Made by a program: the position numbers and the translations under genes. A stretch of DNA of 64,000 bases, taken from NCBI GenBank assembly GCA_017961585.1, contig JAGCWX010000028.1, forward strand, positions 124,001 through 188,000, in the 5' to 3' direction. This DNA is from Elusimicrobiaceae bacterium (lineage in GTDB: Bacteria; Elusimicrobiota; Elusimicrobia; Elusimicrobiales; Elusimicrobiaceae). Of this stretch, positions 1-64,000 are shown in pieces (the first letter of the stretch is position 1; every line of letters begins with the position of its first letter). Under the pieces are notes generated by a model. That model was not told the origin of the DNA. It saw only the letters and a list, made by a program, of their open reading frames with translations, and searched no databases.

Positions 1-723
1 ATAAATATCGGCATTGCGCAGCAAGCTATACAAGTCCGTATCGGACGAAACCAACTCCGTGCTATCTTGCAATTTGTGCTTGGCAATTGTTTTTTGAAGG
101 GCTGCCTTTTGAGGGCCCGCCCCCACCAAAGTTAAATGCCAAGTAGCGTGTGCCGGGGCCAAACGGGCCCACGTTTTTAACAACACATCAAAGCCACCGT
201 CTTTGGTAAATGCACCGGCGGCTACAATGTTGTTTTCTTTCTTAAAGCAAGCGGGCTTGTTGTAGTTATAATGTTCTACCCAAATAGCCGGGTTGTTTAC
301 GCGTTGAGCGTTGGCACCGTACATTTTTTTGTTAAGGGGCTTATCCGAAGAACCGATCACAAATACACGCTTGGCTTGAGCAAGCAATGCTTTTTTGTTT
401 TTAACGGGTTTGGCCTCTTTTAAATTTTCCGGCTCTGCATACACAAAGGGAATATTAAGAGAAAGGGCCGCTTCACACCCGGGTAAATAAGCGAGCGAAA
501 TTACTTTTTGCGCCCCTGCTTTTGCAAGGGTGGCCGTAAGGGTTTTAAGCGTAATACGCGGGGGCAACGGCAAGGTAGGCAGTTGCAAATAATGGGGCAA
601 ATCTTTCTTGGCACCAACCAATAGGACTTCTTCCCCTTTAAGCGTTAAAAATGTTCCTAAGGCGGCTCCTAACCGCAACCCTGAAAAATTTGCGTGCGAA
701 CCTACAAAAATAACTGTTTTCAT
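1..723 (-). CDS. Glycosyltransferase, GT4-like, 3' part cut off by the window edge
   Basis: The first 241 codons are present; the gene runs off the left edge. It begins MKTVIFVGSHANFSG after a strong GGGGGG ribosome site. The visible part matches the N-terminal domain and early C-terminal domain of a GT-B fold glycosyltransferase: an early glycine-rich loop, the interdomain phrase NNIVAAGAFTKDGGFDVLL (near residue 165), then LTLVGAGP and RNADIY at the edge, as in family 4 enzymes that build LPS or other surface glycans. The catalytic EX7E region lies beyond the window, so donor and acceptor sugars cannot be inferred. A TACAAT box at 741-746 may be its -10. The family assignment is firm; the specificity is unknown. 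Confidence 0.75.
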   Translation of the reverse strand, partial: MKTVIFVGSHANFSGLRLGAALGTFLTLKGEEVLLVGAKKDLPHYLQLPTLPLPPRITLKTLTATLAKAGAQKVISLAYLPGCEAALSLNIPFVYAEPENLKEAKPVKNKKALLAQAKRVFVIGSSDKPLNKKMYGANAQRVNNPAIWVEHYNYNKPACFKKENNIVAAGAFTKDGGFDVLLKTWARLAPAHATWHLTLVGAGPQKAALQKTIAKHKLQDSTELVSSDTDLYSLLRNADIY

Positions 724-770
724 AATCCCCCCTTTTTTGTATTGTACATAAATATTGCGCGCTGTACATT

Positions 771-796
771 AAAAAGAGCCGCTGTATAGGCGGCTC
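771..796 (-). terminator. Rho-independent terminator after tRNA-fMet
   Basis: A perfect 7-bp stem (GAGCCGC/GCGGCTC, 7-base loop) at 776-796 is followed on the minus strand by TTTTT at 775-771. It lies 22 bases past the tRNA 3' end and separates the tRNA from the glycosyltransferase gene. Confidence 0.8.
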
Positions 797-818
797 AAGG
801 AGCGTATGATATGAAATT

Positions 819-892
819 TTGCGGGGGTTGGATTTGAACCAACGATCTCAAGGTTATGGGCCTTGCGAGATACCGGGCTTCTCTACCCCGCA
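819..892 (-). tRNA. Initiator tRNA-fMet (CAT)
   Basis: 74 nt fold into a full cloverleaf. Acceptor stem is TGCGGGG/CCCCGCA with discriminator A73; D arm is GAGA/TCTC; anticodon stem is CAAGG/CCTTG around loop CCCATAA; T arm is GTTGG/CCAAC with TTCAAAT. The A11-U24 purine-pyrimidine pair in the D stem and the E. coli-like D loop (AGCCCGGTA) and T loop mark it as the initiator and not elongator Met or Ile2. CCA is not encoded. Two oddities: position 1 is T, which can pair with A72 (usual initiators have a 1-72 mismatch), and the three base pairs next to the anticodon loop are AU/GC/GC and not GC/GC/GC. Confidence 0.92.
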
Positions 893-897
893 AGTTT

Positions 898-906
898 ATT
901 ATAGCA
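898..906 (-). promoter_or_regulatory. Extended -10 promoter of tRNA-fMet
   Basis: The minus strand reads TGCTATAAT (TATAAT at 903-898), a perfect extended -10. Only five bases separate it from the first tRNA nucleotide (892), so transcription should begin at or next to the mature 5' end. Confidence 0.6.
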
Positions 907-940
907 AACTTACGGGGTGAAGCGCAAACAAGAACTACGC

Positions 941-1438
941 TTATTCCCGATAATCTTCCGGATCAAACCCATATGTTTTTAAACTTTGGCACACTTGATA
1001 ACCTATATCCGTATATCCATCACACTCACGATATGTTTCCCAACCCGGTTCCGGGGGAACTTGAATATTGATGTCGTAGATGATATCCCCATAACTGGAA
1101 CAATTTGCTGCTACATTATTAACGCGAGTGGCATAAATATCCGGTTCTGCAAACTCTATGAAAAAATTTTTAGTACAAAAATTTCGTCCATTTTCACTCC
1201 ACACACCCCCGGATAATTCCACCATATCCCGTGGGGTTACATCATCATAATCATCTCCCGATTCCAAATATGCCACAATATGTGCATTTTGGATGTGTTT
1301 AAGTAACGTAAGTGCTTCAGCCGCGCGGGCCTTTTCCACCGCTTTTTGATATTGCGGCAACGCTACCGCCGCCAAAATCCCAATGATTAAAACTACTACC
1401 AATAATTCTATAAGCGTAAACGCTTGCTTGTTTTTCAT
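941..1438 (-). CDS. Type IV pilin-like protein (class III signal, stand-alone)
   Basis: 165 aa. It starts MKNKQAFTLIELL, a type IV prepilin leader of six residues ending in Ala in place of the usual Gly, with Phe at +1, Glu at +5 and a hydrophobic helix to about residue 30 (ending ALPQYQKAVEKARAAEAL). The C-terminal globular part (residues 50-165) holds four cysteines that could form disulfides and is rich in Asp, Glu and Tyr. An AGGGG ribosome site precedes the ATG. The gene stands alone, head to tail with the tRNA-fMet gene, without pilus assembly genes. It is one of four pilin-like genes in the window; N-termini are alike and C-termini unlike. Role in pili, DNA uptake or secretion cannot be told from sequence. 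Confidence 0.85.
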   Translation of the reverse strand: MKNKQAFTLIELLVVVLIIGILAAVALPQYQKAVEKARAAEALTLLKHIQNAHIVAYLESGDDYDDVTPRDMVELSGGVWSENGRNFCTKNFFIEFAEPDIYATRVNNVAANCSSYGDIIYDINIQVPPEPGWETYRECDGYTDIGYQVCQSLKTYGFDPEDYRE

Positions 1439-1475
1439 AGTTAATTCCCCTGCAGATTAATTTTTTGCAAATTTT

Positions 1476-3206
1476 CTATTCCTTATACATCGGATAATAA
1501 TAAATACCCATGTACACGGGGTTATCGGTAAATCCTTTTACGTTGCTGCGCATCGCCCACAACCCGGTGGGATGCACCGTATAGAGTTGCATAGCATCTT
1601 CGTGCGCTAAGTTGTGCAACTCTCTATATAAGCGGTTGCGTTTGGCCTGGTTGGTTTCGCTTACGGCTTTTTCTACCAATTGATCTACCTGCGGGTTTTT
1701 GTACCCCTGTGAAAGCGCATAACGCCCTTGGCTATGCAAGAAAGGAAAATAGAAATTGTGTGCGTCAGCATAGTCGGCCACCCAGCCGCGGGCCCACATA
1801 GGCATTTGGCGCTTGGCTGTTTTTTCCAAGAAGGCCGGCCAAGTCACGCCGCGTAAATCAATATGGAATTTGGGGTTTAATTTTTCCACGTTGCGTTTTA
1901 AAATTTCGCTGGCAATTTGACGCATTTCGCCGCCTGTGTTATACGTGATGGTAAACTTAAATCCTTTTTCCCACACTTGGCCACCCCACGCTTTTTTGAA
2001 ATGTTCTTCGGCTTTTTTCAAATCAAACGAATAACGCTTAAAGGACTCATCCTGCGGCACCAACCCTTGCGGGGCCGGGCCGATGGCACGTTCGCCGCGG
2101 CCTTCCATGGATTGGGTCAAAAAGGCGTCATAATCAAACGCATACAAGAACCCTTTGCGCAAATCTTTATCGGCAAAGAAATCCGCCGGGATCCCTTCCC
2201 CATCTAACTGGCCGGAACCTACATCCGGGTTGGCCTGCATATTTACATTCATCGTAAAGAAAATCACCGGGTCCGTGCGCAAGCGGGGCAAATTGTCATA
2301 CACATCTACTTGCGGATTGCCCTGCAATTGAGCAATGAATTTGGGCGAAATTTCGGCCACATCCGCATCGCCGGTTTCCAACATGAGGCGCACGGTGGAA
2401 GGTTCTTCTACGGTGCGCATAAAAATAGTTTTTAGTTTGGGCGCACCCGCAAAATAATGTTCGTTAGCACTGAGCACAATACTTTTACCGGCAATATCCC
2501 AGCGGGAAATTTGAAAAGGCCCCGTGCCGTTGGATGCATCAAAAAATGGGGAACTGTCTTTGGAAAAATTATTAAATTGTTTCCAAGTTTGTTCGGTACC
2601 ATCCCACGCGCCGCGGGCTACCGCCCAAGGTTTGCTGACAATATAACTCCAGCGCGCCAAAATAAACAAAAACGGTGCAAACGGCCGCTTAAGCGTGATG
2701 ACTAAATTGTCCCCATCCAAGCGCACCGCTTTTTCTACTTCTTTAAAATCCACTATAATTTCGCCTTGGGAATTACGAGTGGAAGAAATCCCCAAAATCG
2801 GTTCCAAAAGCAAGCTGGACGGGCCACCTGACACGTCCGAAAGTAAGAAACGCAAAATGGAATAGCGTACATCCTCGGGGGTAAGTTCGGTCCCATCGTG
2901 GAATTTAACTCCTTTACGAATGGGGAACGTGTAAGTCCGGCCATCCGGAGAGATAAGCCCGTTTTCTACCGTTGGCACTTGGGTGGAAATAGAGGGTTCC
3001 AAATCCGTGAGCGAGCTGCCTTTAAATTTAAGCAGTGTGTCATATACGTTGACCAACATCCCGTGCGTGATACCGTCATACGAATAAACCGGGTCCAGCG
3101 TTTCCATTTCGCCGCGGTGCACCACAATCAGCGCATCGGAAAGTTGCGGCCGGGCGCAAGAGATTAAACAACATACTGCACAAAGTAACCCTAAAAATTT
3201 TTTCAT
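1476..3206 (-). CDS. Peptide/oligopeptide ABC transporter substrate-binding lipoprotein (OppA/DppA family 5)
   Basis: 576 aa from the ATG at 3206, chosen because GAGGAG lies just upstream and the protein then starts with a lipoprotein signal, MKKFLGLLCAVCCLISC, with the lipobox LISC. Family 5 features follow: VVHRGEMETLDPVYSYDG, a threading region around VRYSILRFL, a TGPFQISRW motif, and the C-terminal GWVADYADAHNFYFPF block typical of oligopeptide binders. It should capture peptides in the periplasm, anchored to a membrane. No permease or ATPase genes are adjacent, so it must work with components encoded elsewhere. Its ATG overlaps the stop of the upstream C39-like peptidase gene (ATGA), which suggests translational coupling of a peptidase with a peptide binder. 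Confidence 0.88.
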   Translation of the reverse strand: MKKFLGLLCAVCCLISCARPQLSDALIVVHRGEMETLDPVYSYDGITHGMLVNVYDTLLKFKGSSLTDLEPSISTQVPTVENGLISPDGRTYTFPIRKGVKFHDGTELTPEDVRYSILRFLLSDVSGGPSSLLLEPILGISSTRNSQGEIIVDFKEVEKAVRLDGDNLVITLKRPFAPFLFILARWSYIVSKPWAVARGAWDGTEQTWKQFNNFSKDSSPFFDASNGTGPFQISRWDIAGKSIVLSANEHYFAGAPKLKTIFMRTVEEPSTVRLMLETGDADVAEISPKFIAQLQGNPQVDVYDNLPRLRTDPVIFFTMNVNMQANPDVGSGQLDGEGIPADFFADKDLRKGFLYAFDYDAFLTQSMEGRGERAIGPAPQGLVPQDESFKRYSFDLKKAEEHFKKAWGGQVWEKGFKFTITYNTGGEMRQIASEILKRNVEKLNPKFHIDLRGVTWPAFLEKTAKRQMPMWARGWVADYADAHNFYFPFLHSQGRYALSQGYKNPQVDQLVEKAVSETNQAKRNRLYRELHNLAHEDAMQLYTVHPTGLWAMRSNVKGFTDNPVYMGIYYYPMYKE

Positions 3207-4159
3207 TTTCTCCTCACCACGTAGGCGGCCCCTTGTTTGTGGTTGAGCCACACATTAGCAAACGCCTTGGCGTTATACGTCCGCAATACCGTGTCGGCCG
3301 ACGCTGCCGCCGGATCCGCCACCAGCACGTTGCCTTTTTCAAAGCCGCGCACCAGCACCAAGTGCCCCGCCGTTTTTTCCAAAGGAGCACCGGGCAGTTC
3401 GTTCTTTCCAAACGTAACACTGGCCAACACAAAACTATCCGGCGTTACAAAATCGGCCAATTCGGCCAAGCTACTAAAACGTCTAAAAAATGCTTCCGCG
3501 CCAAACCCGGCGGCTGCCGCCACGTTGAAAACCCAGTTCCCGTACAGGTTAGCCGTTGGGTCAAACACGGCACCAAGCACCTTGGAAAGCGGCACCATAT
3601 ACCCCAACGCGTTAAGTGCCATGCACACACAAGTAGGGCTGCAAATACGACGCTTGATTGCGGCGTCTTGTTCCATTTGGCTAATGGGCAATATCTGCTG
3701 TGCGCAAGGTTGCGCAGGTAAAACGGTGGCAGCTTTTTCATTATAAACAAAGGGAGCCCGTACCCCACTGGCGGCTAAAAGCAACAGTTCGGCATCGCCA
3801 TAAAATTTCAAGCGGTAGCGATACGCTTGCGCGGGGACGGATAAGACCAACTCGTCGGTATCCACGCGGCCGAATTCGTCTTTTTGAGGTGGAAAACTGG
3901 TTTTAAACTTGCCCGAAAGCAACCCCAATTTATAAAAATTGCTCCATTTTTCACCCACGCATACTTGTGTTTCCAACAGCAAACATCCGTCCGTAGCGGT
4001 ACGGAAATTGGCCGATAATACAAGTTTATCAAACGGAAAGGGGGTACGAAACACCCCGGAGGTAACGGTTTTAATCCCACCGGAAAAAGTTTCCTGCGCC
4101 GTTTCAGCCGGCGAATGGAACTGGTTAAATACACACGCGCGCGCGGTAGAAGCTGTCAT
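3203..4159 (-). CDS. C39-family (papain-like) peptidase, no signal peptide
   Basis: 318 aa from the ATG at 4159, 7 bases after the tRNA-Pro gene with AGGG as ribosome site; an in-frame upstream ATG would lie inside the tRNA and is rejected. Residues 1-165 form a beta-rich domain of unknown family. The C-terminal half matches C39-like cysteine peptidases: a Gln then RRICSPTCVCMALNALGY (catalytic Cys in CSPT), and GHLVLVRGFEKGNVLVADPAA with the catalytic His and Asp. No signal peptide is visible, so it is either cytoplasmic or exported by another route. It overlaps the peptide-binding lipoprotein gene by 4 bases, which suggests a role in peptide use. Substrate unknown. Confidence 0.72.
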   Translation of the reverse strand: MTASTARACVFNQFHSPAETAQETFSGGIKTVTSGVFRTPFPFDKLVLSANFRTATDGCLLLETQVCVGEKWSNFYKLGLLSGKFKTSFPPQKDEFGRVDTDELVLSVPAQAYRYRLKFYGDAELLLLAASGVRAPFVYNEKAATVLPAQPCAQQILPISQMEQDAAIKRRICSPTCVCMALNALGYMVPLSKVLGAVFDPTANLYGNWVFNVAAAAGFGAEAFFRRFSSLAELADFVTPDSFVLASVTFGKNELPGAPLEKTAGHLVLVRGFEKGNVLVADPAAASADTVLRTYNAKAFANVWLNHKQGAAYVVRRK

Positions 4160-4166
4160 AAACCCT

Positions 4167-4239
4167 TCGGGGCACCCGGACTTGAACCGGGAACCTCCCG
4201 CTCCCAAAGCGGGCGCTCTACCACTTGAGCCATGCCCCG
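4167..4239 (-). tRNA. tRNA-Pro (TGG)
   Basis: 73 nt cloverleaf with acceptor CGGGGCA/TGCCCCG plus discriminator A, anticodon stem CCCGC/GCGGG with loop TTTGGGA (anticodon TGG), and T arm CCCGG/CCGGG. CCA is not encoded. Only seven bases (AGGGTTT) separate its 3' end from the ATG of the C39-like gene, with no terminator, so tRNA and mRNA must share a transcript. Confidence 0.95.
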
Positions 4240-4247
4240 TTATTAGT

Positions 4248-4253
4248 ATTATA
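4248..4253 (-). promoter_or_regulatory. -10 box of the tRNA-Pro/C39/oppA transcript
   Basis: TATAAT on the minus strand, eight bases before the tRNA 5' end. No good -35 is visible; the expected place lies inside the phoH terminator. Confidence 0.5.
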
Positions 4254-4254
4254 C

Positions 4255-4287
4255 AAAAAATCCCCCACGCAATTGCGGTGAGGGATT
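4255..4287 (-). terminator. Rho-independent terminator of the PIN-PhoH gene
   Basis: AATCCC at 4287-4282 pairs with GGGATT at 4264-4259 around a partly paired inner region; TTTTT follows on the minus strand. It sits directly against the tRNA-Pro -10 box. Confidence 0.75.
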
Positions 4288-4308
4288 GGGTGGTTTAAAC
4301 CAATTTTA

Positions 4309-5634
4309 TTACAGTAATCTACCGGCCAAATCAGCCAGGCGGCTGCGTTCGGTTTTGGTGAACGTAATATGCCCGTAATTTTTTTGGCCTTTGAGGCGGT
4401 CCACCAGGTAGGTAAGCCCGTTGGAGGCCACGTCCAAATACGGGGTATCAATTTGGTACGGGTCCCCGGTCACTACCACTTTGGTGCCTTCCCCGGCGCG
4501 GGTTAAAATGGTTTTCATTTCGTGCGGGGTCAAGTTTTGGGCGTCATCCACAATCATATACTGCCCGGGGAGCGAGCGCCCGCGCATGTGGGTAACGGAG
4601 GCAATTTCAATTTTACCGCTGTCCAACAAATAGTGGGCTTTTTCTTCGCCTTCGTCGGGGTTTTTGCGGTCAGCCAAGAAAGCCAAGTTATCATAAATAG
4701 CGCCCATCCACGCTTCCAGTTTTTCCTCTTTGGTCCCCGGCAAGAAACCTAAATCTTTCCCCACCGGCACGATGGAGCGGCACACCACCATACGGCGGTA
4801 GGCGTTGTCGTCCATGGTCCGCTGAAGCCCGGTGGCCAGCGTGATAAGCGTTTTACCGGTACCGGCCGTACCGACCAAGGTAACCAGGTCCAAGCTGTCA
4901 TCCAGAAGCAGTTCCATGGCAAAGCGCTGTTCTTTATTAAGCGGCTTAATGCCCCATGCCGCCGGATCTTGCGAAGACAACGGCCGCAATACAAAATCCC
5001 CATTGTTAGATACGCGCCCAATGGCCGATTTTTTGCTGCCGTCGTTGGTTTTTAAAATTACAAATTGATTCGGCACAAAACGCTGCGGGTCTAGCGCTAG
5101 TTTTTTCTCGTGATAAAAAGCATCAATTTCACCCGGGGCTACTTCCAATTCGGTCACCCCGGTGTAGAGCTCGTCCACGTTTACTTTGTCGGTGGTATAA
5201 TCTTGCGCATTAAGCCCCAATGCTTCGGCCTTTAGGCGCATGTTGATGTCTTTGGTAACCACAAACACGGGGGCGGCGTTTTTCTTGTAAGAACCCTCTT
5301 TTTTGCCCAGCGTGTAGGCGATGTTTAAAATAGCGTTATCGGCCTTGTTAAAAGCCATGGAATAGGGTAAAGAGTTCGGCAAATCCATTACAATTTTGAG
5401 CACGCCGCCATCTTCCAGTTTTACCCCTTCGTTTAGGCGGCCCTTTTTGCGCAGATCATCCAACATACGCGAAACCATCCGCGCGTTCTTCCCGCGGGTA
5501 TCCCCTTCGGTTTTAAAAGCATCCAGTTCTTCAATCACCGCCATAGGGATAATAATATCGTTATCATCAAAAACGCGGATACAATTTACATCATGCAGCA
5601 ATACGTTGGTATCTAAAATAAAGGTTTTCTTCAT
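4309..5634 (-). CDS. PIN-PhoH fusion protein (PhoH2-type ATPase with PIN nuclease domain)
   Basis: 441 aa from the ATG at 5634, preceded by GGAGGCG. Residues 1-130 are a PIN domain: FILDTNVLLHD holds the first acidic residue, VIEELDAFK the second, TKDINMRLKA the third. Residues 230-440 are a PhoH-type P-loop ATPase: QRFAMELLLDDSLDLVTLVGTAGTGKT (Walker A), then IVDDAQNLTPHEMKTILTRAG (Walker B) and VTGDPYQID. The fusion is the PhoH2 layout, for which RNA unwinding and cleavage are reported in mycobacteria. It is transcribed alone, from a promoter shared in the divergent gap with the GH57 gene, and ends at a terminator. Confidence 0.9.
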   Translation of the reverse strand: MKKTFILDTNVLLHDVNCIRVFDDNDIIIPMAVIEELDAFKTEGDTRGKNARMVSRMLDDLRKKGRLNEGVKLEDGGVLKIVMDLPNSLPYSMAFNKADNAILNIAYTLGKKEGSYKKNAAPVFVVTKDINMRLKAEALGLNAQDYTTDKVNVDELYTGVTELEVAPGEIDAFYHEKKLALDPQRFVPNQFVILKTNDGSKKSAIGRVSNNGDFVLRPLSSQDPAAWGIKPLNKEQRFAMELLLDDSLDLVTLVGTAGTGKTLITLATGLQRTMDDNAYRRMVVCRSIVPVGKDLGFLPGTKEEKLEAWMGAIYDNLAFLADRKNPDEGEEKAHYLLDSGKIEIASVTHMRGRSLPGQYMIVDDAQNLTPHEMKTILTRAGEGTKVVVTGDPYQIDTPYLDVASNGLTYLVDRLKGQKNYGHITFTKTERSRLADLAGRLL

Positions 5635-5662
5635 AAACACGCCTCCGTGCAAGGTTGAAACA

Positions 5663-5693
5663 ATTATAGTATAATCCTGTAAAGGGGAGTCAA
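5663..5693 (-). promoter_or_regulatory. Promoter of the PIN-PhoH gene
   Basis: On the minus strand TTGACT (5693-5688) and TATAAT (5668-5663) are spaced by 19 bases, upstream of the ATG at 5634 by a short leader containing the ribosome site. Confidence 0.55.
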
Positions 5694-5732
5694 ATTCCCT
5701 TGCGAATATTGTAGCATTATTTAGCTAAGTTT

Positions 5733-8093
5733 ATGAAATACCTTTGTATTCATGGGCACTTTTACCAACCCCCGCGCGAAAACGCTTGGTTGGAAGAAAT
5801 TGAACTGCAGGAAAGCGCGTCCCCTTATCACGATTGGAACGCACGGATCTGTGCGGAGTGCTACTCGCCAAACACGTTGGCCCGCGTGCTTAATGGCAAA
5901 AAAGAACTCATTGATTTAACCAACAACTACGCACATATTAGTTTTAACTTCGGGCCGACTCTTTTGTCTTGGTTGGAAGAAAAGGAGCCCGAAGTTTACC
6001 GTGCTATCATTGAGGCCGACGTCCAAAGCCGCGCTCATTTTGGCGGGCACGGCAGCGCTATTGCACAATGTTACAATCACATGATTTTGCCCCTGGCCAA
6101 CAGCCACGATAAAGAAACCCAAATCAAATGGGGCATCTACGATTTTGAAAAACGTTTTGGCCGCAAGCCCGAAGCCCTTTGGCTGGCCGAAACGGCTTGC
6201 AATACCGAGACGTTGGAAGTGCTGGCTGCCAATGGAATGAAGTTTGTAATTTTAGCCCCGGGCCAATGTTTGCGTGTGCGAAAAATTGGCGAACGTGATT
6301 GGCAAGACATCGGGGCCGGGGTAGATCCCAAGCGCGCCTATTTGTGCAATTTACCCAGCGGACAAAAAATAACTTTGTTTTTCTACGACGGGCCCATTTC
6401 GCAAGGCATTGCATTCTCGGACACGCTTTCCTCCGGCGAAAAATTTGCCTCGCGCTTATTAAGCACTTATACAAATAACGACGAGCCGCAACTTATGCAC
6501 ATTGCCACCGATGGGGAAACCTATGGTCACCACCAAAAATTTGCCGAAATGGCCCTGGCCTATTGTTTAAGAACCGTGCAAGCCAAGCCCGACGTACGGC
6601 TGACCGTATACGGTGAATTTTTGGAAAAAAATCCCCCACAATACGAAGCCCAAATCCGCGAAAATTCTTCGTGGAGTTGCTATCACGGCGTAGAGCGTTG
6701 GCGTGCCGATTGCGGTTGCAATTCGGGCATGCATGCGGGCTGGCAACAAAAATGGCGCGGCCCTTTGCGCCAGGCGCTTGATTTTATCCGCGACGAAATG
6801 ATTCACACGTATGAAGAAGTAGGCGGCCAATATTTCAAGGATGTATGGCAAGCGCGCAACGATTACATTTCCATCATACTGGACCGCTCGTTGGACGCGC
6901 AACACAACTTCTTTTTAAAGTACGCTACCGAGAAGGCCTGGAACGATCGCCCCACCGCACTGATGCTGCTTGAAATGCAGCGCATGGCTATGTTGATGTA
7001 CACTTCCTGCGGTTGGTTTTTTGACGAAGTAAGCGGCCTGGAAACGGTGCAAATTATGCAATATGCCTGCCGCGCTATGGAATTAAACAAGGCCTTAAGC
7101 GGGCGCGATTTGGAACCTAAATTTATAGAAATGTTGGCCGCTGCCCCCAGCAATTTGCCCGAAGTAAAAACCGGGGCCGTGGCGTATGAACGTTACGTCA
7201 AACCACAAGCGGCCAGTTTAGAAAAAATGGCATTGTCGCACATAGTCACACTGCTAGTAGACGAAACCGCCAACCCCAAAAAAGCATACGCGTGCGACGT
7301 ACTGGATTATCAACCCGTTAAACTTTTGGCCGATAATGCTCAATTGTGGTACGGCACCATCCGCTTAAAATCGCGCATTACGCTGGAAGAAAAAACCATT
7401 CCCTTTGCTATTTTGCGGCGTAAAATGGCCAGCTTAATTTGTGGAGCCGGGGCTGACGATTCAGACCATTTCTTTGCCTCACTCAAAGAGCTTTTTGATG
7501 CCGCCAAGTATGAAGAATGTGCCACGTTAATCCGCCAGCAATGTCATCAGGAAGTTCCGCTGCGCAGTATGTTTATGGACGTACGGCGCAAGGTGGTGGA
7601 GCAAATCATCCGGCACATGAATGCCGATGCCGACAACGTGTATAGCGGCTTGTTTGAACGGGAATACCCCGTGGTACGCGCTTTACAACTATTGGGCACC
7701 CCCATCCCCCACACGTTTTTGGAAGTAGCCAACTTTGTACTCACTACCGACCTGGTGGCTGAGTTCCGTTCTACAGATATTAATGTAAATGAAATTGAAG
7801 AACTCATGGAAGATGTAAAAACCCTGGGGCTGGATATTTCCAAAGGCCCGGTTTTACAAGCTGTAAACGAAAAGCTGACATTCTTGGCCTTTGCATTTGC
7901 GCGCAACCCGGCAGACAAACAAGCCACGCACAAATTGCTGGAATTTTTAAACTACATTGAAATCTTCGGCCTGGCACCCGACATGGTCAAAGCACAAGAA
8001 TTTGTATACTTTGGCCTTAAATCCCTGGGCGAAGAGGCCCGCACCAAAGACCTACTGTGTGCGCTGGCCAAAAAACTCCAAATTGCACTATAA
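5733..8093 (+). CDS. Glycoside hydrolase family 57 protein with DUF3536 domain (glucanase-like)
   Basis: 786 aa. The N-terminal half is a GH57 catalytic domain: CIHGHFYQPPREN at the start, NFGPTLLSWLE, then LWLAETACNTETLEVLA (predicted nucleophile Glu) and HIATDGETYGHHQKFAEMAL (predicted acid Asp). The rest, from about residue 300, matches the DUF3536 extension seen in long GH57 proteins annotated as alpha-amylase or glucanotransferase. No signal peptide, so an intracellular alpha-glucan such as glycogen is the likely substrate; a glucan phosphorylase is encoded at 38.6 kb. It is a single gene, divergent from PIN-PhoH, with a terminator directly after the stop. No clear ribosome site precedes the ATG. 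Exact bond specificity cannot be read. Confidence 0.88.
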   Translation: MKYLCIHGHFYQPPRENAWLEEIELQESASPYHDWNARICAECYSPNTLARVLNGKKELIDLTNNYAHISFNFGPTLLSWLEEKEPEVYRAIIEADVQSRAHFGGHGSAIAQCYNHMILPLANSHDKETQIKWGIYDFEKRFGRKPEALWLAETACNTETLEVLAANGMKFVILAPGQCLRVRKIGERDWQDIGAGVDPKRAYLCNLPSGQKITLFFYDGPISQGIAFSDTLSSGEKFASRLLSTYTNNDEPQLMHIATDGETYGHHQKFAEMALAYCLRTVQAKPDVRLTVYGEFLEKNPPQYEAQIRENSSWSCYHGVERWRADCGCNSGMHAGWQQKWRGPLRQALDFIRDEMIHTYEEVGGQYFKDVWQARNDYISIILDRSLDAQHNFFLKYATEKAWNDRPTALMLLEMQRMAMLMYTSCGWFFDEVSGLETVQIMQYACRAMELNKALSGRDLEPKFIEMLAAAPSNLPEVKTGAVAYERYVKPQAASLEKMALSHIVTLLVDETANPKKAYACDVLDYQPVKLLADNAQLWYGTIRLKSRITLEEKTIPFAILRRKMASLICGAGADDSDHFFASLKELFDAAKYEECATLIRQQCHQEVPLRSMFMDVRRKVVEQIIRHMNADADNVYSGLFEREYPVVRALQLLGTPIPHTFLEVANFVLTTDLVAEFRSTDINVNEIEELMEDVKTLGLDISKGPVLQAVNEKLTFLAFAFARNPADKQATHKLLEFLNYIEIFGLAPDMVKAQEFVYFGLKSLGEEARTKDLLCALAKKLQIAL

Positions 8094-8096
8094 CGT

Positions 8097-8128
8097 AAAA
8101 AGCCCCGGGATCTCACCGGGGCTTTTTA
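8097..8128. terminator. Bidirectional terminator between GH57 and Sel1 genes
   Basis: AGCCCCGG and CCGGGGCT form a perfect stem flanked by AAAAA on the left and TTTTT on the right, so it can end both convergent genes. Confidence 0.85.
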
Positions 8129-8146
8129 TTTCCAAAAAATTATCAC

Positions 8147-8746
8147 TTATTTTTTGCGTCTTTGCAGCCGTTTTTTAGCCATGGGCTCGCCTTGTTTTGC
8201 AGCCATTACATAGTAACGCACGGCTTCTTTCTCACTCTTGGGAACGCCCACCCCGCGTTCGTACAAATCCGCCAGCAAAGTTTGAGCCAAGGGGCTTTTT
8301 TCATCCGCGGCGGCCTTTAAAATCTGAGCACCTTTGGCTTCATTTTTATCAGTCCCTATTCCGGTCAAATAGCACGTGGCCAAGTTGATACGGGCTTCAA
8401 AATCGCCGGTTTTGGCGGCTTGTTCGTAGCAGTAAAACGCTTTAGCCGGGTCCTTATCGCACCCTTTACCGGCATTGTACAGCCCGGCCAGCGCAATCAT
8501 CGCGCGCACGTTGCCTTGTTTAGAGGCCGTATCAAACCAATCAAACGCTTGCTTGTAATTTTGCTCTACCCGTTTACCCTGGTAGTACATTTGCCCCATA
8601 TTATATTGGGCTTGAGCATTCCCCGCAGCGGCCTCTTTAAGGGTTTGTTCAAAAGGATTTTCGGCATATTTACGAAGGAAAAACCAAGCCAATGCCAATA
8701 AAAATATACACGTTAAAGCGGTATTTGTTTCAATAATGGGCTCCAT
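8147..8746 (-). CDS. Membrane-anchored Sel1-repeat (TPR-like) protein
   Basis: 199 aa. A single N-terminal membrane helix (TALTCIFLLALAWFFL, residues 8-24) is followed by about four Sel1 repeats, each with the A-x-Y/F-x-LG-x-Y/M-x-x-G pattern (AQYNMGQMYYQGKRV, AMIALAGLYNAGKGC, ARINLATCYLTGIGT, AQTLLADLYERGVGV). Such repeats bind proteins; no enzyme motif is present. A GGAG ribosome site lies 7 bases before the ATG. It is transcribed in the same direction as lolC-lolD, 10 bases after the lolD stop, so it is probably the last gene of that operon. Whether it helps lipoprotein release is only a guess. Confidence 0.82.
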   Translation of the reverse strand: MEPIIETNTALTCIFLLALAWFFLRKYAENPFEQTLKEAAAGNAQAQYNMGQMYYQGKRVEQNYKQAFDWFDTASKQGNVRAMIALAGLYNAGKGCDKDPAKAFYCYEQAAKTGDFEARINLATCYLTGIGTDKNEAKGAQILKAAADEKSPLAQTLLADLYERGVGVPKSEKEAVRYYVMAAKQGEPMAKKRLQRRKK

Positions 8747-8756
8747 AAAAAATCTC

Positions 8757-9422
8757 CTATTTTGTTTTTACTAACTGTTTGTTTTGAAGGGTAAAAACTT
8801 CATCTGCAAAATCAGCCGCATGTACGTCATGCGTTACCATTAAAATGGTAAGCCCTTCCTCGCGGCTCATGCGGGCAAAATCTTCAAATACTTGCACCTT
8901 GCGTTGCACGTCCAAATTGCCGGTGGGTTCATCGGCCAGTAGCAAAAGGGGCTGATTGCGTAGCGCGCGCGCAATGCTGGCGCGTTGTTTTTCCCCGCCG
9001 GAAAGATCCGCCGGAAGTTTATGCACCATTTCCCCCAGGCCGAAGCGCTCAAGTAATTTTTGCGCTTTTTTCGTGCTGGACCGACCCAACATCCGCGCGG
9101 GCATATCCACATTTTCCAGGAGTGAGAATTCCGGCAATAGTCCGTCAAACTGAAACACAAACCCCATTTTAGTAAGGCGCAGTTTCGCGCGCGAAGACTC
9201 ACTGCGCAATGCAGTTACATCTTTCCCATCTATAAAAATTTTGCCACTGGTGGGGGCATCCAGCATGGCGATCAAATTGAGCAGCGTGCTTTTTCCCGAA
9301 CCGCTGGGCCCTAGTAAAACCGTAAATTTACCGCGCGCAATCCGCAAGGAAACATCCTCTAATACGCAGAGGTTTTCTTTCCCTTGCCCGTAAATTTTAG
9401 TTACGTGTTTCAGCTCAATCAT
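8757..9422 (-). CDS. lolD: Lipoprotein-releasing ABC transporter ATP-binding protein LolD
   Basis: 221 aa from the ATG at 9422 (MIELKHVTKIYGQG); an ATG three codons upstream is also possible. It is a complete ABC ATPase: Walker A LLGPSGSGKSTLL, Q-loop VFQFDGLLPEFSLLENV, signature LSGGEKQRASIARAL, Walker B LLLADEPTGNLD and H-loop VTHD. The GNLD after Walker B and the Q-loop region are typical of the LolD/MacB branch. It follows lolC with a one-base gap. Together they should extract lipoproteins from the inner membrane for transfer to LolA; the substrates would include the OmpA-like lipoprotein in this window. Confidence 0.92.
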   Translation of the reverse strand: MIELKHVTKIYGQGKENLCVLEDVSLRIARGKFTVLLGPSGSGKSTLLNLIAMLDAPTSGKIFIDGKDVTALRSESSRAKLRLTKMGFVFQFDGLLPEFSLLENVDMPARMLGRSSTKKAQKLLERFGLGEMVHKLPADLSGGEKQRASIARALRNQPLLLLADEPTGNLDVQRKVQVFEDFARMSREEGLTILMVTHDVHAADFADEVFTLQNKQLVKTK

Positions 9423-9423
9423 A

Positions 9424-10644
9424 TCAACCATACCGTATGGCATCGGTGGGGTGCACGCGCGACGCTTTTAGTGCCGGGTACAACCCTGCCACAAAACAAA
9501 TCAAATAACTTCCGCCTACCACAGCTAAAATATCGCCCCATTGCATCCGCACCGGGACCTTGGTCAGATAGTAAATATCGCCGGGCAATTCCACAATGTT
9601 AAAGGTAGCAATCACCCAGCATAACAAGCAGGCCAGCAAAATCCCCAGTGCAATCCCCAGCGTAGCAATGACCAGGGCTTCCCACATAAAAATTTGACGG
9701 ATCATTTTTGGGCTGGCGCCGATAGCGCGCATAATGCCGATATCGCGCAGCTTTTCGGTCCCCAATAAAATCAAATTGCTGGCAATATTTAAAGAAGCCA
9801 CCCCAATAATCAAAAACAAAATGATAAACATCATTGTTTTTTCTAACTTAAGGGCCGCGTAAAGCGTGCTATTGAGTTGAGCAAATGTACGTACGGAATA
9901 GCCGTACCCAATAGCTTCATAAATTTTTTGCGCAGTTTTTTCAGCGTCGTTGATATTGTGGAGCTTTACAGCCACCCCGGTTGTGCCTTGTTTAAGCCCT
10001 AAAAAATCACTTGCGTGTGCAAGTAGCGTATAGGCAATCGTGTTATCAAATTCGTAATACCCGGTTTTAAGAAGCCCGCTAATACGGAATTTTTTCATCT
10101 TGGGGAACATCCCAGCTGAGGTGGAAATAGATTGTGGGGAAATCAGCACTACATCGTCGCCAATGTTGGCCCCCAACGTGGCAGCAAGCTCCGTTCCTAA
10201 TACCAAAGGCGGCGGGTCGTCTGTCGTCCAGCCCTCCGGTTCAAAGGTTCCTTCTACCAAGGAATCGGACAAATTGTTAATCTTTTTTTCTTGTTCCGGG
10301 TCCAACCCACGCACGATCAGCCCCAAGCTTTGCCCGGCGTGGGTAATAATACCTTGCCCGTAGATATGCGGAGCCGCGGCGGCCACTTCAGGGATTTTTT
10401 CAATGAGCGCAATGTTTTGTTGATATACTTCCGGGCTCATGTGTCCAAAAACCAAAATATGGCTTTGTGCGCCGATCACTTTGTCCTTAATATCCGTCTG
10501 AAAACCGTTCATCACAGACAGTGTGGTAATTAACGCCGCCACGCCGACCGACACCCCCGCCACGCCGATAAGCGTGGTAATAAAGGCAAATAAACCTTGG
10601 CGGCGGGTTAAATAGCGCACTGCCACTGAACGTGCAAAATTCAT
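9424..10644 (-). CDS. lolC: Lipoprotein-releasing system permease LolC/LolE
   Basis: 406 aa. It has the FtsX/LolC plan: an N-terminal helix (about residues 20-45, with the LolC-type phrase SVMNGFQTDIKDKVIGAQSHI after it), a large periplasmic MacB-like domain (45-270) and three C-terminal helices (about 270-385), including EKLRDIGIMRAIGASPKMI, the FtsX coupling motif. Only one permease gene is present, so the transporter is probably a homodimer (LolF-like). The ATG has no ribosome site; TGCTACAAT ends exactly six bases upstream, which predicts a leaderless mRNA. Confidence 0.93.
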   Translation of the reverse strand: MNFARSVAVRYLTRRQGLFAFITTLIGVAGVSVGVAALITTLSVMNGFQTDIKDKVIGAQSHILVFGHMSPEVYQQNIALIEKIPEVAAAAPHIYGQGIITHAGQSLGLIVRGLDPEQEKKINNLSDSLVEGTFEPEGWTTDDPPPLVLGTELAATLGANIGDDVVLISPQSISTSAGMFPKMKKFRISGLLKTGYYEFDNTIAYTLLAHASDFLGLKQGTTGVAVKLHNINDAEKTAQKIYEAIGYGYSVRTFAQLNSTLYAALKLEKTMMFIILFLIIGVASLNIASNLILLGTEKLRDIGIMRAIGASPKMIRQIFMWEALVIATLGIALGILLACLLCWVIATFNIVELPGDIYYLTKVPVRMQWGDILAVVGGSYLICFVAGLYPALKASRVHPTDAIRYG

Positions 10645-10650
10645 AAAACT

Positions 10651-10659
10651 ATTGTAGCA
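10651..10659 (-). promoter_or_regulatory. Extended -10 promoter of lolC, leaderless layout
   Basis: Minus strand TGCTACAAT, then AGTTTT and the ATG at 10644. With the hexamer at -12 to -7, the A of ATG is +1. No -35 is recognisable. Confidence 0.6.
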
Positions 10660-10663
10660 AATA

Positions 10664-10694
10664 AAAATACCCCGCGGCTCAAACCGCGGGGTAC
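10664..10694 (-). terminator. Rho-independent terminator of the YtxH gene
   Basis: ACCCCGCGG pairs with CCGCGGGGT around loop TTTGAG; the minus strand continues with ATTTTTATTT. It lies just upstream of the lolC -10 box. Confidence 0.85.
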
Positions 10695-10709
10695 ATTTAC
10701 AAATACTTT

Positions 10710-11030
10710 TTATTTATCTTCGTCTTTTTTGAATTTAGCCACTACTTCTTCTTTGCGGCGGTTAAATTCTTTGGCCACTTTTTCTTTGCCTTCGTTGAAT
10801 TTATCGCGGGCATCTTCCAAATGGCCTTTCACTTTTTCTTTCAGATCCTGCGCATGTTCCAACATCAATTCCTTGTTATCTTCATAGGTATCATTGGCCC
10901 AGCGTTTAAGGCGTCTGCGGGTGGTTTCACCCTTGGCAGGGGCCAACAAAAGCCCCGCGGCGGCACCAATCACCGCCCCCAGTAAAAAAGCTGCCAGTCC
11001 GGTACCGGCTGTTCTGCATCTATCACACAT
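10710..11030 (-). CDS. YtxH-domain protein
   Basis: 106 aa. A glycine/alanine-rich membrane helix (GLAAFLLGAVIGAAAGLLLAP, residues 10-30) with the YtxH motif GAAAGLLLAPAKGETTR is followed by a highly charged helical tail (residues 45-106) likely to form a coiled coil. Two cysteines lie at the N-terminus (MCDRC). Ribosome site GGAGGGG precedes the ATG. YtxH proteins are often stress-linked in other bacteria, but no function is established. It is a single gene between lolC and nfnB, with its own terminator. Confidence 0.85.
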   Translation of the reverse strand: MCDRCRTAGTGLAAFLLGAVIGAAAGLLLAPAKGETTRRRLKRWANDTYEDNKELMLEHAQDLKEKVKGHLEDARDKFNEGKEKVAKEFNRRKEEVVAKFKKDEDK

Positions 11031-11097
11031 AACTCCCCTCCTTTTGCTAAATTAGTATATATATTTTACAATATAATAAGACACAGCATACTGATAG

Positions 11098-11122
11098 TAT
11101 AATGCAAAAACTGAATTTTTGC
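11098..11122 (+). promoter_or_regulatory. Putative nfnBA promoter and leader hairpin
   Basis: TATAAT at 11098-11103 lies 48 bases before the nfnB ATG. It is followed at once by a small AT-rich hairpin (GCAAAAA/TTTTTGC at 11104-11122). No clear -35. Confidence 0.4.
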
Positions 11123-11151
11123 CAGTGTATTTTTAATTAGAGAGGTTTTTC

Positions 11152-12540
11152 ATGCCTAATCCATCCGCTCCGCGCAACAACGGTCCGCAACAATCCCCCG
11201 ACGTGCGCAAACACAATTTTGATGAAGTAGCCCGCTGCTTTACCCCTCAGCAAGCCCAGGCCGAGGCCGAGCGCTGCCTGCATTGTAAAAATGCCCGCTG
11301 CCAGGCCAATTGCCCGGTAGGGGTGCAAATCCCGGATTTTATTGCGTACGTGAAAGAAGGCAAAATTGGCGAAGCTGCCAGCAAAATTATGGAAACCAGC
11401 TTGCTGCCGGCTATTTGTGGCCGTGTCTGCCCGCAAGAAAAACATTGCGAAGGCAACTGCGTGCTAAAAGATAAATTTGGCTCGGTCAACATTGGCATGT
11501 TGGAACGCTACACCGCCGATACCGCCCGCGAGCAAGGCCTTTTAAAAGCCCCCAAAACAGCCGCCAAAACCGGCAAAAAAGTAGTGTGCATCGGTTCGGG
11601 GCCGTCATCCATTGCAGCCGCGGCAGAGTTGGCACGCGCCGGGCACGACGTCACCGTTTTGGAAGCCCTGCACGCCTTTGGCGGTGTGCTACGCTATGGA
11701 ATTCCCTCCTTCCGCTTGCCGCGCGAAATTATTGACCATGAAATTGAAACCGTCAAATCCATGGGCGTAAAATTTGTATCCGACGTACTAGTGGGTGCCA
11801 CTCAAACGGTGGAAGAACTTTTAAAACAGTTTGACGCTGTATATGTAGGAAGCGGGGCCGGGCTGCCCACTTTAACGGGAATCCCCGGTGAAAATGCCGT
11901 AGGGGTATACAGTGCCAACGAATTTTTGACCCGCATCAATTTGATGCAGGCCTACAAATTTCCCACTACCGATACGCCCATTAAAATTGGCAAACACGTC
12001 ATTGTACTGGGCGCCGGTAACAGTGCCATGGATGCCGCCCGCTGCGCGATGCGCCTAGGGCCGGAGAGCGTTACCGTAGCATACCGCCGCAGCGCAGCCG
12101 AAATGCCTGCCCGCGCCGCCGAGGTTGAACACGCCAAAGAAGAAGGCGTAGCGTTTGAATTTTTACTCACGCCCAAAGAGGTACTCACGGATGAAGCCGG
12201 GCGCGTAAGTGGGCTCAAATTTACCCGCAACGAGCTGGGCGAACCGGACGCGAAAGGCCGCCGAAGACCGGTGGAAATCCCGGGGTCGGAATTTGTAATG
12301 CCGGCCGATACCATTATTGTGGCTATTGGCCAACGGCCTAACCCCATTATTGCCAAAACCACTCCGCAACTCAAAACTACCGAACGCGGCGTGCTGGAAA
12401 TGGACGAAAACGGGAAAACTTCTTTGCCGGGCGTATACGCCGGGGGAGATATTATCCGCGGCGGGGCCACGGTCCTTTTAGCTATGAAGGACGGCATTGA
12501 AGCCGCCAAACGCATCCATGCGTACCTGGAGGGCAAATAA
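11152..12540 (+). CDS. nfnB: NfnB-type NADPH-binding large subunit of ferredoxin:NADP oxidoreductase (GltA/glutamate synthase small-subunit family)
   Basis: 462 aa. Residues 35-110 hold cysteines for two [4Fe-4S] clusters (ERCLHCKNARCQANCPVGVQIP and ICGRVCPQEKHCEGNC). Then come an FAD-binding GxGxxA segment (KVVCIGSGPSSIAAAAELA) and an NADPH-binding segment (HVIVLGAGNSAMDAARCA), ending in GVYAGGDIIRGGATV. Alone this family is called glutamate synthase small subunit or GltA, but the next gene is the FAD/[2Fe-2S] partner NfnA, and the pair matches the electron-bifurcating NADH-dependent reduced ferredoxin:NADP+ oxidoreductase. It balances ferredoxin, NADH and NADPH in the cytoplasm. GAGAGG precedes the ATG. 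Confidence 0.85.
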   Translation: MPNPSAPRNNGPQQSPDVRKHNFDEVARCFTPQQAQAEAERCLHCKNARCQANCPVGVQIPDFIAYVKEGKIGEAASKIMETSLLPAICGRVCPQEKHCEGNCVLKDKFGSVNIGMLERYTADTAREQGLLKAPKTAAKTGKKVVCIGSGPSSIAAAAELARAGHDVTVLEALHAFGGVLRYGIPSFRLPREIIDHEIETVKSMGVKFVSDVLVGATQTVEELLKQFDAVYVGSGAGLPTLTGIPGENAVGVYSANEFLTRINLMQAYKFPTTDTPIKIGKHVIVLGAGNSAMDAARCAMRLGPESVTVAYRRSAAEMPARAAEVEHAKEEGVAFEFLLTPKEVLTDEAGRVSGLKFTRNELGEPDAKGRRRPVEIPGSEFVMPADTIIVAIGQRPNPIIAKTTPQLKTTERGVLEMDENGKTSLPGVYAGGDIIRGGATVLLAMKDGIEAAKRIHAYLEGK

Positions 12541-12541
12541 T

Positions 12542-13405
12542 ATGCAAGAAAATACCATTTTAGAAAGAACACAACTCAATGATGTTGTCGTCAAGTTTGT
12601 GATTTATAAACCTTTAATTGCCAAGTCCGCCAAAGCGGGGCAGTTTGTCATTTTGCGCGGGCGCGAAGGCGGCGAGCGCGTGCCCGTTACCCTGGTGGAT
12701 TGGGACGCACAACAAGGCACCATTACGGTAATTATTCAATCCATTGGCAAATCAACTTCTCTATTTAACAGTTTGCAAAAAGGGGATCGGTTTTTAAATA
12801 TTGCCGGGCCGCTGGGAACGCCGGTAGAAATTAAAAATTATGGTACGGTAGCCGTAGTAGGCGGCGGGGTAGGTATTGCCGAAGTATACCCTATCGCACG
12901 CGCCTTAAAACAAGCCGGCAATAAAGTGATTGCCGTATTGGGGGCCCGCACCAAAGATTTACTGATTCTAGAATCCGAAATGAAAACCCTGTGCGATCAA
13001 ACCATCTCCACTACTGATGACGGTTCCTACGGTATCAAAGGGATGGTTACAGATGCCATTCAAACTTTGCACGATAGCGGCGAAAAAATAAACGCCGGGT
13101 TTATCATTGGCCCTATCCCCATGATGAAGTTTACTTCGCGCTTAATGGATAAACTGGGCATGAACCCGCACGCCAGCTTAAACCCTATTATGCTGGACGG
13201 AACCGGTATGTGCGGTTGCTGCCGCGTAACGGTGGAAGGGAAAGTAAAATTTGCGTGTGTGGACGGCCCAATGTTCCCATCTAAAACCATTGATTTTGAC
13301 GAACTCATCCGCCGCACCAGTGAATACAAACCGTTAGAAAAAGAAAGTTTAGAGAAATACCAACACGAAGAAAAAGACCACGTTTGTAAATGTGGTTTAC
13401 ACTAA
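12542..13405 (+). CDS. nfnA: NfnA-type FAD/[2Fe-2S] small subunit of ferredoxin:NADP oxidoreductase
   Basis: 287 aa from the ATG at 12542, one base after the nfnB stop; GAGGG at the end of nfnB serves as ribosome site. The protein is of the dihydroorotate dehydrogenase electron-transfer (PyrK-like) family: FAD-binding AGQFVILRG, NAD-binding VAVVGGGVGIAEVYPIA, and a C-terminal [2Fe-2S] site with cysteines in DGTGMCGCCRVTVEGKVKFACVDG. It forms the bifurcating pair with nfnB. Its 3' end overlaps the convergent GH3-like gene by 9 bases, with no terminator between them. A PyrK role is unlikely because no pyrD is nearby. Confidence 0.85.
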   Translation: MQENTILERTQLNDVVVKFVIYKPLIAKSAKAGQFVILRGREGGERVPVTLVDWDAQQGTITVIIQSIGKSTSLFNSLQKGDRFLNIAGPLGTPVEIKNYGTVAVVGGGVGIAEVYPIARALKQAGNKVIAVLGARTKDLLILESEMKTLCDQTISTTDDGSYGIKGMVTDAIQTLHDSGEKINAGFIIGPIPMMKFTSRLMDKLGMNPHASLNPIMLDGTGMCGCCRVTVEGKVKFACVDGPMFPSKTIDFDELIRRTSEYKPLEKESLEKYQHEEKDHVCKCGLH

Positions 13406-14365
13406 AACGTGGGCGGGTTTTTTCTGAAAATCTTTGGCGGCCATTTCAAACGCTTCTTCAATAGAAAGAGGTTCCGGCCCGGCGTCTACTTTGCTTAAAA
13501 ACATCTCGTGGTTAGAAACCGCGTGAATCAGCTCATCCATTAAAAACCCTTTATTGATTTCGCGCTCAACAGCGTCAATAACACGTTCGGCGTGGCGCGG
13601 GGCCAAAATATTTTCTACTTTGCAATGCAACATTTTCACCGCGCTGGCTTCTTCGTATTTCAGCCGCCCCTTGCATAGCGGAAAGCTGACCACACATCCT
13701 TTGTAATTGAGGCGTTTTTTCAAAAGCCCTTGGATAATTTTATCGGAAAGCATTGCTTGATTGTCATTATCAATATTAGGGAAAGTCATGTCGGAGGGCA
13801 TAATGGCATCCGCACGGCGGAACATATGTTTGTAAGGTACAAATTCCGCATCTTCCATTTGCGCCAATGTTTTAAGCACGCCCGAAATCCCCGGGAAATA
13901 CTTAATACAATTTAAAGCTCCGCCATTGGAAAGCCCGGCAATAAAATCTCCGGCCAACTGGGTTACTTTTAAAGGTTCGTCACTAAACGCGGGTGAACTG
14001 TACCCCAAATCTACCACCGGGGCCAGCACCCAGTTGATCCCCACCGCTAAGGCCATACGCGCCGTTAAATATCCCTTTTGGTAAGCCGCATCTTGTGCGG
14101 TTGGGAACGAAGCTATTTTAGGGTTGGAAGGCAAAGCCGGGGCATCGGTAACTACTTCGTGCAAATTGTCGGAAATGTCTGCACAAAACAATAATTTCCC
14201 ATGCACAGAAGCGTCCTGCATTCGTTTTACAAAATCTTGGATCTGCCGGGAAGTACCGTTATATAAGCAAAATCCACCCACACCGCGGCGCACTAAATCG
14301 GTGGCTTCTTGCAAACTGCTTTTGCCAAACCAAAAACCGGGGAATACAATGCGCGCTGGGTTCAT
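13397..14365 (-). CDS. GH3-fold (NagZ-like) protein lacking catalytic residues
   Basis: 322 aa, no signal peptide. It aligns with the N-terminal barrel of GH3 beta-N-acetylglucosaminidases (NagZ): GINWVLAPVVDL (103-120), SPAFSDEP, FIAGLSNGGALNCIKYFPG (141-159), IMPSDMTFPNID, and AMLSDKIIQGLLKKRLNYKGCVVS. The key positions differ. The family motif KHFPGHGDT reads KYFPGISGV (155-163), losing the general acid/base His. The nucleophile motif VV(S/T)DDL reads VVSFPL (225-230), losing the Asp. It is therefore probably a non-catalytic homologue or has another activity. It sits 8 bases after an alpha/beta-hydrolase gene that has also lost its nucleophile. Confidence 0.72.
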   Translation of the reverse strand: MNPARIVFPGFWFGKSSLQEATDLVRRGVGGFCLYNGTSRQIQDFVKRMQDASVHGKLLFCADISDNLHEVVTDAPALPSNPKIASFPTAQDAAYQKGYLTARMALAVGINWVLAPVVDLGYSSPAFSDEPLKVTQLAGDFIAGLSNGGALNCIKYFPGISGVLKTLAQMEDAEFVPYKHMFRRADAIMPSDMTFPNIDNDNQAMLSDKIIQGLLKKRLNYKGCVVSFPLCKGRLKYEEASAVKMLHCKVENILAPRHAERVIDAVEREINKGFLMDELIHAVSNHEMFLSKVDAGPEPLSIEEAFEMAAKDFQKKPAHVLV

Positions 14366-14373
14366 ATTTGATC

Positions 14374-15234
14374 CTATTCCATCAATATAGACGGCACCAA
14401 CGCCTGCTCTGTATGGGAGGGTGCCACCGGCAAACCATCCGTCTCAACGGTGGTATCTATCGCAACCGTTGGCGAATCGGGCCGCATGGCCGGGCGTTGC
14501 GGGGTGCGTATCCATTGCACTAAGGTAGAGATAAAATATTTATCCAACATCTCGTGCGAGGCCGCATCATACGCCGTTAAAAAGGTTACTTTTCCTTCCC
14601 CGGCGGACAAAAAGGCCACGTTACGCAAAATGCTGGCTTCCAAAAATCCTTTGCGTTCATCGGCACTGGCCGCAATGAGTACATTGCCCTTGTATAATTT
14701 GAGTGCCGGCACGGCTAACACATCGCGCGTGTTGACATTGGGGCTGATTAAAGCAATCCCGCTTATATCCGGCAGCAGTCCCACCGTTTTGGCGGCCACG
14801 TTGGCCCCCAAACCTGCTCCAATTAGTACAATATGTTGAGAATCTAGCCCTTTTGATTTTAAAAAGGCAACTGCGGCTTGGGCGTCGCGCCCCATTTTAT
14901 TAAAGGGATTATCCGGCCCTTCTTTGGCAAAACCTTTGTAATGACCGCCGCCCGTACTTTGCCCGTGGCCGCGCAAGTCTACTGCCAAATAACCCATCCC
15001 CGCTTTAGCGAGGGCTTGTTCCAAGGACGAAAAAGATGCTTTGCTTTTGCCCAAATCGTGCAATAAAATAGCGGTGGGCCAAGTGTTATTATCGGCCGGA
15101 CGATAGACAGCCGCCAACTTCCAACCGTCTTGCGTAGTTAGCGTAACGGCTTGCTCTTTGGGGGCCGCAAAACAGCACATTGCTACAAAAAGCAACCCCA
15201 GCGCACTCCACTTTTTAAGAAGAGAAAATTTCAT
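14374..15234 (-). CDS. Secreted alpha/beta-hydrolase-fold protein, nucleophile Ser replaced by Gly
   Basis: 286 aa from the ATG at 15234, which gives a clean signal peptide (MKFSLLKKWSALGLLFVAMCCFAA, cleavage after about residue 24). Hydrolase-fold landmarks are present: TAILLHDLGKSKASF (oxyanion loop), YLAVDLRGHGQST, the elbow HIVLIGAGLGANVA (125-136), LIAASADE (acid) and a late SHEM His. The nucleophile elbow should read GxSxG; here it is GAGLG, with Gly131 where Ser is expected. A Pro/Thr-rich tail (about 250-286) follows. Probably a periplasmic pseudo-hydrolase. It starts one base after the ndk stop and ends 8 bases before the GH3-like gene. Confidence 0.75.
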   Translation of the reverse strand: MKFSLLKKWSALGLLFVAMCCFAAPKEQAVTLTTQDGWKLAAVYRPADNNTWPTAILLHDLGKSKASFSSLEQALAKAGMGYLAVDLRGHGQSTGGGHYKGFAKEGPDNPFNKMGRDAQAAVAFLKSKGLDSQHIVLIGAGLGANVAAKTVGLLPDISGIALISPNVNTRDVLAVPALKLYKGNVLIAASADERKGFLEASILRNVAFLSAGEGKVTFLTAYDAASHEMLDKYFISTLVQWIRTPQRPAMRPDSPTVAIDTTVETDGLPVAPSHTEQALVPSILME

Positions 15235-15235
15235 A

Positions 15236-15694
15236 CTAAGCATCCAATACTTCTTCGGGCTTAAACCACAAGGCAATTTCGCGCTCGGCATCTTGCGCAT
15301 TGTCCGAGGCGTGCACACAGTTGTACACAATATCGGCCGCTTTATCAAACTTGCCAAAACTGCCGCGGATGGTATACGGAGCGGCATTATCCGGGTTGGT
15401 AGCGCCCAGCTCGGTGCGGATTTTGGCTACGCAGTCTTTGCCTTGAAATACAAACGCAATAATTTTATGATTAGAAATGTGGTTATAATCCCCCATCATA
15501 TAGCGGATGACCCCTTCCAAAAAGGGCTTGCCCGCTAAATGGGCATAATGTTGGCGGACCAATTCTTCCGTCAAAGAAACAGCTTTTGCCGCCACAATAT
15601 CCAGTCCCAAACGCTCCAAACGGTCTACTACCGCGCCGGTGAGCCGTTTTTCCAGCGTATCGGGTTTAATTAAAACTAAGCATCTTTCTTTCAT
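15236..15694 (-). CDS. ndk: Nucleoside diphosphate kinase
   Basis: 152 aa, full family length. It moves the gamma-phosphate of ATP to other nucleoside diphosphates through a phospho-His: the active site NCVHASDN is at about residues 126-133. Other family blocks are ERCLVLIKPDTLEKRLTG, HYAHLAGKPF and the nucleotide loop TIRGSFG. The promoter is near-consensus and its -10 ends six bases before the ATG, with no ribosome site, predicting a leaderless mRNA. The two degenerate hydrolase genes follow directly, so they should be co-transcribed. Confidence 0.96.
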   Translation of the reverse strand: MKERCLVLIKPDTLEKRLTGAVVDRLERLGLDIVAAKAVSLTEELVRQHYAHLAGKPFLEGVIRYMMGDYNHISNHKIIAFVFQGKDCVAKIRTELGATNPDNAAPYTIRGSFGKFDKAADIVYNCVHASDNAQDAEREIALWFKPEEVLDA

Positions 15695-15700
15695 ACAAAC

Positions 15701-15728
15701 ATTATAGCAATCTTGGGGGTATTGTCAA
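15701..15728 (-). promoter_or_regulatory. Consensus promoter of ndk, leaderless layout
   Basis: Minus strand TTGACA (15728-15723), 16-base spacer ending in TGC, TATAAT (15706-15701), then GTTTGT and ATG at 15694. All twelve core bases match sigma-70 consensus. Confidence 0.75.
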
Positions 15729-15783
15729 ACTTTTACGCGCAAAATCCCTCTCACATAAAGTATAATATATCAAAGGTACGCGT

Positions 15784-16914
15784 ATGGAGAACAAAACCAT
15801 TTTTATTTCCGCGGGCGACGTATCCGGCGATATTCACGCCGCCAATTTGGTGCAAGCTCTTAAAGAGCTGGCCCCTTCCTTACGCGTAATTGCTATCGGC
15901 GGGCCGCGCTTAAAAGCCTGCGCGGACGAGTTTATTACAGACCTAGCCAGCCAAGGCATTGTGGGCTTTGTGGAACCGTTGCGCAAATTGCCGATGTTTT
16001 TTAACTTAGTCAAACAAGTGCGCCACATCTTTCAAACTCAAAAGCCGGCGGCCTTTGTGGCGGTAGATTATTACGGGCTCAACCACCAATTCTTAAAAGT
16101 AGCCAAAGAAGAAAACATCCCCGCCTATTATTACGTTACCCCGCAAGTATGGGCCAGCCGCCAATACCGCGCCAAACGTTTGGCCGCACTGACCAAAAAG
16201 ATGTACGTAATTTATCCCTTTGAGCCGGATTTTCACAAACAGCGCGGCGGAAATGCCGTGTTTTTGGGCAACCCGCTGTTAGATAAAATGCCCGCGCCGC
16301 TGCCTAAAAATTTTGATATCAAAGACCCCAAAACGTACGCTTGGAAACTAGGCATTCTGCCCGGTAGCCGCCGTGGGGAAATCACGCGCTTAACCCCCGT
16401 GTTTTATCAAACTTTCAAAGAAATTTGCAAAACTTATCCCAACACGCAAGCGTATATGTTTTTACTGCCGGATGCCAACGAGCAAACATTTATTGACTTA
16501 ATGGGCGAACAGCCCCCGGCCAACTTCCATTTTGTAAAAGAGACCGACTACAAAATGCGTGCGCAAATGGATTTTTTGCTAGCGTGTTCCGGCACGGCCA
16601 CGCTGGAAAATGCTCTCTTGGGCGTGCCCATGTTGGTGGCTTACAAATTATTCACACCTACGTATCTGATTGCCCGGATGGTTATCCAGGTAAAATATAT
16701 TTCGCTGGTGAACTTGCTGGTTAATAAGCCGCTAGTCAAAGAGCTTATCCAAGGGGACGCTTCGGTAAAAAATTGTACCGCTGTTACGCAGGACATGTTT
16801 GCTCATCCGCAAAAGTTGACGGATATGCACAAAGAACTTTTAACCCTGCGTGCCAGCTTGGGGGATCCGGGCGTTGCTAAGCGTGCGGCGGCGGATATCT
16901 TGAGGGATCTATGA
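15784..16914 (+). CDS. lpxB: Lipid-A-disaccharide synthase
   Basis: 376 aa, normal length for LpxB (GT19). It joins UDP-diacylglucosamine to lipid X at the inner membrane, forming the lipid A disaccharide. Visible motifs: ISAGDVSGDIHAANLVQAL at the start, IGGPRLKACADEFI, AYYYVTPQVWASRQYRAK, the C-terminal LGILPGSRRGEI and CSGTATLENALLGVPMLVAYKLF. Start chosen at 15784, with AAAGG upstream and TATAAT at 15762-15767. Its stop overlaps the rel start (ATGA). The presence of lpxB shows an LPS-type outer membrane. Confidence 0.95.
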   Translation: MENKTIFISAGDVSGDIHAANLVQALKELAPSLRVIAIGGPRLKACADEFITDLASQGIVGFVEPLRKLPMFFNLVKQVRHIFQTQKPAAFVAVDYYGLNHQFLKVAKEENIPAYYYVTPQVWASRQYRAKRLAALTKKMYVIYPFEPDFHKQRGGNAVFLGNPLLDKMPAPLPKNFDIKDPKTYAWKLGILPGSRRGEITRLTPVFYQTFKEICKTYPNTQAYMFLLPDANEQTFIDLMGEQPPANFHFVKETDYKMRAQMDFLLACSGTATLENALLGVPMLVAYKLFTPTYLIARMVIQVKYISLVNLLVNKPLVKELIQGDASVKNCTAVTQDMFAHPQKLTDMHKELLTLRASLGDPGVAKRAAADILRDL

Positions 16915-18362
16915 ATACACCCACTTTAAATGACTTGCTTGCCAAGTTCAAAGAATATAGCCCCAATCAAGATACTTCTTTAATTGAGAAGGCCTATCAC
17001 TTTGCCCAAAATGCACATAAAGATCAAAAACGCGAAAGCGGCGAGCCGTACTTTACCCATTGCTGCCACGTGGCCAATATTTTGATGGATTTTAACCTAG
17101 ATGCCGACACAATTTGTGCCGGCCTTTTGCACGACACGGTGGAAGATACCGGCGTTACGTTGGAAGACATCCGCAAAGAATTTAACAAAGAAGTAGCCCA
17201 CATGGTGCAAGGGGTTACCAAAATCAGCGATTTAAAATTTTCTTCCACTGACGAAGAAACCGTAGAAAACTGGCGCAAAATGTTAATCGCCGTGGCCGAA
17301 GATGTACGCGTTATTTTAATCAAACTGGCCGACCGCACCCACAACATGCGCACCTTGCAATACATGCCCCCCGATAGGCAAAAATTTAAGGCCTATGAAA
17401 CCATTTCTTTGTACGCTCCGCTGGCCCAGCGTTTGGGGATGTTTACCATTAAAACCGATTTGGAAGATTTGTCCTTTAAATATCTGTACCCCGATTTGTA
17501 CGCAGACATTAAAGCCCAGGTAGAAGCCCGCACTGCAGACCGTCAGGCCGCGCTGGAAGCTTTCAAACAAGCACTCACGCCTGCTTTGGCGGCTGAGCAT
17601 TTGGAATCCCGCATTTTGGCACGCGCCAAAAACTATTATTCCATTTACCGTAAAATGCAAAAGCATCACTGCACGTTTGCGGAAATCCAGGACTCTTTAG
17701 GTGTGCGTATCATCACCAAAACCGTGCCGGATTGTTATCGCGCACTGGGGCTAGTGCACAACGTTTTTAAACCGATTGCCGGCACGTTTACCGACTATAT
17801 TGCCACCCCCAAAGCCAATATGTATCAAAGCATCCACACCACGGTGCTTTCCCCCACCGGGGATATTATTGAAATTCAAATCCGCACCGAAGAAATGCAC
17901 AAAACGTGCGAGTACGGTATCGCCGCACACTGGCGCTACAAGCTGGGCAACGTCAAACAAGATAAAAACTTTGACGAAAAAATTAACTGGATCCGCCGCT
18001 GGATTGAATGGCAGCAGGATTTAACCGCCCCGCGCGAATTTTTGGAAGGTTTTAAAACCGACGTTAACTTACAGCAGATTTTTGTATTTACCCCTAAGGC
18101 GGACGTAAAATCCTTGCCCGAAGGTTCCACCCCGATTGATTTTGCCTACGCTATTCACACTGACATTGGGGATCATTACGTGGGGGCCCGCGTCAACAAC
18201 CGTATGGTACGTATGGATTATAATTTCAAAACCGGGGATGTATGCGAAATTATTACCCGCAAAAACGGCGAACCCAAGCGCGATTGGCTGGAATTTGCCA
18301 AAACCGCCAACGCCCGCAGTCACATCAAACGCTTCCTGCGTGGGAAAGGAGTGGATCTATGA
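16911..18362 (+). CDS. Short RelA/SpoT (p)ppGpp synthetase/hydrolase, HD-synthetase-TGS only
   Basis: 483 aa against about 700-750 for full Rel proteins. The HD hydrolase domain (30-200) keeps its metal ligands (HCCHV, LLHDTVEDTG, DRTHNMRTL). The synthetase domain (230-340) has NYYSIYRKMQ, IQDSLGVRIITKTVPDCYRALGLVH and ANMYQSIHTTV. A TGS domain (395-460) closes the protein, and the helical, zinc-finger and ACT domains are missing. The charge motif that is R-x-K-D in bifunctional and E-x-D-D in monofunctional enzymes reads T-F-T-D (292-295), and the GYQS Gly is Met304. The hydrolase is probably active; synthesis is less sure. It overlaps lpxB and the next gene by ATGA. Confidence 0.9.
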   Translation: MNTPTLNDLLAKFKEYSPNQDTSLIEKAYHFAQNAHKDQKRESGEPYFTHCCHVANILMDFNLDADTICAGLLHDTVEDTGVTLEDIRKEFNKEVAHMVQGVTKISDLKFSSTDEETVENWRKMLIAVAEDVRVILIKLADRTHNMRTLQYMPPDRQKFKAYETISLYAPLAQRLGMFTIKTDLEDLSFKYLYPDLYADIKAQVEARTADRQAALEAFKQALTPALAAEHLESRILARAKNYYSIYRKMQKHHCTFAEIQDSLGVRIITKTVPDCYRALGLVHNVFKPIAGTFTDYIATPKANMYQSIHTTVLSPTGDIIEIQIRTEEMHKTCEYGIAAHWRYKLGNVKQDKNFDEKINWIRRWIEWQQDLTAPREFLEGFKTDVNLQQIFVFTPKADVKSLPEGSTPIDFAYAIHTDIGDHYVGARVNNRMVRMDYNFKTGDVCEIITRKNGEPKRDWLEFAKTANARSHIKRFLRGKGVDL

Positions 18363-18736
18363 ACGAATTACCTCCTCAGCAAGCCACTGCCCCGCAACTG
18401 CTTTTTTGTACGCGTTGCCACGGTCAAATTGACGAAACGGACAACTATTGCCGCTCCTGTGGTAAAAGTTTAAAGCCGGGCCGCGGTTTTCTATTCACGC
18501 ATACCGGGATTATTCTCATGGCCTGTATCCTGGGGCCCTTTGCGCTTCCCTTTGTGTGGATGAGCAAAGCCATCAGTCCCCTGGCCAAAATCATCTATAC
18601 AGCGGTGCTGCTGCTCGTTGGCTTCTATTTGTTGGTAAGCTTGTATAAAGCATTTAGCTTGATTAACAACTCCCTGCAAATGATGATGGGCGACCTAAAC
18701 AACCTGGGGAATTTGTCCTCCGTAGTTAATTTCTAA
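18359..18736 (+). CDS. Zinc-ribbon membrane protein of unknown function
   Basis: 125 aa from the ATG at 18359 (ATGA overlap with rel; GGAG upstream). Residues 17-36 hold a two-knuckle zinc ribbon (CTRCHG and CRSCGK). Two membrane helices follow, at about 46-68 (TGIILMACILGPFALPFVWM) and 76-98 (IIYTAVLLLVGFYLLVSLY). The tail is Asn/Leu-rich. Last gene of the lpxB-rel operon. The layout is common in small bacterial membrane proteins but carries no known activity. Confidence 0.8.
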   Translation: MNELPPQQATAPQLLFCTRCHGQIDETDNYCRSCGKSLKPGRGFLFTHTGIILMACILGPFALPFVWMSKAISPLAKIIYTAVLLLVGFYLLVSLYKAFSLINNSLQMMMGDLNNLGNLSSVVNF

Positions 18737-18745
18737 TTTTTTAAA

Positions 18746-18794
18746 CGTGGGTACTCCATAATTTTGTAAAATAAGGAGTACTCGTTTATTTTAG
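18746..18794 (+). terminator. Probable terminator of the lpxB-rel operon
   Basis: GTACTCC (18751-18757) and GGAGTAC (18775-18781) form a stem, extended by ACG/CGT with a bulge, then TTTATTTTA. It ends just upstream of the ribosome site of the POT transporter. Confidence 0.55.
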
Positions 18795-18807
18795 TAAGGA
18801 GAAAAAC

Positions 18808-20196
18808 ATGACAGACGAAGAAGTCAAACACAACGTTTCCAGGCAAGGCCATCCTAAGGGCTTGTATATGCTCTTTATGGTGGAAATGTGGGAACGTTTT
18901 AACTACTACGGAATGAGAGCTTTGTTGGCGCTGTTCATGGTAAGCACCGTCATCGGTTTTACCAAAGAACGCTCCAGTCAAATCTACGGGATGTTTACCG
19001 CGTTGGTATATTTAACCCCTGTTATAGGTGGTTATATAGCGGATCGCTATATCGGTAAACGCCATTCCATTACCATCGGGGCCATTTTAATGGCCGCAGG
19101 ACAATTTACATTGGCCTCTTATGAAATTATTAACCCGGTATTAGCCCTGGGAACGGGGTTGACCCTTATCATTATCGGGAATGGTTTTTTCAAACCGAAC
19201 ATTTCTTCTATCGTAGGCGAATTATACGAACCTAACGACATACGCCGCGACGGTGGTTTTACCATTTTCTACATGGGTATTAACATCGGGGCTTTCTTTG
19301 CGCCGTTCGTATGCGGTTACTTAGGGGAACCTTCCAAAGGGATGGACGTTGCTTTAGCGGCCGCTAAATGGAAATATGGTTTCATGGCTGCCGGTACAGG
19401 TATGTTAATTGGTTTAGTGTGGTACTTAGTTTCCCAAAACAAATACCTGGGGCACATCGGTTTGCACCCGGTTCGCAAGAATAGCACAAGCGACGATGCT
19501 GAAGAACGTGCCAAAGCGGAAGCGGCCAACAAACCGCTCACGCAAGATGAATGGGACAAAATTAAAGCAATTTTGACGTTTACCTTCTTTGCGGTATTCT
19601 TCTTTGCTTTCTTTGAACAAGCAGGTACTTCGCTCAACTTCTTTGCGGATGAAGCTACCAACTTAACGCCGGTTCTTCCCTTTATCGGTCAAATCACATT
19701 AAAGGCATCCTACTTCCAAGCAGTCAACCCGATTTTCGTGGTACTGTTTGCTCCTATCTTTGCCAAAATGTGGATCAAATTGGGCGACAAAGACCCCTCC
19801 ATCCCCACTAAATTCGGTTGGGGGTTGTTCTTACAAGGGGTGGCCTTTGCTATCATTGCCGTGGGCGCTTCTGTGTATCAATCCAGCGGCCCGGTCAGCG
19901 CGTTGTGGCTGATTTTCATGTATATGTTCTGCACGATGGGTGAGCTGTGCTTATCCCCGGTAGGGCTGTCCATGGTTACCAAGTTAGCTCCGCTGAAATT
20001 TATGTCCTTATTCATGGGCATTTGGTTGATGGCTTCCTTCTTTGGGAACTTGCTCGCCGGCTGGATAGCCAGCCACTACGAATCGTGGAGCTTAACCACG
20101 CTCTTCTCCGTACCGGCTATCGGTTCCATGGCATTTGGTGTAATTATGTGGATTATGACCCGCAAAATTAAATACTGGATGCATGGCGTAAAATAA
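18808..20196 (+). CDS. POT-family proton-coupled peptide transporter
   Basis: 462 aa with about 14 hydrophobic segments. Family marks: EMWERFNYYGMRALLALFMV (the ExxER proton-coupling motif in helix 1), GGYIADRYIGKRHSI (MFS loop 2-3), FFKPNISSIVGELY, and GGFTIFYMGINIGAFFAPFVCGYLGE (PTR2 signature). It should import di- and tripeptides with protons across the inner membrane, which fits a peptide-fermenting cell. AAGGAG precedes the ATG at 18808. Single gene with a strong terminator after the stop. Confidence 0.94.
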   Translation: MTDEEVKHNVSRQGHPKGLYMLFMVEMWERFNYYGMRALLALFMVSTVIGFTKERSSQIYGMFTALVYLTPVIGGYIADRYIGKRHSITIGAILMAAGQFTLASYEIINPVLALGTGLTLIIIGNGFFKPNISSIVGELYEPNDIRRDGGFTIFYMGINIGAFFAPFVCGYLGEPSKGMDVALAAAKWKYGFMAAGTGMLIGLVWYLVSQNKYLGHIGLHPVRKNSTSDDAEERAKAEAANKPLTQDEWDKIKAILTFTFFAVFFFAFFEQAGTSLNFFADEATNLTPVLPFIGQITLKASYFQAVNPIFVVLFAPIFAKMWIKLGDKDPSIPTKFGWGLFLQGVAFAIIAVGASVYQSSGPVSALWLIFMYMFCTMGELCLSPVGLSMVTKLAPLKFMSLFMGIWLMASFFGNLLAGWIASHYESWSLTTLFSVPAIGSMAFGVIMWIMTRKIKYWMHGVK

Positions 20197-20215
20197 ACGA
20201 ATTCGGGATGTACAA

Positions 20216-20243
20216 AGAGCCCCCGCCAAAAAGCGGGGGCTCT
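20216..20243. terminator. Bidirectional terminator between POT and Nudix genes
   Basis: An 11-bp perfect stem (AGAGCCCCCGC/GCGGGGGCTCT) with loop CAAAAA lies between convergent genes; short T-rich stretches follow on both strands. Confidence 0.8.
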
Positions 20244-20260
20244 TCATTTTGTTTGTAAAT

Positions 20261-20704
20261 TTATTCCTCCGGTTCCGGGGTTTCGGAAGGGGTGATATGC
20301 ATGGAAGCCATCAACATATCCACCAAGCGGATATCACTGGGATATTGCACCAAATCGTGCGCTTTTAATAAAGACACCCAACGAATAGCTAAAATCTCAC
20401 TAGCATCATGTTTACCAATACGCCCCAGCTTTTTCATTAAGTACCATTGCACCATTTTTTTGATGTAATTCCCTTGCAATGTAAACGCATATTTCACGCG
20501 GATCATGGGGCGGACGATGGTAGCACGGTATCCGGTTTCTTCCAGCACTTCGCGCAAGGCGGCCTGGCGGGGGGTTTCGCCCGCCTCAATATGGCCTTTG
20601 GGGAAGGTCCAAATCTTTTTGCCTTTCATATTCTTGACCTGCACAAGAAGCACCTTGCGCCCGTCCAAGACTACGCCCCCGCACGAAAATTCCGATACAA
20701 TCAT
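20261..20704 (-). CDS. Nudix hydrolase
   Basis: 147 aa. A full Nudix box (GX5EX7REUXEEXGU) is present at about residues 37-59: GHIEAGETPRQAAL then REVLEETGY. The start SCGGVVLDGRKVLLVQVKN and TFPKGH resemble the bis-nucleosyl-tetraphosphatase (Ap4A)/MutT-like branch, but the substrate is not certain. The ATG overlaps the stop of gatA (ATGA), so it is translationally coupled to gatC-gatA. The C-terminus is Pro/Glu-rich. Confidence 0.88.
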   Translation of the reverse strand: MIVSEFSCGGVVLDGRKVLLVQVKNMKGKKIWTFPKGHIEAGETPRQAALREVLEETGYRATIVRPMIRVKYAFTLQGNYIKKMVQWYLMKKLGRIGKHDASEILAIRWVSLLKAHDLVQYPSDIRLVDMLMASMHITPSETPEPEE

Positions 20705-22113
20705 TTTGCTTTCTCTAAGTGATAAGCTGCGTTTAAAATCTTTTCTTCTTGCAAAATCGGCCCGTAGAACTGCACCCCGATGGGCAAGTCGTTCTCGTCT
20801 TTGCCAAACGGCACGCTAATGCCGGCTAGTCCGCCAATATTGCCTTGGCAGGTATACAAATCCGCCAAGTATAAAGAGAGCGGGTTGTCATCTTTCTGCC
20901 CAATTTTGAAAGCCGTTGTCGGGGACGTAGGGGTTAAAATCACGTCCACCTTTGAAAACGCTTTTTTAAAATCGTCGCGGATGAGCTCGCGCACTTTCAT
21001 GGCTTTTAAAAAACATTCTTCATACCGCTCGGATGTAAGCGCGTAAGTACCAATGATGATACGTTTTTTAACTTCCAAACCAAACGGCGCGCGCGATTTT
21101 TCGTAATAATCGGCCAGGCCCTGTGCGTTAGGGGCCGCGTATCCATAGCGGATCCCGTCGTAACGACCTAGGTTAGAGCTGGCCTCCGCGCTGGTGATGA
21201 TATAATAACACGGGGCCGAATATTTTGCCAGTGGCACATCTACTTCCACCAATTCGGCTCCTTGCGCTTTAAGCTGTTGGGCCGCTTTTTCAACTTGTGC
21301 TTTAATCGTGGGGTTTAAGCCGTCCAAAAATCCTTTGGGCATCCCTACTTTAACACCTTTTAAATCGGCTGTAAATTCTTGCGTATAGTGCGGCACAGGG
21401 GATTCTATAGAAGTAGAATCGTGCGTATCTTTGCCGGAAATTACTTCCATTACCGTAGCGGCATCGGCCACATTGCCGGCCAGCACGCCTACTTGGTCTG
21501 CGCTGGAGGCAAACGCAATCACCCCATAGCGCGAGATACGCCCATATCCGGGCTTAATACCCACAATTCCGCAAAATCCGGCCGGCTGACGCACGGAACC
21601 GCCCGTATCCGTCCCTAAGGCCGCAGGCACCATTCCGGCTGCCACAGCCGCCGCGGAACCGCCCGAAGATCCCCCCGGCACGCGGGTGGTATCCACCGGG
21701 TTATGCACTACGCCACAAACGGAAGTTTGGTTGCTGCTGCCCATGGCAAATTCGTCCATATTGGTGCGGCCGATAATCACCGCGTCTGCCGCCAACAGTT
21801 TCTCTACTACAGTGGCGTTGTAAGCCGCCGTATAGTTTGCCAACATTTTGGAACAGCACGTAGCTTTATGCCCTTTATACAAAATGTTATCTTTAATACC
21901 CACCGGCACACCGGCCAACACGCCCAGTTTTTCCCCGCGTGCTTTTTTGGCATCAATCGCTTTAGCTTGGGCCAACGCGTCGGCTTCAAACACTTCCACA
22001 AAGGCGTTAATTTGCGGGTTTTTTTGAGCAATTTGCGCTAGGTAATAGCGAGTAATTTCTTCGGCCGTTTGGGTGCCGTTTAAAATTGCTTGTGTAATTT
22101 CTGAAATCGTCAT
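20701..22113 (-). CDS. gatA: Asp/Glu-tRNA amidotransferase subunit A
   Basis: 470 aa, usual length. GatA is an amidase that releases ammonia from glutamine for GatB to convert Glu-tRNA(Gln) or Asp-tRNA(Asn). The Ser-cisSer-Lys triad is visible: Lys in GVPVGIKDNILY, the signature GGSSGGSAAAVAAG, and Ser in GTDTGGSVRQPAG. The C-terminal block GLAGISVPFG is also present. It starts one base after the gatC stop and overlaps the Nudix gene. gatB is not in this window and must lie elsewhere. Confidence 0.95.
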   Translation of the reverse strand: MTISEITQAILNGTQTAEEITRYYLAQIAQKNPQINAFVEVFEADALAQAKAIDAKKARGEKLGVLAGVPVGIKDNILYKGHKATCCSKMLANYTAAYNATVVEKLLAADAVIIGRTNMDEFAMGSSNQTSVCGVVHNPVDTTRVPGGSSGGSAAAVAAGMVPAALGTDTGGSVRQPAGFCGIVGIKPGYGRISRYGVIAFASSADQVGVLAGNVADAATVMEVISGKDTHDSTSIESPVPHYTQEFTADLKGVKVGMPKGFLDGLNPTIKAQVEKAAQQLKAQGAELVEVDVPLAKYSAPCYYIITSAEASSNLGRYDGIRYGYAAPNAQGLADYYEKSRAPFGLEVKKRIIIGTYALTSERYEECFLKAMKVRELIRDDFKKAFSKVDVILTPTSPTTAFKIGQKDDNPLSLYLADLYTCQGNIGGLAGISVPFGKDENDLPIGVQFYGPILQEEKILNAAYHLEKAK

Positions 22114-22114
22114 C

Positions 22115-22393
22115 TTAAAGCACCTTCTTTACTTTGGCTTGTCCGTCCATTTCCTGCGCAAACATCGCGCGCAATTTGGCGGCGGCTTCTAAATCGGTAA
22201 TGGCCTGGTCCTTGCGGGTATGCGCGGCCAAGGTTACGTTGGTCAGTTTTACCTCATCCGTATTGACGGCAGCCAAGTCTTTCACCCAACCAAACAGGGC
22301 ACGCAGTTGCCCTTCGTAAATATCGGCTTCTTCGGTACTGACGGACATTTTAGCCAGTTTCCCGGCCAGTTCCACATCTTTTTTGGTAATCAT
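22115..22393 (-). CDS. gatC: Asp/Glu-tRNA amidotransferase subunit C
   Basis: 92 aa, the usual GatC size. Family pattern: ITKKDVELAGKLAKMSVSTEE at the N-terminus, then LRALFGWVKDLAAVNTDEV and a late charged section. GatC stabilises the GatA-GatB contact. First gene of gatC-gatA-Nudix; GAGAGG precedes the ATG. Confidence 0.9.
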   Translation of the reverse strand: MITKKDVELAGKLAKMSVSTEEADIYEGQLRALFGWVKDLAAVNTDEVKLTNVTLAAHTRKDQAITDLEAAAKLRAMFAQEMDGQAKVKKVL

Positions 22394-22424
22394 ACAAAAA
22401 CCTCTCTTGTATTTATTTTATATA

Positions 22425-22454
22425 AATAAGGGCCGCCCTGGCTAGAGGCGGCCC
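22425..22454 (-). terminator. Rho-independent terminator of the subtilase gene
   Basis: GGGCCGCC and GGCGGCCC (22430-22454) form a GC-rich stem around TCTAGCCAG; the minus strand continues TTATTTAT. Confidence 0.75.
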
Positions 22455-22473
22455 GAGTTCTAAATATACTTGC

Positions 22474-23661
22474 TTAATTTTTATTTAACTGTCGCAACCG
22501 CTCCATGAGCGATGTAGGGTTTACCCGATACCGAACTGTAAACGTTTCCCCCTGCCAATTGCAAGGATATGAATCGGCTGTTTCGCGCACGGCCTGCATA
22601 AAAATATCTTTAGTCAAACCGGGGTATACTTGCACGCCCAACGCATATAATCCGGCCAAATACGGTACCGCCCAAGAAAGTCCTCCATGAGCATAATGCA
22701 CGTAATCGCGCACGCCGTTGGGGGCAGCTGTCACGCGGAAATCCGTTGGCACCAACGGGTCTGGCATTTGGTTATAAAAGTTTAAATTTTCTTTATCAAA
22801 CCAATACGCCGGACGGCAATAATTTGTGCCATCCGCTAGGGATAAGCTATGGTTACGGCTGATTGTCATTACATCGTTGGTGGTGAATACCGCAATATTA
22901 TGGGCTTTAAGATAAGATAGCACTTCTTCAAATTTGTCAGTCCCTTTATCCGACTCGTCAAATCCGCGTGAAATAGACACCACCCGTATTTTTTGTTCTG
23001 CAGGAAATCTCTCGCTCATATTCAAGATACGCTGCAAAGTATCTACAATAGGGCCAGCATTAAACACCCTTTCCTCAACTTCAAATTTACCCGCCCAATA
23101 ATAAATATTTGCCTGCGGGGCCACTCCCACCGTTTGGCCAGCCAAAATAGATGCAACCGCTGCGCCGTGCATACTGGCATTGCTGTCTTGGTAAATAGAA
23201 TCCTGCCAGTAGTATTGAATGCGATCTGCATACTGTTCGTGATTCAAAAGCAAACTTTGGTCAATAATCGCCACGCTTACTCCTTTGCCGGTAATTCCTT
23301 TTTTATGCAAAGCCCGCACCCCCAAACCCGGGTTTTGGTTTTGCTTTAAGATATTTTTCGGAGGAAACCCTTTAGGGAGTTTGTTTGCCGGCGGAAATTG
23401 GGTCCGGCTGTCAAAAGTAAGTACATCAGCTAGTTCATCCGCTGTGTAGGAAGTAAAATCCCAACTAGAAACATCGCACGAACGCACATCCAATTCATTG
23501 GGGACTACCGTCTTTTGAGCCGGTTGTCCACTGGGAAATTGCTGTTTGCAATGCCAAGAATAATCCGCCGGTTGTGTTCCTGCCACGGGGGAAATCCGCT
23601 GGGCCTGCGCACAAACTCCGGCCAGCGCGCATAAACATAGCATACCGATTATTTTTTTCAT
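22474..23661 (-). CDS. Secreted subtilisin-like serine protease (S8)
   Basis: 395 aa from the ATG at 23661, behind GGAGGA. The signal peptide MKKIIGMLCLCALAGVCAQA is likely cut near residue 20. Residues 20-110 look like a propeptide or N-terminal extension. The S8 triad is visible: Asp134 in VSVAIIDQS, His165 in MHGAAVASILAGQTVGVAP, Ser329 in GGLSWAVPYLAG; the last differs from the usual GTSMAxP but keeps Ser and Pro. Likely a periplasmic or extracellular protease feeding peptides to uptake. It is divergent from a small CD225-like gene, only 48 bases away. Confidence 0.88.
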   Translation of the reverse strand: MKKIIGMLCLCALAGVCAQAQRISPVAGTQPADYSWHCKQQFPSGQPAQKTVVPNELDVRSCDVSSWDFTSYTADELADVLTFDSRTQFPPANKLPKGFPPKNILKQNQNPGLGVRALHKKGITGKGVSVAIIDQSLLLNHEQYADRIQYYWQDSIYQDSNASMHGAAVASILAGQTVGVAPQANIYYWAGKFEVEERVFNAGPIVDTLQRILNMSERFPAEQKIRVVSISRGFDESDKGTDKFEEVLSYLKAHNIAVFTTNDVMTISRNHSLSLADGTNYCRPAYWFDKENLNFYNQMPDPLVPTDFRVTAAPNGVRDYVHYAHGGLSWAVPYLAGLYALGVQVYPGLTKDIFMQAVRETADSYPCNWQGETFTVRYRVNPTSLMERLRQLNKN

Positions 23662-23709
23662 AAATCCTCCTCTTTTGGTACAATAATACCATATTAGGAG
23701 GTTTTTTTT
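23662..23709. promoter_or_regulatory. 48-base divergent control region with dyad symmetry
   Basis: Two ribosome sites (CCTCC at 23666-23670 for the minus gene, GGAGG at 23697-23701 for the plus gene) flank a dyad TGGTA-CAATAA-TACCA (23676-23691). TACAAT on the plus strand and TATTAT/TATTGT on the minus strand overlap, so the two promoters must share the same few bases and their -35 regions lie inside the opposite genes. Confidence 0.5.
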
Positions 23710-24003
23710 ATGAATGAACACAATCTAAACACCCATTTTGTATTGGTAGTAATTGCTCTTATTATTTCTTGCTTGGCCGGATTTTGGACCATTCCCCTGG
23801 CCCTGGCCGCGTTAGTATTTTCCCTGCGTGCAAGCGATCTAATTTACCAAGAACGCCTAGATGAAGCCAAAAAAGCCGCCTGGTGGGCAGGCCTGTTTAG
23901 CTGGCTGACCATCGGGATTGCCGTGATTCCAATTATTTTGATTATTCTATTTGGCGGGACGATTTTGGCTTTGCTGGGGGCCGCGTTGGCAGCGGCTGCC
24001 TAA
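23710..24003 (+). CDS. Small two-helix membrane protein, CD225/dispanin-like
   Basis: 97 aa. Two membrane segments (about 10-40 and 58-92) flank a short cytosolic loop (RASDLIYQERLDEAKKAAWWAG). The pattern of hydrophobic segment, small loop with alternating Ala and Lys, second helix resembles bacterial CD225/dispanin-domain proteins, some of which carry a more complete motif than this one. Function unknown. AGGAGG precedes the ATG by eight bases. Its stop abuts the stop of convergent uvrD with no base between and no terminator. Confidence 0.6.
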   Translation: MNEHNLNTHFVLVVIALIISCLAGFWTIPLALAALVFSLRASDLIYQERLDEAKKAAWWAGLFSWLTIGIAVIPIILIILFGGTILALLGAALAAAA

Positions 24004-26445
24004 TTACAAAAGTTCCAACGGGGCGAATTTAAGCATAAAGGTGCGCCGCGTGCCGTTACCAAACAGCACCGTGATTTTGGCGCTATCGCCACTGCCGACT
24101 ACCTGCACGATTTTCCCTTCCCCAAACACGCCGTGTTTCACGCGCCCGCCGATGGCTACGCCGTCTTCATTTTTGGGGCCGGGCTGCGCGGGGGCTTTGG
24201 GTTCTTGCACAAACCCGGGCACGCGGCGCGGATCGGACAAACTGCTTTTGGGGAAAGATTTTGGCTGAGCATACAAACTGCTCACGGGCGGCACATCGTC
24301 ATACTCCGGGAAGTCATTATCCTGCGCACGTTCAATTTCGTATCCGTCCTCGTCATATTGTTTCTGAAAACGGCTTTTGCGCGCATAAAAACCTTCGCTA
24401 AATTGACGTTTGCGGCGGGAAAACCGTTCATAATCTCCGCCCGCGTACGAAGAATTTCCGCCCCACCTAAAGTGGGCCTGTTGCGCTTGGGCTTGCACTT
24501 CTTCTTCGCTCAGTAGCCCACTTTCAAACAAAAAGCGCGAGGGCGGGTTTTCCTGCACTTGCCCGAATTTGCGCCGGCGTTGGGCATAAGTCAAAAAGAG
24601 TTTTTCTTTGGCGCGCGTCATAGCCACGTAGCACAGGCGGCGTTCCTCCTCGGTATCGTCTTCGTTATCGCACCCGATAGGGAACAAATTTTCTTCAAGC
24701 CCGGTCACAAACACATCACTAAATTCAAGCCCTTTGGCCAAGTGCACCGTCATCAGTGTAACGGCGCCGCTTTGCCCGGCCTGAGTTTCATCCTCGCCGG
24801 AAAGGAGCGACACTTCCTGCAAGAAATCCGCCACGCTGGGGTCTTTCTCGCCACGCACGCAGCGTTCTTCGTACTCTTTTACGGCGTTGATTAAAGCGTC
24901 CAAGTTCTGCAAACGGTCCTGCGCCTCGGGGTCTTTTTCAATCTCGGCTTTCACGCTGTCCAAGTAGCCCGATTCCACTAAAATCTTGTTAAAAATATCG
25001 GCGGGTGCGGTTAAAAGCATATCCCCACGCCAACCTTCAAACAACTGCGCCAGCTTGATAGACGCCTTCACAGCCCCGCTGCTTAGCCCGGGCACATAGG
25101 CAGCTTTTTTAAGTGCGTCGTACAGAGAAATTTGATTTTGTTCGGCATACGCCAGCAAGCGCTCCTGCGCCACTTTGCCCAGCCCGCGCGTAGGCGTGTT
25201 GATAATACGCAGCAAGCTCACGTTATCGGCCGGGTTGACCAGCAAGCGCGCGTAGCACATCATATCTTTAATTTCTTTGCGGTCGTAAAAGCGCACGGTG
25301 CCAATCAAGCGGTACGGGATTTGGTACTTTCTAAAATAATCTTCAAAGCTGCGGCTTTGGGCGTTGGTACGGTAGAAAACAGCAATGTCTTTTAAACTGG
25401 CGCCGTCGTTTTCTACAAGCCGCTGGATTTGCACGCTCACCCAGCGTGCTTCGTCGCCTTCGGTTTGGCAGGAGTGAACCTCAATGGGTTCGCCCGCGCC
25501 TTTATCGGTAAAAAGGTTTTTGTCTTTACGTTTTTTGTTTTTGGTGATAAGGCGGTTGGACGCATCCAAAATAGCTTTGGTGGAGCGGTAATTTTGCTCC
25601 AGCGTGATGATTTTGGCGTCTTTAAAATCTTTTTCAAATTCCAAAATATTGCGGATGTTGGCACCGCGCCAGGAGTAGATACTTTGGTCCGGGTCCCCCA
25701 CCACGCACAGCTTGCGCGATTTTTCAGTAAGGTATTTGGTAATCATGTACTGGGTACGGTTGGTATCCTGGTACTCGTCCACCAGTACATATTGGAAAAA
25801 GTCCTGGTAATATTCGCGCACGTCAGCATGATCGCGCAGTAAAATCACGGTTTTTACCAAAAGGTCACCAAAGTCCAGCGCGCCCGCTTCCCTAAGTTTT
25901 AGCTCGTAGCGGCGGTAAATTTCAGCGGCGCGGATTTTGCCGTCCAGGCCGGACGCGGTAGCACTTTGCATCATGCTATCGGGCGAAATCATTTCATCTT
26001 TCGCGCGTGAGATAATCCCCACTAATTGCCCCACTTCTTTTTTGGGCTCTTTGACGCCCATTTGCTCCAAAAGCATCGCAACTACCTTTTTTTGGTCGCT
26101 CTCATCATAGATGGCAAAATCTTTGGTGAGCCCAAGCTTGTCGGCATTTTGGCGCAAAATTCGCACACCGAACGAGTGAAACGTATGGATCCACACGCGC
26201 CGCCCCGCACCGGGGACGAGGGCGTCTACGCGCTCGCGCATTTCGCCGGCGGCTTTGTTGGTAAATGTGACTGCCAAAATCCGCGCGGGGTGATATCCGT
26301 CTGCGATGAGCTTGGCAATTTTGGTGGTAAGCGTTTTGGTTTTTCCCGTACCCGCGCCGGCCACGATGAGGCACGGCCCGCCGTCGTACAGGGCGGCCTG
26401 ACGTTGTTGTGGGTTTAAGGAATTTAACGCTTCTTCAACGGTCAT
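24004..26445 (-). CDS. UvrD/PcrA-type ATP-dependent DNA helicase
   Basis: 813 aa superfamily 1 helicase: LNPQQRQAALYDGGPCLIVAGAGTGKTKTLT (Q motif and Walker A), VTFTNKAAGEMRERV (Ia), FVLVDEYQDTNRTQYM region (II), VVGDPDQSIYSWRGA (III), ITLEQNYRST (IV), TVHLAKGLEFSDVFVTGLEE (V) and CYVAMTRAKEKLFLTYA (VI). The C-terminus carries a GGRVKHGVFGEGKIV module (about 760-800), as in PcrA/UvrD that bind RNA polymerase. It acts in nucleotide excision repair and in clearing DNA-bound proteins. Its start overlaps the rlmD-like stop (ATGA). Confidence 0.94.
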   Translation of the reverse strand: MTVEEALNSLNPQQRQAALYDGGPCLIVAGAGTGKTKTLTTKIAKLIADGYHPARILAVTFTNKAAGEMRERVDALVPGAGRRVWIHTFHSFGVRILRQNADKLGLTKDFAIYDESDQKKVVAMLLEQMGVKEPKKEVGQLVGIISRAKDEMISPDSMMQSATASGLDGKIRAAEIYRRYELKLREAGALDFGDLLVKTVILLRDHADVREYYQDFFQYVLVDEYQDTNRTQYMITKYLTEKSRKLCVVGDPDQSIYSWRGANIRNILEFEKDFKDAKIITLEQNYRSTKAILDASNRLITKNKKRKDKNLFTDKGAGEPIEVHSCQTEGDEARWVSVQIQRLVENDGASLKDIAVFYRTNAQSRSFEDYFRKYQIPYRLIGTVRFYDRKEIKDMMCYARLLVNPADNVSLLRIINTPTRGLGKVAQERLLAYAEQNQISLYDALKKAAYVPGLSSGAVKASIKLAQLFEGWRGDMLLTAPADIFNKILVESGYLDSVKAEIEKDPEAQDRLQNLDALINAVKEYEERCVRGEKDPSVADFLQEVSLLSGEDETQAGQSGAVTLMTVHLAKGLEFSDVFVTGLEENLFPIGCDNEDDTEEERRLCYVAMTRAKEKLFLTYAQRRRKFGQVQENPPSRFLFESGLLSEEEVQAQAQQAHFRWGGNSSYAGGDYERFSRRKRQFSEGFYARKSRFQKQYDEDGYEIERAQDNDFPEYDDVPPVSSLYAQPKSFPKSSLSDPRRVPGFVQEPKAPAQPGPKNEDGVAIGGRVKHGVFGEGKIVQVVGSGDSAKITVLFGNGTRRTFMLKFAPLELL

Positions 26446-27662
26446 TTTAATTTAAGTCGTACAAACGTCTCTATATGTTCGCTATGCGGGAAGAAATCAA
26501 ACGCTTCCACGTGTAAAATCTCGTAATGTTGCGTGAGCGTTTTGAGGTCCGTGGCCAACGTAACCGGGTTGCACGAAATATACAGCACGTTTCCCACGCC
26601 GCTCTGCGCCACAGCTTTGCACGCACGCGGGTGCATGCCGCTGCGCGGCGGGTCCAAAATGATCAGAGCGTCCTTTTTTTCTATCGGCTGCTCTCTTACA
26701 AAATCTTCCACGCGCGAGCAGAAAAACTGTACGTTTTGTACCCCGTTTAGCTTGGCATTTTCAATGCCGTTATAAATAGCCGGGGCCACACTTTCCACGC
26801 AGATACTTTTCTCACACAAGTCCGCGCACGAGAGTGAAAAACTGCCCGCGCCACCGTACAAATCGTAAATTTTCTTCGGCGCAATTTGTTTGACAATGCC
26901 GCGCACGCGGCTGTACATCTTTTGCGCGGTCTTTGTGTTGGTCTGAAAGAACGATTGCGGCGAAAGTTTAAAAACAACTTCGCGCTCGGTCTTTCCGTCC
27001 GCACCGCTTAGCAAAATTTTCTCAAAAATATGATCTTTGCCTTTGAGCACGCGCAAGCTTTCGGGCTCGGCCGTGTCGGCCAAGCCGTTATTCACGGCGG
27101 CCATAATGTTGGCATTGGGCAGCACACTTTCCACCGCGGCCACAAATGTTTTTTCGTTAAAGTCGTCCGTCACAAACAGTACCACTATTTGCTCGCCGGT
27201 GTTTTTGCCTTCGCGCACCATCAGGTGGCGCAAAATACCGGTGTGTTTGCGTTGATCGTAATACGGCAGATTTTCTGCTTGCGCCCACGCGCGGATCGCG
27301 GCTACCAGCGGCACTAATTTATCGCTAAACAGCACGCACTCCTCTAAATCCACGGCGCGGTCCCAGCGGCCGGTTAGTTTAAAGCCCACACATTGTTCAA
27401 ACTCTAAAGGGCGTGCTTTGTTGGCGGGGTCGTTTTTCTTGTAATCGTCACGCCATTTGACCTGGTGGCAAAACCCCAACTCCACTTTATTGCGGAAATA
27501 CACGGGCTCATCCGTTACCGTTACAGGGATGTCAGCCGTCCAAAAATCTTTTAAAATATCTTGCAATTTGGCGCGCTTTTTTTGCACTTGCTCCTCGTAG
27601 GGCAAGTTTAAAAGCGTGCAACCGCCGCACGTGCCAAAATGTTTACAAGTCAAATTAGGCAT
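26442..27662 (-). CDS. RNA uracil-C5 methyltransferase, RlmD/RumA family
   Basis: 406 aa from the ATG at 27662 (MPNLTCKHFGTCGGC), which lies inside the last codons of ychF (8-base overlap). Cysteines in CKHFGTCGGC plus a later Cys (ECVLF) can bind a [4Fe-4S] cluster as in RlmD. The methyltransferase half has YDLYGGAGSFSL (SAM), ILDPPRSGMHPRA, and the catalytic Cys in YISCNPVTLATDL. It should make 5-methyluridine in 23S rRNA or tRNA with SAM; which uridine cannot be told. The N-terminal TRAM domain is absent. Confidence 0.88.
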   Translation of the reverse strand: MPNLTCKHFGTCGGCTLLNLPYEEQVQKKRAKLQDILKDFWTADIPVTVTDEPVYFRNKVELGFCHQVKWRDDYKKNDPANKARPLEFEQCVGFKLTGRWDRAVDLEECVLFSDKLVPLVAAIRAWAQAENLPYYDQRKHTGILRHLMVREGKNTGEQIVVLFVTDDFNEKTFVAAVESVLPNANIMAAVNNGLADTAEPESLRVLKGKDHIFEKILLSGADGKTEREVVFKLSPQSFFQTNTKTAQKMYSRVRGIVKQIAPKKIYDLYGGAGSFSLSCADLCEKSICVESVAPAIYNGIENAKLNGVQNVQFFCSRVEDFVREQPIEKKDALIILDPPRSGMHPRACKAVAQSGVGNVLYISCNPVTLATDLKTLTQHYEILHVEAFDFFPHSEHIETFVRLKLK

Positions 27663-28728
27663 TGATTTTAAACAGGCAAACGTCGCCATCCTTTACGATA
27701 TAGTCTTTGCCTTCGCTGCGGATAAGGCCGTGCTCGCGCAAGGCCTTTTCGCTGCCGTATTTTTCCAAATCGTCATACGTGTATACATCGGCGCGGATGA
27801 ACCCTTTTTCAAAATCGCTGTGGATTTTGCCGGCAGCTTGCGGCGCCGTGCACCCTACGGGGATGAGCCAACTGCGCACTTCCACCTCGGGCCCGGCCGT
27901 AAAATATGTACACAGGTTTAAGAGCTTCATTCCTTCGCGCACTACTTTTTCCAGCCCGGTGTATTCGTTGCCGGTTTCGGCCAAAAAGGCCTTCTTTTCT
28001 TCGTCGCTAAATTCAGCAATGTCGGCCTCAAATTTTACGCACAGTTCCACAAAGCCCGAACCGTTTTCTTTAGCGTACTTGGCCACTTTTTCGGCGTTAG
28101 CGGCGTTGCGCTGTTCGGAATTATTCCCCACGTAAAGCACGGGTTTGGCCGTTAAAAATTGATATTCTTTGAGCTCTTCGGGCTCAAGCCCCAGCGAAGA
28201 AACCATCTTCCCGTTTTCCAAAGCGGCCTTGATTTCTTTCATGCGCTCCCACGCGGCCACCGCATCTTTCTTGCCCGATTTGGCATTGCTGGCTAAACGG
28301 TCGCAAATTTTAGTAGCGGTTTCCAAGTCGGCCAACATCAGTTCGGTATTGATCACCTCAATATCGCGTAAGGGGTCCACGGAGTTCATCACGTGCGTCA
28401 CGTTTTCATCTTCAAACAACCGCACCACGTGGATAATAGCGTCCACTTCGCGGATGTTGGCCAAAAATTTATTGCCCAGGCCTTCTCCTTGGCTGGCCCC
28501 TTTCACAATACCGGCAATATCCACAAATTTGATAAACGCGGCGGTTTTCTTGGGCGGTTTGAACATCTCAAACAGCTTATCCAACCGTTTATCCGGGATG
28601 GCCACAATACCCACGTTGGGCTCAATGGTGCAGAAAGGATAGTTGCTCGCTTCGGCTCCGGCACAGGTTAACGCATTAAAAAGGGTGGATTTGCCCACAT
28701 TGGGCAGGCCTACAATACCAATTTCCAT
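27655..28728 (-). CDS. ychF: Ribosome-binding ATPase YchF (Obg family)
   Basis: 357 aa, family length. Begins MEIGIVGLPNVGKSTLFNALT (P-loop), G2 around TIEPN, G3 DIAGIVKGASQGEGLGNKFL, and the altered NxxE G4 (VGNNSE) that makes YchF prefer ATP to GTP. A coiled coil (about 130-190) and a C-terminal TGS domain (about 275-355, ending VKDGDVCLFKINA) complete it. It binds ribosomes and is linked to stress responses. GAGGAG ribosome site. First gene of ychF-rlmD-uvrD. Confidence 0.96.
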   Translation of the reverse strand: MEIGIVGLPNVGKSTLFNALTCAGAEASNYPFCTIEPNVGIVAIPDKRLDKLFEMFKPPKKTAAFIKFVDIAGIVKGASQGEGLGNKFLANIREVDAIIHVVRLFEDENVTHVMNSVDPLRDIEVINTELMLADLETATKICDRLASNAKSGKKDAVAAWERMKEIKAALENGKMVSSLGLEPEELKEYQFLTAKPVLYVGNNSEQRNAANAEKVAKYAKENGSGFVELCVKFEADIAEFSDEEKKAFLAETGNEYTGLEKVVREGMKLLNLCTYFTAGPEVEVRSWLIPVGCTAPQAAGKIHSDFEKGFIRADVYTYDDLEKYGSEKALREHGLIRSEGKDYIVKDGDVCLFKINA

Positions 28729-28744
28729 AAAAACTCCTCAAGAA

Positions 28745-28780
28745 GAAAAAATGCTAAAACGTATAGATACATTTTAGCAT
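28745..28780 (-). terminator. Rho-independent terminator of pilin gene 2
   Basis: ATGCTAAAA and TTTTAGCAT (28751-28780) form a 9-bp stem; the minus strand then reads TTTTTCTTCTT. Confidence 0.75.
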
Positions 28781-28808
28781 TTTAGAAGTTCTTTCGCAGT
28801 TGGGACAC

Positions 28809-29345
28809 CTATTCCAACAGGCACTCTCTGCCCTGGCTCATCTTGCCGCCGGCTTGTTTACACATTTGAGGGGAGGCATTGGAACTATTTACGATGGATA
28901 CGGTGGACCCATCTTCTTGCTCTTCCTGGGATACCAACACACTCTCCCGCACTTCAACGGCAGGGTGCATCCTTCCTAAGTCTATGTGCAACATCAAGAA
29001 ATACTCATGCTCACCTACTGCAATGTCCCGCTGCTTAGGATGAGCCGAAACAAAACAGGATTTAAATTCATCATAACAGTGGAAATAATAGCTCCAATAC
29101 CGGGAATCTTTTACCGTAACATCCAAAATAGAAAAATCGCCTGATTTTTCCTCAGGCAGCGGCCCGTTGGCAAGGTCATAGAGTTCAATTCCGCGCCCGA
29201 CGGTGCGCAGAACCATTACCGCTTCGGCGTTATGGGCGTGCGTAACCACGCGCTGATATTGCGGCAGTGCCACTGCCGCTAATACCCCTATAACCAGCAC
29301 CCCCACCAACAGTTCCGGCAACGTAAATCCTATTTTATTTTTCAT
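28809..29345 (-). CDS. Type IV pilin-like protein 2
   Basis: 178 aa from the ATG at 29345 (MKNKIGFTLPELLVGVLVIG): five-residue leader ending in Gly, Phe at +1, Glu at +5, then the hydrophobic helix ending ALPQYQRVVTHAHNAEA, close to the first pilin of this window. The globular part (40-178) has four cysteines and no similarity to the others that I can see. An ATG 12 codons upstream is in frame but would bury the leader. No ribosome site; TATAAT touches the ATG. Stand-alone, next to tRNA-Glu, with its own terminator. Confidence 0.82.
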   Translation of the reverse strand: MKNKIGFTLPELLVGVLVIGVLAAVALPQYQRVVTHAHNAEAVMVLRTVGRGIELYDLANGPLPEEKSGDFSILDVTVKDSRYWSYYFHCYDEFKSCFVSAHPKQRDIAVGEHEYFLMLHIDLGRMHPAVEVRESVLVSQEEQEDGSTVSIVNSSNASPQMCKQAGGKMSQGRECLLE

Positions 29346-29415
29346 ATTATATCTTGACCATATTTTATCATTTATCTGCATACGACGAGTGGAGATTTAA
29401 CAACCAACTAAAATA

Positions 29416-29424
29416 TGCTAAAAT
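29416..29424 (+). promoter_or_regulatory. Extended -10 promoter of tRNA-Glu
   Basis: TGCTAAAAT ends ten bases before the tRNA 5' end, so the primary transcript has a leader of only about three or four bases. Confidence 0.5.
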
Positions 29425-29434
29425 ATAGTTACTT

Positions 29435-29508
29435 GTCCCGTTCGTCTAGTGGCCTAGGACGCCGCCCTCTCAAGGCGGAGATCACGAGTTCGAATCTCGT
29501 ACGGGACG
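29435..29508 (+). tRNA. tRNA-Glu (CTC)
   Basis: 74 nt: acceptor GTCCCGT/ACGGGAC with discriminator G, anticodon stem CCGCC/GGCGG with loop CTCTCAA (anticodon CTC), T arm CGAGT/TCTCG region with TTCGAAT. CCA not encoded. A T-run follows at 29509. A second Glu tRNA (TTC) must exist elsewhere to read GAA well. Confidence 0.95.
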
Positions 29509-29614
29509 TTTTTTTAATGGATTTTGCTTCTTTCCCACACTTATTTCTATCTTATCTTCTGCAATAAATTGTGTGAAATCCGCTGGAGCGGGCCGAGATG
29601 GATGTATTGTTAAG

Positions 29615-29658
29615 TATTTAAAAACAGGCCCTTTGAGAGTATTTCTCAAAGGGCCTGT
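29615..29658 (-). terminator. Rho-independent terminator of the autotransporter-OmpA operon
   Basis: ACAGGCCCTTTGAGA and TCTCAAAGGGCCTGT (29624-29658) form a perfect 15-bp stem; the minus strand then reads TTTTAAATAC. The 115 bases between here and tRNA-Glu show nothing clear. Confidence 0.9.
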
Positions 29659-29676
29659 CGGTTAGATAACGCTAAG

Positions 29677-30171
29677 TTATTCGCGTACCAAGACTACATC
29701 TACACGGCGATTTTGCGCACGACCAGCTGCAGTCTCGTTAGAAGCAATGGGATTAGAACTCCCGGCTCCATAAACCCGAATTTCGTTGGGATAACCTTGT
29801 TCAGCCAACATAGCGGCTACGGCTTTGGCACGATTCAAAGATAATTTTTTGTTATATTCTTCCGTACCGATATTATCCGTATGCCCCTCTACCAAAATAA
29901 TGGCATTTGGGTTGGCTTTGATATCCTTTTCTAACTCATCAATTTTATTCATATCAGAGCGAATTTCACTACTATTAAAATAGAAATTCGCTGCCTCTAC
30001 AATAGAATGACGAGTAATGACCTTCTCTGCCGGTACAGGGGCTTTCTGCTCCACAACTGGCTGCTTCACAACAACCCGCTGTACCTCAGGTTCCTTTTGC
30101 GGCTGCGTCTTGGGGCAGATAAAACAACCTGCCACCAAGACACAACCCAATAATCCTAGAACTTGTTTCAT
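29677..30171 (-). CDS. OmpA-family (Pal-like) outer-membrane lipoprotein
   Basis: 164 aa from the ATG at 30171, behind GGAGAAAAAGG. Lipoprotein signal MKQVLGLLGCVLVAGC with lipobox LVAGC (Cys16). A Pro/Gln/Val-rich linker follows (residues 18-50), then an OmpA C-like peptidoglycan-binding domain: FYFNSSEIRSDMNKIDELEKDI, ILVEGHTDNIGTEEYNKKLSLNRAKAVAAML, and GAGSSNPIASNETAAGRAQNRRVDVVL; the D and R that contact diaminopimelate are kept. It starts 16 bases after the giant autotransporter stop, so it is in the same operon, and it may tie that protein's barrel to the wall. Confidence 0.93.
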   Translation of the reverse strand: MKQVLGLLGCVLVAGCFICPKTQPQKEPEVQRVVVKQPVVEQKAPVPAEKVITRHSIVEAANFYFNSSEIRSDMNKIDELEKDIKANPNAIILVEGHTDNIGTEEYNKKLSLNRAKAVAAMLAEQGYPNEIRVYGAGSSNPIASNETAAGRAQNRRVDVVLVRE

Positions 30172-30187
30172 TCCTTTTTCTCCTAAC

Positions 30188-33100
30188 TTACCACGCATAC
30201 GCTAAGCCCACGTTACCGTAGCAGTTAGCGGATTTATTGTTCACACCGGCATCTAAGTTACCAAAGATCGTCCAGTGGTTGGTAAGCGCATAACTTACGC
30301 CCACCTGACCGCTAAAGTAGGTGCGGCCCAGTTCAGCACTGATAATTTCCATGCGTGTTCCGGGCAAGTCCAACGACATATGCAGTTTGGCATAATCACC
30401 GCCGATAAACTGTTTAACAGCGGCAGAACCGTACCAGTTGAATCTCTTACCGATTTTGCCTTCCACCTGCACCCCTAAGCGGGCTTGTGAGTTGAACTGA
30501 TGTTTGCTTTCTACGTGTAAGTTAAGGGCACCTGCACCCGTTTCCGTAAAGGATTTTAAGTGCGTATAGTTGCCCAATATTCCGGCAAACGGTTTGAGGT
30601 TGAGCCAATCATAGACGGCGATGTTATAACCACCTTCTAAGTCTAAGGCCATATTCAAACCATGATATTTTCCTTCGGCATTACGCGCCATGAAATCAAT
30701 GTTACGTTTACCGTGATAGGTTTGATATCCTCCGAACAAGGTTCCTTTGAAGACCCAGTTGCCCGGTCTGTACCCGCCGTAAATACCCAGGGATACATCA
30801 TCGATATCCATTCTATCGCTGTGTTGGCGCAAATCGCTCTTACCGGCACCACCGTATACACCTAAGAGTGCCTCATCAGAAGAACGATCATACCCTACTA
30901 ATACACCGGTCATGTTATTAGTAAAGCGCGGCGAATTTTCATCCGCATACACTTTATCGTACTGGCTATAATATTCTGCCCACACGTTGTCATGGCAAGT
31001 GGGACATTCGCCAGCCGAAGGGTTACGTTTCGCAATACGGTCATACACATGAGCCGTCTTGGCATTAAACAACGGAGTCAATGCACTGTTGGCATATAAC
31101 ACACCGTGTGTATCATCCAAGGCAGACTGTAAGGTGGACGCCGCATTAATGGTGGTAACCTCTTGCGGATTTAAGCCACCTAATTTTTCATATTGCAATA
31201 AAGCATTGGTAATGTCACCTTCATAACCGGTAGAGATAGCATCTATCGCACGAGCTACTTCACTTTGGTTGCGCGATAAACTTGTCGTTTCGGTATAATC
31301 GGTGGCTTTACGTTTTGCCAGTAAAACTACTTTCGTCGGATCGCTGTAATCTACTTCTACGTCAATGCGGCTAGCATCGTAGTCGGTAATAGTACCATCG
31401 TACGTAAATTCGCCTGCCACATTGCCGGCATCAACAATTTCAAACGACTTCCATTCAAAGTATCTTCCGTTTTCGTTGGATACTGTTAAGTTAGCTCCGT
31501 TAGCGATATTGGCATTACCTGTAATGACCAATTTATCACTGGCAGGAGTTTCATTAATTTCGATAGCCGTTGTACTACCGGAAGCGAAGTTTACATCTCC
31601 CGTAATCGTCAACGTATCAATACTGTTGCCAGGAGCAATGGTACCGCCGTTATTTACGTTTACAGTACCAGCAATATTGCCGTTACCGCGCAAGGTAGCA
31701 CCATTGTTGACATTCAATGCAGTAGTAACCGTTACATCACGGTTGGCAGCAAACGTACCCGCGTTAATATCCGCTTGGTTCGCGGTAAAAGCATTATCGG
31801 ATACGTTCAAAACAGCACTGCCGCTTTGGACGAAATTGCCCAAAGTGTTAATTTCGTTAAGTGTCGCATCGGTAGTATCGGTAAATTCAACCGTTGTATC
31901 AGCGGCACCGTTCACGATATTGTTGATATTTTGTGTATTCCCTACTAAGGTTCCTTCTTCTACGTAGGTATCACCCGCATAGCTGTTGGAATCCATCGCC
32001 AGGGTCATAGTACCGGCACCAAACTTATGGAAGTCGGCAGCGGACCCGATGTTGCCATTTAAGGTCAAGGCATCATCGTTTTGCACGTTTATATCATCCG
32101 CATCAGTTAAGCCCAACAAGTCGTTGGCTAATTCGCCAGCATCGGTTACTTGTAACATACTGGCACCGGCGAATAATACATTACCCGTACCTAAGTTGTC
32201 TTGACCGGCTACGGTTAAAGTAGCACCGTCAATCAACGTACCGCCCGCGTAAGAGTTAGAACCAGTTAGTATGGTGTCTTCGGTTACTTGGACATCCCCT
32301 TCACCGGAAATATCGCTAGCACCGGTAGAGGCCGCATCAAAGATGAGCGTACCATTGTTGGTAATACCGTTGGCCGCAATTAATCCGCTAGCCGCACCGC
32401 TAATCGTACCATCGTTGTTAATAGTATCGGTGTCGATGATAGCGTTATTGGTTACCGCAACACCTTCTTCCACATTCACGGAATCTTGCGTGATGTTCTT
32501 CTCCGCTATCAAATCAGCCAAGATGTTCATCTCGCCAGTACCGCTGATTTCTTCTTGTGTAGTACCACCGTCAGCATTTAAGATACCGTCGTTGGCCACG
32601 GCACCTTTTAAGTGAGTGACGTCGGAGTTTATAGTACCATTGTTACTAATAGCACCGGTAATATCGGCACTATTGTCTAATACGCCCTCGTTGATAAAAT
32701 CGGTGACATCGATCTCACCGCTATTGGTCATGTTGGCGTAGTTGGTTACGGTTTGTTGAGTAATCTCAAATCCATTGGTCAAATCTTCCGTAATATACAT
32801 CTGACCAAAATTTCCACCGCCGTCAATAGTACCCCGTACGGTACCGCCGGCAATGTTCAACGTACCACTGCTATTTACATCACCGTTCAAGTTATCGGCA
32901 GTGGAATTAATTACACCATTGCTACTATTAATAATAGTACCGGTAATCATGGCTTCGTTGTTAACCGTACCTTCATTATTATTAAAGATGGCAGCGTCGA
33001 TAGCCGCATTGTTGGTTAACGTACCGGCATTATTGTTAACGAGAGCTTGCTCAATGGCAGCATTGTTTACTACCTCATTCGTAAAGGTAGTGCTACCATC

Positions 33101-36100
33101 ACCTTGAATGGTGTTTTCGTTGGTACCACCGGTCAAGTTCAATACATTCGTGTTGGTAATACCATCAGCAAATGCGAGCAAGCTAGCATCAGAGGTGAAT
33201 GTCCCTTCGTTGGACAGGGACTTTTGGCTAATATTGCCTTCGTTTGAAACGGTTGCGCCGGACGCAATAGCTAATAAACCTTCACCGCTAATTTTATTAG
33301 CAGTTGTACCGTCGCCCAAGGTTAAGGAACCGGCGTTGGTGATACCGTTTACGGTGGTCAAATCACCTGCATCAGCAGTGAATTCACCTAACTTGGCAAT
33401 ATCAATGGTATCTTGAGTAATCGTGGCGCCAGAAGCATTCGCAACTGCAAGACCCGTTACCTTTAATGTACCGGCATTACCGGTAATGACGTTGGTGTTG
33501 GTGCCGGCTTGCATTTCAAAGATACCGTCGTTATCAATTCCATTTGTAGTAGTAATGTCATCCATATCGGCAGCTACAAACGTAGCAGCGCCGTCAATGG
33601 TAATAGTGTCTTGGTGAATTGTTCCATTGTTGGCGGTTTTGCCAAGAATTTGCAAATCACCTTCACCGTCGATGTTATTGAGGTTATCCCCATCTGCAAT
33701 GGCATACGTGCCTTCGTTGTGGATATCACCTTCAATATCGTCAGCTTCACTGGCTAAAACAGCACCGCTGTTAACGGTAACTTCGGCTTTAATTGTGCCT
33801 GCGTTTGCTAACGAATCACTGAAAACCGTCACGGTATCTTGTTCGATATTCGCTTGGTTGGTTACATCCCCTGTGGTAGTTAAGTTCCCGTTACCGGTAA
33901 TCACATTTTTGTTCGTACCGCCCGAGAAACCTAAATCACCCTCGTTCTTAATACCACCTATGGAGGCCAACAAGTCAGCATCGCTGGCTAACGTAGCCCC
34001 ATTGGCAATATTAATTTGGTTTTGGCTGATAGCAGCCGTATTGGCGATCATACCGCCGGTAACTTCCAAAGTACCGCCACCGCTGATGACGTTAGCGTTG
34101 GAGCCACCCGCATTCCAAATTAATTTTCCGTCGTTGGTAACAGCTGCTTCAACACTTTCGCTGTTAGTGGTTAAGGAACCACTTGCAGCGATGTTCAAAC
34201 CACTTTGAGTAATACTGCTGTTGTTAACCGTTGTACCCAAGATATTGGTGGTACCCGTACCGGAAATCATGCCTTCGGCTAAGATGTCGGCATCAATAAG
34301 GTCCGTGATACCACGGTTGTCTATGTTTTCATGTACATCAGTAGCAGTACCGTAATGGGCTCCCGTATTGACTTGAACTTTGGTATAAACGTCCGCCAAG
34401 TTCTGTACGGTTCCATCAATAAAGGTGGTACCGGTACCGGTAATTTCATTATTGTTGTCACCACTCGTGAAAGAAATGGCACTATCGTTGGTAATGCCGT
34501 TGGTGGTGGTAAGTAAGTCAGCCGCAGTAGTTAATTGACCGCTGCTAACCGTAATAGTATCTTGGCCGATGGCGGCCTTGTTGGTTACATCACCGGCAAT
34601 GGCCATGGAACCCGAACCATCAATAACGTTGGAGTTCGTGCCACCCGTGAGGGTTAAACCATCAGCTACATTATTGGTAATACCATTGGCAGAGGCCAAT
34701 AAGTCAGCGTCGCTGGTTAAAGAACCGCCGGTGATTTTAATCTTATTTTGTTCAATAGAAGCACTATTGACAATATCACCACCGGTAATGTCTAATTGAC
34801 CAACACCGCTAATTACATTTTCGTTAGCAGAACCAGCGGTCCACGTTAATTTACCGTCGTTGGTGACGGATGCTACTATGGATTCCGCATCGGTCGCAAA
34901 ATTACCGCTATTGGCAATTTTTAACGCTTCTTGCATGATAGTACCGGTATTGACGGTCTCTCCTAAGATAGAAGTCGTACCACCCGCACCAATAATATCA
35001 TTGGCATTATCGCCATCGGTAATAACATAAGAGCCGGTATTTCCGATAGAACCGTTAATATTGGCCCCGTCACTAGTCAACGTGCCAGAGTTCACCACAT
35101 CTGCAGTAATTAAGGCATTATTCTTTAAGTTTCCCTTGTTATTTACCAATGCTTGGTCGATTGTATTGTTGTTGGAAACATTATTCGTGAAGGTGGTAGT
35201 CCCCCCACCGGTAATTGCATTGGTATTCGTACCGCCCGTGATATTTAAAGCACTCTCGTTGACTACACTTGCTGCGGTTAACAAGTCCGCATGGGTGTTA
35301 AAAGTACTGTTGTTGGTCAAAGTACCGGTTAAGGTAATGTGACCTTCGTTGTCAAACGTACCCTTGTTTTCTAAAGAAGCTTGGGCAATTGTACCTTTGT
35401 TGGAAGAAACTCCCTCTTTGGTAGTAATCGAACCCACCCCTTCAATGGCGTTGGTGTTGGTAAGGTTCGCATCTACCGTACCGTTGTTGGTAAAGATACT
35501 ACTATTGCTTACCGTGGTTTGGTCAATATCACCGTTGTTGGTTACATATCCGGTAATATCTATGCGGCCGGAACCGGTAATTGTGTTGCCAGTGGCCCCT
35601 GCCGTATAGTTAATGATACCATCGTTAGCAATCTCGTTGCTAGCGGTCATGTTTGACGCATTGGTAGTAACTACTTTACCAGACGCCACTTTAATATCTG
35701 CTTGAGCGATAGAACCGTTGTTGGTTAAATCCCCATTGATGTCCGTTTCACCATCTCCAGTGATGGCCACAGACAAAGTTCCGTCCGCATTTAGGTCTAA
35801 CAAACCGTCGTTGGCAACATCATCCCCTAAATGATCCGGATCGGAGTAAATAGTAGAACCGGCCTCATTGCTCGCTTTGGCCAACAGCATACCGTTGTTG
35901 GTGAAAGTGGCATTGTTGCTGATATTTACTAATTTCTGCGTGAAATCCCCGTTGTTGGTAGAATCCCCGGTGATGTTGGTAGTGCCCAGGCCGGTTACTT
36001 CGCCATCGTTGGTGAAGTTTACGACATTGGCAGTACCACCATTGTAAAAACTATCGTTGTTTTGCAACGTAGTGGCGGTTAATGAACCGTCGTTAATTTC

Positions 36101-37273
36101 AACATCCGCGGCGTTAGTCAATGTATCAACAGTCAAGGAACCGTCGTTGATTTCAACCATACCCGTGGAATTGTTTTCCAAAGAAGCCAAGTAGGCATCC
36201 CCGTCATCCAACCGGAAAGTACCGCTGTTATCAAAAGTGGCAGCCGTACCGGAAACGTTCATGGTACCGCCATCTTGATAGAAAGTAGCCCCAGCAGCGT
36301 TGGCTACCTCATTAAATGACATATCGCCGCTATTGGCTATGTAACCGCTGCCGGTATTTTCAATAGCGTTGGCATTAAACAATCCGGAGTTGTAAATATC
36401 ACCGGAGTTAGTGATTGCACCGGTGTTATCGCTGTTATCAAACGTGGCACCGGATTCGTTGCTAATCTCGCCTGCGTTCACAACGTCCGTCGTAACCATG
36501 ATCGTTTTGGTATTGGTTACCGTTTTTCCGGTTTCCGTTTCCAAATTGGTTAACGAAACGATACCGTCGTTTTCAAAGTCAGCAGATGCCACTAAAGACG
36601 TTTGATCAATATTATAGGCATTGCTCACATCCCCTGTAATAAACAGGTTCCCGTCCCCATTAATGGCATCTTGGGTGGAACCGCCTTCCAACGTGAGGGA
36701 GTTGTTATTAGTTACCGCACCCACTAAATTAGTGGCGCTGGAAACCAATGCCCCTTCGTTGGTAATGGTGGTAGCCGTAATGGCTGCATTGTTGTCTAAA
36801 TTGGTTGTGCTGGCTACGGTAACGGCGTTTTGAGTTATCGCATTATCATTGGTAACATCGCCATCCGTTTTAAAATTAAAAGTCCCGTCATCTCCAGTTA
36901 CGGTACCACCCGTGAGGGAGGTCCCGGAATAGTCCAGGGTACCGGCGTTGACAATGCTACCTTCAATGTCGTTACCTAGACCAAAAGAAACTCCACTTGC
37001 TACATCAATTAATGTGTCGTTCGTGGAGTTTTGTGTTAATTTTGCGCCCGTTACGGTAGAACCGTCAGCGTCAACAGATAACGTCCCATTAGGGGCATCA
37101 TCTGCGGTTAGCGCAGTAGCTACGTTGTAGTCGCCGGGAGTAGTTGCAATACCCGTCCGCAAATCATCCCAGTTGCTCACATCGGTGGCCAAAGCAAACC
37201 CACTTTGCCACGTCATAAAAGCAATGCTCAACGTAACCGAAAGCACTTTTTGAAACACTTTCGATAGAGGCAT
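30188..37273 (-). CDS. Giant repeat-rich autotransporter adhesin-like protein (type Va)
   Basis: 2361 aa from the ATG at 37273, behind AAAGGAGAG; a possible start 23 codons upstream is less likely. Residues 1-30 are a signal peptide (MPLSKVFQKVLSVTLSIAFM... ending FALA). The passenger (about 31-1650) is rich in Asn, Thr, Gly and Asp, poor in Lys, Arg and aromatics, and Cys-free; about 19 repeats share the core [T/S]N-x4-I-x-Q-x3. Residues 1660-1990 carry PATR-type segments (SNSYAGGTLIDGATLTV, GAGTMTLAMDSNSYAGDTYV, NNGGTIAPGNSIDTLTITGDV). A CPTC motif at 2090-2093 leads to a C-terminal autotransporter beta barrel (about 2095-2361) ending AYAW. It should be secreted through its own barrel and stay on the surface; the ligand is unknown. 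Confidence 0.93.
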   Translation of the reverse strand: MPLSKVFQKVLSVTLSIAFMTWQSGFALATDVSNWDDLRTGIATTPGDYNVATALTADDAPNGTLSVDADGSTVTGAKLTQNSTNDTLIDVASGVSFGLGNDIEGSIVNAGTLDYSGTSLTGGTVTGDDGTFNFKTDGDVTNDNAITQNAVTVASTTNLDNNAAITATTITNEGALVSSATNLVGAVTNNNSLTLEGGSTQDAINGDGNLFITGDVSNAYNIDQTSLVASADFENDGIVSLTNLETETGKTVTNTKTIMVTTDVVNAGEISNESGATFDNSDNTGAITNSGDIYNSGLFNANAIENTGSGYIANSGDMSFNEVANAAGATFYQDGGTMNVSGTAATFDNSGTFRLDDGDAYLASLENNSTGMVEINDGSLTVDTLTNAADVEINDGSLTATTLQNNDSFYNGGTANVVNFTNDGEVTGLGTTNITGDSTNNGDFTQKLVNISNNATFTNNGMLLAKASNEAGSTIYSDPDHLGDDVANDGLLDLNADGTLSVAITGDGETDINGDLTNNGSIAQADIKVASGKVVTTNASNMTASNEIANDGIINYTAGATGNTITGSGRIDITGYVTNNGDIDQTTVSNSSIFTNNGTVDANLTNTNAIEGVGSITTKEGVSSNKGTIAQASLENKGTFDNEGHITLTGTLTNNSTFNTHADLLTAASVVNESALNITGGTNTNAITGGGTTTFTNNVSNNNTIDQALVNNKGNLKNNALITADVVNSGTLTSDGANINGSIGNTGSYVITDGDNANDIIGAGGTTSILGETVNTGTIMQEALKIANSGNFATDAESIVASVTNDGKLTWTAGSANENVISGVGQLDITGGDIVNSASIEQNKIKITGGSLTSDADLLASANGITNNVADGLTLTGGTNSNVIDGSGSMAIAGDVTNKAAIGQDTITVSSGQLTTAADLLTTTNGITNDSAISFTSGDNNNEITGTGTTFIDGTVQNLADVYTKVQVNTGAHYGTATDVHENIDNRGITDLIDADILAEGMISGTGTTNILGTTVNNSSITQSGLNIAASGSLTTNSESVEAAVTNDGKLIWNAGGSNANVISGGGTLEVTGGMIANTAAISQNQINIANGATLASDADLLASIGGIKNEGDLGFSGGTNKNVITGNGNLTTTGDVTNQANIEQDTVTVFSDSLANAGTIKAEVTVNSGAVLASEADDIEGDIHNEGTYAIADGDNLNNIDGEGDLQILGKTANNGTIHQDTITIDGAATFVAADMDDITTTNGIDNDGIFEMQAGTNTNVITGNAGTLKVTGLAVANASGATITQDTIDIAKLGEFTADAGDLTTVNGITNAGSLTLGDGTTANKISGEGLLAIASGATVSNEGNISQKSLSNEGTFTSDASLLAFADGITNTNVLNLTGGTNENTIQGDGSTTFTNEVVNNAAIEQALVNNNAGTLTNNAAIDAAIFNNNEGTVNNEAMITGTIINSSNGVINSTADNLNGDVNSSGTLNIAGGTVRGTIDGGGNFGQMYITEDLTNGFEITQQTVTNYANMTNSGEIDVTDFINEGVLDNSADITGAISNNGTINSDVTHLKGAVANDGILNADGGTTQEEISGTGEMNILADLIAEKNITQDSVNVEEGVAVTNNAIIDTDTINNDGTISGAASGLIAANGITNNGTLIFDAASTGASDISGEGDVQVTEDTILTGSNSYAGGTLIDGATLTVAGQDNLGTGNVLFAGASMLQVTDAGELANDLLGLTDADDINVQNDDALTLNGNIGSAADFHKFGAGTMTLAMDSNSYAGDTYVEEGTLVGNTQNINNIVNGAADTTVEFTDTTDATLNEINTLGNFVQSGSAVLNVSDNAFTANQADINAGTFAANRDVTVTTALNVNNGATLRGNGNIAGTVNVNNGGTIAPGNSIDTLTITGDVNFASGSTTAIEINETPASDKLVITGNANIANGANLTVSNENGRYFEWKSFEIVDAGNVAGEFTYDGTITDYDASRIDVEVDYSDPTKVVLLAKRKATDYTETTSLSRNQSEVARAIDAISTGYEGDITNALLQYEKLGGLNPQEVTTINAASTLQSALDDTHGVLYANSALTPLFNAKTAHVYDRIAKRNPSAGECPTCHDNVWAEYYSQYDKVYADENSPRFTNNMTGVLVGYDRSSDEALLGVYGGAGKSDLRQHSDRMDIDDVSLGIYGGYRPGNWVFKGTLFGGYQTYHGKRNIDFMARNAEGKYHGLNMALDLEGGYNIAVYDWLNLKPFAGILGNYTHLKSFTETGAGALNLHVESKHQFNSQARLGVQVEGKIGKRFNWYGSAAVKQFIGGDYAKLHMSLDLPGTRMEIISAELGRTYFSGQVGVSYALTNHWTIFGNLDAGVNNKSANCYGNVGLAYAW
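32470..36850 (-). repeat. About 19 degenerate repeats in the autotransporter passenger
   Basis: The core N-x4-I-x-Q occurs about 19 times between residues 146 and 1600, on average 80 residues apart and about 65 in the most regular stretch (residues 700-900). Between cores recur TGGTN-x-N-x-I-x-G-x-G, then a strand pair, then SDADLLAS-x-x-GITN. The pattern predicts a long beta helix, each repeat adding several coils. DNA-level identity between copies is low, so the repeats are old. Confidence 0.8.
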
Positions 37274-37432
37274 GTATTTTCTCTCCTTTTTGAAATAAAA
37301 AAGACAACTTATTTTAACATTATTTTTGATAATCTGCATCAAAAAATTTTTTTCAAGAATACCGGCCCCATACAGGCCTTTGTGGCCCCAACTCAGCGGT
37401 TAGATTCCCCGATAGGTCCCGACCCTTTAATT

Positions 37433-37441
37433 TGCTATAAT
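37433..37441 (+). promoter_or_regulatory. Extended -10 promoter of the DUF1646 transporter
   Basis: TGCTATAAT, perfect extended -10, no -35. It places the start of the transcript near 37448, about 52 bases before the ATG. The rest of the 226-base gap to the autotransporter holds no gene; I could not fix the autotransporter promoter. Confidence 0.6.
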
Positions 37442-37451
37442 AAGGTATATT

Positions 37452-37490
37452 GTCAACCGTTGCTTGGTAAAGCCGATTGACGTTTTTATT
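37452..37490 (+). promoter_or_regulatory. Terminator-like leader hairpin, candidate ion-sensing riboswitch
   Basis: The leader contains GTCAA (37452-37456) pairing with TTGAC (37477-37481), an inner GCTT/AAGC stem, and then GTTTTTATT. The ribosome site GAGGG (37490-37494) lies just after it. It could act as an attenuator. DUF1646 genes are known to be preceded by the DUF1646-motif RNA, reported to be a sodium riboswitch; I cannot confirm the consensus here by eye. Confidence 0.4.
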
Positions 37491-37499
37491 GAGGGTTTT

Positions 37500-38558
37500 A
37501 TGGGGCTTAACGCTTTACAAACAGTTTTATTATCCGCCTTAATTGTGGTGGTTTTGATCCTCCCGCTGTGCGTGCGTAAAGTGGAAGAAAATCTGGAGGC
37601 ATTTTTATTTGCCTGCGGATTATTTGCCGTTACCGTCTCGCACGTGTGGAGCATGCCTTTAGTAGCTACCGCCTTGGAAGAGCCCCTTAAAATCACCGTG
37701 GCCGTGCTCATTGCCGGGCTGATATTTCGCAAATTAAACACGCACTTGCAAAAACTCACCCAATACGCCGTGAAAACAATCGGTCTGCGGTGGACGTTGT
37801 TTCTAATCGTACTGCTTTTAGGGATCACCTCCAGCATCATTACCGCCATCGTTGCCGCGCTGATTTTGGCGGAAATAGCGGTAATGCTCCCATTGGAGCG
37901 CGCCGGACGTATTAAACTAATTACCTTCTCTTGTTACGCAATTGGAATGGGGGCGGTTTTAACTTCCATCGGGGAACCGCTGGGGACTATCGTCATTGCT
38001 AAGCTGGCCGGGCCGCCGCACCACGCCGGATTTTTCTATTTGATCCAACATTTGGGCTGGTTTGTATTGGGCGGCATACTGTTTATGGCCGGGATGGCTA
38101 GCTCCATTCGGGAGACTTCCCTCAAGCGCGCCCCCGGGGCCAAGGCCGTGGAAGCCGATAGAGACCACACCATCCGCGGTATTGCCCTACGCGCCGGGAA
38201 AGTGTATTTGTTCGTCATGGCACTTACTTTTTTGGGCGACGGTCTAAAGCCCCTAGCTCTAAAAACCATTTCTCACCTCAGTGCCGGTTGGCTGTATTGG
38301 ATCAATATGCTCTCGGCCGTGCTGGATAACGCCACCCTGGCGGCTATTGAAGTGACTCCCGCTATTGACGATCGTACCCTTACCTTCCTGCTCATGAGCT
38401 TAGTCATATCCGGCGGGATGCTCATCCCGGGCAATATCCCCAACATTATCTGCGCTTCCAAGCTGGGTATTAAAAGCAAAGAATGGCTCAAAGCCGCCTT
38501 TGGCCTGGGAATTGTATTGCTGATTGCCTGTTTCTTTATTTTAAAAGCAGTTTTATAA
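37500..38558 (+). CDS. DUF1646 family putative cation transporter
   Basis: 352 aa from the ATG at 37500, with GAGGG upstream; a TTG at 37464 would extend it by 12 codons but lies inside the leader hairpin. About ten membrane helices. Family-like segments are GMGAVLTSIGEPLGTIVIAKL, ISHLSAGWLYWINMLSAVLDNATLAAIEV and LLMSLVISGGMLIPGNIPNIICA; the two discontinuous loop motifs (SIGEPLGT and DNATLAA...PGNIPN) resemble NhaD-type ion transporters. Likely a sodium or proton antiporter in the inner membrane; the ion is inferred. Single gene with its own terminator. Confidence 0.8.
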   Translation: MGLNALQTVLLSALIVVVLILPLCVRKVEENLEAFLFACGLFAVTVSHVWSMPLVATALEEPLKITVAVLIAGLIFRKLNTHLQKLTQYAVKTIGLRWTLFLIVLLLGITSSIITAIVAALILAEIAVMLPLERAGRIKLITFSCYAIGMGAVLTSIGEPLGTIVIAKLAGPPHHAGFFYLIQHLGWFVLGGILFMAGMASSIRETSLKRAPGAKAVEADRDHTIRGIALRAGKVYLFVMALTFLGDGLKPLALKTISHLSAGWLYWINMLSAVLDNATLAAIEVTPAIDDRTLTFLLMSLVISGGMLIPGNIPNIICASKLGIKSKEWLKAAFGLGIVLLIACFFILKAVL

Positions 38559-38574
38559 AGAACTGTTCTTCAAG

Positions 38575-38602
38575 CTGCTCTATCAATTAGGGCGGTTTTT
38601 TT
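38575..38602 (+). terminator. Rho-independent terminator of the DUF1646 gene
   Basis: CTGCTCT and AGGGCGG pair over 7 bp (three G-U pairs) with loop ATCAATT, followed by TTTTTTT. Confidence 0.6.
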
Positions 38603-38638
38603 ATATAATCTAAGTAACTTTATACCAGGGAGCTTTTT

Positions 38639-41194
38639 ATGAAAATCCACTCTTTTAATGTCCAACCCAACCTGCCGGACAATATTAAATTTTTGGAAGA
38701 ATTAGCCAACGATATGTGGTTTACGTGGAACGCCCACGCCATCAATTTGTTTGTGCAAATTGATCCGCAACTGTGGACCACCGCCAAACGCAACCCCAAA
38801 TGGTTTTTGGGCTGCGTACCGCAAAAACGCTTTGAAGAGCTAAGCAAAAATACCGATTTTTTAAACCAACTCAATCAAGTAAAAGAAAGCTACTACGCTT
38901 ATAAAAACGAAAAGCACACCTGGTACCAAGACCACCGCCAAGAAAAAGGCAACCTCTTAACCGCCTATTTCTCTATGGAGTATGGCATTGGCGAAGGGCT
39001 CCCCATTTATTCCGGTGGTTTAGGGATGCTCGCCGGCGACCATATCAAATCCGCCAGCGATTTAGGCATGCCCATTATCGGGGTCGGCCTTTTCTATAAA
39101 CAAGGGTATGTACAGCAAGTTCTCAACCGTGAGGGCTGGCAGAACGAAGAATATCCCGATAACGACTGGGCCCACATGCCGGTAGAACGTGTCCAAAAAG
39201 ACGGGAAAGATATCATCATAGACATTACCCTGGGGACGGAAACCGTCAAGGCCTGTATTTGGCGTGTACCGGTAGGGCGCACCTCTTTGTACCTATTAGA
39301 TACCAACTTGCAGGAAAACACTCCCGCGCAACGCGCCATTACCGAAAAACTCTACGGCGGCGATCGCGAAAACCGCATCCGCCAAGAAGTAGTGTTAGGT
39401 ATTGGGGGTGTAAAAGCATTAACCGCTATGGGTATTACCCCCTCTGTTTATCACATCAACGAAGGGCACAGTGCATTCTTGTTATTCCAACGCATTATTG
39501 ATTTGATGCATGGCGAAAAATTGACTTTCGGCCAATCGTGCGAAAAAGTATGGGCCACTTCCGTATTTACCACGCATACCCCCGTTATCGCCGGGAACGA
39601 ACATTTTGACCCCGCTTTAGTACGCAAGTATATGGAATTTTACGCCCGTGAAATGGGGTTAAGCTGGGAGCAATTTTTAACAATTGGTAAAGAAACCGCT
39701 ACTTCCACCACCTATTGTTTGACGGTAGTGGCGTTGCGCTTGTCGGCTTTTTGTAACGGGGTGGCCAAATTACACGGGGCAGTAAGCCGTGAAATGTGGC
39801 ACAATTTATGGCCCGGTTTGCCCAAGGCGGAAGTACCCATTACCAGCATTACAAACGGGATTCACAGTGCCTCATGGATTTCGCATGAACTCAACGATTT
39901 ATATCGCAAATACCTCTTTGATAACAATCAATTTGGGTATATAGATCCGTCGGAAACGGAACCTTGGAACAAAATTTTTGATATCCCGGATAGCGAATTG
40001 TGGAACGTACACGCCACCCGCAAAAATAAACTGGTCAATATCGTACGGGAACGCTTGCAACGTCAGCTTACCCGCCAAGGTTTTGATGTAATGGTCGTCA
40101 AAAAAGCATCCCAGGTATTACGGCCGGATGTACTGACCATTGGGTTTGCGCGTCGCTTTGCCACATACAAACGGGCCACGTTGCTATTTAAAGATTTAAA
40201 CCGCTTGGATAAAATCATCAACAACCCGGACCGGCCCGTACAGTTCGTATTTGCCGGGAAAGCTCACCCGGCCGATACCGCTGGGAAAGAATTTATTAAA
40301 CTAATTGTAGGCCTCACCCAAAACGATCCGCGCTTTAAAGGCAAAATTGTATTTGTGGAAGACTACAATATGAACGTAGCCCGCTACATGGTGCAAGGCG
40401 TGGATGTTTGGCTCAACAACCCCATCCGCCCCATGGAAGCCAGCGGCACCAGTGGTATGAAAGCCGCTCTGAACGGGGCCCTTGCGCTATCTATTTTGGA
40501 CGGCTGGTGGGACGAAGTAGGCCCGTGCGATTTTGGTTGGTCCATCGGTGGGAACGAAAACTACAAAACAGAGGCCGAACGCGACACCGTAGAAGCCGAA
40601 GCTCTTTATAGTTTGATTGAACAAGACATTGCCCCCACTTACTACGCCAAAGCAGATAAAGAAAATTTCTCTCCTGCGTGGGTGGCTTTAATGAAGGAAT
40701 CCGTCAAACATATCGCGCCCTTCTTTAACACCAACCGTATGGTGAAGGAATACTACGAAAAATTTTATATTCCTGCCAACAACTACGGGCTGGTATTGGC
40801 CGAACCGGGTAAGGTGCAGTCCGTTTCTGCTTGGCGCCAAAAAATCGCGCAGAACTGGTTGCACGTATCCATTGCCGATGTGACCCAAGCCCCGCAAGAA
40901 GCTATTTTGATGGGGGATAAGGTAAACTTTAAAGCCCGCGTTTCCCTGGGGGATTTAAAACCCGAGGAAGTACAAGTGGAATGCTACTTGGGTCAACGCG
41001 GTAACGTAGGCGGCATTGTAAAACTTGAGGCCGTCCCCATGACGTGCACCGGCAAAGACGGGGAAACCTATTTGTACGAGGCAGCTGTCTCACCGGTTAC
41101 CAGCGGCCGACAGGATTACGCGTTGCGGGTACTCCCCAAAAATGACGACATCCCCAACGTACTTATGCCGCTGTATATCCGCTGGGAAGAATAA
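38639..41194 (+). CDS. glgP: Alpha-glucan (glycogen/maltodextrin) phosphorylase with DUF3417 domain
   Basis: 851 aa, GT35 family of the short, archaeal/bacterial maltodextrin type. An N-terminal DUF3417 domain (about 10-120, NIKFLEELANDMWFTWN) precedes the catalytic domain with PIYSGGLGMLAGDHIKSASDLG, VYHINEGHSAFL, TTHTPVIAGNEHF, FARRFATYKRATL and the PLP-binding Lys in EASGTSGMKAALNGAL. It removes glucose as glucose-1-phosphate from alpha-1,4-glucans in the cytoplasm, without ATP. GGGAG ribosome site; TATAAT at 38604-38609. Together with GH57 it points to storage-glucan use. Confidence 0.94.
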   Translation: MKIHSFNVQPNLPDNIKFLEELANDMWFTWNAHAINLFVQIDPQLWTTAKRNPKWFLGCVPQKRFEELSKNTDFLNQLNQVKESYYAYKNEKHTWYQDHRQEKGNLLTAYFSMEYGIGEGLPIYSGGLGMLAGDHIKSASDLGMPIIGVGLFYKQGYVQQVLNREGWQNEEYPDNDWAHMPVERVQKDGKDIIIDITLGTETVKACIWRVPVGRTSLYLLDTNLQENTPAQRAITEKLYGGDRENRIRQEVVLGIGGVKALTAMGITPSVYHINEGHSAFLLFQRIIDLMHGEKLTFGQSCEKVWATSVFTTHTPVIAGNEHFDPALVRKYMEFYAREMGLSWEQFLTIGKETATSTTYCLTVVALRLSAFCNGVAKLHGAVSREMWHNLWPGLPKAEVPITSITNGIHSASWISHELNDLYRKYLFDNNQFGYIDPSETEPWNKIFDIPDSELWNVHATRKNKLVNIVRERLQRQLTRQGFDVMVVKKASQVLRPDVLTIGFARRFATYKRATLLFKDLNRLDKIINNPDRPVQFVFAGKAHPADTAGKEFIKLIVGLTQNDPRFKGKIVFVEDYNMNVARYMVQGVDVWLNNPIRPMEASGTSGMKAALNGALALSILDGWWDEVGPCDFGWSIGGNENYKTEAERDTVEAEALYSLIEQDIAPTYYAKADKENFSPAWVALMKESVKHIAPFFNTNRMVKEYYEKFYIPANNYGLVLAEPGKVQSVSAWRQKIAQNWLHVSIADVTQAPQEAILMGDKVNFKARVSLGDLKPEEVQVECYLGQRGNVGGIVKLEAVPMTCTGKDGETYLYEAAVSPVTSGRQDYALRVLPKNDDIPNVLMPLYIRWEE

Positions 41195-41200
41195 ATTTAA

Positions 41201-41225
41201 AGCCGGGCAGTTCCCCCGGCTTTTT
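41201..41225 (+). terminator. Terminator after glgP, abutting trmL
   Basis: AGCCGGG/CCCGGCT stem with loop CAGTTCC and TTTTT. The trmL ATG lies only two bases beyond the T-run. Confidence 0.75.
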
Positions 41226-41227
41226 AT

Positions 41228-41683
41228 ATGCTCAACATTGTCCTCATCAACCCTGAAATCCCTTTCAACACCGGCAATATCGGCCGCTCGTGCGTGGCTA
41301 CGGGCACACGCCTACACTTGGTGGGTAAATTGGGGTTTAAAATTGCTTCTAAAGAAATCCGCCGCTCGGGGCTGGATTATTGGCCTAATTTAGATTATCG
41401 CCGCTACGAAACATGGGAAGATTTTTTAACACACGAACAACCCGCGCGCGAAAAATTATTTTTTCTTTCCACCAAAGGCAAAACCGCATATTGGGATGTA
41501 TCCATCCCGGCCGATGCTTTTTTATGTTTCGGGGCAGAAGGGTTTGGCCTGCCTAAAGAATTTTACGAAATATATAAGGACCGCCTTTTCACCATCCCCA
41601 TGACGGGGCCTGTGCGGTCTTTAAATTTATCCAGCTCAGCGGCCATTGTACTTTTTGAAACGTTGCGGCAGCATAAAAAATAG
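41228..41683 (+). CDS. trmL: tRNA (cytidine(34)-2'-O)-methyltransferase, SPOUT family
   Basis: 151 aa, normal TrmL length and close to its sequence: LNIVLINPEIPFNTGNIGRSCVATGTRLHLVG at the start, the SAM knot LCFGAEGFGLPKEF, TIPMTGPVRSLNLSSSAAIVLFE at the end. It methylates the wobble ribose of tRNA-Leu in other bacteria. The ATG follows the glgP terminator with no ribosome site and no separate promoter visible, so it probably depends on read-through. Other family members would be possible, but the short length fits TrmL best. Confidence 0.9.
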   Translation: MLNIVLINPEIPFNTGNIGRSCVATGTRLHLVGKLGFKIASKEIRRSGLDYWPNLDYRRYETWEDFLTHEQPAREKLFFLSTKGKTAYWDVSIPADAFLCFGAEGFGLPKEFYEIYKDRLFTIPMTGPVRSLNLSSSAAIVLFETLRQHKK

Positions 41684-41711
41684 ATGGCTCACTAAAAAGC
41701 AAACCATCTAC
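41675..41711 (-). terminator. Terminator of pilin gene 3
   Basis: TAGATGG and CCATCTA (41682-41711) form a stem with a large loop; TTTTTT follows on the minus strand at 41680-41675, inside the 3' end of trmL. Confidence 0.6.
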
Positions 41712-41731
41712 GTAAATAAAACGCAGTTAAA

Positions 41732-42178
41732 TTATAGCAGGTTCCCGCCGTTGTCCGGATTTCCTAACAAATCCAGGTCGGCACATTCACCTGTATCGTC
41801 ATCACTGCATACAATGCTTTGCAGTACGCAACCTTCAATGGTCCCCGTCAATGAATAATTCCATCCATCCTGACGAGTTGCTATTATTTCCGCCAAATTA
41901 CTCGTGGTAAGATTCAAAGTAAAATATTTAGATTTTACCACGTCTTTTTTGGCTTGCTCAATTAAACGAGTACGATTTCCCGAATCCGTCGGGAAGGAAT
42001 TCCCATTGACAATACATTGCGCACTGAGATACTCTCCCACAGACCGTACATTTGCAATCCCTTCCAAGGCGCGGCCTCTTTCTACCGTATTCCGGTATTT
42101 GGGCAACGCTATTGCAAACAACACACCCACAATCACCATTACAATTAATAATTCAATTAACGTAAATGCTTTCTTCAT
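41732..42178 (-). CDS. Type IV pilin-like protein 3
   Basis: 148 aa. MKKAFTLIELLIVMVIVGVL: a very short leader (MKKA), Phe at +1, Glu at +5, hydrophobic helix to ALPKYRNTVERGRALEG. The globular domain (35-148) has four cysteines, two pairs (residues near 55 and 117-134), and ends in a Gly/Asn-rich tail. AGGAGA ribosome site. It lies after a second, very short pilin-like gene in the same direction, 40 bases away, so the two could form a unit. Confidence 0.85.
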   Translation of the reverse strand: MKKAFTLIELLIVMVIVGVLFAIALPKYRNTVERGRALEGIANVRSVGEYLSAQCIVNGNSFPTDSGNRTRLIEQAKKDVVKSKYFTLNLTTSNLAEIIATRQDGWNYSLTGTIEGCVLQSIVCSDDDTGECADLDLLGNPDNGGNLL

Positions 42179-42218
42179 AATTTTCTCCTGCCGTTAAAAT
42201 TACAAAAATCTGAAAATT

Positions 42219-42431
42219 TTATTTGTCCAAATTATTGAGCGCACGCATGCGGTTTTCCTGTGCCGCATCCAGCTGATGTTGCACTTGCTGCGCCCGTTGC
42301 AACGCATTCATTTGGGTGGAGTGCTGCTCTTTTACCGTGCTTTTAAATTGTGGTAAAAATATCGCCAGCAATAGAGTGATTATCACCAATGCTACCAACA
42401 TGCTTAAAAAAGAGAGCCCTCTTTTGTTCAT
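42219..42431 (-). CDS. Very short pilin-like protein lacking Glu5
   Basis: 70 aa. MNKRG then LSFLSMLVALVIITLLLAIFLPQFKSTVKEQ: a basic leader ending in Gly, a pilin-type hydrophobic helix ending in P-x-F/Y, and then a charged coil rich in Gln (40-70) instead of a globular domain. Position +5 is Ser, not Glu, as in some minor (pseudo)pilins such as the GspK/PilX type, although those are much larger. Could be a tip or initiation component or simply a short membrane helix protein. TATAAT lies seven bases before the ATG and there is no ribosome site. Confidence 0.6.
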   Translation of the reverse strand: MNKRGLSFLSMLVALVIITLLLAIFLPQFKSTVKEQHSTQMNALQRAQQVQHQLDAAQENRMRALNNLDK

Positions 42432-42438
42432 ATATTTT

Positions 42439-42444
42439 ATTATA
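42439..42444 (-). promoter_or_regulatory. -10 box of the short pilin-like gene, near-leaderless
   Basis: Minus strand TATAAT, seven bases before the ATG at 42431; no -35 seen. Confidence 0.4.
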
Positions 42445-42486
42445 CAAATATTCTCTCTGATTTTATAGAATAAAGAAAAAAGCTCT

Positions 42487-43668
42487 ATGCGTACCCAATA
42501 CCTTTTCGGAACGTTATTTTGTTTAAACCTGCTTAATTATATAGACCGGCAAGCTCTTTATTCGCTATTTCCGCTACTGCAAATAGATTTGCAGTTAACG
42601 GATTTACAACTAGGGGCCCTTGCCTCTTGCTTTATGCTGGTTTACATGTGTTATGCCCCCCTGGTAGGGTATTTGGCCGACCGATCTTCCCGCCCGCGGC
42701 TGATTGGGCTTAGTGCCCTTTTGTGGAGCGGGGCCACGTTGGCCTGTGGGGCTGCTTGCAACTATATTTCTTTGTTTATTCCACGTGCATTAATCGGGGT
42801 AGGCGAGGGCGGATTTACCACCATTGCACAACCCTTTTTAGCCGAACATTATCCCGCTAAAAAACATGCCTCTGTGTTGGCTCTTTTCGGTTTGGCTTTG
42901 CCGGTGGGCAGTGCGCTGGGCTATATGCTAGGCGGGCTGATTGGTCATCACTGGGGATGGCGAATTGCCTTTATGGCAGTAGGAATCCCGGGAGTTTTTT
43001 TAGGGCTTTTGGCCTGGTTAGGGTTAAAAGACGTTGCGCGCGAAACGCAATCCCCTAAACTCCGCCCCACGTTAAAAGATTATTTCCCTTTATTTAAAAA
43101 CAAACCGTTTTTAAGTGTATGTTTTGCGCAAGCCATGAGCACTTTTGTGATGGGCGGCCTGGCGGCTTGGATGCCCATGTATTTACACCGTTATTTAGGT
43201 TGGGATACCGCCCAAGCAGGCACCCGCTTTGGGGGCCTGGTAATCATTTGCGGGGCAGTGGGCACGTTGCTGGGCGGAAAATTGGCCGCCCGGTGGATAG
43301 AAAAATCAAGCACGGCTTATTACAAACTCATTAGCATTGCATTTTTAGCGGCACTGCCGTTTTGCTGGCTCACACTTTGTGCCACTCATGAAGCCCTGGT
43401 CTTATTAGGTTTGGCAGCCGCTTTGACACTTTTGTTTATCCCTACCGGGGCGATTGCCGCCGCCCTCGTGGCCACCACGAGCGAAAACATCCGTTCCATG
43501 GCTTTTGCCTTAAATATTTTTATCATTCACTTGCTGGGGGATGCTATCTCGCCCACATTGGTAGGGTGGATTTCCGACGGGTGGAGTTTAAAAGCCGCGG
43601 TTTTCTGCTGCACGCTCATGCTGCTACCCGGCATTTGGGCTAGCTCCCGCACGGCCCATTCCATATAA
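42487..43668 (+). CDS. MFS transporter, Spinster-like
   Basis: 393 aa, 12 predicted helices. NLLNYIDRQALYSLFPLLQIDLQLTDLQLG matches the start of Spns/Spinster-type MFS carriers, followed by the loop motif GYLADRSSRPRLIG, RALIGVGEGGFTTIAQPFLAEHYP and the mid-protein GLALPVGSALGYMLGG. Substrate unknown (the family includes sphingolipid, lysolipid and sugar-phosphate-like exporters). Ribosome site weak (GAAAAAAGC). Single gene, divergent from the pilin pair. Confidence 0.85.
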   Translation: MRTQYLFGTLFCLNLLNYIDRQALYSLFPLLQIDLQLTDLQLGALASCFMLVYMCYAPLVGYLADRSSRPRLIGLSALLWSGATLACGAACNYISLFIPRALIGVGEGGFTTIAQPFLAEHYPAKKHASVLALFGLALPVGSALGYMLGGLIGHHWGWRIAFMAVGIPGVFLGLLAWLGLKDVARETQSPKLRPTLKDYFPLFKNKPFLSVCFAQAMSTFVMGGLAAWMPMYLHRYLGWDTAQAGTRFGGLVIICGAVGTLLGGKLAARWIEKSSTAYYKLISIAFLAALPFCWLTLCATHEALVLLGLAAALTLLFIPTGAIAAALVATTSENIRSMAFALNIFIIHLLGDAISPTLVGWISDGWSLKAAVFCCTLMLLPGIWASSRTAHSI

Positions 43669-43698
43669 AAATACCCCCTTGCTAGCAAGGGGGTTTAA
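43665..43698. terminator. Bidirectional terminator between MFS gene and 2-oxoacid oxidoreductase operon
   Basis: A perfect 11-bp inverted repeat (ACCCCCTTGCT/AGCAAGGGGGT, no loop bases, so a shorter stem forms) with A-rich left and T-rich right flanks between convergent genes. Confidence 0.75.
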
Positions 43699-43718
43699 AA
43701 CTACTTTCAAACGAATTT

Positions 43719-44255
43719 TTATTCTACCGCATCAAACCCGGCTTTGAGGGCTTTTTTGTTGAGCTCCAACATTTCCGGCTTGGCGCGTTTATAAACTTTC
43801 TTCATAGCGTCGGCTACACTTTCCAGCGTAACAGCTCCGGTCAGCTTCACAAACGCCCCCAACGCCACCAAATTGGCAATACGGTCCATGCCTAATTTTT
43901 GGGCGATCTCGTTACACGGCACGCAGACGGTTTTAATATCCGTACGCGTCGGGCGCGAGTTAATGAGCGAGCTATTCAAAATCAGCAACCCACCCTTTTT
44001 AAGCATGGGTTCAAACTTGGGTAAAGACGGCTCGTTCATTACAATCACGGTCTGCGGTGCGGATACAATGGGCGTGTATACTTCCCCGTCAGAAACCACA
44101 ACCGAACAGTTGGCCGTTCCACCGCGCATTTCCGGCCCGTAGGAAGGCAACCAGCTGGCATTTAATTTATTTTCCACGCCGGCTTGCGCCAGTAAAATTC
44201 CGGCAGAAACAACCCCTTGTCCACCAAATCCGGCAATTCTAATTCCTTGATACAT
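43719..44255 (-). CDS. 2-Oxoacid:ferredoxin oxidoreductase gamma subunit
   Basis: 178 aa. GFGGQGVVSAGILLAQAGVE and PSYGPEMRGGTANCSVVVSD are the diagnostic motifs of the gamma subunit of KorC/VorA-type enzymes. Last gene of the operon; its ATG shares one base with the stop of the beta subunit (TAATG). The complex oxidises 2-oxoacids to acyl-CoA with reduction of ferredoxin. Confidence 0.92.
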   Translation of the reverse strand: MYQGIRIAGFGGQGVVSAGILLAQAGVENKLNASWLPSYGPEMRGGTANCSVVVSDGEVYTPIVSAPQTVIVMNEPSLPKFEPMLKKGGLLILNSSLINSRPTRTDIKTVCVPCNEIAQKLGMDRIANLVALGAFVKLTGAVTLESVADAMKKVYKRAKPEMLELNKKALKAGFDAVE

Positions 44256-45001
44256 TATTTGGCCCCCTCGTCCTTAAATACACCCAACGGATATTGTGGC
44301 ATCATTTTGGTGCGCACAAATTCCAGGGCTTGTTCCACATTGGCGTGCCAGTTGGTGGGGCATTGAGAAATCACTTCCACCATGGAAAACCCTACCCCGT
44401 TGGCCTGGTTTTCAAACGCTTTTTTAAGGTATTGCTTGGTTTTAAGCACGTTTTGCGGATTATCTACCGCACCGCGCGCCAAAAATTTGCTCCCTGTAAT
44501 TTGCGCCAACATTTCACACATATTGATCGGCCAACCTTGCAACTTTGGGTCGCGCCCTTTGGGGGCGGTGGTGGCCACTTGGCCCACAAGCGTAGTCGGG
44601 GCCATTTGTCCGCCGGTCATCCCGTAGATAGCGTTATTGATAAAAATTACGGTAATGTTTTCGCTGCGCACAGCGGCGTGTACAATTTCGGCCATACCGA
44701 TAGAGGCCAAATCCCCGTCTCCCTGGTACGAAAACACAATCGCTTGCGGTTTGGAGCGTTTGATTCCGGTTGCAATAGCCGGGCCGCGCCCGTGTGCACC
44801 TTGCACACAATCACACGCAAAATAAGAGTCGGCAAACACGGCACACCCCACCGGGGCCACGCCGATCGCGCGGTCGGACAATTTCAACTCGTCCAGCGTT
44901 TCCCCGATCAAGCGGTGCACAATCCCGTGCCCACAGCCGGGGCAATAGTGCATGGGGACGTCGGTCAACATACTTGGTTTTTTCGCTAAAATGGTACTCA
45001 T
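44255..45001 (-). CDS. 2-Oxoacid:ferredoxin oxidoreductase beta (TPP) subunit
   Basis: 248 aa. Carries the thiamine diphosphate site: YCPGCGHGIVHRL, GRGPAIATGIKRSKP, the motif GDGDLASIGMAEIVHAA and NNAIYGMTGGQMAPTT. Overlaps the alpha gene by ATGA and the gamma gene by one base. It has no cluster-binding cysteine set of its own, so electrons leave through the small ferredoxin-like subunit. Confidence 0.93.
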   Translation of the reverse strand: MSTILAKKPSMLTDVPMHYCPGCGHGIVHRLIGETLDELKLSDRAIGVAPVGCAVFADSYFACDCVQGAHGRGPAIATGIKRSKPQAIVFSYQGDGDLASIGMAEIVHAAVRSENITVIFINNAIYGMTGGQMAPTTLVGQVATTAPKGRDPKLQGWPINMCEMLAQITGSKFLARGAVDNPQNVLKTKQYLKKAFENQANGVGFSMVEVISQCPTNWHANVEQALEFVRTKMMPQYPLGVFKDEGAK

Positions 45002-46164
45002 TTGTTCGCCCCCTTGTTATCGCCTTGCACGCCTAACGCTAAATCGCGCCGGCAGTCATAGGTAAATCCTTTGGCGTGTTCTTGCAAAGAGAACAACCCT
45101 TCTTTGCCCCCGCTTAAGAGCGAGCGCGCCGCCGTTAAAATTTGTGCGCCGTCGGGCTGGCCGCCGGCCGGATAAGCATTAAGCCCCACCGGGGTTTTAT
45201 CGCCTACCGCCAATTTAACATCTTGCACCAGCTGGCCCAAGCTTTGTTCCACCACCAAAATCCCTTTGGCTTTATCGGTTAATTGTGCCAAACGTTTGGA
45301 CGGGAACGGCCACAGCGTAATCGGGCGGAAAAGCCCTACTTTAAGCCCTTGCTCTTTGGCGTGATTGACGGCCTCCAAGCATGCGCGGGAAGATAACCCG
45401 TACGCCACTAAAATCACGTCGGCATCTTCGCAATTACGTTCTTCAAAACGTTGTTCGGTTTCTTCCACTAGGCCATAGCGTTTAGCGCGGTCCACCACGT
45501 CGGCAATCAAGTTATCGCCTTTGTAAGAAAACACGTTGCGTTTGCCACGTCCGTTCTTGTGGATGTCCACCGCCCAGTCAAATTTCCCTAGTTTATTGGG
45601 GTCCACCGGATCAAAATTAAAGGCCATGCTTTCCATCATTTGGCCCAAAATCCCATCGGCCAAAATCATAGCGGGCATACGGTATTTTTCGGCCAAATCA
45701 AAAGCCAATTTGGGGAAGTTGCCCAGTTCTTCTACCGAGTTGGGTGCCAGCACAATCACGTGGTAGTCCCCGTTACCGCCGCCGCGGGTAGCTTGGAAAT
45801 AATCCCCTTGCGCACCGGAAATACTCCCTAGTCCGGGCCCGCCGCGCATCACGTTGACGATTAGGCACGGCAAATCGGCGCTGGCCAAGTAGGTAATGCC
45901 TTCTTGCTTCAAGCTGACCCCCGGCGAGGAGGAAGACGTCATACTGCGCGTACCGGTAGCGGCTGCGCCGTAGACCATGTTGATAGCGGCCACTTCACTT
46001 TCGGCCTGTACAAAAGCACCGCCGGCATCGGCAATATGGGCCGACATATATTCCGGCACTTCGTTTTGCGGGGTAATGGGATACCCGGCAAAGAAACGCA
46101 CCCCGGCGCGGATAGCGCCTTCAGCCAGGGCCTCGTTCCCTTTTCTAAGTGTTTTTTGAGTCAT
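44998..46164 (-). CDS. 2-Oxoacid:ferredoxin oxidoreductase alpha subunit (VorB/KorA-like)
   Basis: 388 aa. KGNEALAEGAIRAGVRFFAGYPITPQNEVPEYM is the pyrimidine-binding start; SEVAAINMVYGAAATGTRSMTSSSSPGVSLKQEG and VNVMRGGPGLGSISGAQGDYFQATRGGGNGDYH follow. Sequence flavour is closest to the branched-chain enzyme (3-methyl-2-oxobutanoate, VorB) but 2-oxoglutarate (Kor) cannot be ruled out from sequence alone. In an amino-acid fermenter it would oxidise transaminated amino acids, giving acyl-CoA for ATP synthesis. Confidence 0.9.
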   Translation of the reverse strand: MTQKTLRKGNEALAEGAIRAGVRFFAGYPITPQNEVPEYMSAHIADAGGAFVQAESEVAAINMVYGAAATGTRSMTSSSSPGVSLKQEGITYLASADLPCLIVNVMRGGPGLGSISGAQGDYFQATRGGGNGDYHVIVLAPNSVEELGNFPKLAFDLAEKYRMPAMILADGILGQMMESMAFNFDPVDPNKLGKFDWAVDIHKNGRGKRNVFSYKGDNLIADVVDRAKRYGLVEETEQRFEERNCEDADVILVAYGLSSRACLEAVNHAKEQGLKVGLFRPITLWPFPSKRLAQLTDKAKGILVVEQSLGQLVQDVKLAVGDKTPVGLNAYPAGGQPDGAQILTAARSLLSGGKEGLFSLQEHAKGFTYDCRRDLALGVQGDNKGANK

Positions 46165-46170
46165 AAAAAA

Positions 46171-46377
46171 TTAGTCCTTTAAAACGGTAATAGCAATATC
46201 GGGGCACATCACGTAGCACATTTTGCACCCAATACAGTCTTGCGGGCGTTCTTGCACCGCGGGGAAATATCCCTTTTTGCTGATGGTTTTGCTTTTGCCC
46301 AAACATTTTTTAGGGCATACGCTTACGCATAAGTAACACGCTTTGCAGCGGTTGTCATCTACTTCTATTCTTGGCAT
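46171..46377 (-). CDS. Ferredoxin-like delta subunit, two [4Fe-4S]
   Basis: 68 aa from the ATG at 46377 (MPRIEVDDNRCKACYLC), with GGAG six bases upstream; longer starts run into the divergent gene's promoter. Two C-x2-C-x2-C-x3-C sets (CKACYLCVSVCPKKC and CIGCKMCYVMCP) bind two [4Fe-4S] clusters. First gene of the operon, six bases before the alpha gene, so it is the electron-transfer subunit of the complex. Confidence 0.94.
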   Translation of the reverse strand: MPRIEVDDNRCKACYLCVSVCPKKCLGKSKTISKKGYFPAVQERPQDCIGCKMCYVMCPDIAITVLKD

Positions 46378-46423
46378 AAATCTCCTTAAAGGGCACAGGG
46401 CCCTATCTTTATTGTAAGTCTTT

Positions 46424-46452
46424 TTGCGGCACAAATGCAATAATGCTACAAT
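46424..46452 (+). promoter_or_regulatory. Promoter of fRMsr gene, leaderless layout
   Basis: TTGCGG (46424-46429), 17-base spacer ending in TGC, TACAAT (46447-46452), then six bases (ACCTAC) to the ATG at 46459. No ribosome site. Confidence 0.65.
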
Positions 46453-46458
46453 ACCTAC

Positions 46459-46920
46459 ATGACCAAAATTCAATCGTACGAACTTTTACTGCGTCAATTG
46501 GAAGGGCTTTTATCTATAGAGACAGACTCAGTAGCCAATATGGCTAATATGTCCGCTGTATTGTTTAATGAACTGGAAAATTTGAACTGGGCCGGGTTTT
46601 ATGTCTTGCGCGAAGGGACTTTGGTCCTAGGCCCCTTTCAAGGCAAGCCGGCTTGTGTGCGCATTGCCCTGGGCAAGGGCGTGTGCGGCACCGCAGCGCA
46701 AACCGGGCAAACGCAACGAGTGGAAGATGTTCACCAATTCCCCGGGCATATCGCGTGCGACAGTGCCTCTAATAGCGAAATCGTTATCCCTATCTTCAAA
46801 AACGGCGCCGTGTGGGGTGTATTGGACATAGATTCCCCTGTTTTGGCCCGCTTTGACCAAACCGACCGGCTTTACTTGGAAAAATCCGTCAAATTGTTTG
46901 AGAAATATACCCATCTATAG
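46459..46920 (+). CDS. Free methionine-(R)-sulfoxide reductase (GAF domain)
   Basis: 153 aa, single GAF domain. NLNWAGFYVLREGTLVLGPFQGKPACVRIALGKGVCG and HIACDSASNSEIVIPI contain the three cysteines (66, 76, 100) used by the fRMsr family to reduce free L-methionine-R-sulfoxide; DIDSP near the C-terminus is also conserved. It repairs oxidised methionine in the cytoplasm. Divergent from the ferredoxin oxidoreductase operon. The reading frame starts at the position where transcription is predicted to begin. Confidence 0.9.
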   Translation: MTKIQSYELLLRQLEGLLSIETDSVANMANMSAVLFNELENLNWAGFYVLREGTLVLGPFQGKPACVRIALGKGVCGTAAQTGQTQRVEDVHQFPGHIACDSASNSEIVIPIFKNGAVWGVLDIDSPVLARFDQTDRLYLEKSVKLFEKYTHL

Positions 46921-46946
46921 ACAGCGGCAAATCCAATAAAATAAAG

Positions 46947-47033
46947 GTCATCCCCAAAGGTTTTCATTGGGGATCCCCACCTTGCGATTGTTATAAGCGG
47001 TGGAGATTCCCGATTACAGATTTCGGGAATGAC
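46947..47033. repeat. 87-base nested palindromic element
   Basis: The ends GTCAT and ATGAC are inverted repeats. Left arm CATCCCC-AAAGGTTTTCATT-GGGGAT and right arm ATTCCCG-ATTACAGATTT-CGGGAAT are hairpins, and GGGGATCCCCACC pairs imperfectly with GGTGGAGATTCCC across a 17-base centre. It lies alone between the fRMsr stop and tRNA-Phe. Looks like a small dispersed (REP- or MITE-like) element; only one copy is in this window. Confidence 0.65.
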
Positions 47034-47056
47034 ACGAAGATTAACTACTAAACCAC

Positions 47057-47086
47057 TTGCCAGCAAAACCACTAATTTTGTATTAT
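47057..47086 (+). promoter_or_regulatory. Promoter of tRNA-Phe
   Basis: TTGCCA (47057-47062), 18-base spacer, TATTAT (47081-47086), 11 bases before the tRNA. Confidence 0.5.
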
Positions 47087-47097
47087 ATATGAGTAAT

Positions 47098-47169
47098 GCC
47101 GAGGTAGCTCAGTGGTAGAGCACTGGTCTGAAAAACCAGGTGTCGACAGTTCGATCCTGTCCCTCGGCA
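47098..47169 (+). tRNA. tRNA-Phe (GAA)
   Basis: 72 nt: acceptor GCCGAGG/CCTCGGC with discriminator A, D arm GCTC/GAGC, anticodon stem CTGGT/ACCAG with loop CTGAAAA (anticodon GAA), T arm GACAG/CTGTC. CCA not encoded; a T-run follows at 47171. Confidence 0.96.
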
Positions 47170-47195
47170 TTCTTTTTTGTCTTAATTTCGCTTGT

Positions 47196-48368
47196 TTATT
47201 TCGCTTGTATCAGTGCAAAGTGCAAGTATTCCGTTTCCGGCATACCAATTAAGATCGGGTGATCCTTGGCCTGGCCGCGCAGTTCCACCAGCACCGCTTG
47301 CCGCCCGGCCTTGCTGGCCCCTTGGCGGATGATGTCCACAAACAGCTCGCGCGAAATATGGTGGCTGCAAGTAGAAAACGCCAAGTAATTGCCGGGCTTC
47401 ATCCCTTCTAGCGCCATCTTCACCAATTTTACATACAATCCCACCGCCTGCGGGAGTGCCTTGCGGCTTTTTACAAAAGCGGGCGGATCCAGTAAAATCA
47501 TATCCGGCTGATCGGGCAGTTCGCCTTTTTTAAGGGCGGAAAGCAGCCGTTCGGCATCGTCGCGATGAAAGACCACGCGGTCTTGCACGCCGTTAAGCTC
47601 GGCGTTCTTTTTAGCACATTCCACGGCCGCGGCAGAGGAATCGCACCCCCACACTTGCGTAGCACCGGCCAACGCCGCCGTAATGCCAAACGAACCGATA
47701 TACGAATACAAATCCAGCACCAGTTTATCTTTAAAATAAGGTTTTAAAAACTCGCGGTTTTCGCGCTGATCAAAGTAAAAACCGGTTTTTTGTCCGCCGC
47801 GCAAGGGCACTAAATACTTTACACCGTTTTCTTCAATTTCCACTTGCTCGGGCACTTCGCCGATAATTTCCGGTGTGTTGGTCAGCCCTTCCAGCGCGCG
47901 AAAGGAGCTATCGTTTTTGTAATAAATCCCGGCGGGTTTAAAAATCTTTTGCAAGGCCTTAGTAATTTGCGGTTTTAATTTTTCCATCCCCGCGGTTAAT
48001 ACATCCACCACCAAAACATCGCCGTAGCGGTCTACCACCAAGCCGGGCATGTTGTCGGCCTCGCCATAGCACATACGCCCGTATTTGCGCACACCGATTT
48101 CTTTGCGGTAGCTGTAGGCATTATCCAAGTGTTCAAACACAAAATCATCCGCTAATTCTGCTTCGCCTTTTTGTAACAAACGCACCGCAATTAAACTATG
48201 CGGGTTGAAATATCCATGCCCAATTTGTTTTCCTTCGTGACTTACCACCCGCACCAACGTGCCGGGTTCAATAGAAGTATCCAGCCCGTCAATCTCGTTG
48301 GAAAAAATCCACCAATGTCCCGCCTGCAAACGGCGTTCTTCTTTGGCTTTGAGTTTAATTTCTTCCAT
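47196..48368 (-). CDS. RlmI-like class I rRNA methyltransferase with PUA domain
   Basis: 390 aa from the ATG at 48368, which overlaps the pyrE-like stop (TAATG). Residues 1-75 form a PUA domain (IKLKAKEERRLQAGHWWIFSNEIDGL). Then comes a central beta region and a Rossmann SAM domain: VLDLYSYIGSFGITAALAGATQVWGCDSS, DDAERLLSAL, and the motif MILLDPPAFVKSR, plus a late FSTCSHH with a cysteine. This is the RlmI/RlmK layout that makes 5-methylcytosine in 23S rRNA. End of a five-gene operon (lipM-like, M50-like, AsmA-like, pyrE, this gene). Confidence 0.87.
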   Translation of the reverse strand: MEEIKLKAKEERRLQAGHWWIFSNEIDGLDTSIEPGTLVRVVSHEGKQIGHGYFNPHSLIAVRLLQKGEAELADDFVFEHLDNAYSYRKEIGVRKYGRMCYGEADNMPGLVVDRYGDVLVVDVLTAGMEKLKPQITKALQKIFKPAGIYYKNDSSFRALEGLTNTPEIIGEVPEQVEIEENGVKYLVPLRGGQKTGFYFDQRENREFLKPYFKDKLVLDLYSYIGSFGITAALAGATQVWGCDSSAAAVECAKKNAELNGVQDRVVFHRDDAERLLSALKKGELPDQPDMILLDPPAFVKSRKALPQAVGLYVKLVKMALEGMKPGNYLAFSTCSHHISRELFVDIIRQGASKAGRQAVLVELRGQAKDHPILIGMPETEYLHFALIQAK

Positions 48369-48943
48369 TACTGCATGTCCTCCATGCGGGTAAAGGGCAA
48401 CTTGGCCGCACACAGCGGGCATTGCGTAGCGCTGAAGGTTTGCATCGGGTAAGAAAGCAAGGCCCGCAGCGGTACGGTTAGCGGCAAATATCCCATGGAG
48501 CGGTCCACAATCACGCCCACGCCTACTACGTCGCCACCCAAGCGGTTGACCAAATCAATAGCGCGGTTGATTTTGCGGCCCGATACGGCCACATCGTCCA
48601 CAATTAAAATCTTTTCGCCGGGTTTAATGGAAAAATTATGCTTCAAAATCATTTCACCGTTTTCATCTTTAGAAGCAAAAATAGCCCGCACGCCGCGCGC
48701 ACGCGCTACTTCTTGCGCCAGCACAGAGTCCGACGGGGTAAGCGCCAGCACTACATCTACTTTTTGTGCAAATTTATCCGACAGCGCCCCCGCAATCTTT
48801 TGTGCTAAATTGGGGTGCTGCAGCAGCAAAGACGTTTGAATATACGTTTGGCTGTGGAATCCCGAGGGCATTTCAAAGTGCCCTTCTACAATGGCCCCAT
48901 GCTCTTGCAAGAGGCAAAGTACGTCTAAGTTATTTCGTGGCAT
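48368..48943 (-). CDS. pyrE: Orotate phosphoribosyltransferase
   Basis: 191 aa from the ATG at 48943 with GGAG upstream. GHFEMPSGFHSQTYIQTSLLL matches the orotate-binding start; the PRPP motif ILIVDDVAVSGRKINRAIDLV (about residues 110-130) is complete. It joins orotate to PRPP in pyrimidine synthesis. A C-terminal extension holds two close cysteines (CPLC). The gene overlaps the AsmA-like gene by 14 bases. Other pyr genes are not adjacent; a different phosphoribosyltransferase is possible but less likely. Confidence 0.82.
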   Translation of the reverse strand: MPRNNLDVLCLLQEHGAIVEGHFEMPSGFHSQTYIQTSLLLQHPNLAQKIAGALSDKFAQKVDVVLALTPSDSVLAQEVARARGVRAIFASKDENGEMILKHNFSIKPGEKILIVDDVAVSGRKINRAIDLVNRLGGDVVGVGVIVDRSMGYLPLTVPLRALLSYPMQTFSATQCPLCAAKLPFTRMEDMQ

Positions 48944-51236
48944 GGTAATCTCCTTGGATGAATTTTGCGGATTGTTCAAATTGAGTGCCCACTCCCTTTT
49001 CTTGAGCGGCCTGGATGGTTTTGCCCGCCTTCTTGGCGCGCAGCATTTCCGTTTTGGGTTTCTTCATGGCAGACGAAAGGCGGAACGCCAACGCCGGGTT
49101 ACCGGATTCGTCGGTTAAGTTCTCGGCCAGTACGCCGCTTTTGGAGGTATTGGTAAACATCGTGTAAATAGTTAAATCAAAAGTTTCGTTGACCCAGTCG
49201 GTCCATCCGCTAATAGCGGCCGAAATCGTGGGCCCCACGGTATAGGCGTTATGCACTTGCATATTGCCGTTGGTAAAATCGGTCCACGCGCCCAAATCGG
49301 TTACTTCCACATCGCGCAGTACTTTGCCCACGCTAAAGCTTCCGGCGCGTTCCATACGGTGCATCATAATAAACGGTTGGAAGGTTACATTGAGGGCTTC
49401 TTGTTCTTCGGCCCATTTTTCCATTTGGTGGATGACCCCTTTTTGTAAACGCAATTTGAGCGGCCCCGACAAATGCTTCCCGCCGGCTTGTAGGCCGGTA
49501 AAATCAAATTCGGCATTGAAATTTTGGCCGGTCAACACACCGGATGAGAATGCATCCGCCGAAAGTGTACCCGCTAAATTGGGCATAAAGTTGGGGAGTC
49601 GGTCTCTAAAATTGCGCAGCCAAGCCAGCTCGCCGGTTACTTCGGGGGTGGGTTCATCCGCGTGAGTAAGCGGTACAATCACCGTTACAAAATCTTTTAC
49701 CGTTTCAATAAACGCCATCGGGTCAAACGTTGCAAAATGAAAGTGCGTTTTGATTTTGCGGTCATTTTGTTTTAAGTTGGCCACATCCACGCTTAATTTT
49801 ACCGGCACTTCGTTTAGCGTGCCCGAGCCGATATACGCATACAAATTACCCTTACGCCAGCTGGCACTAAGTTGCAGCTTATCAAACACCGAGCGTGCCA
49901 CCGTTACTTTCCCCTCTTTGGTGCGGGCGTACAGATCGGTAAAATTCGTCTTGGCCTGGAATTCCCCGCTGACCTTATCCGCTAAAAACCCGTATATATC
50001 GCCGGAAACTTTATCCGTTTTGGCGGTAAAGAGAGGCAACGTTATTTTTCCTTTTTCGCGGGCGACTTTGCCGCTCAAAGAACCTTTCCCGGTTAGTTTA
50101 TAGCGTGCCAACGGTTTGTAATATTTTTCTTTACCGGCCAAGGCAAATGTTTCCGTTGAAAAATTCGCCTGCAAAGTCCACGGATCTTTGGCAAAATCCG
50201 CGCTACCATTGGCAGTGAGTTTTACATCTGCTGCCTTTACGGTTACTTCAGACAGGGTTAATTTAGTGTAATTATCCGTTAAAGTTCCGCGCGCTTCCAA
50301 GGTGGAATCCGGCACTGAAAAGGAAATCCCCTTTCCGCCAAACACAGATACATCCGCCTCTTCAAACGCAGGGGCTTTGGCCACCAGCGTAAACGAAGGG
50401 TTGGTAATATCGTCCACGTTCAGTGTAATATCCACAGGTTTTTTAAATAGATAAACTTGGGTTTTTAAATCGCGCAGGGCAAATTTTTTCCAATCAAAAT
50501 CGGCAAAATCAATTTGGCCGTCCGCCTCAATTTCCAACTCGGAAATATGCCCTTCCCACTGGTTACGCAGCACCATTTCTAAATCAAAGTGGGAAAGTTC
50601 ATTAAACCGCAAATTATCAAAATGGGCATTAAACCCATATAACGCGTGCGACGCGCCGGACTGTAAATCTTTAAAATTAAAAACACCTTCTTTAATGCGC
50701 CAGTCTTCCACGCGCGTTTCAAACTTTTTACCGGTGGAGTTGGTATCGGTGGCGGAATCCTGGTGGGAAATATGCACTTGCGGAATGTTATATTCCCCCT
50801 GCTTGGTACGCACTAAATTAAAGCGAGGGTTATTTAAAATTACTTCGCGGATGATCAATTTTTGTTCAAACAAGGGCAAAATTTCAAACCGTAGCGTTAC
50901 CGAATCGGCCGACACCAGGGCCCGGCCCGGTTCCCCCACGGTATCTACTACCATAAAGCCCTTCAACTCCAAGGCATTTAAGAATTTAAGTTCTAACGAG
51001 GAAATCATCACCGGCCGGTTGAGTTGTTTTTGCAACCGCTGGGTTAGTTCTTCACTGATATGTTGGGCATTAAACGCACGCAAGAATAGCACCCACGCCA
51101 CGCACACGATTAAAAGCACCAGCATGACTACCAACAACACCAACCGCCATATCCACAGGCAGCTGGCCTTGGTAAAGCGTTTGGTTTTGCGTGCAAATAA
51201 GCGTTTTTTTGCGCGTTGGCGTCTTTGTTCTTTCAT
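48930..51236 (-). CDS. AsmA-like large membrane-anchored protein
   Basis: 768 aa. A basic cytosolic N-terminus (residues 1-27, RRQRAKKRLFARKTKRF) precedes one membrane helix (about 30-55, LVLLVVMLVLLIVCVAWVLF); the rest is periplasmic, rich in beta strands. LTQRLQKQLNRPVMISSLELKFLNALELKGFMV is the AsmA/DUF748-type start. Such proteins are thought to carry phospholipid between membranes or limit porin assembly. ATGA overlap with the M50-like gene. The large size and the position between a protease-like gene and pyrE give no further clue. Confidence 0.82.
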   Translation of the reverse strand: MKEQRRQRAKKRLFARKTKRFTKASCLWIWRLVLLVVMLVLLIVCVAWVLFLRAFNAQHISEELTQRLQKQLNRPVMISSLELKFLNALELKGFMVVDTVGEPGRALVSADSVTLRFEILPLFEQKLIIREVILNNPRFNLVRTKQGEYNIPQVHISHQDSATDTNSTGKKFETRVEDWRIKEGVFNFKDLQSGASHALYGFNAHFDNLRFNELSHFDLEMVLRNQWEGHISELEIEADGQIDFADFDWKKFALRDLKTQVYLFKKPVDITLNVDDITNPSFTLVAKAPAFEEADVSVFGGKGISFSVPDSTLEARGTLTDNYTKLTLSEVTVKAADVKLTANGSADFAKDPWTLQANFSTETFALAGKEKYYKPLARYKLTGKGSLSGKVAREKGKITLPLFTAKTDKVSGDIYGFLADKVSGEFQAKTNFTDLYARTKEGKVTVARSVFDKLQLSASWRKGNLYAYIGSGTLNEVPVKLSVDVANLKQNDRKIKTHFHFATFDPMAFIETVKDFVTVIVPLTHADEPTPEVTGELAWLRNFRDRLPNFMPNLAGTLSADAFSSGVLTGQNFNAEFDFTGLQAGGKHLSGPLKLRLQKGVIHQMEKWAEEQEALNVTFQPFIMMHRMERAGSFSVGKVLRDVEVTDLGAWTDFTNGNMQVHNAYTVGPTISAAISGWTDWVNETFDLTIYTMFTNTSKSGVLAENLTDESGNPALAFRLSSAMKKPKTEMLRAKKAGKTIQAAQEKGVGTQFEQSAKFIQGDYHATK

Positions 51237-51925
51237 AGGGCAGCGGGTTTGTTAAACAACCCCAGTATATAGTGTACTATAATTTGCCCACACTTGGCTG
51301 CTTGCGCTGCCACCCGGCGCACGGATTCCAACAAAAACACCTCTTGAGGGAATAAAATCTTCAGCACAATGGCCAGTACCACCAAGTTCACCAGTATAAT
51401 GGTTACGCAGGAAAAGAACTTTCCACCGGCCAATTTTAAATCGGGTTGATCGGCCTCCCACAACGTGTGAAACGTTTGGATGAAGTGAAACGCCATAAAA
51501 AACCCCACCGCAAACAAGAAAACTTGGCGGTATGGGGTTAAATCTACCCAACAACCCAAAAATAAATAAATCAGCGCAATAAGCACCACATATCCCGGCA
51601 CAAAATACGGGGCTAGTACCACAAAGGTATTGGTACGGCTCATTTTTACGTATCCGCTATCTTGCCCTACGTTTACGTCTTTGATGCGGATACAGCACAA
51701 AATAGCGGCTACCGCGTGGGTAATCTCGTGCACCAGCACATACGGGCGCGAAAAATTATAATACTTATAATGAATAGCAGCGTAAATGGCCGCGCCCAGC
51801 AAAAAACTAATCGCCGCGCCCAAGTGTTCTACCACGCCCAGCAAAATAAGCCCGTCTTCCAACGCCACCCAAAAGGTAAACGGCAAGAGCACAATCGCCA
51901 GTAAAAATTTCAAGATCCGAAGCAT
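51233..51925 (-). CDS. M50-like membrane metalloprotease (HEXXH, no second-site motif)
   Basis: 230 aa from the ATG at 51925, overlapping the lipM-like stop (TAATG). Five or six hydrophobic segments. LVHEITHAVAAILCC (about 72-86) gives an HExxH zinc site inside or at the edge of a membrane helix, as in M50 site-2 proteases. The third ligand motif (LDG/NPDG) of M50 is not obvious; candidates are acidic residues in EADQPD. Either a divergent site-2 type protease or a related non-proteolytic membrane protein. Confidence 0.6.
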   Translation of the reverse strand: MLRILKFLLAIVLLPFTFWVALEDGLILLGVVEHLGAAISFLLGAAIYAAIHYKYYNFSRPYVLVHEITHAVAAILCCIRIKDVNVGQDSGYVKMSRTNTFVVLAPYFVPGYVVLIALIYLFLGCWVDLTPYRQVFLFAVGFFMAFHFIQTFHTLWEADQPDLKLAGGKFFSCVTIILVNLVVLAIVLKILFPQEVFLLESVRRVAAQAAKCGQIIVHYILGLFNKPAAL

Positions 51926-52623
51926 TAAAATTTCTCCGTCCACATCAGGGTTTTGTATTGGGAAACCGCTAACTGCCGCGCTTGTTCCAGCCAAGATTTT
52001 TCTACCCTTCGCACGTGCAAAGTAGTATTTAAAAAGCCGCGCACCCCTGCAATAACCGCCTGTTTATAGACGGGGTTTTTCCGCGCATCCGGTGCCTGCA
52101 AAGACCCTTGATAAAGCACCGTAGTTCCAAACCGCCGGATGGCTCCGCCCAACATTTTCTGCCCGGTAGGCAGCAGCAAATCGTTTTCTACGGGGTTTAC
52201 AAAACAGGCATTGGCCGTGTGATGTTGGCTGGGAGCATAGGCCTGGGCCGGCAATTTTTGGGTAAACACTTGGGTTTGCACGCCGCTTAAAACCAGTGCG
52301 GCCTCAATGGATTTGTGCAACTGTTTATAAATTTCGCTGGGCTTTTCTTCAGAATTAAAAACGAGCGAGAACGTTAAATCCCCCTCGTGATATACTACTC
52401 CGCCCCCGGTTGGGCGGCGGCACATTTCGCCGGCAAAATTTCTGTTGGCTACTTCGCGGTACACTTCGCTGATAAACTGTGCATAACCAAACGTAACGGC
52501 CGCACCCGGTTTCCAATTATAAAAGCGCAGCGTACTCTCCCCGGCGCGCAGGCGCACCACGGTTTCATCCAAAGCCATGTGTTCAAACACATCTAGCGGT
52601 GGGGTGGTCAGCAGCAAATTCAT
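51925..52623 (-). CDS. LipM-like octanoyl-/lipoyltransferase (BPL/LPL family)
   Basis: 232 aa. The family block CRRPTGGGVVYHEGDLTFSLVF (68-89) and GQKMLGGAIRRF (Lys near 145) define the cofactor-transferase fold. Cys140 in ACFVNPVEND sits at the place of the catalytic Cys of LipM (octanoyl transfer through a thioester). GcvH, encoded 3 kb upstream on the same strand, is an obvious acceptor. The gene is separated from gcvPB by a terminator and has its own promoter with the -10 nine bases before the ATG. A lipoate ligase (LplA) activity is the alternative. Confidence 0.82.
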   Translation of the reverse strand: MNLLLTTPPLDVFEHMALDETVVRLRAGESTLRFYNWKPGAAVTFGYAQFISEVYREVANRNFAGEMCRRPTGGGVVYHEGDLTFSLVFNSEEKPSEIYKQLHKSIEAALVLSGVQTQVFTQKLPAQAYAPSQHHTANACFVNPVENDLLLPTGQKMLGGAIRRFGTTVLYQGSLQAPDARKNPVYKQAVIAGVRGFLNTTLHVRRVEKSWLEQARQLAVSQYKTLMWTEKF

Positions 52624-52632
52624 CTTGTCAAA

Positions 52633-52641
52633 ATTATATCA
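52633..52641 (-). promoter_or_regulatory. Extended -10 promoter of lipM-like gene
   Basis: Minus strand TGATATAAT, then nine bases to the ATG at 52623; the predicted leader is three bases. No ribosome site. Confidence 0.55.
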
Positions 52642-52673
52642 AAATGTAGGCCGGAATACTCATTGATTTACTT

Positions 52674-52705
52674 AAAAAAATCCCCCGGCATAACCGGGGG
52701 ATTTT
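52674..52705 (-). terminator. Rho-independent terminator of the gcv operon
   Basis: TCCCCCGG/CCGGGGGA stem (52681-52701) with loop TTATG; seven Ts follow on the minus strand. Confidence 0.88.
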
Positions 52706-52718
52706 TAATGTAAACTTT

Positions 52719-54167
52719 TTACCACCGCAGGTTCGGTTGGCGGGCGGCCGACACTTCATCAATCCGTTTGACGGGTTGATTGTGTGGGGCGTCCTTAACT
52801 ACTTGCGGATCTGTTTGAATTTCCTCGTAGATTTGCTCCAACGCGGTTACAAACGCGTCTAACATCTCTTTATTTTCCGTTTCCGTCGGTTCCACCATCA
52901 AGGCCTCCGGCACAATAAGCGGGAAATAAATCGTCGGCGCGTAGAAACCGTAATCCAACAGGCGTTTGGCAATATCGCTAGTGTGCACACCGGTCGTGTG
53001 CGGATCGGGCGGTGTAAGCACGCACTCGTGCATACAATTGCGGTCAAAAAACGCGTTGAATTTGCCTTTCAAACATGCGCGCACATAGTTAGCGTTAAGC
53101 ACGGCATTTTCGGCAATTTCTTTCAGCGTTCTGCCGTCAAATTGGCGCAAGAAACAATACCCGCGGATCACCACCGCCATATTGCCGTAAAATGCTTTCA
53201 TACGGTTTTGGCTTTCCGGGCGGTTATCGGCCAGCGTGTATTGACCGTTTACGTGTGAGACAATCGGGTGCGGCAAGAACGGTGCCACGTGTTTGGCAGC
53301 GCCTACCGGCCCGGAACCGGGCCCGCCGCCACCGTGCGGGGCAGCAAACGTTTTATGCAAGTTAAGGTGCATGATATCCACACCAAAATCCGCCGGCTTG
53401 GCTAGACCAATTAGCGCGTTAAAGTTAGCCCCATCCATGTAGAGCAGCGCGCCTACGCTATGCACCATATCGGCAATTTCTTTGATTTCGGGTTCAAAAA
53501 GCCCCACGGTATTGGGAACGGTCAGCATGACTACCGCAGTTTTTTCAGACAGTGCCGCCTTGAGTGCCGCTTTATCCACGCATCCGTTGGGCGCAGATTT
53601 GATATTGATGACGTGATACCCTGCCATATTGGCTGTAGCGGGGTTGGTTCCGTGGGCAGTATCGGGCACGATTACTTCGCAGCGGTCTTTCCCGCCCGTC
53701 GCATCGTGATAGGCACGCGCCGTCAAAATTCCCGTTAGTTCCCCATGAGCCCCGGCAGCCGGTTGCAACGTAAACGCCGCCAGCCCGGTAATTTGTTTGA
53801 GGAGTTCCTGCAAATTATATGCCAGTTCCAGCGTGCCTTGCACGGCACTTTCGGGCGCAAATGGGTGCGCGTGCGCAAAGCCCGGCAATACGCTAAGCGT
53901 ATCGTACGCCTTGGGGTTGTACTTCATCGTGCAGGACCCAAGCGGATAAAACTGCGCGTCCAAACTATAATTCTGTTGCGACAGGCGCGTAAAATGCCGC
54001 ACGGTATCAAATTCGCTTAGTTCCGGCAAATTAAGCGTGCTTTTGCGCAGCAAATTGGCGGGCAGATAATCGGCCGCGTGTTTTTGCGTTTGTTCAAAGC
54101 GCACGCCGCGCCGCCCGGGGCGGGATTTTTCAATTGAAAGTTCATTGGTTTTCAAAATTTCTTTCAT
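52719..54167 (-). CDS. gcvPB: Glycine dehydrogenase (decarboxylating) subunit 2
   Basis: 482 aa. PLP-binding half of split GcvP: YPLGSCTMKYNPK, LQPAAGAHGELTGILTARAYH, VPDTAHGTNPATANMAG, and the PLP Lys in MHLNLHKTFAAPHGGGGPGSGPVG. With GcvPA it decarboxylates glycine and loads aminomethyl on the lipoyl arm of GcvH. GGAGG inside the end of gcvPA serves as ribosome site; one base separates stop and start. Last of gcvT-H-PA-PB. Confidence 0.96.
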   Translation of the reverse strand: MKEILKTNELSIEKSRPGRRGVRFEQTQKHAADYLPANLLRKSTLNLPELSEFDTVRHFTRLSQQNYSLDAQFYPLGSCTMKYNPKAYDTLSVLPGFAHAHPFAPESAVQGTLELAYNLQELLKQITGLAAFTLQPAAGAHGELTGILTARAYHDATGGKDRCEVIVPDTAHGTNPATANMAGYHVINIKSAPNGCVDKAALKAALSEKTAVVMLTVPNTVGLFEPEIKEIADMVHSVGALLYMDGANFNALIGLAKPADFGVDIMHLNLHKTFAAPHGGGGPGSGPVGAAKHVAPFLPHPIVSHVNGQYTLADNRPESQNRMKAFYGNMAVVIRGYCFLRQFDGRTLKEIAENAVLNANYVRACLKGKFNAFFDRNCMHECVLTPPDPHTTGVHTSDIAKRLLDYGFYAPTIYFPLIVPEALMVEPTETENKEMLDAFVTALEQIYEEIQTDPQVVKDAPHNQPVKRIDEVSAARQPNLRW

Positions 54168-54168
54168 A

Positions 54169-55494
54169 TCAAATTCCTCCCAGCGCGTCTGCGTATGCGT
54201 TTAGATCTTCCTCCGTACGCAACTCGGTCGCGCACACCAGCAAATAATTTTTCATTTGCGGGCACAATTGGCCTAAATCGTACCCGGCGGCGATGCCTTT
54301 TTCTTCCAATTTCGCCACAACGTCGGCGGCCGCAACCGGGCACTGCACTACAAATTCATTAAAGAACGGGGCCAAAGTTTTCACGTGAAATTTTTTGGTT
54401 TTGTTAATAAGGTCTGCCAAGTGGTGCGCACGTTCCAAATTGAGCTCGGCCACTTCTTTTAAACCTTGCGGCCCCAGCAGCGTCAAATAGATCACGGCAT
54501 TTAACGCACAAAGCGCTTCGTTGGAGCAAATGTTAGAAGAAGCTTTTTCCCGGCGGATATGTTGCTCGCGCGCTTGAAGGGTAAGCACAAAAGCGCGCTT
54601 GCCGTCTTTATCTTTGGCAATTCCCACAATACGCCCGGGCAATTGGCGCACATACGCTTTTTTGGCCGTCATCACGCCTAGGCCCGGCCCGCCGAAGCTG
54701 ACGGGGTTCCCCAGCGGTTGCCCTTCGCACACGGCAAAATCAGCGTCGTACTCACCGGGGGTTTGCACCACGCCGAGCGAAATCGGGTTCACAACGGATA
54801 CCAACAGTGCCCCCGCCCCATGCACGGCGGCGGACACTGCTTGTGCATCTTCCAAGCTGCCTAAAAAGTTAGGCGTTTGCAAAATAAAGCAAGCGGCTTT
54901 ATCGGTAAGCGTTTTTTTCAAAGCGTTCAAGTCCAGCGTACCCTCCTGGGTGGCGGGTGCTTCCGTAACCGTCAAATTAGCATGACGCGTATAGGTTTTT
55001 AAAACTTCTTTGTAATGCGGATGCAAAAGTTGGGAAATCACAATTTCGCTGCGCCCCGTGATACGGCAAGCCGCTAAAGCGGCTTCGGTCATAGCGGTAG
55101 CACCGTCGTAGTGAGAGGCGGTCGCCACATCCATTCCCGTCAGAGCGCACATACAACTTTGAAATTCGTAAATGGTCTGCAAAGTGCCTTGGCTGGCCTC
55201 GGCCTGATAGGGTGTATAGGCGGTTAAAAACTCCCCGCGCGAAGACAACGCCGGCACGGCCGCCGGGATAAAATGCTCATACATGCCCGCCCCGATAAAA
55301 TTTTTAAGCGGTTTATTTTTGGCGGCCAGTTCGTGCACGTGGGCGGCAAGTTCTTGCTCGGTCAAGGCCTTGGGCAGATCCAGGGCCGGGTATAAGAATT
55401 TTTCAGGGATTTGGGCCAACAATTCGTGAATATCTTTGGCTCCGATTTTGGCAAGCATCGCCGCTTGTTCTTCTTTAGTATTTGGGATAAACAT
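54169..55494 (-). CDS. gcvPA: Glycine dehydrogenase (decarboxylating) subunit 1
   Basis: 441 aa. N-terminal half of split GcvP: FIPNTKEEQAAMLAKIGAKDIHELLAQIPEKF, FIGAGMYEHFIPAAV, TAYTPYQAEASQGTLQTIYEFQSCM, ASHYDGATAMTEAALAA, and EGQPLGNPVSFGGPGLG. It pairs with GcvPB. A terminator-like hairpin separates it from gcvH, so its level may differ from that of gcvT and gcvH. Confidence 0.96.
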   Translation of the reverse strand: MFIPNTKEEQAAMLAKIGAKDIHELLAQIPEKFLYPALDLPKALTEQELAAHVHELAAKNKPLKNFIGAGMYEHFIPAAVPALSSRGEFLTAYTPYQAEASQGTLQTIYEFQSCMCALTGMDVATASHYDGATAMTEAALAACRITGRSEIVISQLLHPHYKEVLKTYTRHANLTVTEAPATQEGTLDLNALKKTLTDKAACFILQTPNFLGSLEDAQAVSAAVHGAGALLVSVVNPISLGVVQTPGEYDADFAVCEGQPLGNPVSFGGPGLGVMTAKKAYVRQLPGRIVGIAKDKDGKRAFVLTLQAREQHIRREKASSNICSNEALCALNAVIYLTLLGPQGLKEVAELNLERAHHLADLINKTKKFHVKTLAPFFNEFVVQCPVAAADVVAKLEEKGIAAGYDLGQLCPQMKNYLLVCATELRTEEDLNAYADALGGI

Positions 55495-55506
55495 AAGCGT
55501 CCTATA

Positions 55507-55532
55507 TAAAAATTTCCCCGCCGTAGCGGGGA
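55507..55532 (-). terminator. Terminator-like hairpin inside the gcv operon
   Basis: GTCCCCGC/GCGGGGA stem (55515-55532) with a 4-base loop, then AAATTTTTATA on the minus strand, between gcvH stop (55540) and gcvPA start (55494). Likely partial termination or a processing site. Confidence 0.5.
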
Positions 55533-55539
55533 CACTAAA

Positions 55540-55920
55540 TTATTTACCGATAGTGGCCTTGTAGGCGGCTAAATCCAGCAGGGCGTTCACTTCGTTCGGG
55601 TCGGCCATTTTAATTTTGAACAGCCAGCCGCCGGCGTGCGGTTCGCGGTTGACGAGGGCCGGGTCTCCATTTAAGGCCTCATTGACGGCCACAATTTCGC
55701 CCGATACGGGGGCGTAAATTTCGCTGGCGGATTTGACGGATTCAATCACGCAGCAGTTCTCACCTACTTTGACGGTGCGGCCCACCTTAGGCAGGTCCAC
55801 AAATACAATGTCGCTAATTTCTTCTTGCGCATGGTTGGAAATACCGACGACGGCATTTTCACCTTCTACAAAAGCCCATTCGTGGGTTTTTAAAAAACGG
55901 CAATTCTCTTCGTTATACAT
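55540..55920 (-). CDS. gcvH: Glycine cleavage system H protein
   Basis: 126 aa, normal size. Lipoyl-carrying protein: HEWAFVEGENAVVGISNHAQEEISDIVFVDLPKVG, the lipoyl Lys in CVIESVKSASEIYAPVSG (about residue 62), and a GGWLFKIKM end. It shuttles the aminomethyl group between GcvP, GcvT and the dihydrolipoamide dehydrogenase, which is not in this window. AAGGAG ribosome site. Confidence 0.97.
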   Translation of the reverse strand: MYNEENCRFLKTHEWAFVEGENAVVGISNHAQEEISDIVFVDLPKVGRTVKVGENCCVIESVKSASEIYAPVSGEIVAVNEALNGDPALVNREPHAGGWLFKIKMADPNEVNALLDLAAYKATIGK

Positions 55921-55929
55921 ACCTGCTCC

Positions 55930-57006
55930 TTACACTCTATTTTTATAAAAAGGGGTTTTAACAACTTCAGCCGGAACTTTGCGACCGTGGATTTCAATTT
56001 CCACTTCCGCTCCGACGGCAATTTCACTGGCCACGTATCCTACCGCAATGCCTTTAAACAAGGGTGAGAACGTGCCGCTGGTAAGCGTGCCGGCCTCTAC
56101 GCCTTGATAAAAGACCTTGCAACCTTCGCGCGGCACACCGGGCGTTTTGAGTTTAAACGCTTTTAATTTGGTTTTAAATCCGGCTGCTTTTTTGGCTTCC
56201 AGCGCGGCCTTGCCGATGAAGTTTTCTTTGGTGAGTTTAACCACCCAACCACAGTTGGCTTCATACGGGGTTTTGGTTTGGTTGGCATCGGCCCCGTTGA
56301 GCAGATACCCCGCCTCCAGGCGTAGCACGTCGCGCGCACCCAGACCGCACGGCTTGACACCTAATTTCAATAACGCGTTCCACAGCGCTTCAATTTGCGC
56401 GTTGGGCAGCATAATTTCCACGCCGTCCTCACCGGTATATCCCGTACGGGTGACGTAACCCTTGACACCAAAAAGTTCAATTTCTTGGATGTGAAAGCGC
56501 GGTAAATCAATTACGCCGGGGATAATTTTATCGGCAATCCCCACAGCGCTGGGGCCTTGCAGAGCAATCATACCCCACTGGGCACTTTCGTTAGTGACTT
56601 TAACGTCAAACGCTTGGGCTTGTTTTTCAAACCACGCAAAATCTTCGTCCACACACGCCGCGTTTACAACAACTAAAAACTCTTCCGTTGATAAACAAAA
56701 CGCGATAGCGTCGTCGATAATGGTGCCTTGCTCGGTTAGGATATGAAAATAAGTTCCGGCGGCAGGCTCACTCTTAATGATGTTGCAACTGACGTATTGC
56801 AGCAGGTGCAACGCCTCTTTGCCGACGATGCGCAACTGCCCCATGTGGGACACGTCAAACATCCCCGCGGCTTCACGCACGGCTTTGTGTTCGGCAATAA
56901 TGCTATCAAACTGGACGGGCAAGAGCCATCCGTGGAAATCTACCATTTTTCCGCCCGCTTTTTCGCATGCGGCGCACAGGGCGGTTTTTTTAAGTTCATG
57001 TGTCAT
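55930..57006 (-). CDS. gcvT: Glycine cleavage system T protein (aminomethyltransferase)
   Basis: 358 aa. KTALCAACEKAGGKMVDFHGWLLPVQF at the start, AGMFDVSHMGQLRI, QGPSAVGI, GYTGEDGVEIMLPN and GLGARDVLRLEAGY match GcvT. It transfers the one-carbon unit to tetrahydrofolate, giving 5,10-methylene-THF and ammonia. First gene of the operon. There is no ribosome site and no glycine riboswitch in the 89-base upstream gap; TACAAT ends six bases before the ATG. Confidence 0.96.
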   Translation of the reverse strand: MTHELKKTALCAACEKAGGKMVDFHGWLLPVQFDSIIAEHKAVREAAGMFDVSHMGQLRIVGKEALHLLQYVSCNIIKSEPAAGTYFHILTEQGTIIDDAIAFCLSTEEFLVVVNAACVDEDFAWFEKQAQAFDVKVTNESAQWGMIALQGPSAVGIADKIIPGVIDLPRFHIQEIELFGVKGYVTRTGYTGEDGVEIMLPNAQIEALWNALLKLGVKPCGLGARDVLRLEAGYLLNGADANQTKTPYEANCGWVVKLTKENFIGKAALEAKKAAGFKTKLKAFKLKTPGVPREGCKVFYQGVEAGTLTSGTFSPLFKGIAVGYVASEIAVGAEVEIEIHGRKVPAEVVKTPFYKNRV

Positions 57007-57012
57007 AGTTTT

Positions 57013-57042
57013 ATTGTATAAAATTGAGATTAATTTTCACAA
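57013..57042 (-). promoter_or_regulatory. gcvT promoter, leaderless layout
   Basis: Minus strand TTGTGA (57042-57037), 18-base spacer, TACAAT (57018-57013), then AAAACT and ATG at 57006. Confidence 0.5.
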
Positions 57043-57083
57043 CTTACCACAGGACCCAGAAATTTCCCCTAAGCCAAGTTTAG

Positions 57084-57089
57084 TATAAT
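57084..57089 (+). promoter_or_regulatory. -10 box of the DUF45 metallopeptidase, leaderless layout
   Basis: TATAAT followed by six bases (ATAAAT) and the ATG at 57096. No ribosome site. Back to back with the gcvT promoter. Confidence 0.5.
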
Positions 57090-57095
57090 ATAAAT

Positions 57096-57791
57096 ATGGC
57101 AGATACACAAACCACCATTAGTGACGTAAAACTATTCTTGGAGCGCCTTAAAAAAGACTTGCCCGAAATCTTTGGTAAAGATGCTACTAAAGCCGCCAAA
57201 GAGGGTGAGCCGAACGCTCAGCCCGCGCCCGAAAACACCGTGCTTTTCAATGGGGACTTATTTCCCGCGCAAATGTACCTAACGCCCGACCAAGAACCCG
57301 GTGTGGCATTTGACGGAAAAGCTTTCCACGTGTATTTGCAAACCGCGCAGGACGATCCCTGCACCCTGGTGACCGATTGGCTCAAAAACAACGCGCAGGA
57401 AACCCTCACAAAAAAAACGGCGGATTGGGCCCAAAAAATGGGGGTGGAATTTAATCAAATTTTTATTAAAGACCAGCGCACCTTGTGGGCCAGTTGCTCG
57501 GGCAAAAAGAACCTCAATTTTTCGTACCGCATTGTAAAGATGCCGCCCGCCGTACAAGATTATTTAATGGTGCACGAACTGGGGCATTTGACCTATATGA
57601 ACCACGGGGCAGAGTACTGGGCGTTGGTGGCACAATTCTGCCCGGATTATAAAATCCACCGCCGCTGGCTCAACGAAAATAGAGACGCTATCTTTGCCGA
57701 TGTGCAACTAACTTACACCCCACCGCAAGGACAGCCCGGCTCAACAACATCAGAAACGCAACCGCCCGAAACTTCTCAAGAAACAAAATAA
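57096..57791 (+). CDS. DUF45 (YgjP/WLM-like) zinc metallopeptidase
   Basis: 231 aa, no signal peptide. Residues 25-60 are Ala/Pro/Glu-rich and probably flexible. The core domain (70-205) has IKDQRTLWASCSGKKNLNFSYRIVKMPPAVQDYLMVHELGHLTYMNHGAEYWALV, with HELGH (about 162-166) and a third ligand His in NHGAEYW, the M48/DUF45 pattern. C-terminal tail is Pro/Thr/Glu-rich. Family members resemble YgjP, whose role is unclear. Divergent from gcvT. Confidence 0.83.
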   Translation: MADTQTTISDVKLFLERLKKDLPEIFGKDATKAAKEGEPNAQPAPENTVLFNGDLFPAQMYLTPDQEPGVAFDGKAFHVYLQTAQDDPCTLVTDWLKNNAQETLTKKTADWAQKMGVEFNQIFIKDQRTLWASCSGKKNLNFSYRIVKMPPAVQDYLMVHELGHLTYMNHGAEYWALVAQFCPDYKIHRRWLNENRDAIFADVQLTYTPPQGQPGSTTSETQPPETSQETK

Positions 57792-57792
57792 T

Positions 57793-57822
57793 AAAAACCC
57801 CTGCTCGTACAGGGGCTTTTTA
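57793..57822 (+). terminator. Rho-independent terminator of the metallopeptidase gene
   Basis: CCCCTG/CAGGGG stem with loop CTCGTA, then CTTTTTA. A second imperfect palindrome follows at 57829-57857 (CTTCCG...CGGAAG), between convergent genes. Confidence 0.75.
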
Positions 57823-57857
57823 TAGGAGACTTCCGCCGTGGCTTAAGCGGCCGGAAG

Positions 57858-58289
57858 CTACTTTATTTTTTGCGAAACAACTGCGTTTGGCACACGCACA
57901 AAGGCCACATTACCGGCCCACGCTACTTGGTCTTTAGACCGTGTAAAAGTGCGCCCGTTTTGAAAAGCAAGCGCAACGTGTTCAAGCTGATAATCCGCCG
58001 CTAACACGCACGCCGCGGGGATATACACATACGTACCGCTTTGGCTTAAACGCCCTTGGCATGTATTTATTTTGCGTTTATAGGAAATAATTTCGTTGCG
58101 GCCGCGCGGAGGGCGGAACATCACGTCGGACATATAGACCGGTTTTAGCAGTGTGGCGGTTACGTTTACGGTGGAGGCCTTGCTCAACACCGCACGTGCA
58201 ATACGCGTTTGTAAGGACGCGGGGGCTGCCTGCACGCTTAACGCCGTGCTTACAAAAAGGGCAGCCAGCAGGATGGTTATTTTTTTCAT
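57858..58289 (-). CDS. Small secreted protein resembling a degenerate trypsin N-terminal half
   Basis: 143 aa. Signal peptide MKKITILLAALFVSTALSVQAAP, cleaved near residue 21. No firm family match. TCQGRLSQSGTYVYIPAACVLAA (76-98) lines up with the C42-x-G-x-L...AAHC58 region of trypsin-like proteases, with Cys77 and Cys94 matching the conserved disulfide, but the His is Ala (IPAAC). NVAFVRVP (127-134) lines up with the DIALVRL strand, with Asp replaced by Asn. The C-terminal barrel with the Ser is missing. So it is at best a non-catalytic fragment. Ribosome site AAAGAGG. Confidence 0.45.
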   Translation of the reverse strand: MKKITILLAALFVSTALSVQAAPASLQTRIARAVLSKASTVNVTATLLKPVYMSDVMFRPPRGRNEIISYKRKINTCQGRLSQSGTYVYIPAACVLAADYQLEHVALAFQNGRTFTRSKDQVAWAGNVAFVRVPNAVVSQKIK

Positions 58290-58403
58290 GTTAGTTTACC
58301 TCTTTCTTATATTATACAAAAGTTAGGCAAAACTAACAAGTATTTTTTAAAAAATTATTTTAACGTCTTAAAACTAAATTTTTTGGATTACAAAATAGTT
58401 AGG

Positions 58404-58919
58404 TTAATATAACAAAAGCCCCAGCGCCGCACTGGCCAATAGTACCGTAATCGGCCCGCGTTTAAACTTCCACACCGCCAAAAACGCTCCCGCGCACAGC
58501 AGTACACTTTTAAAGTCCACAAAGTTTTCGCCATTGCATAGCGTAAGCGCAGCCGCCGCGATGAGCCCAATAACTACCAAGCGTAAAATCCGCCACGCCA
58601 AGGAATATTTTTCACGCGTGGCAAATAAAAATTTGCCTGCCAAAATCAGCAAAATAAACGAGGGCAAACAAACCGCCAGCGTGGAAATCCCCGCTCCCCA
58701 TATTCCGCCGGTTGTGTAGCCCGTATAGGTGGCCAGGTTGATACCCACCGGGCCGGGGGTCACTTGCGAAATAGCCACAATATCGGTAAACTGTGCAGTA
58801 GTCAGCCAGGCCTGTTTGTAAACTACTTCGTTTTGCAGGAAGGAAATCATCGCGTATCCGCCACCAAAATTAAACAGGCCGATTTTGAAAAACGTGAAAA
58901 AAAGCTGCCAGTAAATCAT
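58404..58919 (-). CDS. Chromate transporter family protein, half subunit 2
   Basis: 171 aa. ChrA-type half: LFFTFFKIGLFNFGGGYAMISFLQNEVV, TTAQFTDIVAISQVTPGPVGINLATYTGY. Five to six membrane helices. ATGA overlap with the preceding half. Short-chain ChrA pairs are thought to form a heterodimer; export of chromate is known in a few, and the natural substrate is often unknown. Confidence 0.85.
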   Translation of the reverse strand: MIYWQLFFTFFKIGLFNFGGGYAMISFLQNEVVYKQAWLTTAQFTDIVAISQVTPGPVGINLATYTGYTTGGIWGAGISTLAVCLPSFILLILAGKFLFATREKYSLAWRILRLVVIGLIAAAALTLCNGENFVDFKSVLLCAGAFLAVWKFKRGPITVLLASAALGLLLY

Positions 58920-59449
58920 TGTGCGCGCTCCTTTTTACCAAATAATACGCCGCACAAAACGGCTACCAACACCACGTACACCGGGGAAATTTTTAACAGC
59001 CATACTGCTAGCGCGACCGCCACGCACACCCACACGGTTTTCAGCGTAACACCGGCCGATTTGGCCAGTGTAAACACCGGCACCAAAATAAGAGCCACCA
59101 CGGCCGGGCGCACGCCCATAAAAACACGTTGCACAAACGGATTTTCGGCAAATTTTCTGAAAAATAGTGCAATGAGCAAAATGATGATAAACGACGGTAA
59201 CGCCGCCCCCAACGCCGCCGCACACGCACCCGGCACGCGGCAGAGGCGATAGCCCGTCAAAATAGCCACGTTAATAGCCATAATGCCGGGGGCCGATTGT
59301 GCCACCGCGGTGATGTCTAAAAAATCTTGTTTGGATAGATACGGCCCAACCAGCTCACGTTCCATTAAAGGGAGCATAGCATAGCCGCCGCCCAGCGTAA
59401 ATAAGCCGATTTTGGCAAAAATAAAAAATAGTTTGGCGAGTGTTCTCAC
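58916..59449 (-). CDS. Chromate transporter family protein, half subunit 1
   Basis: 177 aa from GTG at 59449 (a TTG one codon earlier is possible). LFFIFAKIGLFTLGGGYAMLPLMERELV, LDITAVAQSAPGIMAINVAILTGY, five to six helices. GTG is favoured because TACAAT (59461-59456) ends six bases before it, the same spacing seen at other promoters here, and no ribosome site exists. It is coupled to subunit 2 by ATGA. Confidence 0.82.
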   Translation of the reverse strand: MRTLAKLFFIFAKIGLFTLGGGYAMLPLMERELVGPYLSKQDFLDITAVAQSAPGIMAINVAILTGYRLCRVPGACAAALGAALPSFIIILLIALFFRKFAENPFVQRVFMGVRPAVVALILVPVFTLAKSAGVTLKTVWVCVAVALAVWLLKISPVYVVLVAVLCGVLFGKKERAQ

Positions 59450-59455
59450 CAAACT

Positions 59456-59461
59456 ATTGTA
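59456..59461 (-). promoter_or_regulatory. -10 box of the chromate transporter pair
   Basis: Minus strand TACAAT, then AGTTTG and GTG at 59449; predicts a leaderless mRNA with a GTG start. Confidence 0.4.
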
Positions 59462-59494
59462 CTAATTACAAAAAACTTTATCTAGCAATGAAGT

Positions 59495-61177
59495 TTAGTT
59501 AATCCACCCTTCTTGCTTGGCGTAATCCACAATGCCGTTGTAGATGCCTTGCGCCATCTTTTTTTGCACGGCACTTTGCGAAAGTTTAGCCCGGTCCTTG
59601 GGGCTGCTGATAAAGCCCATTTCCACTAAAATCGCCGGGCTTTGTACACCCTTGAGTACATAGAAATTGGCCTGACGGATTGCATTTTTTTGATCCACCG
59701 CAATGCCAATGCCGGGTTGTTTGTACACCGCGTTTTTGACGTAACCGGCCAGTTTAGAGCTTTCGTTAATATACTCGTTTTTGGCCATGGATTGCAAAAG
59801 CGCATCCACAAAATTGTAGTGTACTTCTTCGTACTGAGTGGCTTCGTTTTCTAAAGCGGCGGTGGCAGCGGCTTCTTTATCGGTCGCTTTTTCCGAGCGG
59901 AAATATACCTGAAACCCGTGGGCCTGTGTATTTTTGGTCGCGTTGACATGTACGGAAACAAACAAATCCGCTTTAAAATTATTGGCTATTTTGCTACGGT
60001 CAGACAAAGCAATAAACGTATCCGTATCGCGCGTAATTTTTACTTCAAAATTTCCTTTTTGAAGCAGTTTGGCCAGCTCTTTGCCTACCGCCAAGTTCCA
60101 ATCTTTTTCCCGGTATTTACTGCGGGTCGCACCGGGGTCTTTGCCACCGTGGCCGGGGTCCACCACAATGCGCATTTTTTTGTGATTGGCAGAAACGGCC
60201 AGCGGGTGCGGCTCGGCCTTAATTACCGGGGTCACTACCGCGGGCACAACAGGCACGGTTTCGGCAGGGGCAGACTCTGCCGGCGCGGCCGGAGTTTGAA
60301 CTGCCGGGGCCGGGGCGCCTTCCAACACCATTTCTTCAAATTCGTCTTCTTCCAACACCGACGGTGTCAACGGATCCACCGCGGAAATAGCCAACGGGTT
60401 GGGCTCGGCCTTAACAGCGGTAACCGGGACGGACGGCAATTGCGGGGCCCCGTCCTGTGCCGCTACCCGAAATACCAAACGGTTGCCTTGCGGGGTAAAA
60501 CTCCAGGTCTTGCCGCTGGCCCCTAAAATGACTTTCATTTCAGCATTATTGCGGGATTGGCGCAGCGAAACGGACGAAATATACGGAGTGTGCAGCCGTT
60601 GGTGGAAATCCCGCTTCAAGATAACATCTTTTAGCGTTACCAGCACCGTGTGTGCATTGGGCTGCGAAGTTTCAAACGCAACGGCTTTGTGCGTATCAAA
60701 CAAGAGCAAGTTTTCTTGCTCGTTAAGCACCGTGTTGGTTAACTCCACATTAAAGCGGCGTTCTACCACAAACGTGTTGTCTTCAAATGTAATTTGTTTA
60801 TCAACTGCCAGTTGAAAGGAGGGTAATAAAAACACTTCCACCGGGGCCATAAGCTGGCTGCCCTGCACCGTTACTTCGCCCTTGATCGGGCGCGGTTTTC
60901 CGTTGACAATAATTTCATCTAGCGAGGCCGTCAGAATAGCAAAAAAACCTTTGGCGGTAATTTTGGCTTGCTTGGAAGCGGCAAACATTTCCACTTGGGC
61001 CCCTAACTTACGGGCCGTGCGTTGTACGTCCACGTACGTGATCCCGTTAAGTTCAACGGCATTTACAGCCCCGGCAGAACGGCCTTCTTCTTTGAAGAAC
61101 ACTTTGCCTTGGGCATGGGCCGAACACGTTAAAAACCCCAGCAGAACTGTTAATACTAAAGCGCAAATGCGTTTCAT
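59495..61177 (-). CDS. N-acetylmuramoyl-L-alanine amidase (Amidase_3, AmiC-like)
   Basis: 560 aa from the ATG at 61177 with GTAGGGG upstream. Signal peptide (MKRICALVLTVLLGFLTCSAHAQ). Residues 25-125 resemble a copper amine oxidase N-terminal-like domain, 135-240 an AMIN domain (binding the envelope), 250-345 a Pro/Ala/Val linker, and 345-560 the catalytic domain. Zinc ligands are visible: His in VDPGHGGKDPG, Glu in YREKDWNL, His in FVSVHVNAT; the catalytic Glu is in LVEMGFISSPKD. It cuts the peptide off MurNAc, for cell separation. Confidence 0.92.
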   Translation of the reverse strand: MKRICALVLTVLLGFLTCSAHAQGKVFFKEEGRSAGAVNAVELNGITYVDVQRTARKLGAQVEMFAASKQAKITAKGFFAILTASLDEIIVNGKPRPIKGEVTVQGSQLMAPVEVFLLPSFQLAVDKQITFEDNTFVVERRFNVELTNTVLNEQENLLLFDTHKAVAFETSQPNAHTVLVTLKDVILKRDFHQRLHTPYISSVSLRQSRNNAEMKVILGASGKTWSFTPQGNRLVFRVAAQDGAPQLPSVPVTAVKAEPNPLAISAVDPLTPSVLEEDEFEEMVLEGAPAPAVQTPAAPAESAPAETVPVVPAVVTPVIKAEPHPLAVSANHKKMRIVVDPGHGGKDPGATRSKYREKDWNLAVGKELAKLLQKGNFEVKITRDTDTFIALSDRSKIANNFKADLFVSVHVNATKNTQAHGFQVYFRSEKATDKEAAATAALENEATQYEEVHYNFVDALLQSMAKNEYINESSKLAGYVKNAVYKQPGIGIAVDQKNAIRQANFYVLKGVQSPAILVEMGFISSPKDRAKLSQSAVQKKMAQGIYNGIVDYAKQEGWIN

Positions 61178-61209
61178 ATAACCCCTACCAAACATCCCCT
61201 ATTGCCAAA

Positions 61210-62670
61210 CTACTCCAGCACGATTTTGTAATCTTCCCACGCCAATTGTGCATCTGCTTGAATTTTAAGCGAACGATGGATATTTTCTTCAATATCCTCC
61301 TGGCGGTGACGAATGGCTTCGGCCAACGTGGGGTGCAAAACTACCCGCAAGCTGCCACCGGGCCGTCCGTTAGTTAAATCGTAAATCTCGCGCTGAATTT
61401 TAATGCGCATACTTTCGGCGGAAAGCACCCGGCCCGAACCGTGGCACTGGGGGCATTCTTCGCTAATAAAACTACCGGTACTGGCACGTTTGCGTTCGCG
61501 CGTCATTTCCACCAGTCCCAATTTGGTAATGGGCAAAATGCGGATTTTAGCACGGTCCCCTTGTACGGCTTTGGCCAAGGCCTCTACCACCCGTTTGCGG
61601 CTGGAGGCCTTACGCATATCAATAAAATCAATTACAATAATCCCGCCAATGTTACGCAAGCGCAACTGGTGGGCAATTTCGCCGGCGGCTTCAATGTTGG
61701 TTTGGGTAACGGTTTCTTCTTGCGATTTGCTACCCGTAAATTTGCCGGTGTTTACATCAATAGCGCACAAGCTTTCTGCTTCCTGGATAATGATACTACC
61801 ACCGTTAGGCAACGGCAATTTAATTTTGCGCAGATTATCAATTTCCGGCTCAATGTTGTAGGCCTCAAAAATAGGCGTTTTGCCTTTGTAAAGTTGTACG
61901 CGGTCGGCCAAATCGGGGGAGTTTTTCTCCACAAAATCTTTGACCCGTTCGTAATCTTTTTGGTTATCCAGCAAATAAATTTTGGCATTTTCGGACAGCA
62001 CATCGCGCGCCACTTGCAAAACAGCGTCCATATCTTCGTGCAGTAGGTTCGGGCCGTGTACCGATTCAAACTTTTTAGAAATAGATTGCCATTGGCGATA
62101 CAAATATTTTACTTCGCGCTCCAATTCTTCTTTGGTGGCTTCTTCGGCTTCGGTGCGAACAATGCAGCCCATGCCGTTTAAATGTTTTTGCGCCAAGTCT
62201 TGCATCACTTCGTTAAGGTGGTGGCGCATCTCAGCATCTTCAATATTTTTGGAAAGCCCCACAAAATTTTGGTTAGGCGTCAATACTAAATAACGCCCCG
62301 GCAAGGTGACATCCATCGTCACTTTCATCCCTTTGGTGCTGATAGCATCTTTGACTACTTGCACCATCACTTCTTGCCCTTTGTGTAGCACTTTATCAAT
62401 ATTTTTCTTATCAATACCAATCACGTCCGAAATGTACAAGTAAGCGTTTTTTTCATAACCGATATTCAAAAACGCGCTGGAAATGCCGGGCAATACATTT
62501 TCCACTACGCCTTTGTAGATGTTCCCTACAATGTTGAGCGCGCCGCGGCGTTCCCATAAAATTTCGTTCACGCGGTCATTTTCTAAAATAGCAATACGCG
62601 TTTCTTCAAACGACGTATTTACCAGTACTTCCACCTTGGTTTCTTGTTCTTGTGTTGCAACTGCGTTCAT
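61210..62670 (-). CDS. rng: Ribonuclease E/G family endoribonuclease
   Basis: 486 aa from the ATG at 62670, behind CAGGAG. An S1 domain (about 35-120; GNIYKGVVENVLPGISSAFLNIGYEKNAYLYISDV), the DNase I-like catalytic core with two metal-binding Asp (SLCAIDVNTGKFTG and IVIDFIDM), and the zinc-link CPQCHGSG (about 410) are present. Length fits RNase G more than RNase E: no long C-terminal scaffold. It processes rRNA and decays mRNA. Sits after the DUF2344 gene, as in many bacteria. Confidence 0.93.
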   Translation of the reverse strand: MNAVATQEQETKVEVLVNTSFEETRIAILENDRVNEILWERRGALNIVGNIYKGVVENVLPGISSAFLNIGYEKNAYLYISDVIGIDKKNIDKVLHKGQEVMVQVVKDAISTKGMKVTMDVTLPGRYLVLTPNQNFVGLSKNIEDAEMRHHLNEVMQDLAQKHLNGMGCIVRTEAEEATKEELEREVKYLYRQWQSISKKFESVHGPNLLHEDMDAVLQVARDVLSENAKIYLLDNQKDYERVKDFVEKNSPDLADRVQLYKGKTPIFEAYNIEPEIDNLRKIKLPLPNGGSIIIQEAESLCAIDVNTGKFTGSKSQEETVTQTNIEAAGEIAHQLRLRNIGGIIVIDFIDMRKASSRKRVVEALAKAVQGDRAKIRILPITKLGLVEMTRERKRASTGSFISEECPQCHGSGRVLSAESMRIKIQREIYDLTNGRPGGSLRVVLHPTLAEAIRHRQEDIEENIHRSLKIQADAQLAWEDYKIVLE

Positions 62671-62696
62671 AAAAATTTTCTCCTGGCCCATCGGCC

Positions 62697-63392
62697 TTAA
62701 ATTAGGTGCAGGTTGTTTTCGCAGTCCTGCCAATACAACCCTTCCCGGATAGTGGTAAACCCACACGCGGCGGCTTGTTGATCATCTAAGGGCATTTCCA
62801 TCCCCAACCATCCGTACAATACCGCTAACGGGCTGATCCACTTATCTCCCACACGTTTGAGCATAAACTGCACACACGTTGCCGAAATAGTTTGTGCGCT
62901 TACCAAGTAAGGTTTGATATCCTGGCACAAACACATTGCATTTTCAGCACGGCACATTACATTTAAGCGTGCGGACTTAACATAATTTTCAAATGTCTGT
63001 TTCGGTGCATGGGCCATAAAATCTCCCTCAGCCCGGTACAACGCATGGGAAGCCAGTTGCTGAACCGATGCCATAGCATACGGCACCCGGTATACTTCCA
63101 AAAGCTCAAGCCCCTGCGGCTTGCTGGCCTCTAGTTGCGCACGCACTTGTTGTGCACAAACAGACGTAAGCAAATAAATGTCTGCATATTCCCGCTGGGC
63201 ACCTTGTCCTCGTTTGACACTGGGCCCATACGCAAGCCGGGGTACGCGCGGATTTTGTTTGGAACGAGCATACGCCAACTTGCTGCTAAGGATCATGCTG
63301 CGCAGTGCTCCCACCAGGTCCTCACGCGCGGGCGCGTTTGGAGCCAAGTAGAACACTATACGCATTTTATAAATTTTTGGCGTATTTATCAT
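62697..63392 (-). CDS. DUF2344 (TIGR03936-type) protein without its radical SAM partner
   Basis: 231 aa from the ATG at 63392, six bases after the rodA stop; an internal ATG at 63365 (MRIVFYL) is the usual family start and equally possible. AREDLVGALRSMILSSKLAYARSKQNPRVPRLAYGPSVKRG matches the DUF2344 start; the spread of motifs after residue 120 is weaker, with several Cys (NVMCRAENAMCLCQD). In other bacteria this domain is fused to, or next to, a radical SAM enzyme and lies upstream of rng. The radical SAM gene is not here. Function unknown. Confidence 0.72.
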   Translation of the reverse strand: MINTPKIYKMRIVFYLAPNAPAREDLVGALRSMILSSKLAYARSKQNPRVPRLAYGPSVKRGQGAQREYADIYLLTSVCAQQVRAQLEASKPQGLELLEVYRVPYAMASVQQLASHALYRAEGDFMAHAPKQTFENYVKSARLNVMCRAENAMCLCQDIKPYLVSAQTISATCVQFMLKRVGDKWISPLAVLYGWLGMEMPLDDQQAAACGFTTIREGLYWQDCENNLHLI

Positions 63393-63397
63393 CTTTT

Positions 63398-64000
63398 TTA
63401 TGCCCGAATGCGCCGCGCATAGACGGATTGCACGACTCCCAGTGCCCACAAACTGGCCACCAGGTTGGACCCTCCATACGAAATAAACGGCAAGGGAATC
63501 CCCGCCACCGGCACAATCCCTAAAAGCATGCCAAAGTTGACTAGCATATACGTTAAAAACATCCCAAATATGCCACAACACACCAAAAATCCGTAGCGGT
63601 CGCTAGCCATATAGCCAATAATTACGATCCGCCATAAAATCAATAAATAAAGCCCCAGGACCAAACACATTCCCCACAGGCCCAGTTCTTCCCCCACAAC
63701 CGCTAAAATAAAATCCGTATGTTTTTCGGGCACGAACCCGAGGCGAGATTGTGTCCCCGAAAACAGCCCTTTACCCAGCACACCGCCCGATCCCATGGCA
63801 ATTTGCGCTTGTAGCACGTTATAACCGGCCCCTTGCGGGTCGGAAGTGGGGGCCAAAAAAGTTTCTACGCGCTTACGCTGGTGGGGCTTCATTTGGTTTT
63901 CTACAAAAATTCCGCCGAATAAACCTGCCAACACAACCAGTGTAGTAAGCACAAAATAAACGGGCGGAAGCAATATACGCATCTGCTTAAAAAACCACCA
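63398..64000 (-). CDS. rodA: RodA/FtsW-family peptidoglycan polymerase, 5' part beyond the window
   Basis: The last 200 codons are present; the start lies past the right edge. SEDS-family marks: NVLQAQIAMGSGGVLGKGLFSGTQSRLGFVPEKHTDFILAVVGEELG, and the C-terminal MLVNFGMLLGIVPVAGIPLPFISYGGSNLVASLWALG. These fit RodA (elongation) more than FtsW. It polymerises lipid II into glycan strands in the inner membrane. Followed by DUF2344 and rng genes. Confidence 0.93.
   Translation of the reverse strand, partial: WWFFKQMRILLPPVYFVLTTLVVLAGLFGGIFVENQMKPHQRKRVETFLAPTSDPQGAGYNVLQAQIAMGSGGVLGKGLFSGTQSRLGFVPEKHTDFILAVVGEELGLWGMCLVLGLYLLILWRIVIIGYMASDRYGFLVCCGIFGMFLTYMLVNFGMLLGIVPVAGIPLPFISYGGSNLVASLWALGVVQSVYARRIRA

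What the first reader, a model, noticed from the sequence alone, without database searches (positions are those of the whole stretch)
15692..15728. Recurring promoter layout predicts leaderless mRNAs for many genes
In front of ndk the minus strand reads TTGACA, 16 bases, TATAAT, exactly six bases, then ATG, with no ribosome site. If the -10 hexamer occupies -12 to -7, the A of ATG is +1. The same six-base gap from -10 to start codon recurs at lolC (TGCTACAAT at 10659-10651), the fRMsr gene (TGCTACAAT at 46444-46452), gcvT (TACAAT at 57018-57013), the DUF45 peptidase (TATAAT at 57084-57089) and the chromate transporter (TACAAT at 59461-59456, GTG start). Near variants are lipM-like (nine bases) and the short pilin (seven). 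Most genes with a good Shine-Dalgarno in this window have the -10 much farther away. Leaderless genes as a regular class are, as far as I know, not described for this group.
Basis: partly seen in the sequence, partly recalled or inferred. Interest (0 to 1): 0.7.

Follow-up and report, generated by a model that had tools for sequence, protein, structure and literature searches.

The report
Leaderless genes in Elusimicrobia
Sequence evidence indicates that in this gut bacterium, and in most of its class, several dozen everyday genes have their promoter placed so that the RNA begins exactly at the start codon, with no leader or ribosome-binding site; this mode is known in other bacteria, but I found no description of it for this group.

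Summary
All six listed genes have TATAAT or TACAAT exactly six bases before the start codon. In 1,169 genes called without looking at upstream motifs, TAYAAT sits six bases before the start in 58; other spacings average about 3, and 51 of 590 operon-first genes compare with 1.2 in shuffles. These genes lack Shine-Dalgarno sites (0/58 strong, against 39% of the rest) and are mostly first in their operons. They carry T at -1 (91%) and have no hidden downstream SD start (0/58). Promoters further upstream of SD-led genes show the same extended -10 profile and an A preference exactly seven bases after the box, where the A of ATG lies in the leaderless class. The ndk arrangement is kept across the genus; in four relatives the box stays and an SD leader has been inserted. 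Class Elusimicrobia shows the d=6 excess in 94 of 98 genomes; sister classes show little or none. The 16S anti-SD is intact in relatives, so both modes coexist. Best reading: a regular leaderless class of about 60-90 genes (5-8%), a new lineage for a known mechanism. Transcription and translation remain inferred; no RNA data exist here.

The parts
15692..15728 (-). ndk promoter and start: -35 TTGACA 15728-15723, 16-nt spacer, -10 TATAAT 15706-15701, 6-nt gap, ATG 15694-15692
15236..15694 (-). ndk, nucleoside diphosphate kinase (PF00334, residues 3-149)
10642..10659 (-). lolC-like FtsX/MacB permease: TGCTACAAT, 6 nt, ATG 10644
46444..46461 (+). fRMsr-like GAF protein: TGCTACAAT, 6 nt, ATG 46459
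57004..57018 (-). gcvT: TACAAT, 6 nt, ATG 57006
   Evidence: ortholog in G046 has an SD leader instead
57084..57098 (+). DUF45/YgjP-like metallopeptidase: TATAAT, 6 nt, ATG 57096; divergent partner of gcvT, 89 bp apart
59447..59461 (-). chromate transporter: TACAAT, 6 nt, GTG 59449
   Evidence: ortholog in G046 also at d=6 but with ATG
52621..52638 (-). lipM-like gene: TATAAT nine bases before ATG 52623 (near variant)
42429..42444 (-). short pilin-like ORF: TATAAT seven bases before ATG 42431 (near variant)

Best explanation
These are leaderless genes. A sigma-70-type extended -10 promoter (consensus AAAtTtGcTATAATA, -35 usually weak) lies so that the RNA polymerase start point, seven bases after the box, is the A of the start codon. 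The mRNA then begins with AUG and has no SD, so translation would start by direct recognition of the 5'-terminal AUG by the ribosome with initiator tRNA. About 60-90 genes (5-8%, roughly 10-14% of operon-first genes) use it in this genome beside a working SD system. Shown from sequence: box identity, exact spacing, SD absence, start-codon identity, evolutionary retention. Inferred: actual TSS, and translation of the leaderless mRNA.
For: Spacing peak 58 at d=6, 0 at d=5, 10 at d=7; shuffle null 1.16. No SD>=5 in 58 (rest 438/1111, p=1e-12), T at -1 in 53/58 (p=1e-8), operon-first 51/590 against inner 7/562 (p=3e-9). Ten further boxes lie at d=6 of alternative in-frame ATGs and none at out-of-frame ATGs. 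0/58 have an internal in-frame SD start. Promoters 18-61 nt upstream of SD-led genes share the profile and have A in 57/89 exactly at the position of the ATG's A. N-termini fit family profiles from residue 1-4 in RuvA, RsmI-type methylase, NDK, FTCD, FolD, deformylase. ndk d=6 in nearly all genus relatives, leader inserted behind the kept box in four. 13 exact-d6 genes with orthologs in G046: 10 keep d=6 (strict or one mismatch), 2 have an SD leader. Class-wide: d6/d9 ratio 2.5, 94/98 genomes. 16S ends CCTCCTTT in relatives.
Against: No RNA 5'-end data for any member. Some genes could have additional upstream promoters giving leadered transcripts. Orthologs in genus g12 (G103) keep exact d=6 in only 1 of 12 (2 more at 7-8; some at d=5), so the spacing is looser there. 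The 16S of this very genome is missing from the assembly, so its anti-SD is taken from relatives. The genome was sampled at 1.378 of 1.489 Mb.
Confidence: 0.92

Rival explanations
1. Chance: AT-rich upstream regions contain TATAAT-like boxes at any distance and the reader picked those at six.
For: Promoter-like boxes do occur at many distances, about 3 per spacing per 590 operon-first genes.
Against: 51 against a shuffle mean of 1.16 and maximum of 4; neighbouring spacings 0 and 9; in-frame only; conserved in orthologs.
Confidence: 0.01
2. The box makes a transcript starting at the annotated ATG, but true translation starts at an internal codon with its own SD, so the gene has a normal short leader and the annotation is too long.
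For: Start misannotation of this kind is known in principle; 74/1169 genes do have an internal SD-start candidate.
Against: 0 of 58 d=6 genes have such an internal start; family profiles and ortholog alignments begin at residue 1-4 in many.
Confidence: 0.03
3. Mixed transcripts: the d=6 promoter is real but secondary, and much of the protein comes from longer, leadered transcripts of upstream promoters.
For: Some d=6 genes lie 13-50 nt behind a co-directional gene and could be co-transcribed (7 of 562 inner genes).
Against: Most d=6 genes follow an opposite-strand neighbour or a long gap and have no SD, so a longer transcript would have no ribosome site either.
Confidence: 0.15
4. TATAAT at six bases is a translation element (AT-rich unstructured initiation region), not a promoter.
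For: Upstream A/T enrichment aids initiation in SD-poor bacteria (established knowledge).
Against: Full extended -10 context (TGn, A at -18/-17), identical to boxes far upstream of SD genes; concentrated at operon-first genes; box retained when a leader and SD are inserted.
Confidence: 0.02

Closest known systems
TA-led (leaderless) genes surveyed over 953 bacterial genomes (Zheng et al. 2011, PMC3160421)
   Same: A Pribnow-like box placed just upstream of the start codon so that TSS and start codon coincide, in genomes that also use SD; TATAAT pattern with TG in low- and medium-GC genomes.
   Different: The positive groups named there do not include Elusimicrobia; 8 of 20 'Other Bacteria' were positive and unnamed in the text. 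Here the spacing is sharp, and orthologous switches and a class-level distribution are shown.
-10-motif adjacent to ORFs in Deinococcus-Thermus (Zhong et al. 2025, PMC12340547)
   Same: -10 box 6-7 bp before the ORF acting as promoter, often without need of a -35, giving leaderless mRNA.
   Different: There TANNNT/TACACT and about one third of genes, tested experimentally; here TAYAAT with extended -10, 5-8% of genes, sequence evidence only.
Leaderless transcriptome of mycobacteria (PMC3898074, PMC4633059)
   Same: Leaderless and SD genes coexist with a normal anti-SD.
   Different: Titles and abstracts only were seen here; from memory the fraction there is higher, about a quarter of transcripts, and RNA-mapped.

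Membership tests
Leaderless genes (TA-led class of Zheng 2011) | -10-like box about 10-12 bp upstream of the start codon, above chance | tested here: met
   58 TAYAAT at d=6 against about 3; shuffle null 1.16
Leaderless genes (TA-led class of Zheng 2011) | No Shine-Dalgarno in front of these genes | tested here: met
   0/58 SD>=5 and 5/58 SD>=4 against 60% of the rest; the SD4 hits shown overlap the AGG/AAGG just before the box
Leaderless genes (TA-led class of Zheng 2011) | Box is a transcription promoter of the main sigma factor | tested here: met
   by sequence only: same extended -10 context as distal promoters; sigma binding not tested
Leaderless genes (TA-led class of Zheng 2011) | mRNA 5' end at or within about 5-8 nt of the start codon | not testable with these tools
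   indirect: TSS signature A at +7 after the box in distal promoters, T-1/A+1 in the class
Leaderless genes (TA-led class of Zheng 2011) | Translation from a 5'-terminal AUG | not testable with these tools
   start-codon identity supported by profiles and orthologs
Leaderless genes (TA-led class of Zheng 2011) | Trait conserved in orthologs and relatives | tested here: met
   ndk tree, leaderless in 21 of 26 family rows plus one at 7-8; 10 of 13 in G046; class-wide d6/d9 2.5
Deinococcus-type '-10-motif' genes (Zhong 2025) | About one third of genes and function without -35 | tested here: inconclusive
   fraction only 5-8% here; -35 weak in most but ndk has a perfect TTGACA

The most novel reading that the evidence does not exclude
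In class Elusimicrobia leaderless expression is an old, conserved programme for a set of housekeeping genes (ruvA, smpB, def, pheS, era, lipA, ndk, gcvT and others) driven by extended -10 promoters that lack the A-tract upstream element of leadered genes. The two sets could therefore be controlled separately by growth state. Start codons are anchored by the promoter, and genes switch mode by inserting an SD leader behind an unchanged box.
Probability: 0.25. Interest if true: 0.6.

Novelty: new member of a known kind. Interest (0 to 1): 0.45.

Why it matters
It adds a gut- and environment-dwelling phylum to the bacteria that routinely use leaderless mRNAs. It shows a marked difference between sister classes, and gives orthologous pairs (ndk, gcvT) in which a promoter stays put while a gene gains a leader, so the switch between the two initiation modes can be studied directly. 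It also improves start-codon annotation for these genomes: ten starts chosen by a motif-blind caller look wrong and can be corrected by the d=6 rule.

Tried and rejected
A mixture model (EM) on the -18..-7 region was captured by the purine-rich SD signal and gave meaningless fractions; simple spacing counts were used instead. The first cross-genome control, TATAATN10ATG, is in a different codon phase from N6 and exaggerated the contrast with sister classes (ratio 0.79 there). The in-phase control N9 gives 2.5 in the class, 1.3 in one large sister family (f11) and about 1.07 in the rest, so 'absent elsewhere' was softened to 'weak or absent'. The own-genome 16S is not in the assembly; relatives' 16S was used.

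Full report
What was claimed.

The letters. All six cases are where stated. For ndk, on the minus strand: TTGACA 15728-15723, 16 bases, TATAAT 15706-15701, GTTTGT, ATG 15694. The two near variants are also right: nine bases for the lipM-like gene, seven for a short pilin-like ORF at ATG 42431. Pfam confirms NDK, FtsX/MacB permease, GAF protein, GCV_T, YgjP-like peptidase and chromate transporter. The organism is an uncultured Elusimicrobiaceae bacterium near 'Elusimicrobium sp.' rumen MAGs and Candidatus Avelusimicrobium.

More than chance. I read 1.378 of the 1.489 Mb of the genome and called 1,183 genes with a codon-pair model that ignores upstream motifs. For 1,169 genes the number with TAYAAT at each distance d before the start is 4,3,1,0,2,0,58,10,9,6,3,4,1 for d=0-12. 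In 590 operon-first genes 51 are seen; dinucleotide shuffles give 1.16, maximum 4. Allowing one mismatch the excess at d=6 in operon-first genes is about 72. Ten more boxes stand at d=6 before another in-frame ATG within 90 bases, and none before an out-of-frame ATG. Of all 52 TATAATN6ATG matches in the sampled genome, 47 lie outside coding sequence, against 9 of 22 for N10. I put the class at about 60-90 genes.

Nature of the box. The d=6 boxes carry an extended -10 context: A-rich at -18/-17, T at -15, G at -14, C/G at -13, A at -6, T at -1 (91%). The 89 boxes that lie 18-61 nt upstream of SD-led genes show the same context. In these, A is found in 57 of 89 exactly seven bases after the box, well above the neighbouring positions (p=1e-7). 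That is the likely +1 of this organism's promoters, and it is the position of the A of ATG in the d=6 class. This is the strongest indirect evidence that transcription starts on the start codon.

No ribosome site and the right start codon. None of 58 has SD>=5 against 438 of 1,111 others. None has an internal in-frame start with an SD. Family profiles begin at the first residues in RuvA (1/1), the RsmI-type methylase (1/1), NDK, FTCD, FolD, TatD and peptide deformylase, so these ATGs are very probably true N-termini. Start codons are ATG in 57 of 58. The class is concentrated at operon-first genes (51/590 against 7/562).

The rest of the translation apparatus looks ordinary: 16S genes of genus members end in CCTCCTTT, and 57% of genes have SD>=4. 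Leaderless and SD modes coexist.

Evolution. In ndk the layout TATAAT, six bases, ATG is kept through nearly all the genus rows, with the bases GTTTGT identical in several of the nearest relatives. Where the N-terminus has extra residues (L016, L026-L028), the upstream ATG still sits six bases behind the box. In L033, L034, L038 and L040 the box is kept, but a leader of some 20-30 bases with AAGG replaces the immediate ATG (TATAATATGCGTATG in L039 against TATAATATGCGTATATATCTATATAAGGACTTTTTATG in L038). On the ndk tree these leadered rows are nested inside leaderless ones, so the leader was most simply gained there. Rows from more distant Elusimicrobiota carry classic SD leaders or boxes at 9-10. 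gcvT likewise has an SD leader behind a TATACAAT box in G046. Of 13 exact-d6 genes with an ortholog in the G046 sample, 10 keep d=6 (strict or one mismatch) and 2 have an SD leader. In genus g12 (G103) the spacing is looser, at 5-7.

Distribution. Counting TATAATN6ATG against the in-phase control TATAATN9ATG in 162 tabulated genomes of the phylum sample: own genus 3.6, rest of family 2.3, f2 2.1, f7 2.5, f8 3.5; 94 of 98 genomes of the class are above 1. Sister classes: f11 1.3, the other families together 1.07 (not significant). Exceptions in the class are f4 (0.76), f9 and f10 (few counts). An earlier control, N10, was out of codon phase and exaggerated the contrast. Across the class d=5 is low and d=7 mostly intermediate.

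Novelty. Leaderless genes recognised by a box just before the start codon are an established kind (PMC3160421; PMC12340547; PMC3898074). Only two papers in the open library hold both 'leaderless' and 'Elusimicrobi', one a survey of anti-SD types and one unrelated. The 2011 survey names the positive groups without Elusimicrobia, but 20 unnamed 'Other Bacteria' may include one. So this is a new lineage for a known mechanism, with a sharp spacing and clear leader-gain cases.

What is shown and what is inferred. Shown: the layout, its statistics, SD absence, start identity, conservation and distribution. Inferred: that transcription starts at the A, and that ribosomes start on the 5'-terminal AUG. 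A secondary, longer transcript for some genes is not excluded.

Noticed in passing
window 57004-57098: gcvT and the DUF45/YgjP-like gene are a divergent pair, 89 bp apart, both leaderless-type; the only such pair among 140 divergent pairs sampled. Similar tight pairs of TATAATN6ATG appear in relatives (G011:C15:4325-/4368+, G039:C15:507-/534+).
   Followed up: partly
own genome, promoters of d=6 genes versus SD-led genes: An A-rich tract 28-33 bases upstream of the -10 box (UP-element-like) is present at SD-led promoters (41% A) but absent at leaderless ones (27% A, p=2e-5).
   Followed up: partly
G142 and G177 (family f4, genus g18): These two class members lack the d=6 excess but have high TATAATN7ATG counts (47 and 52 against 30 and 24 for N9); the listed matches show no clear T at -1, so the meaning is unclear.
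   Followed up: no
genus g12 (G103, loci L230-L246): In a sister genus of the family the box spacing is spread over 5-7 instead of sharply 6, and several orthologs of d=6 genes have d=5.
   Followed up: partly
L008, L026, L028 (ndk): ndk proteins with a few extra N-terminal residues (such as MRYMERT): the upstream ATG keeps its six-base (in L008 eight-base) distance from the box, as if the promoter fixes the start codon.
   Followed up: partly
own genome, 10 genes listed: Starts chosen by coding potential alone are probably wrong for ten genes; an in-frame ATG six bases behind a TAYAAT box, often beginning MKK or MRK, is the likelier start.
   Followed up: partly
window 30188-37342, minus strand: Open frame of 2,384 codons; not examined.
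   Followed up: no
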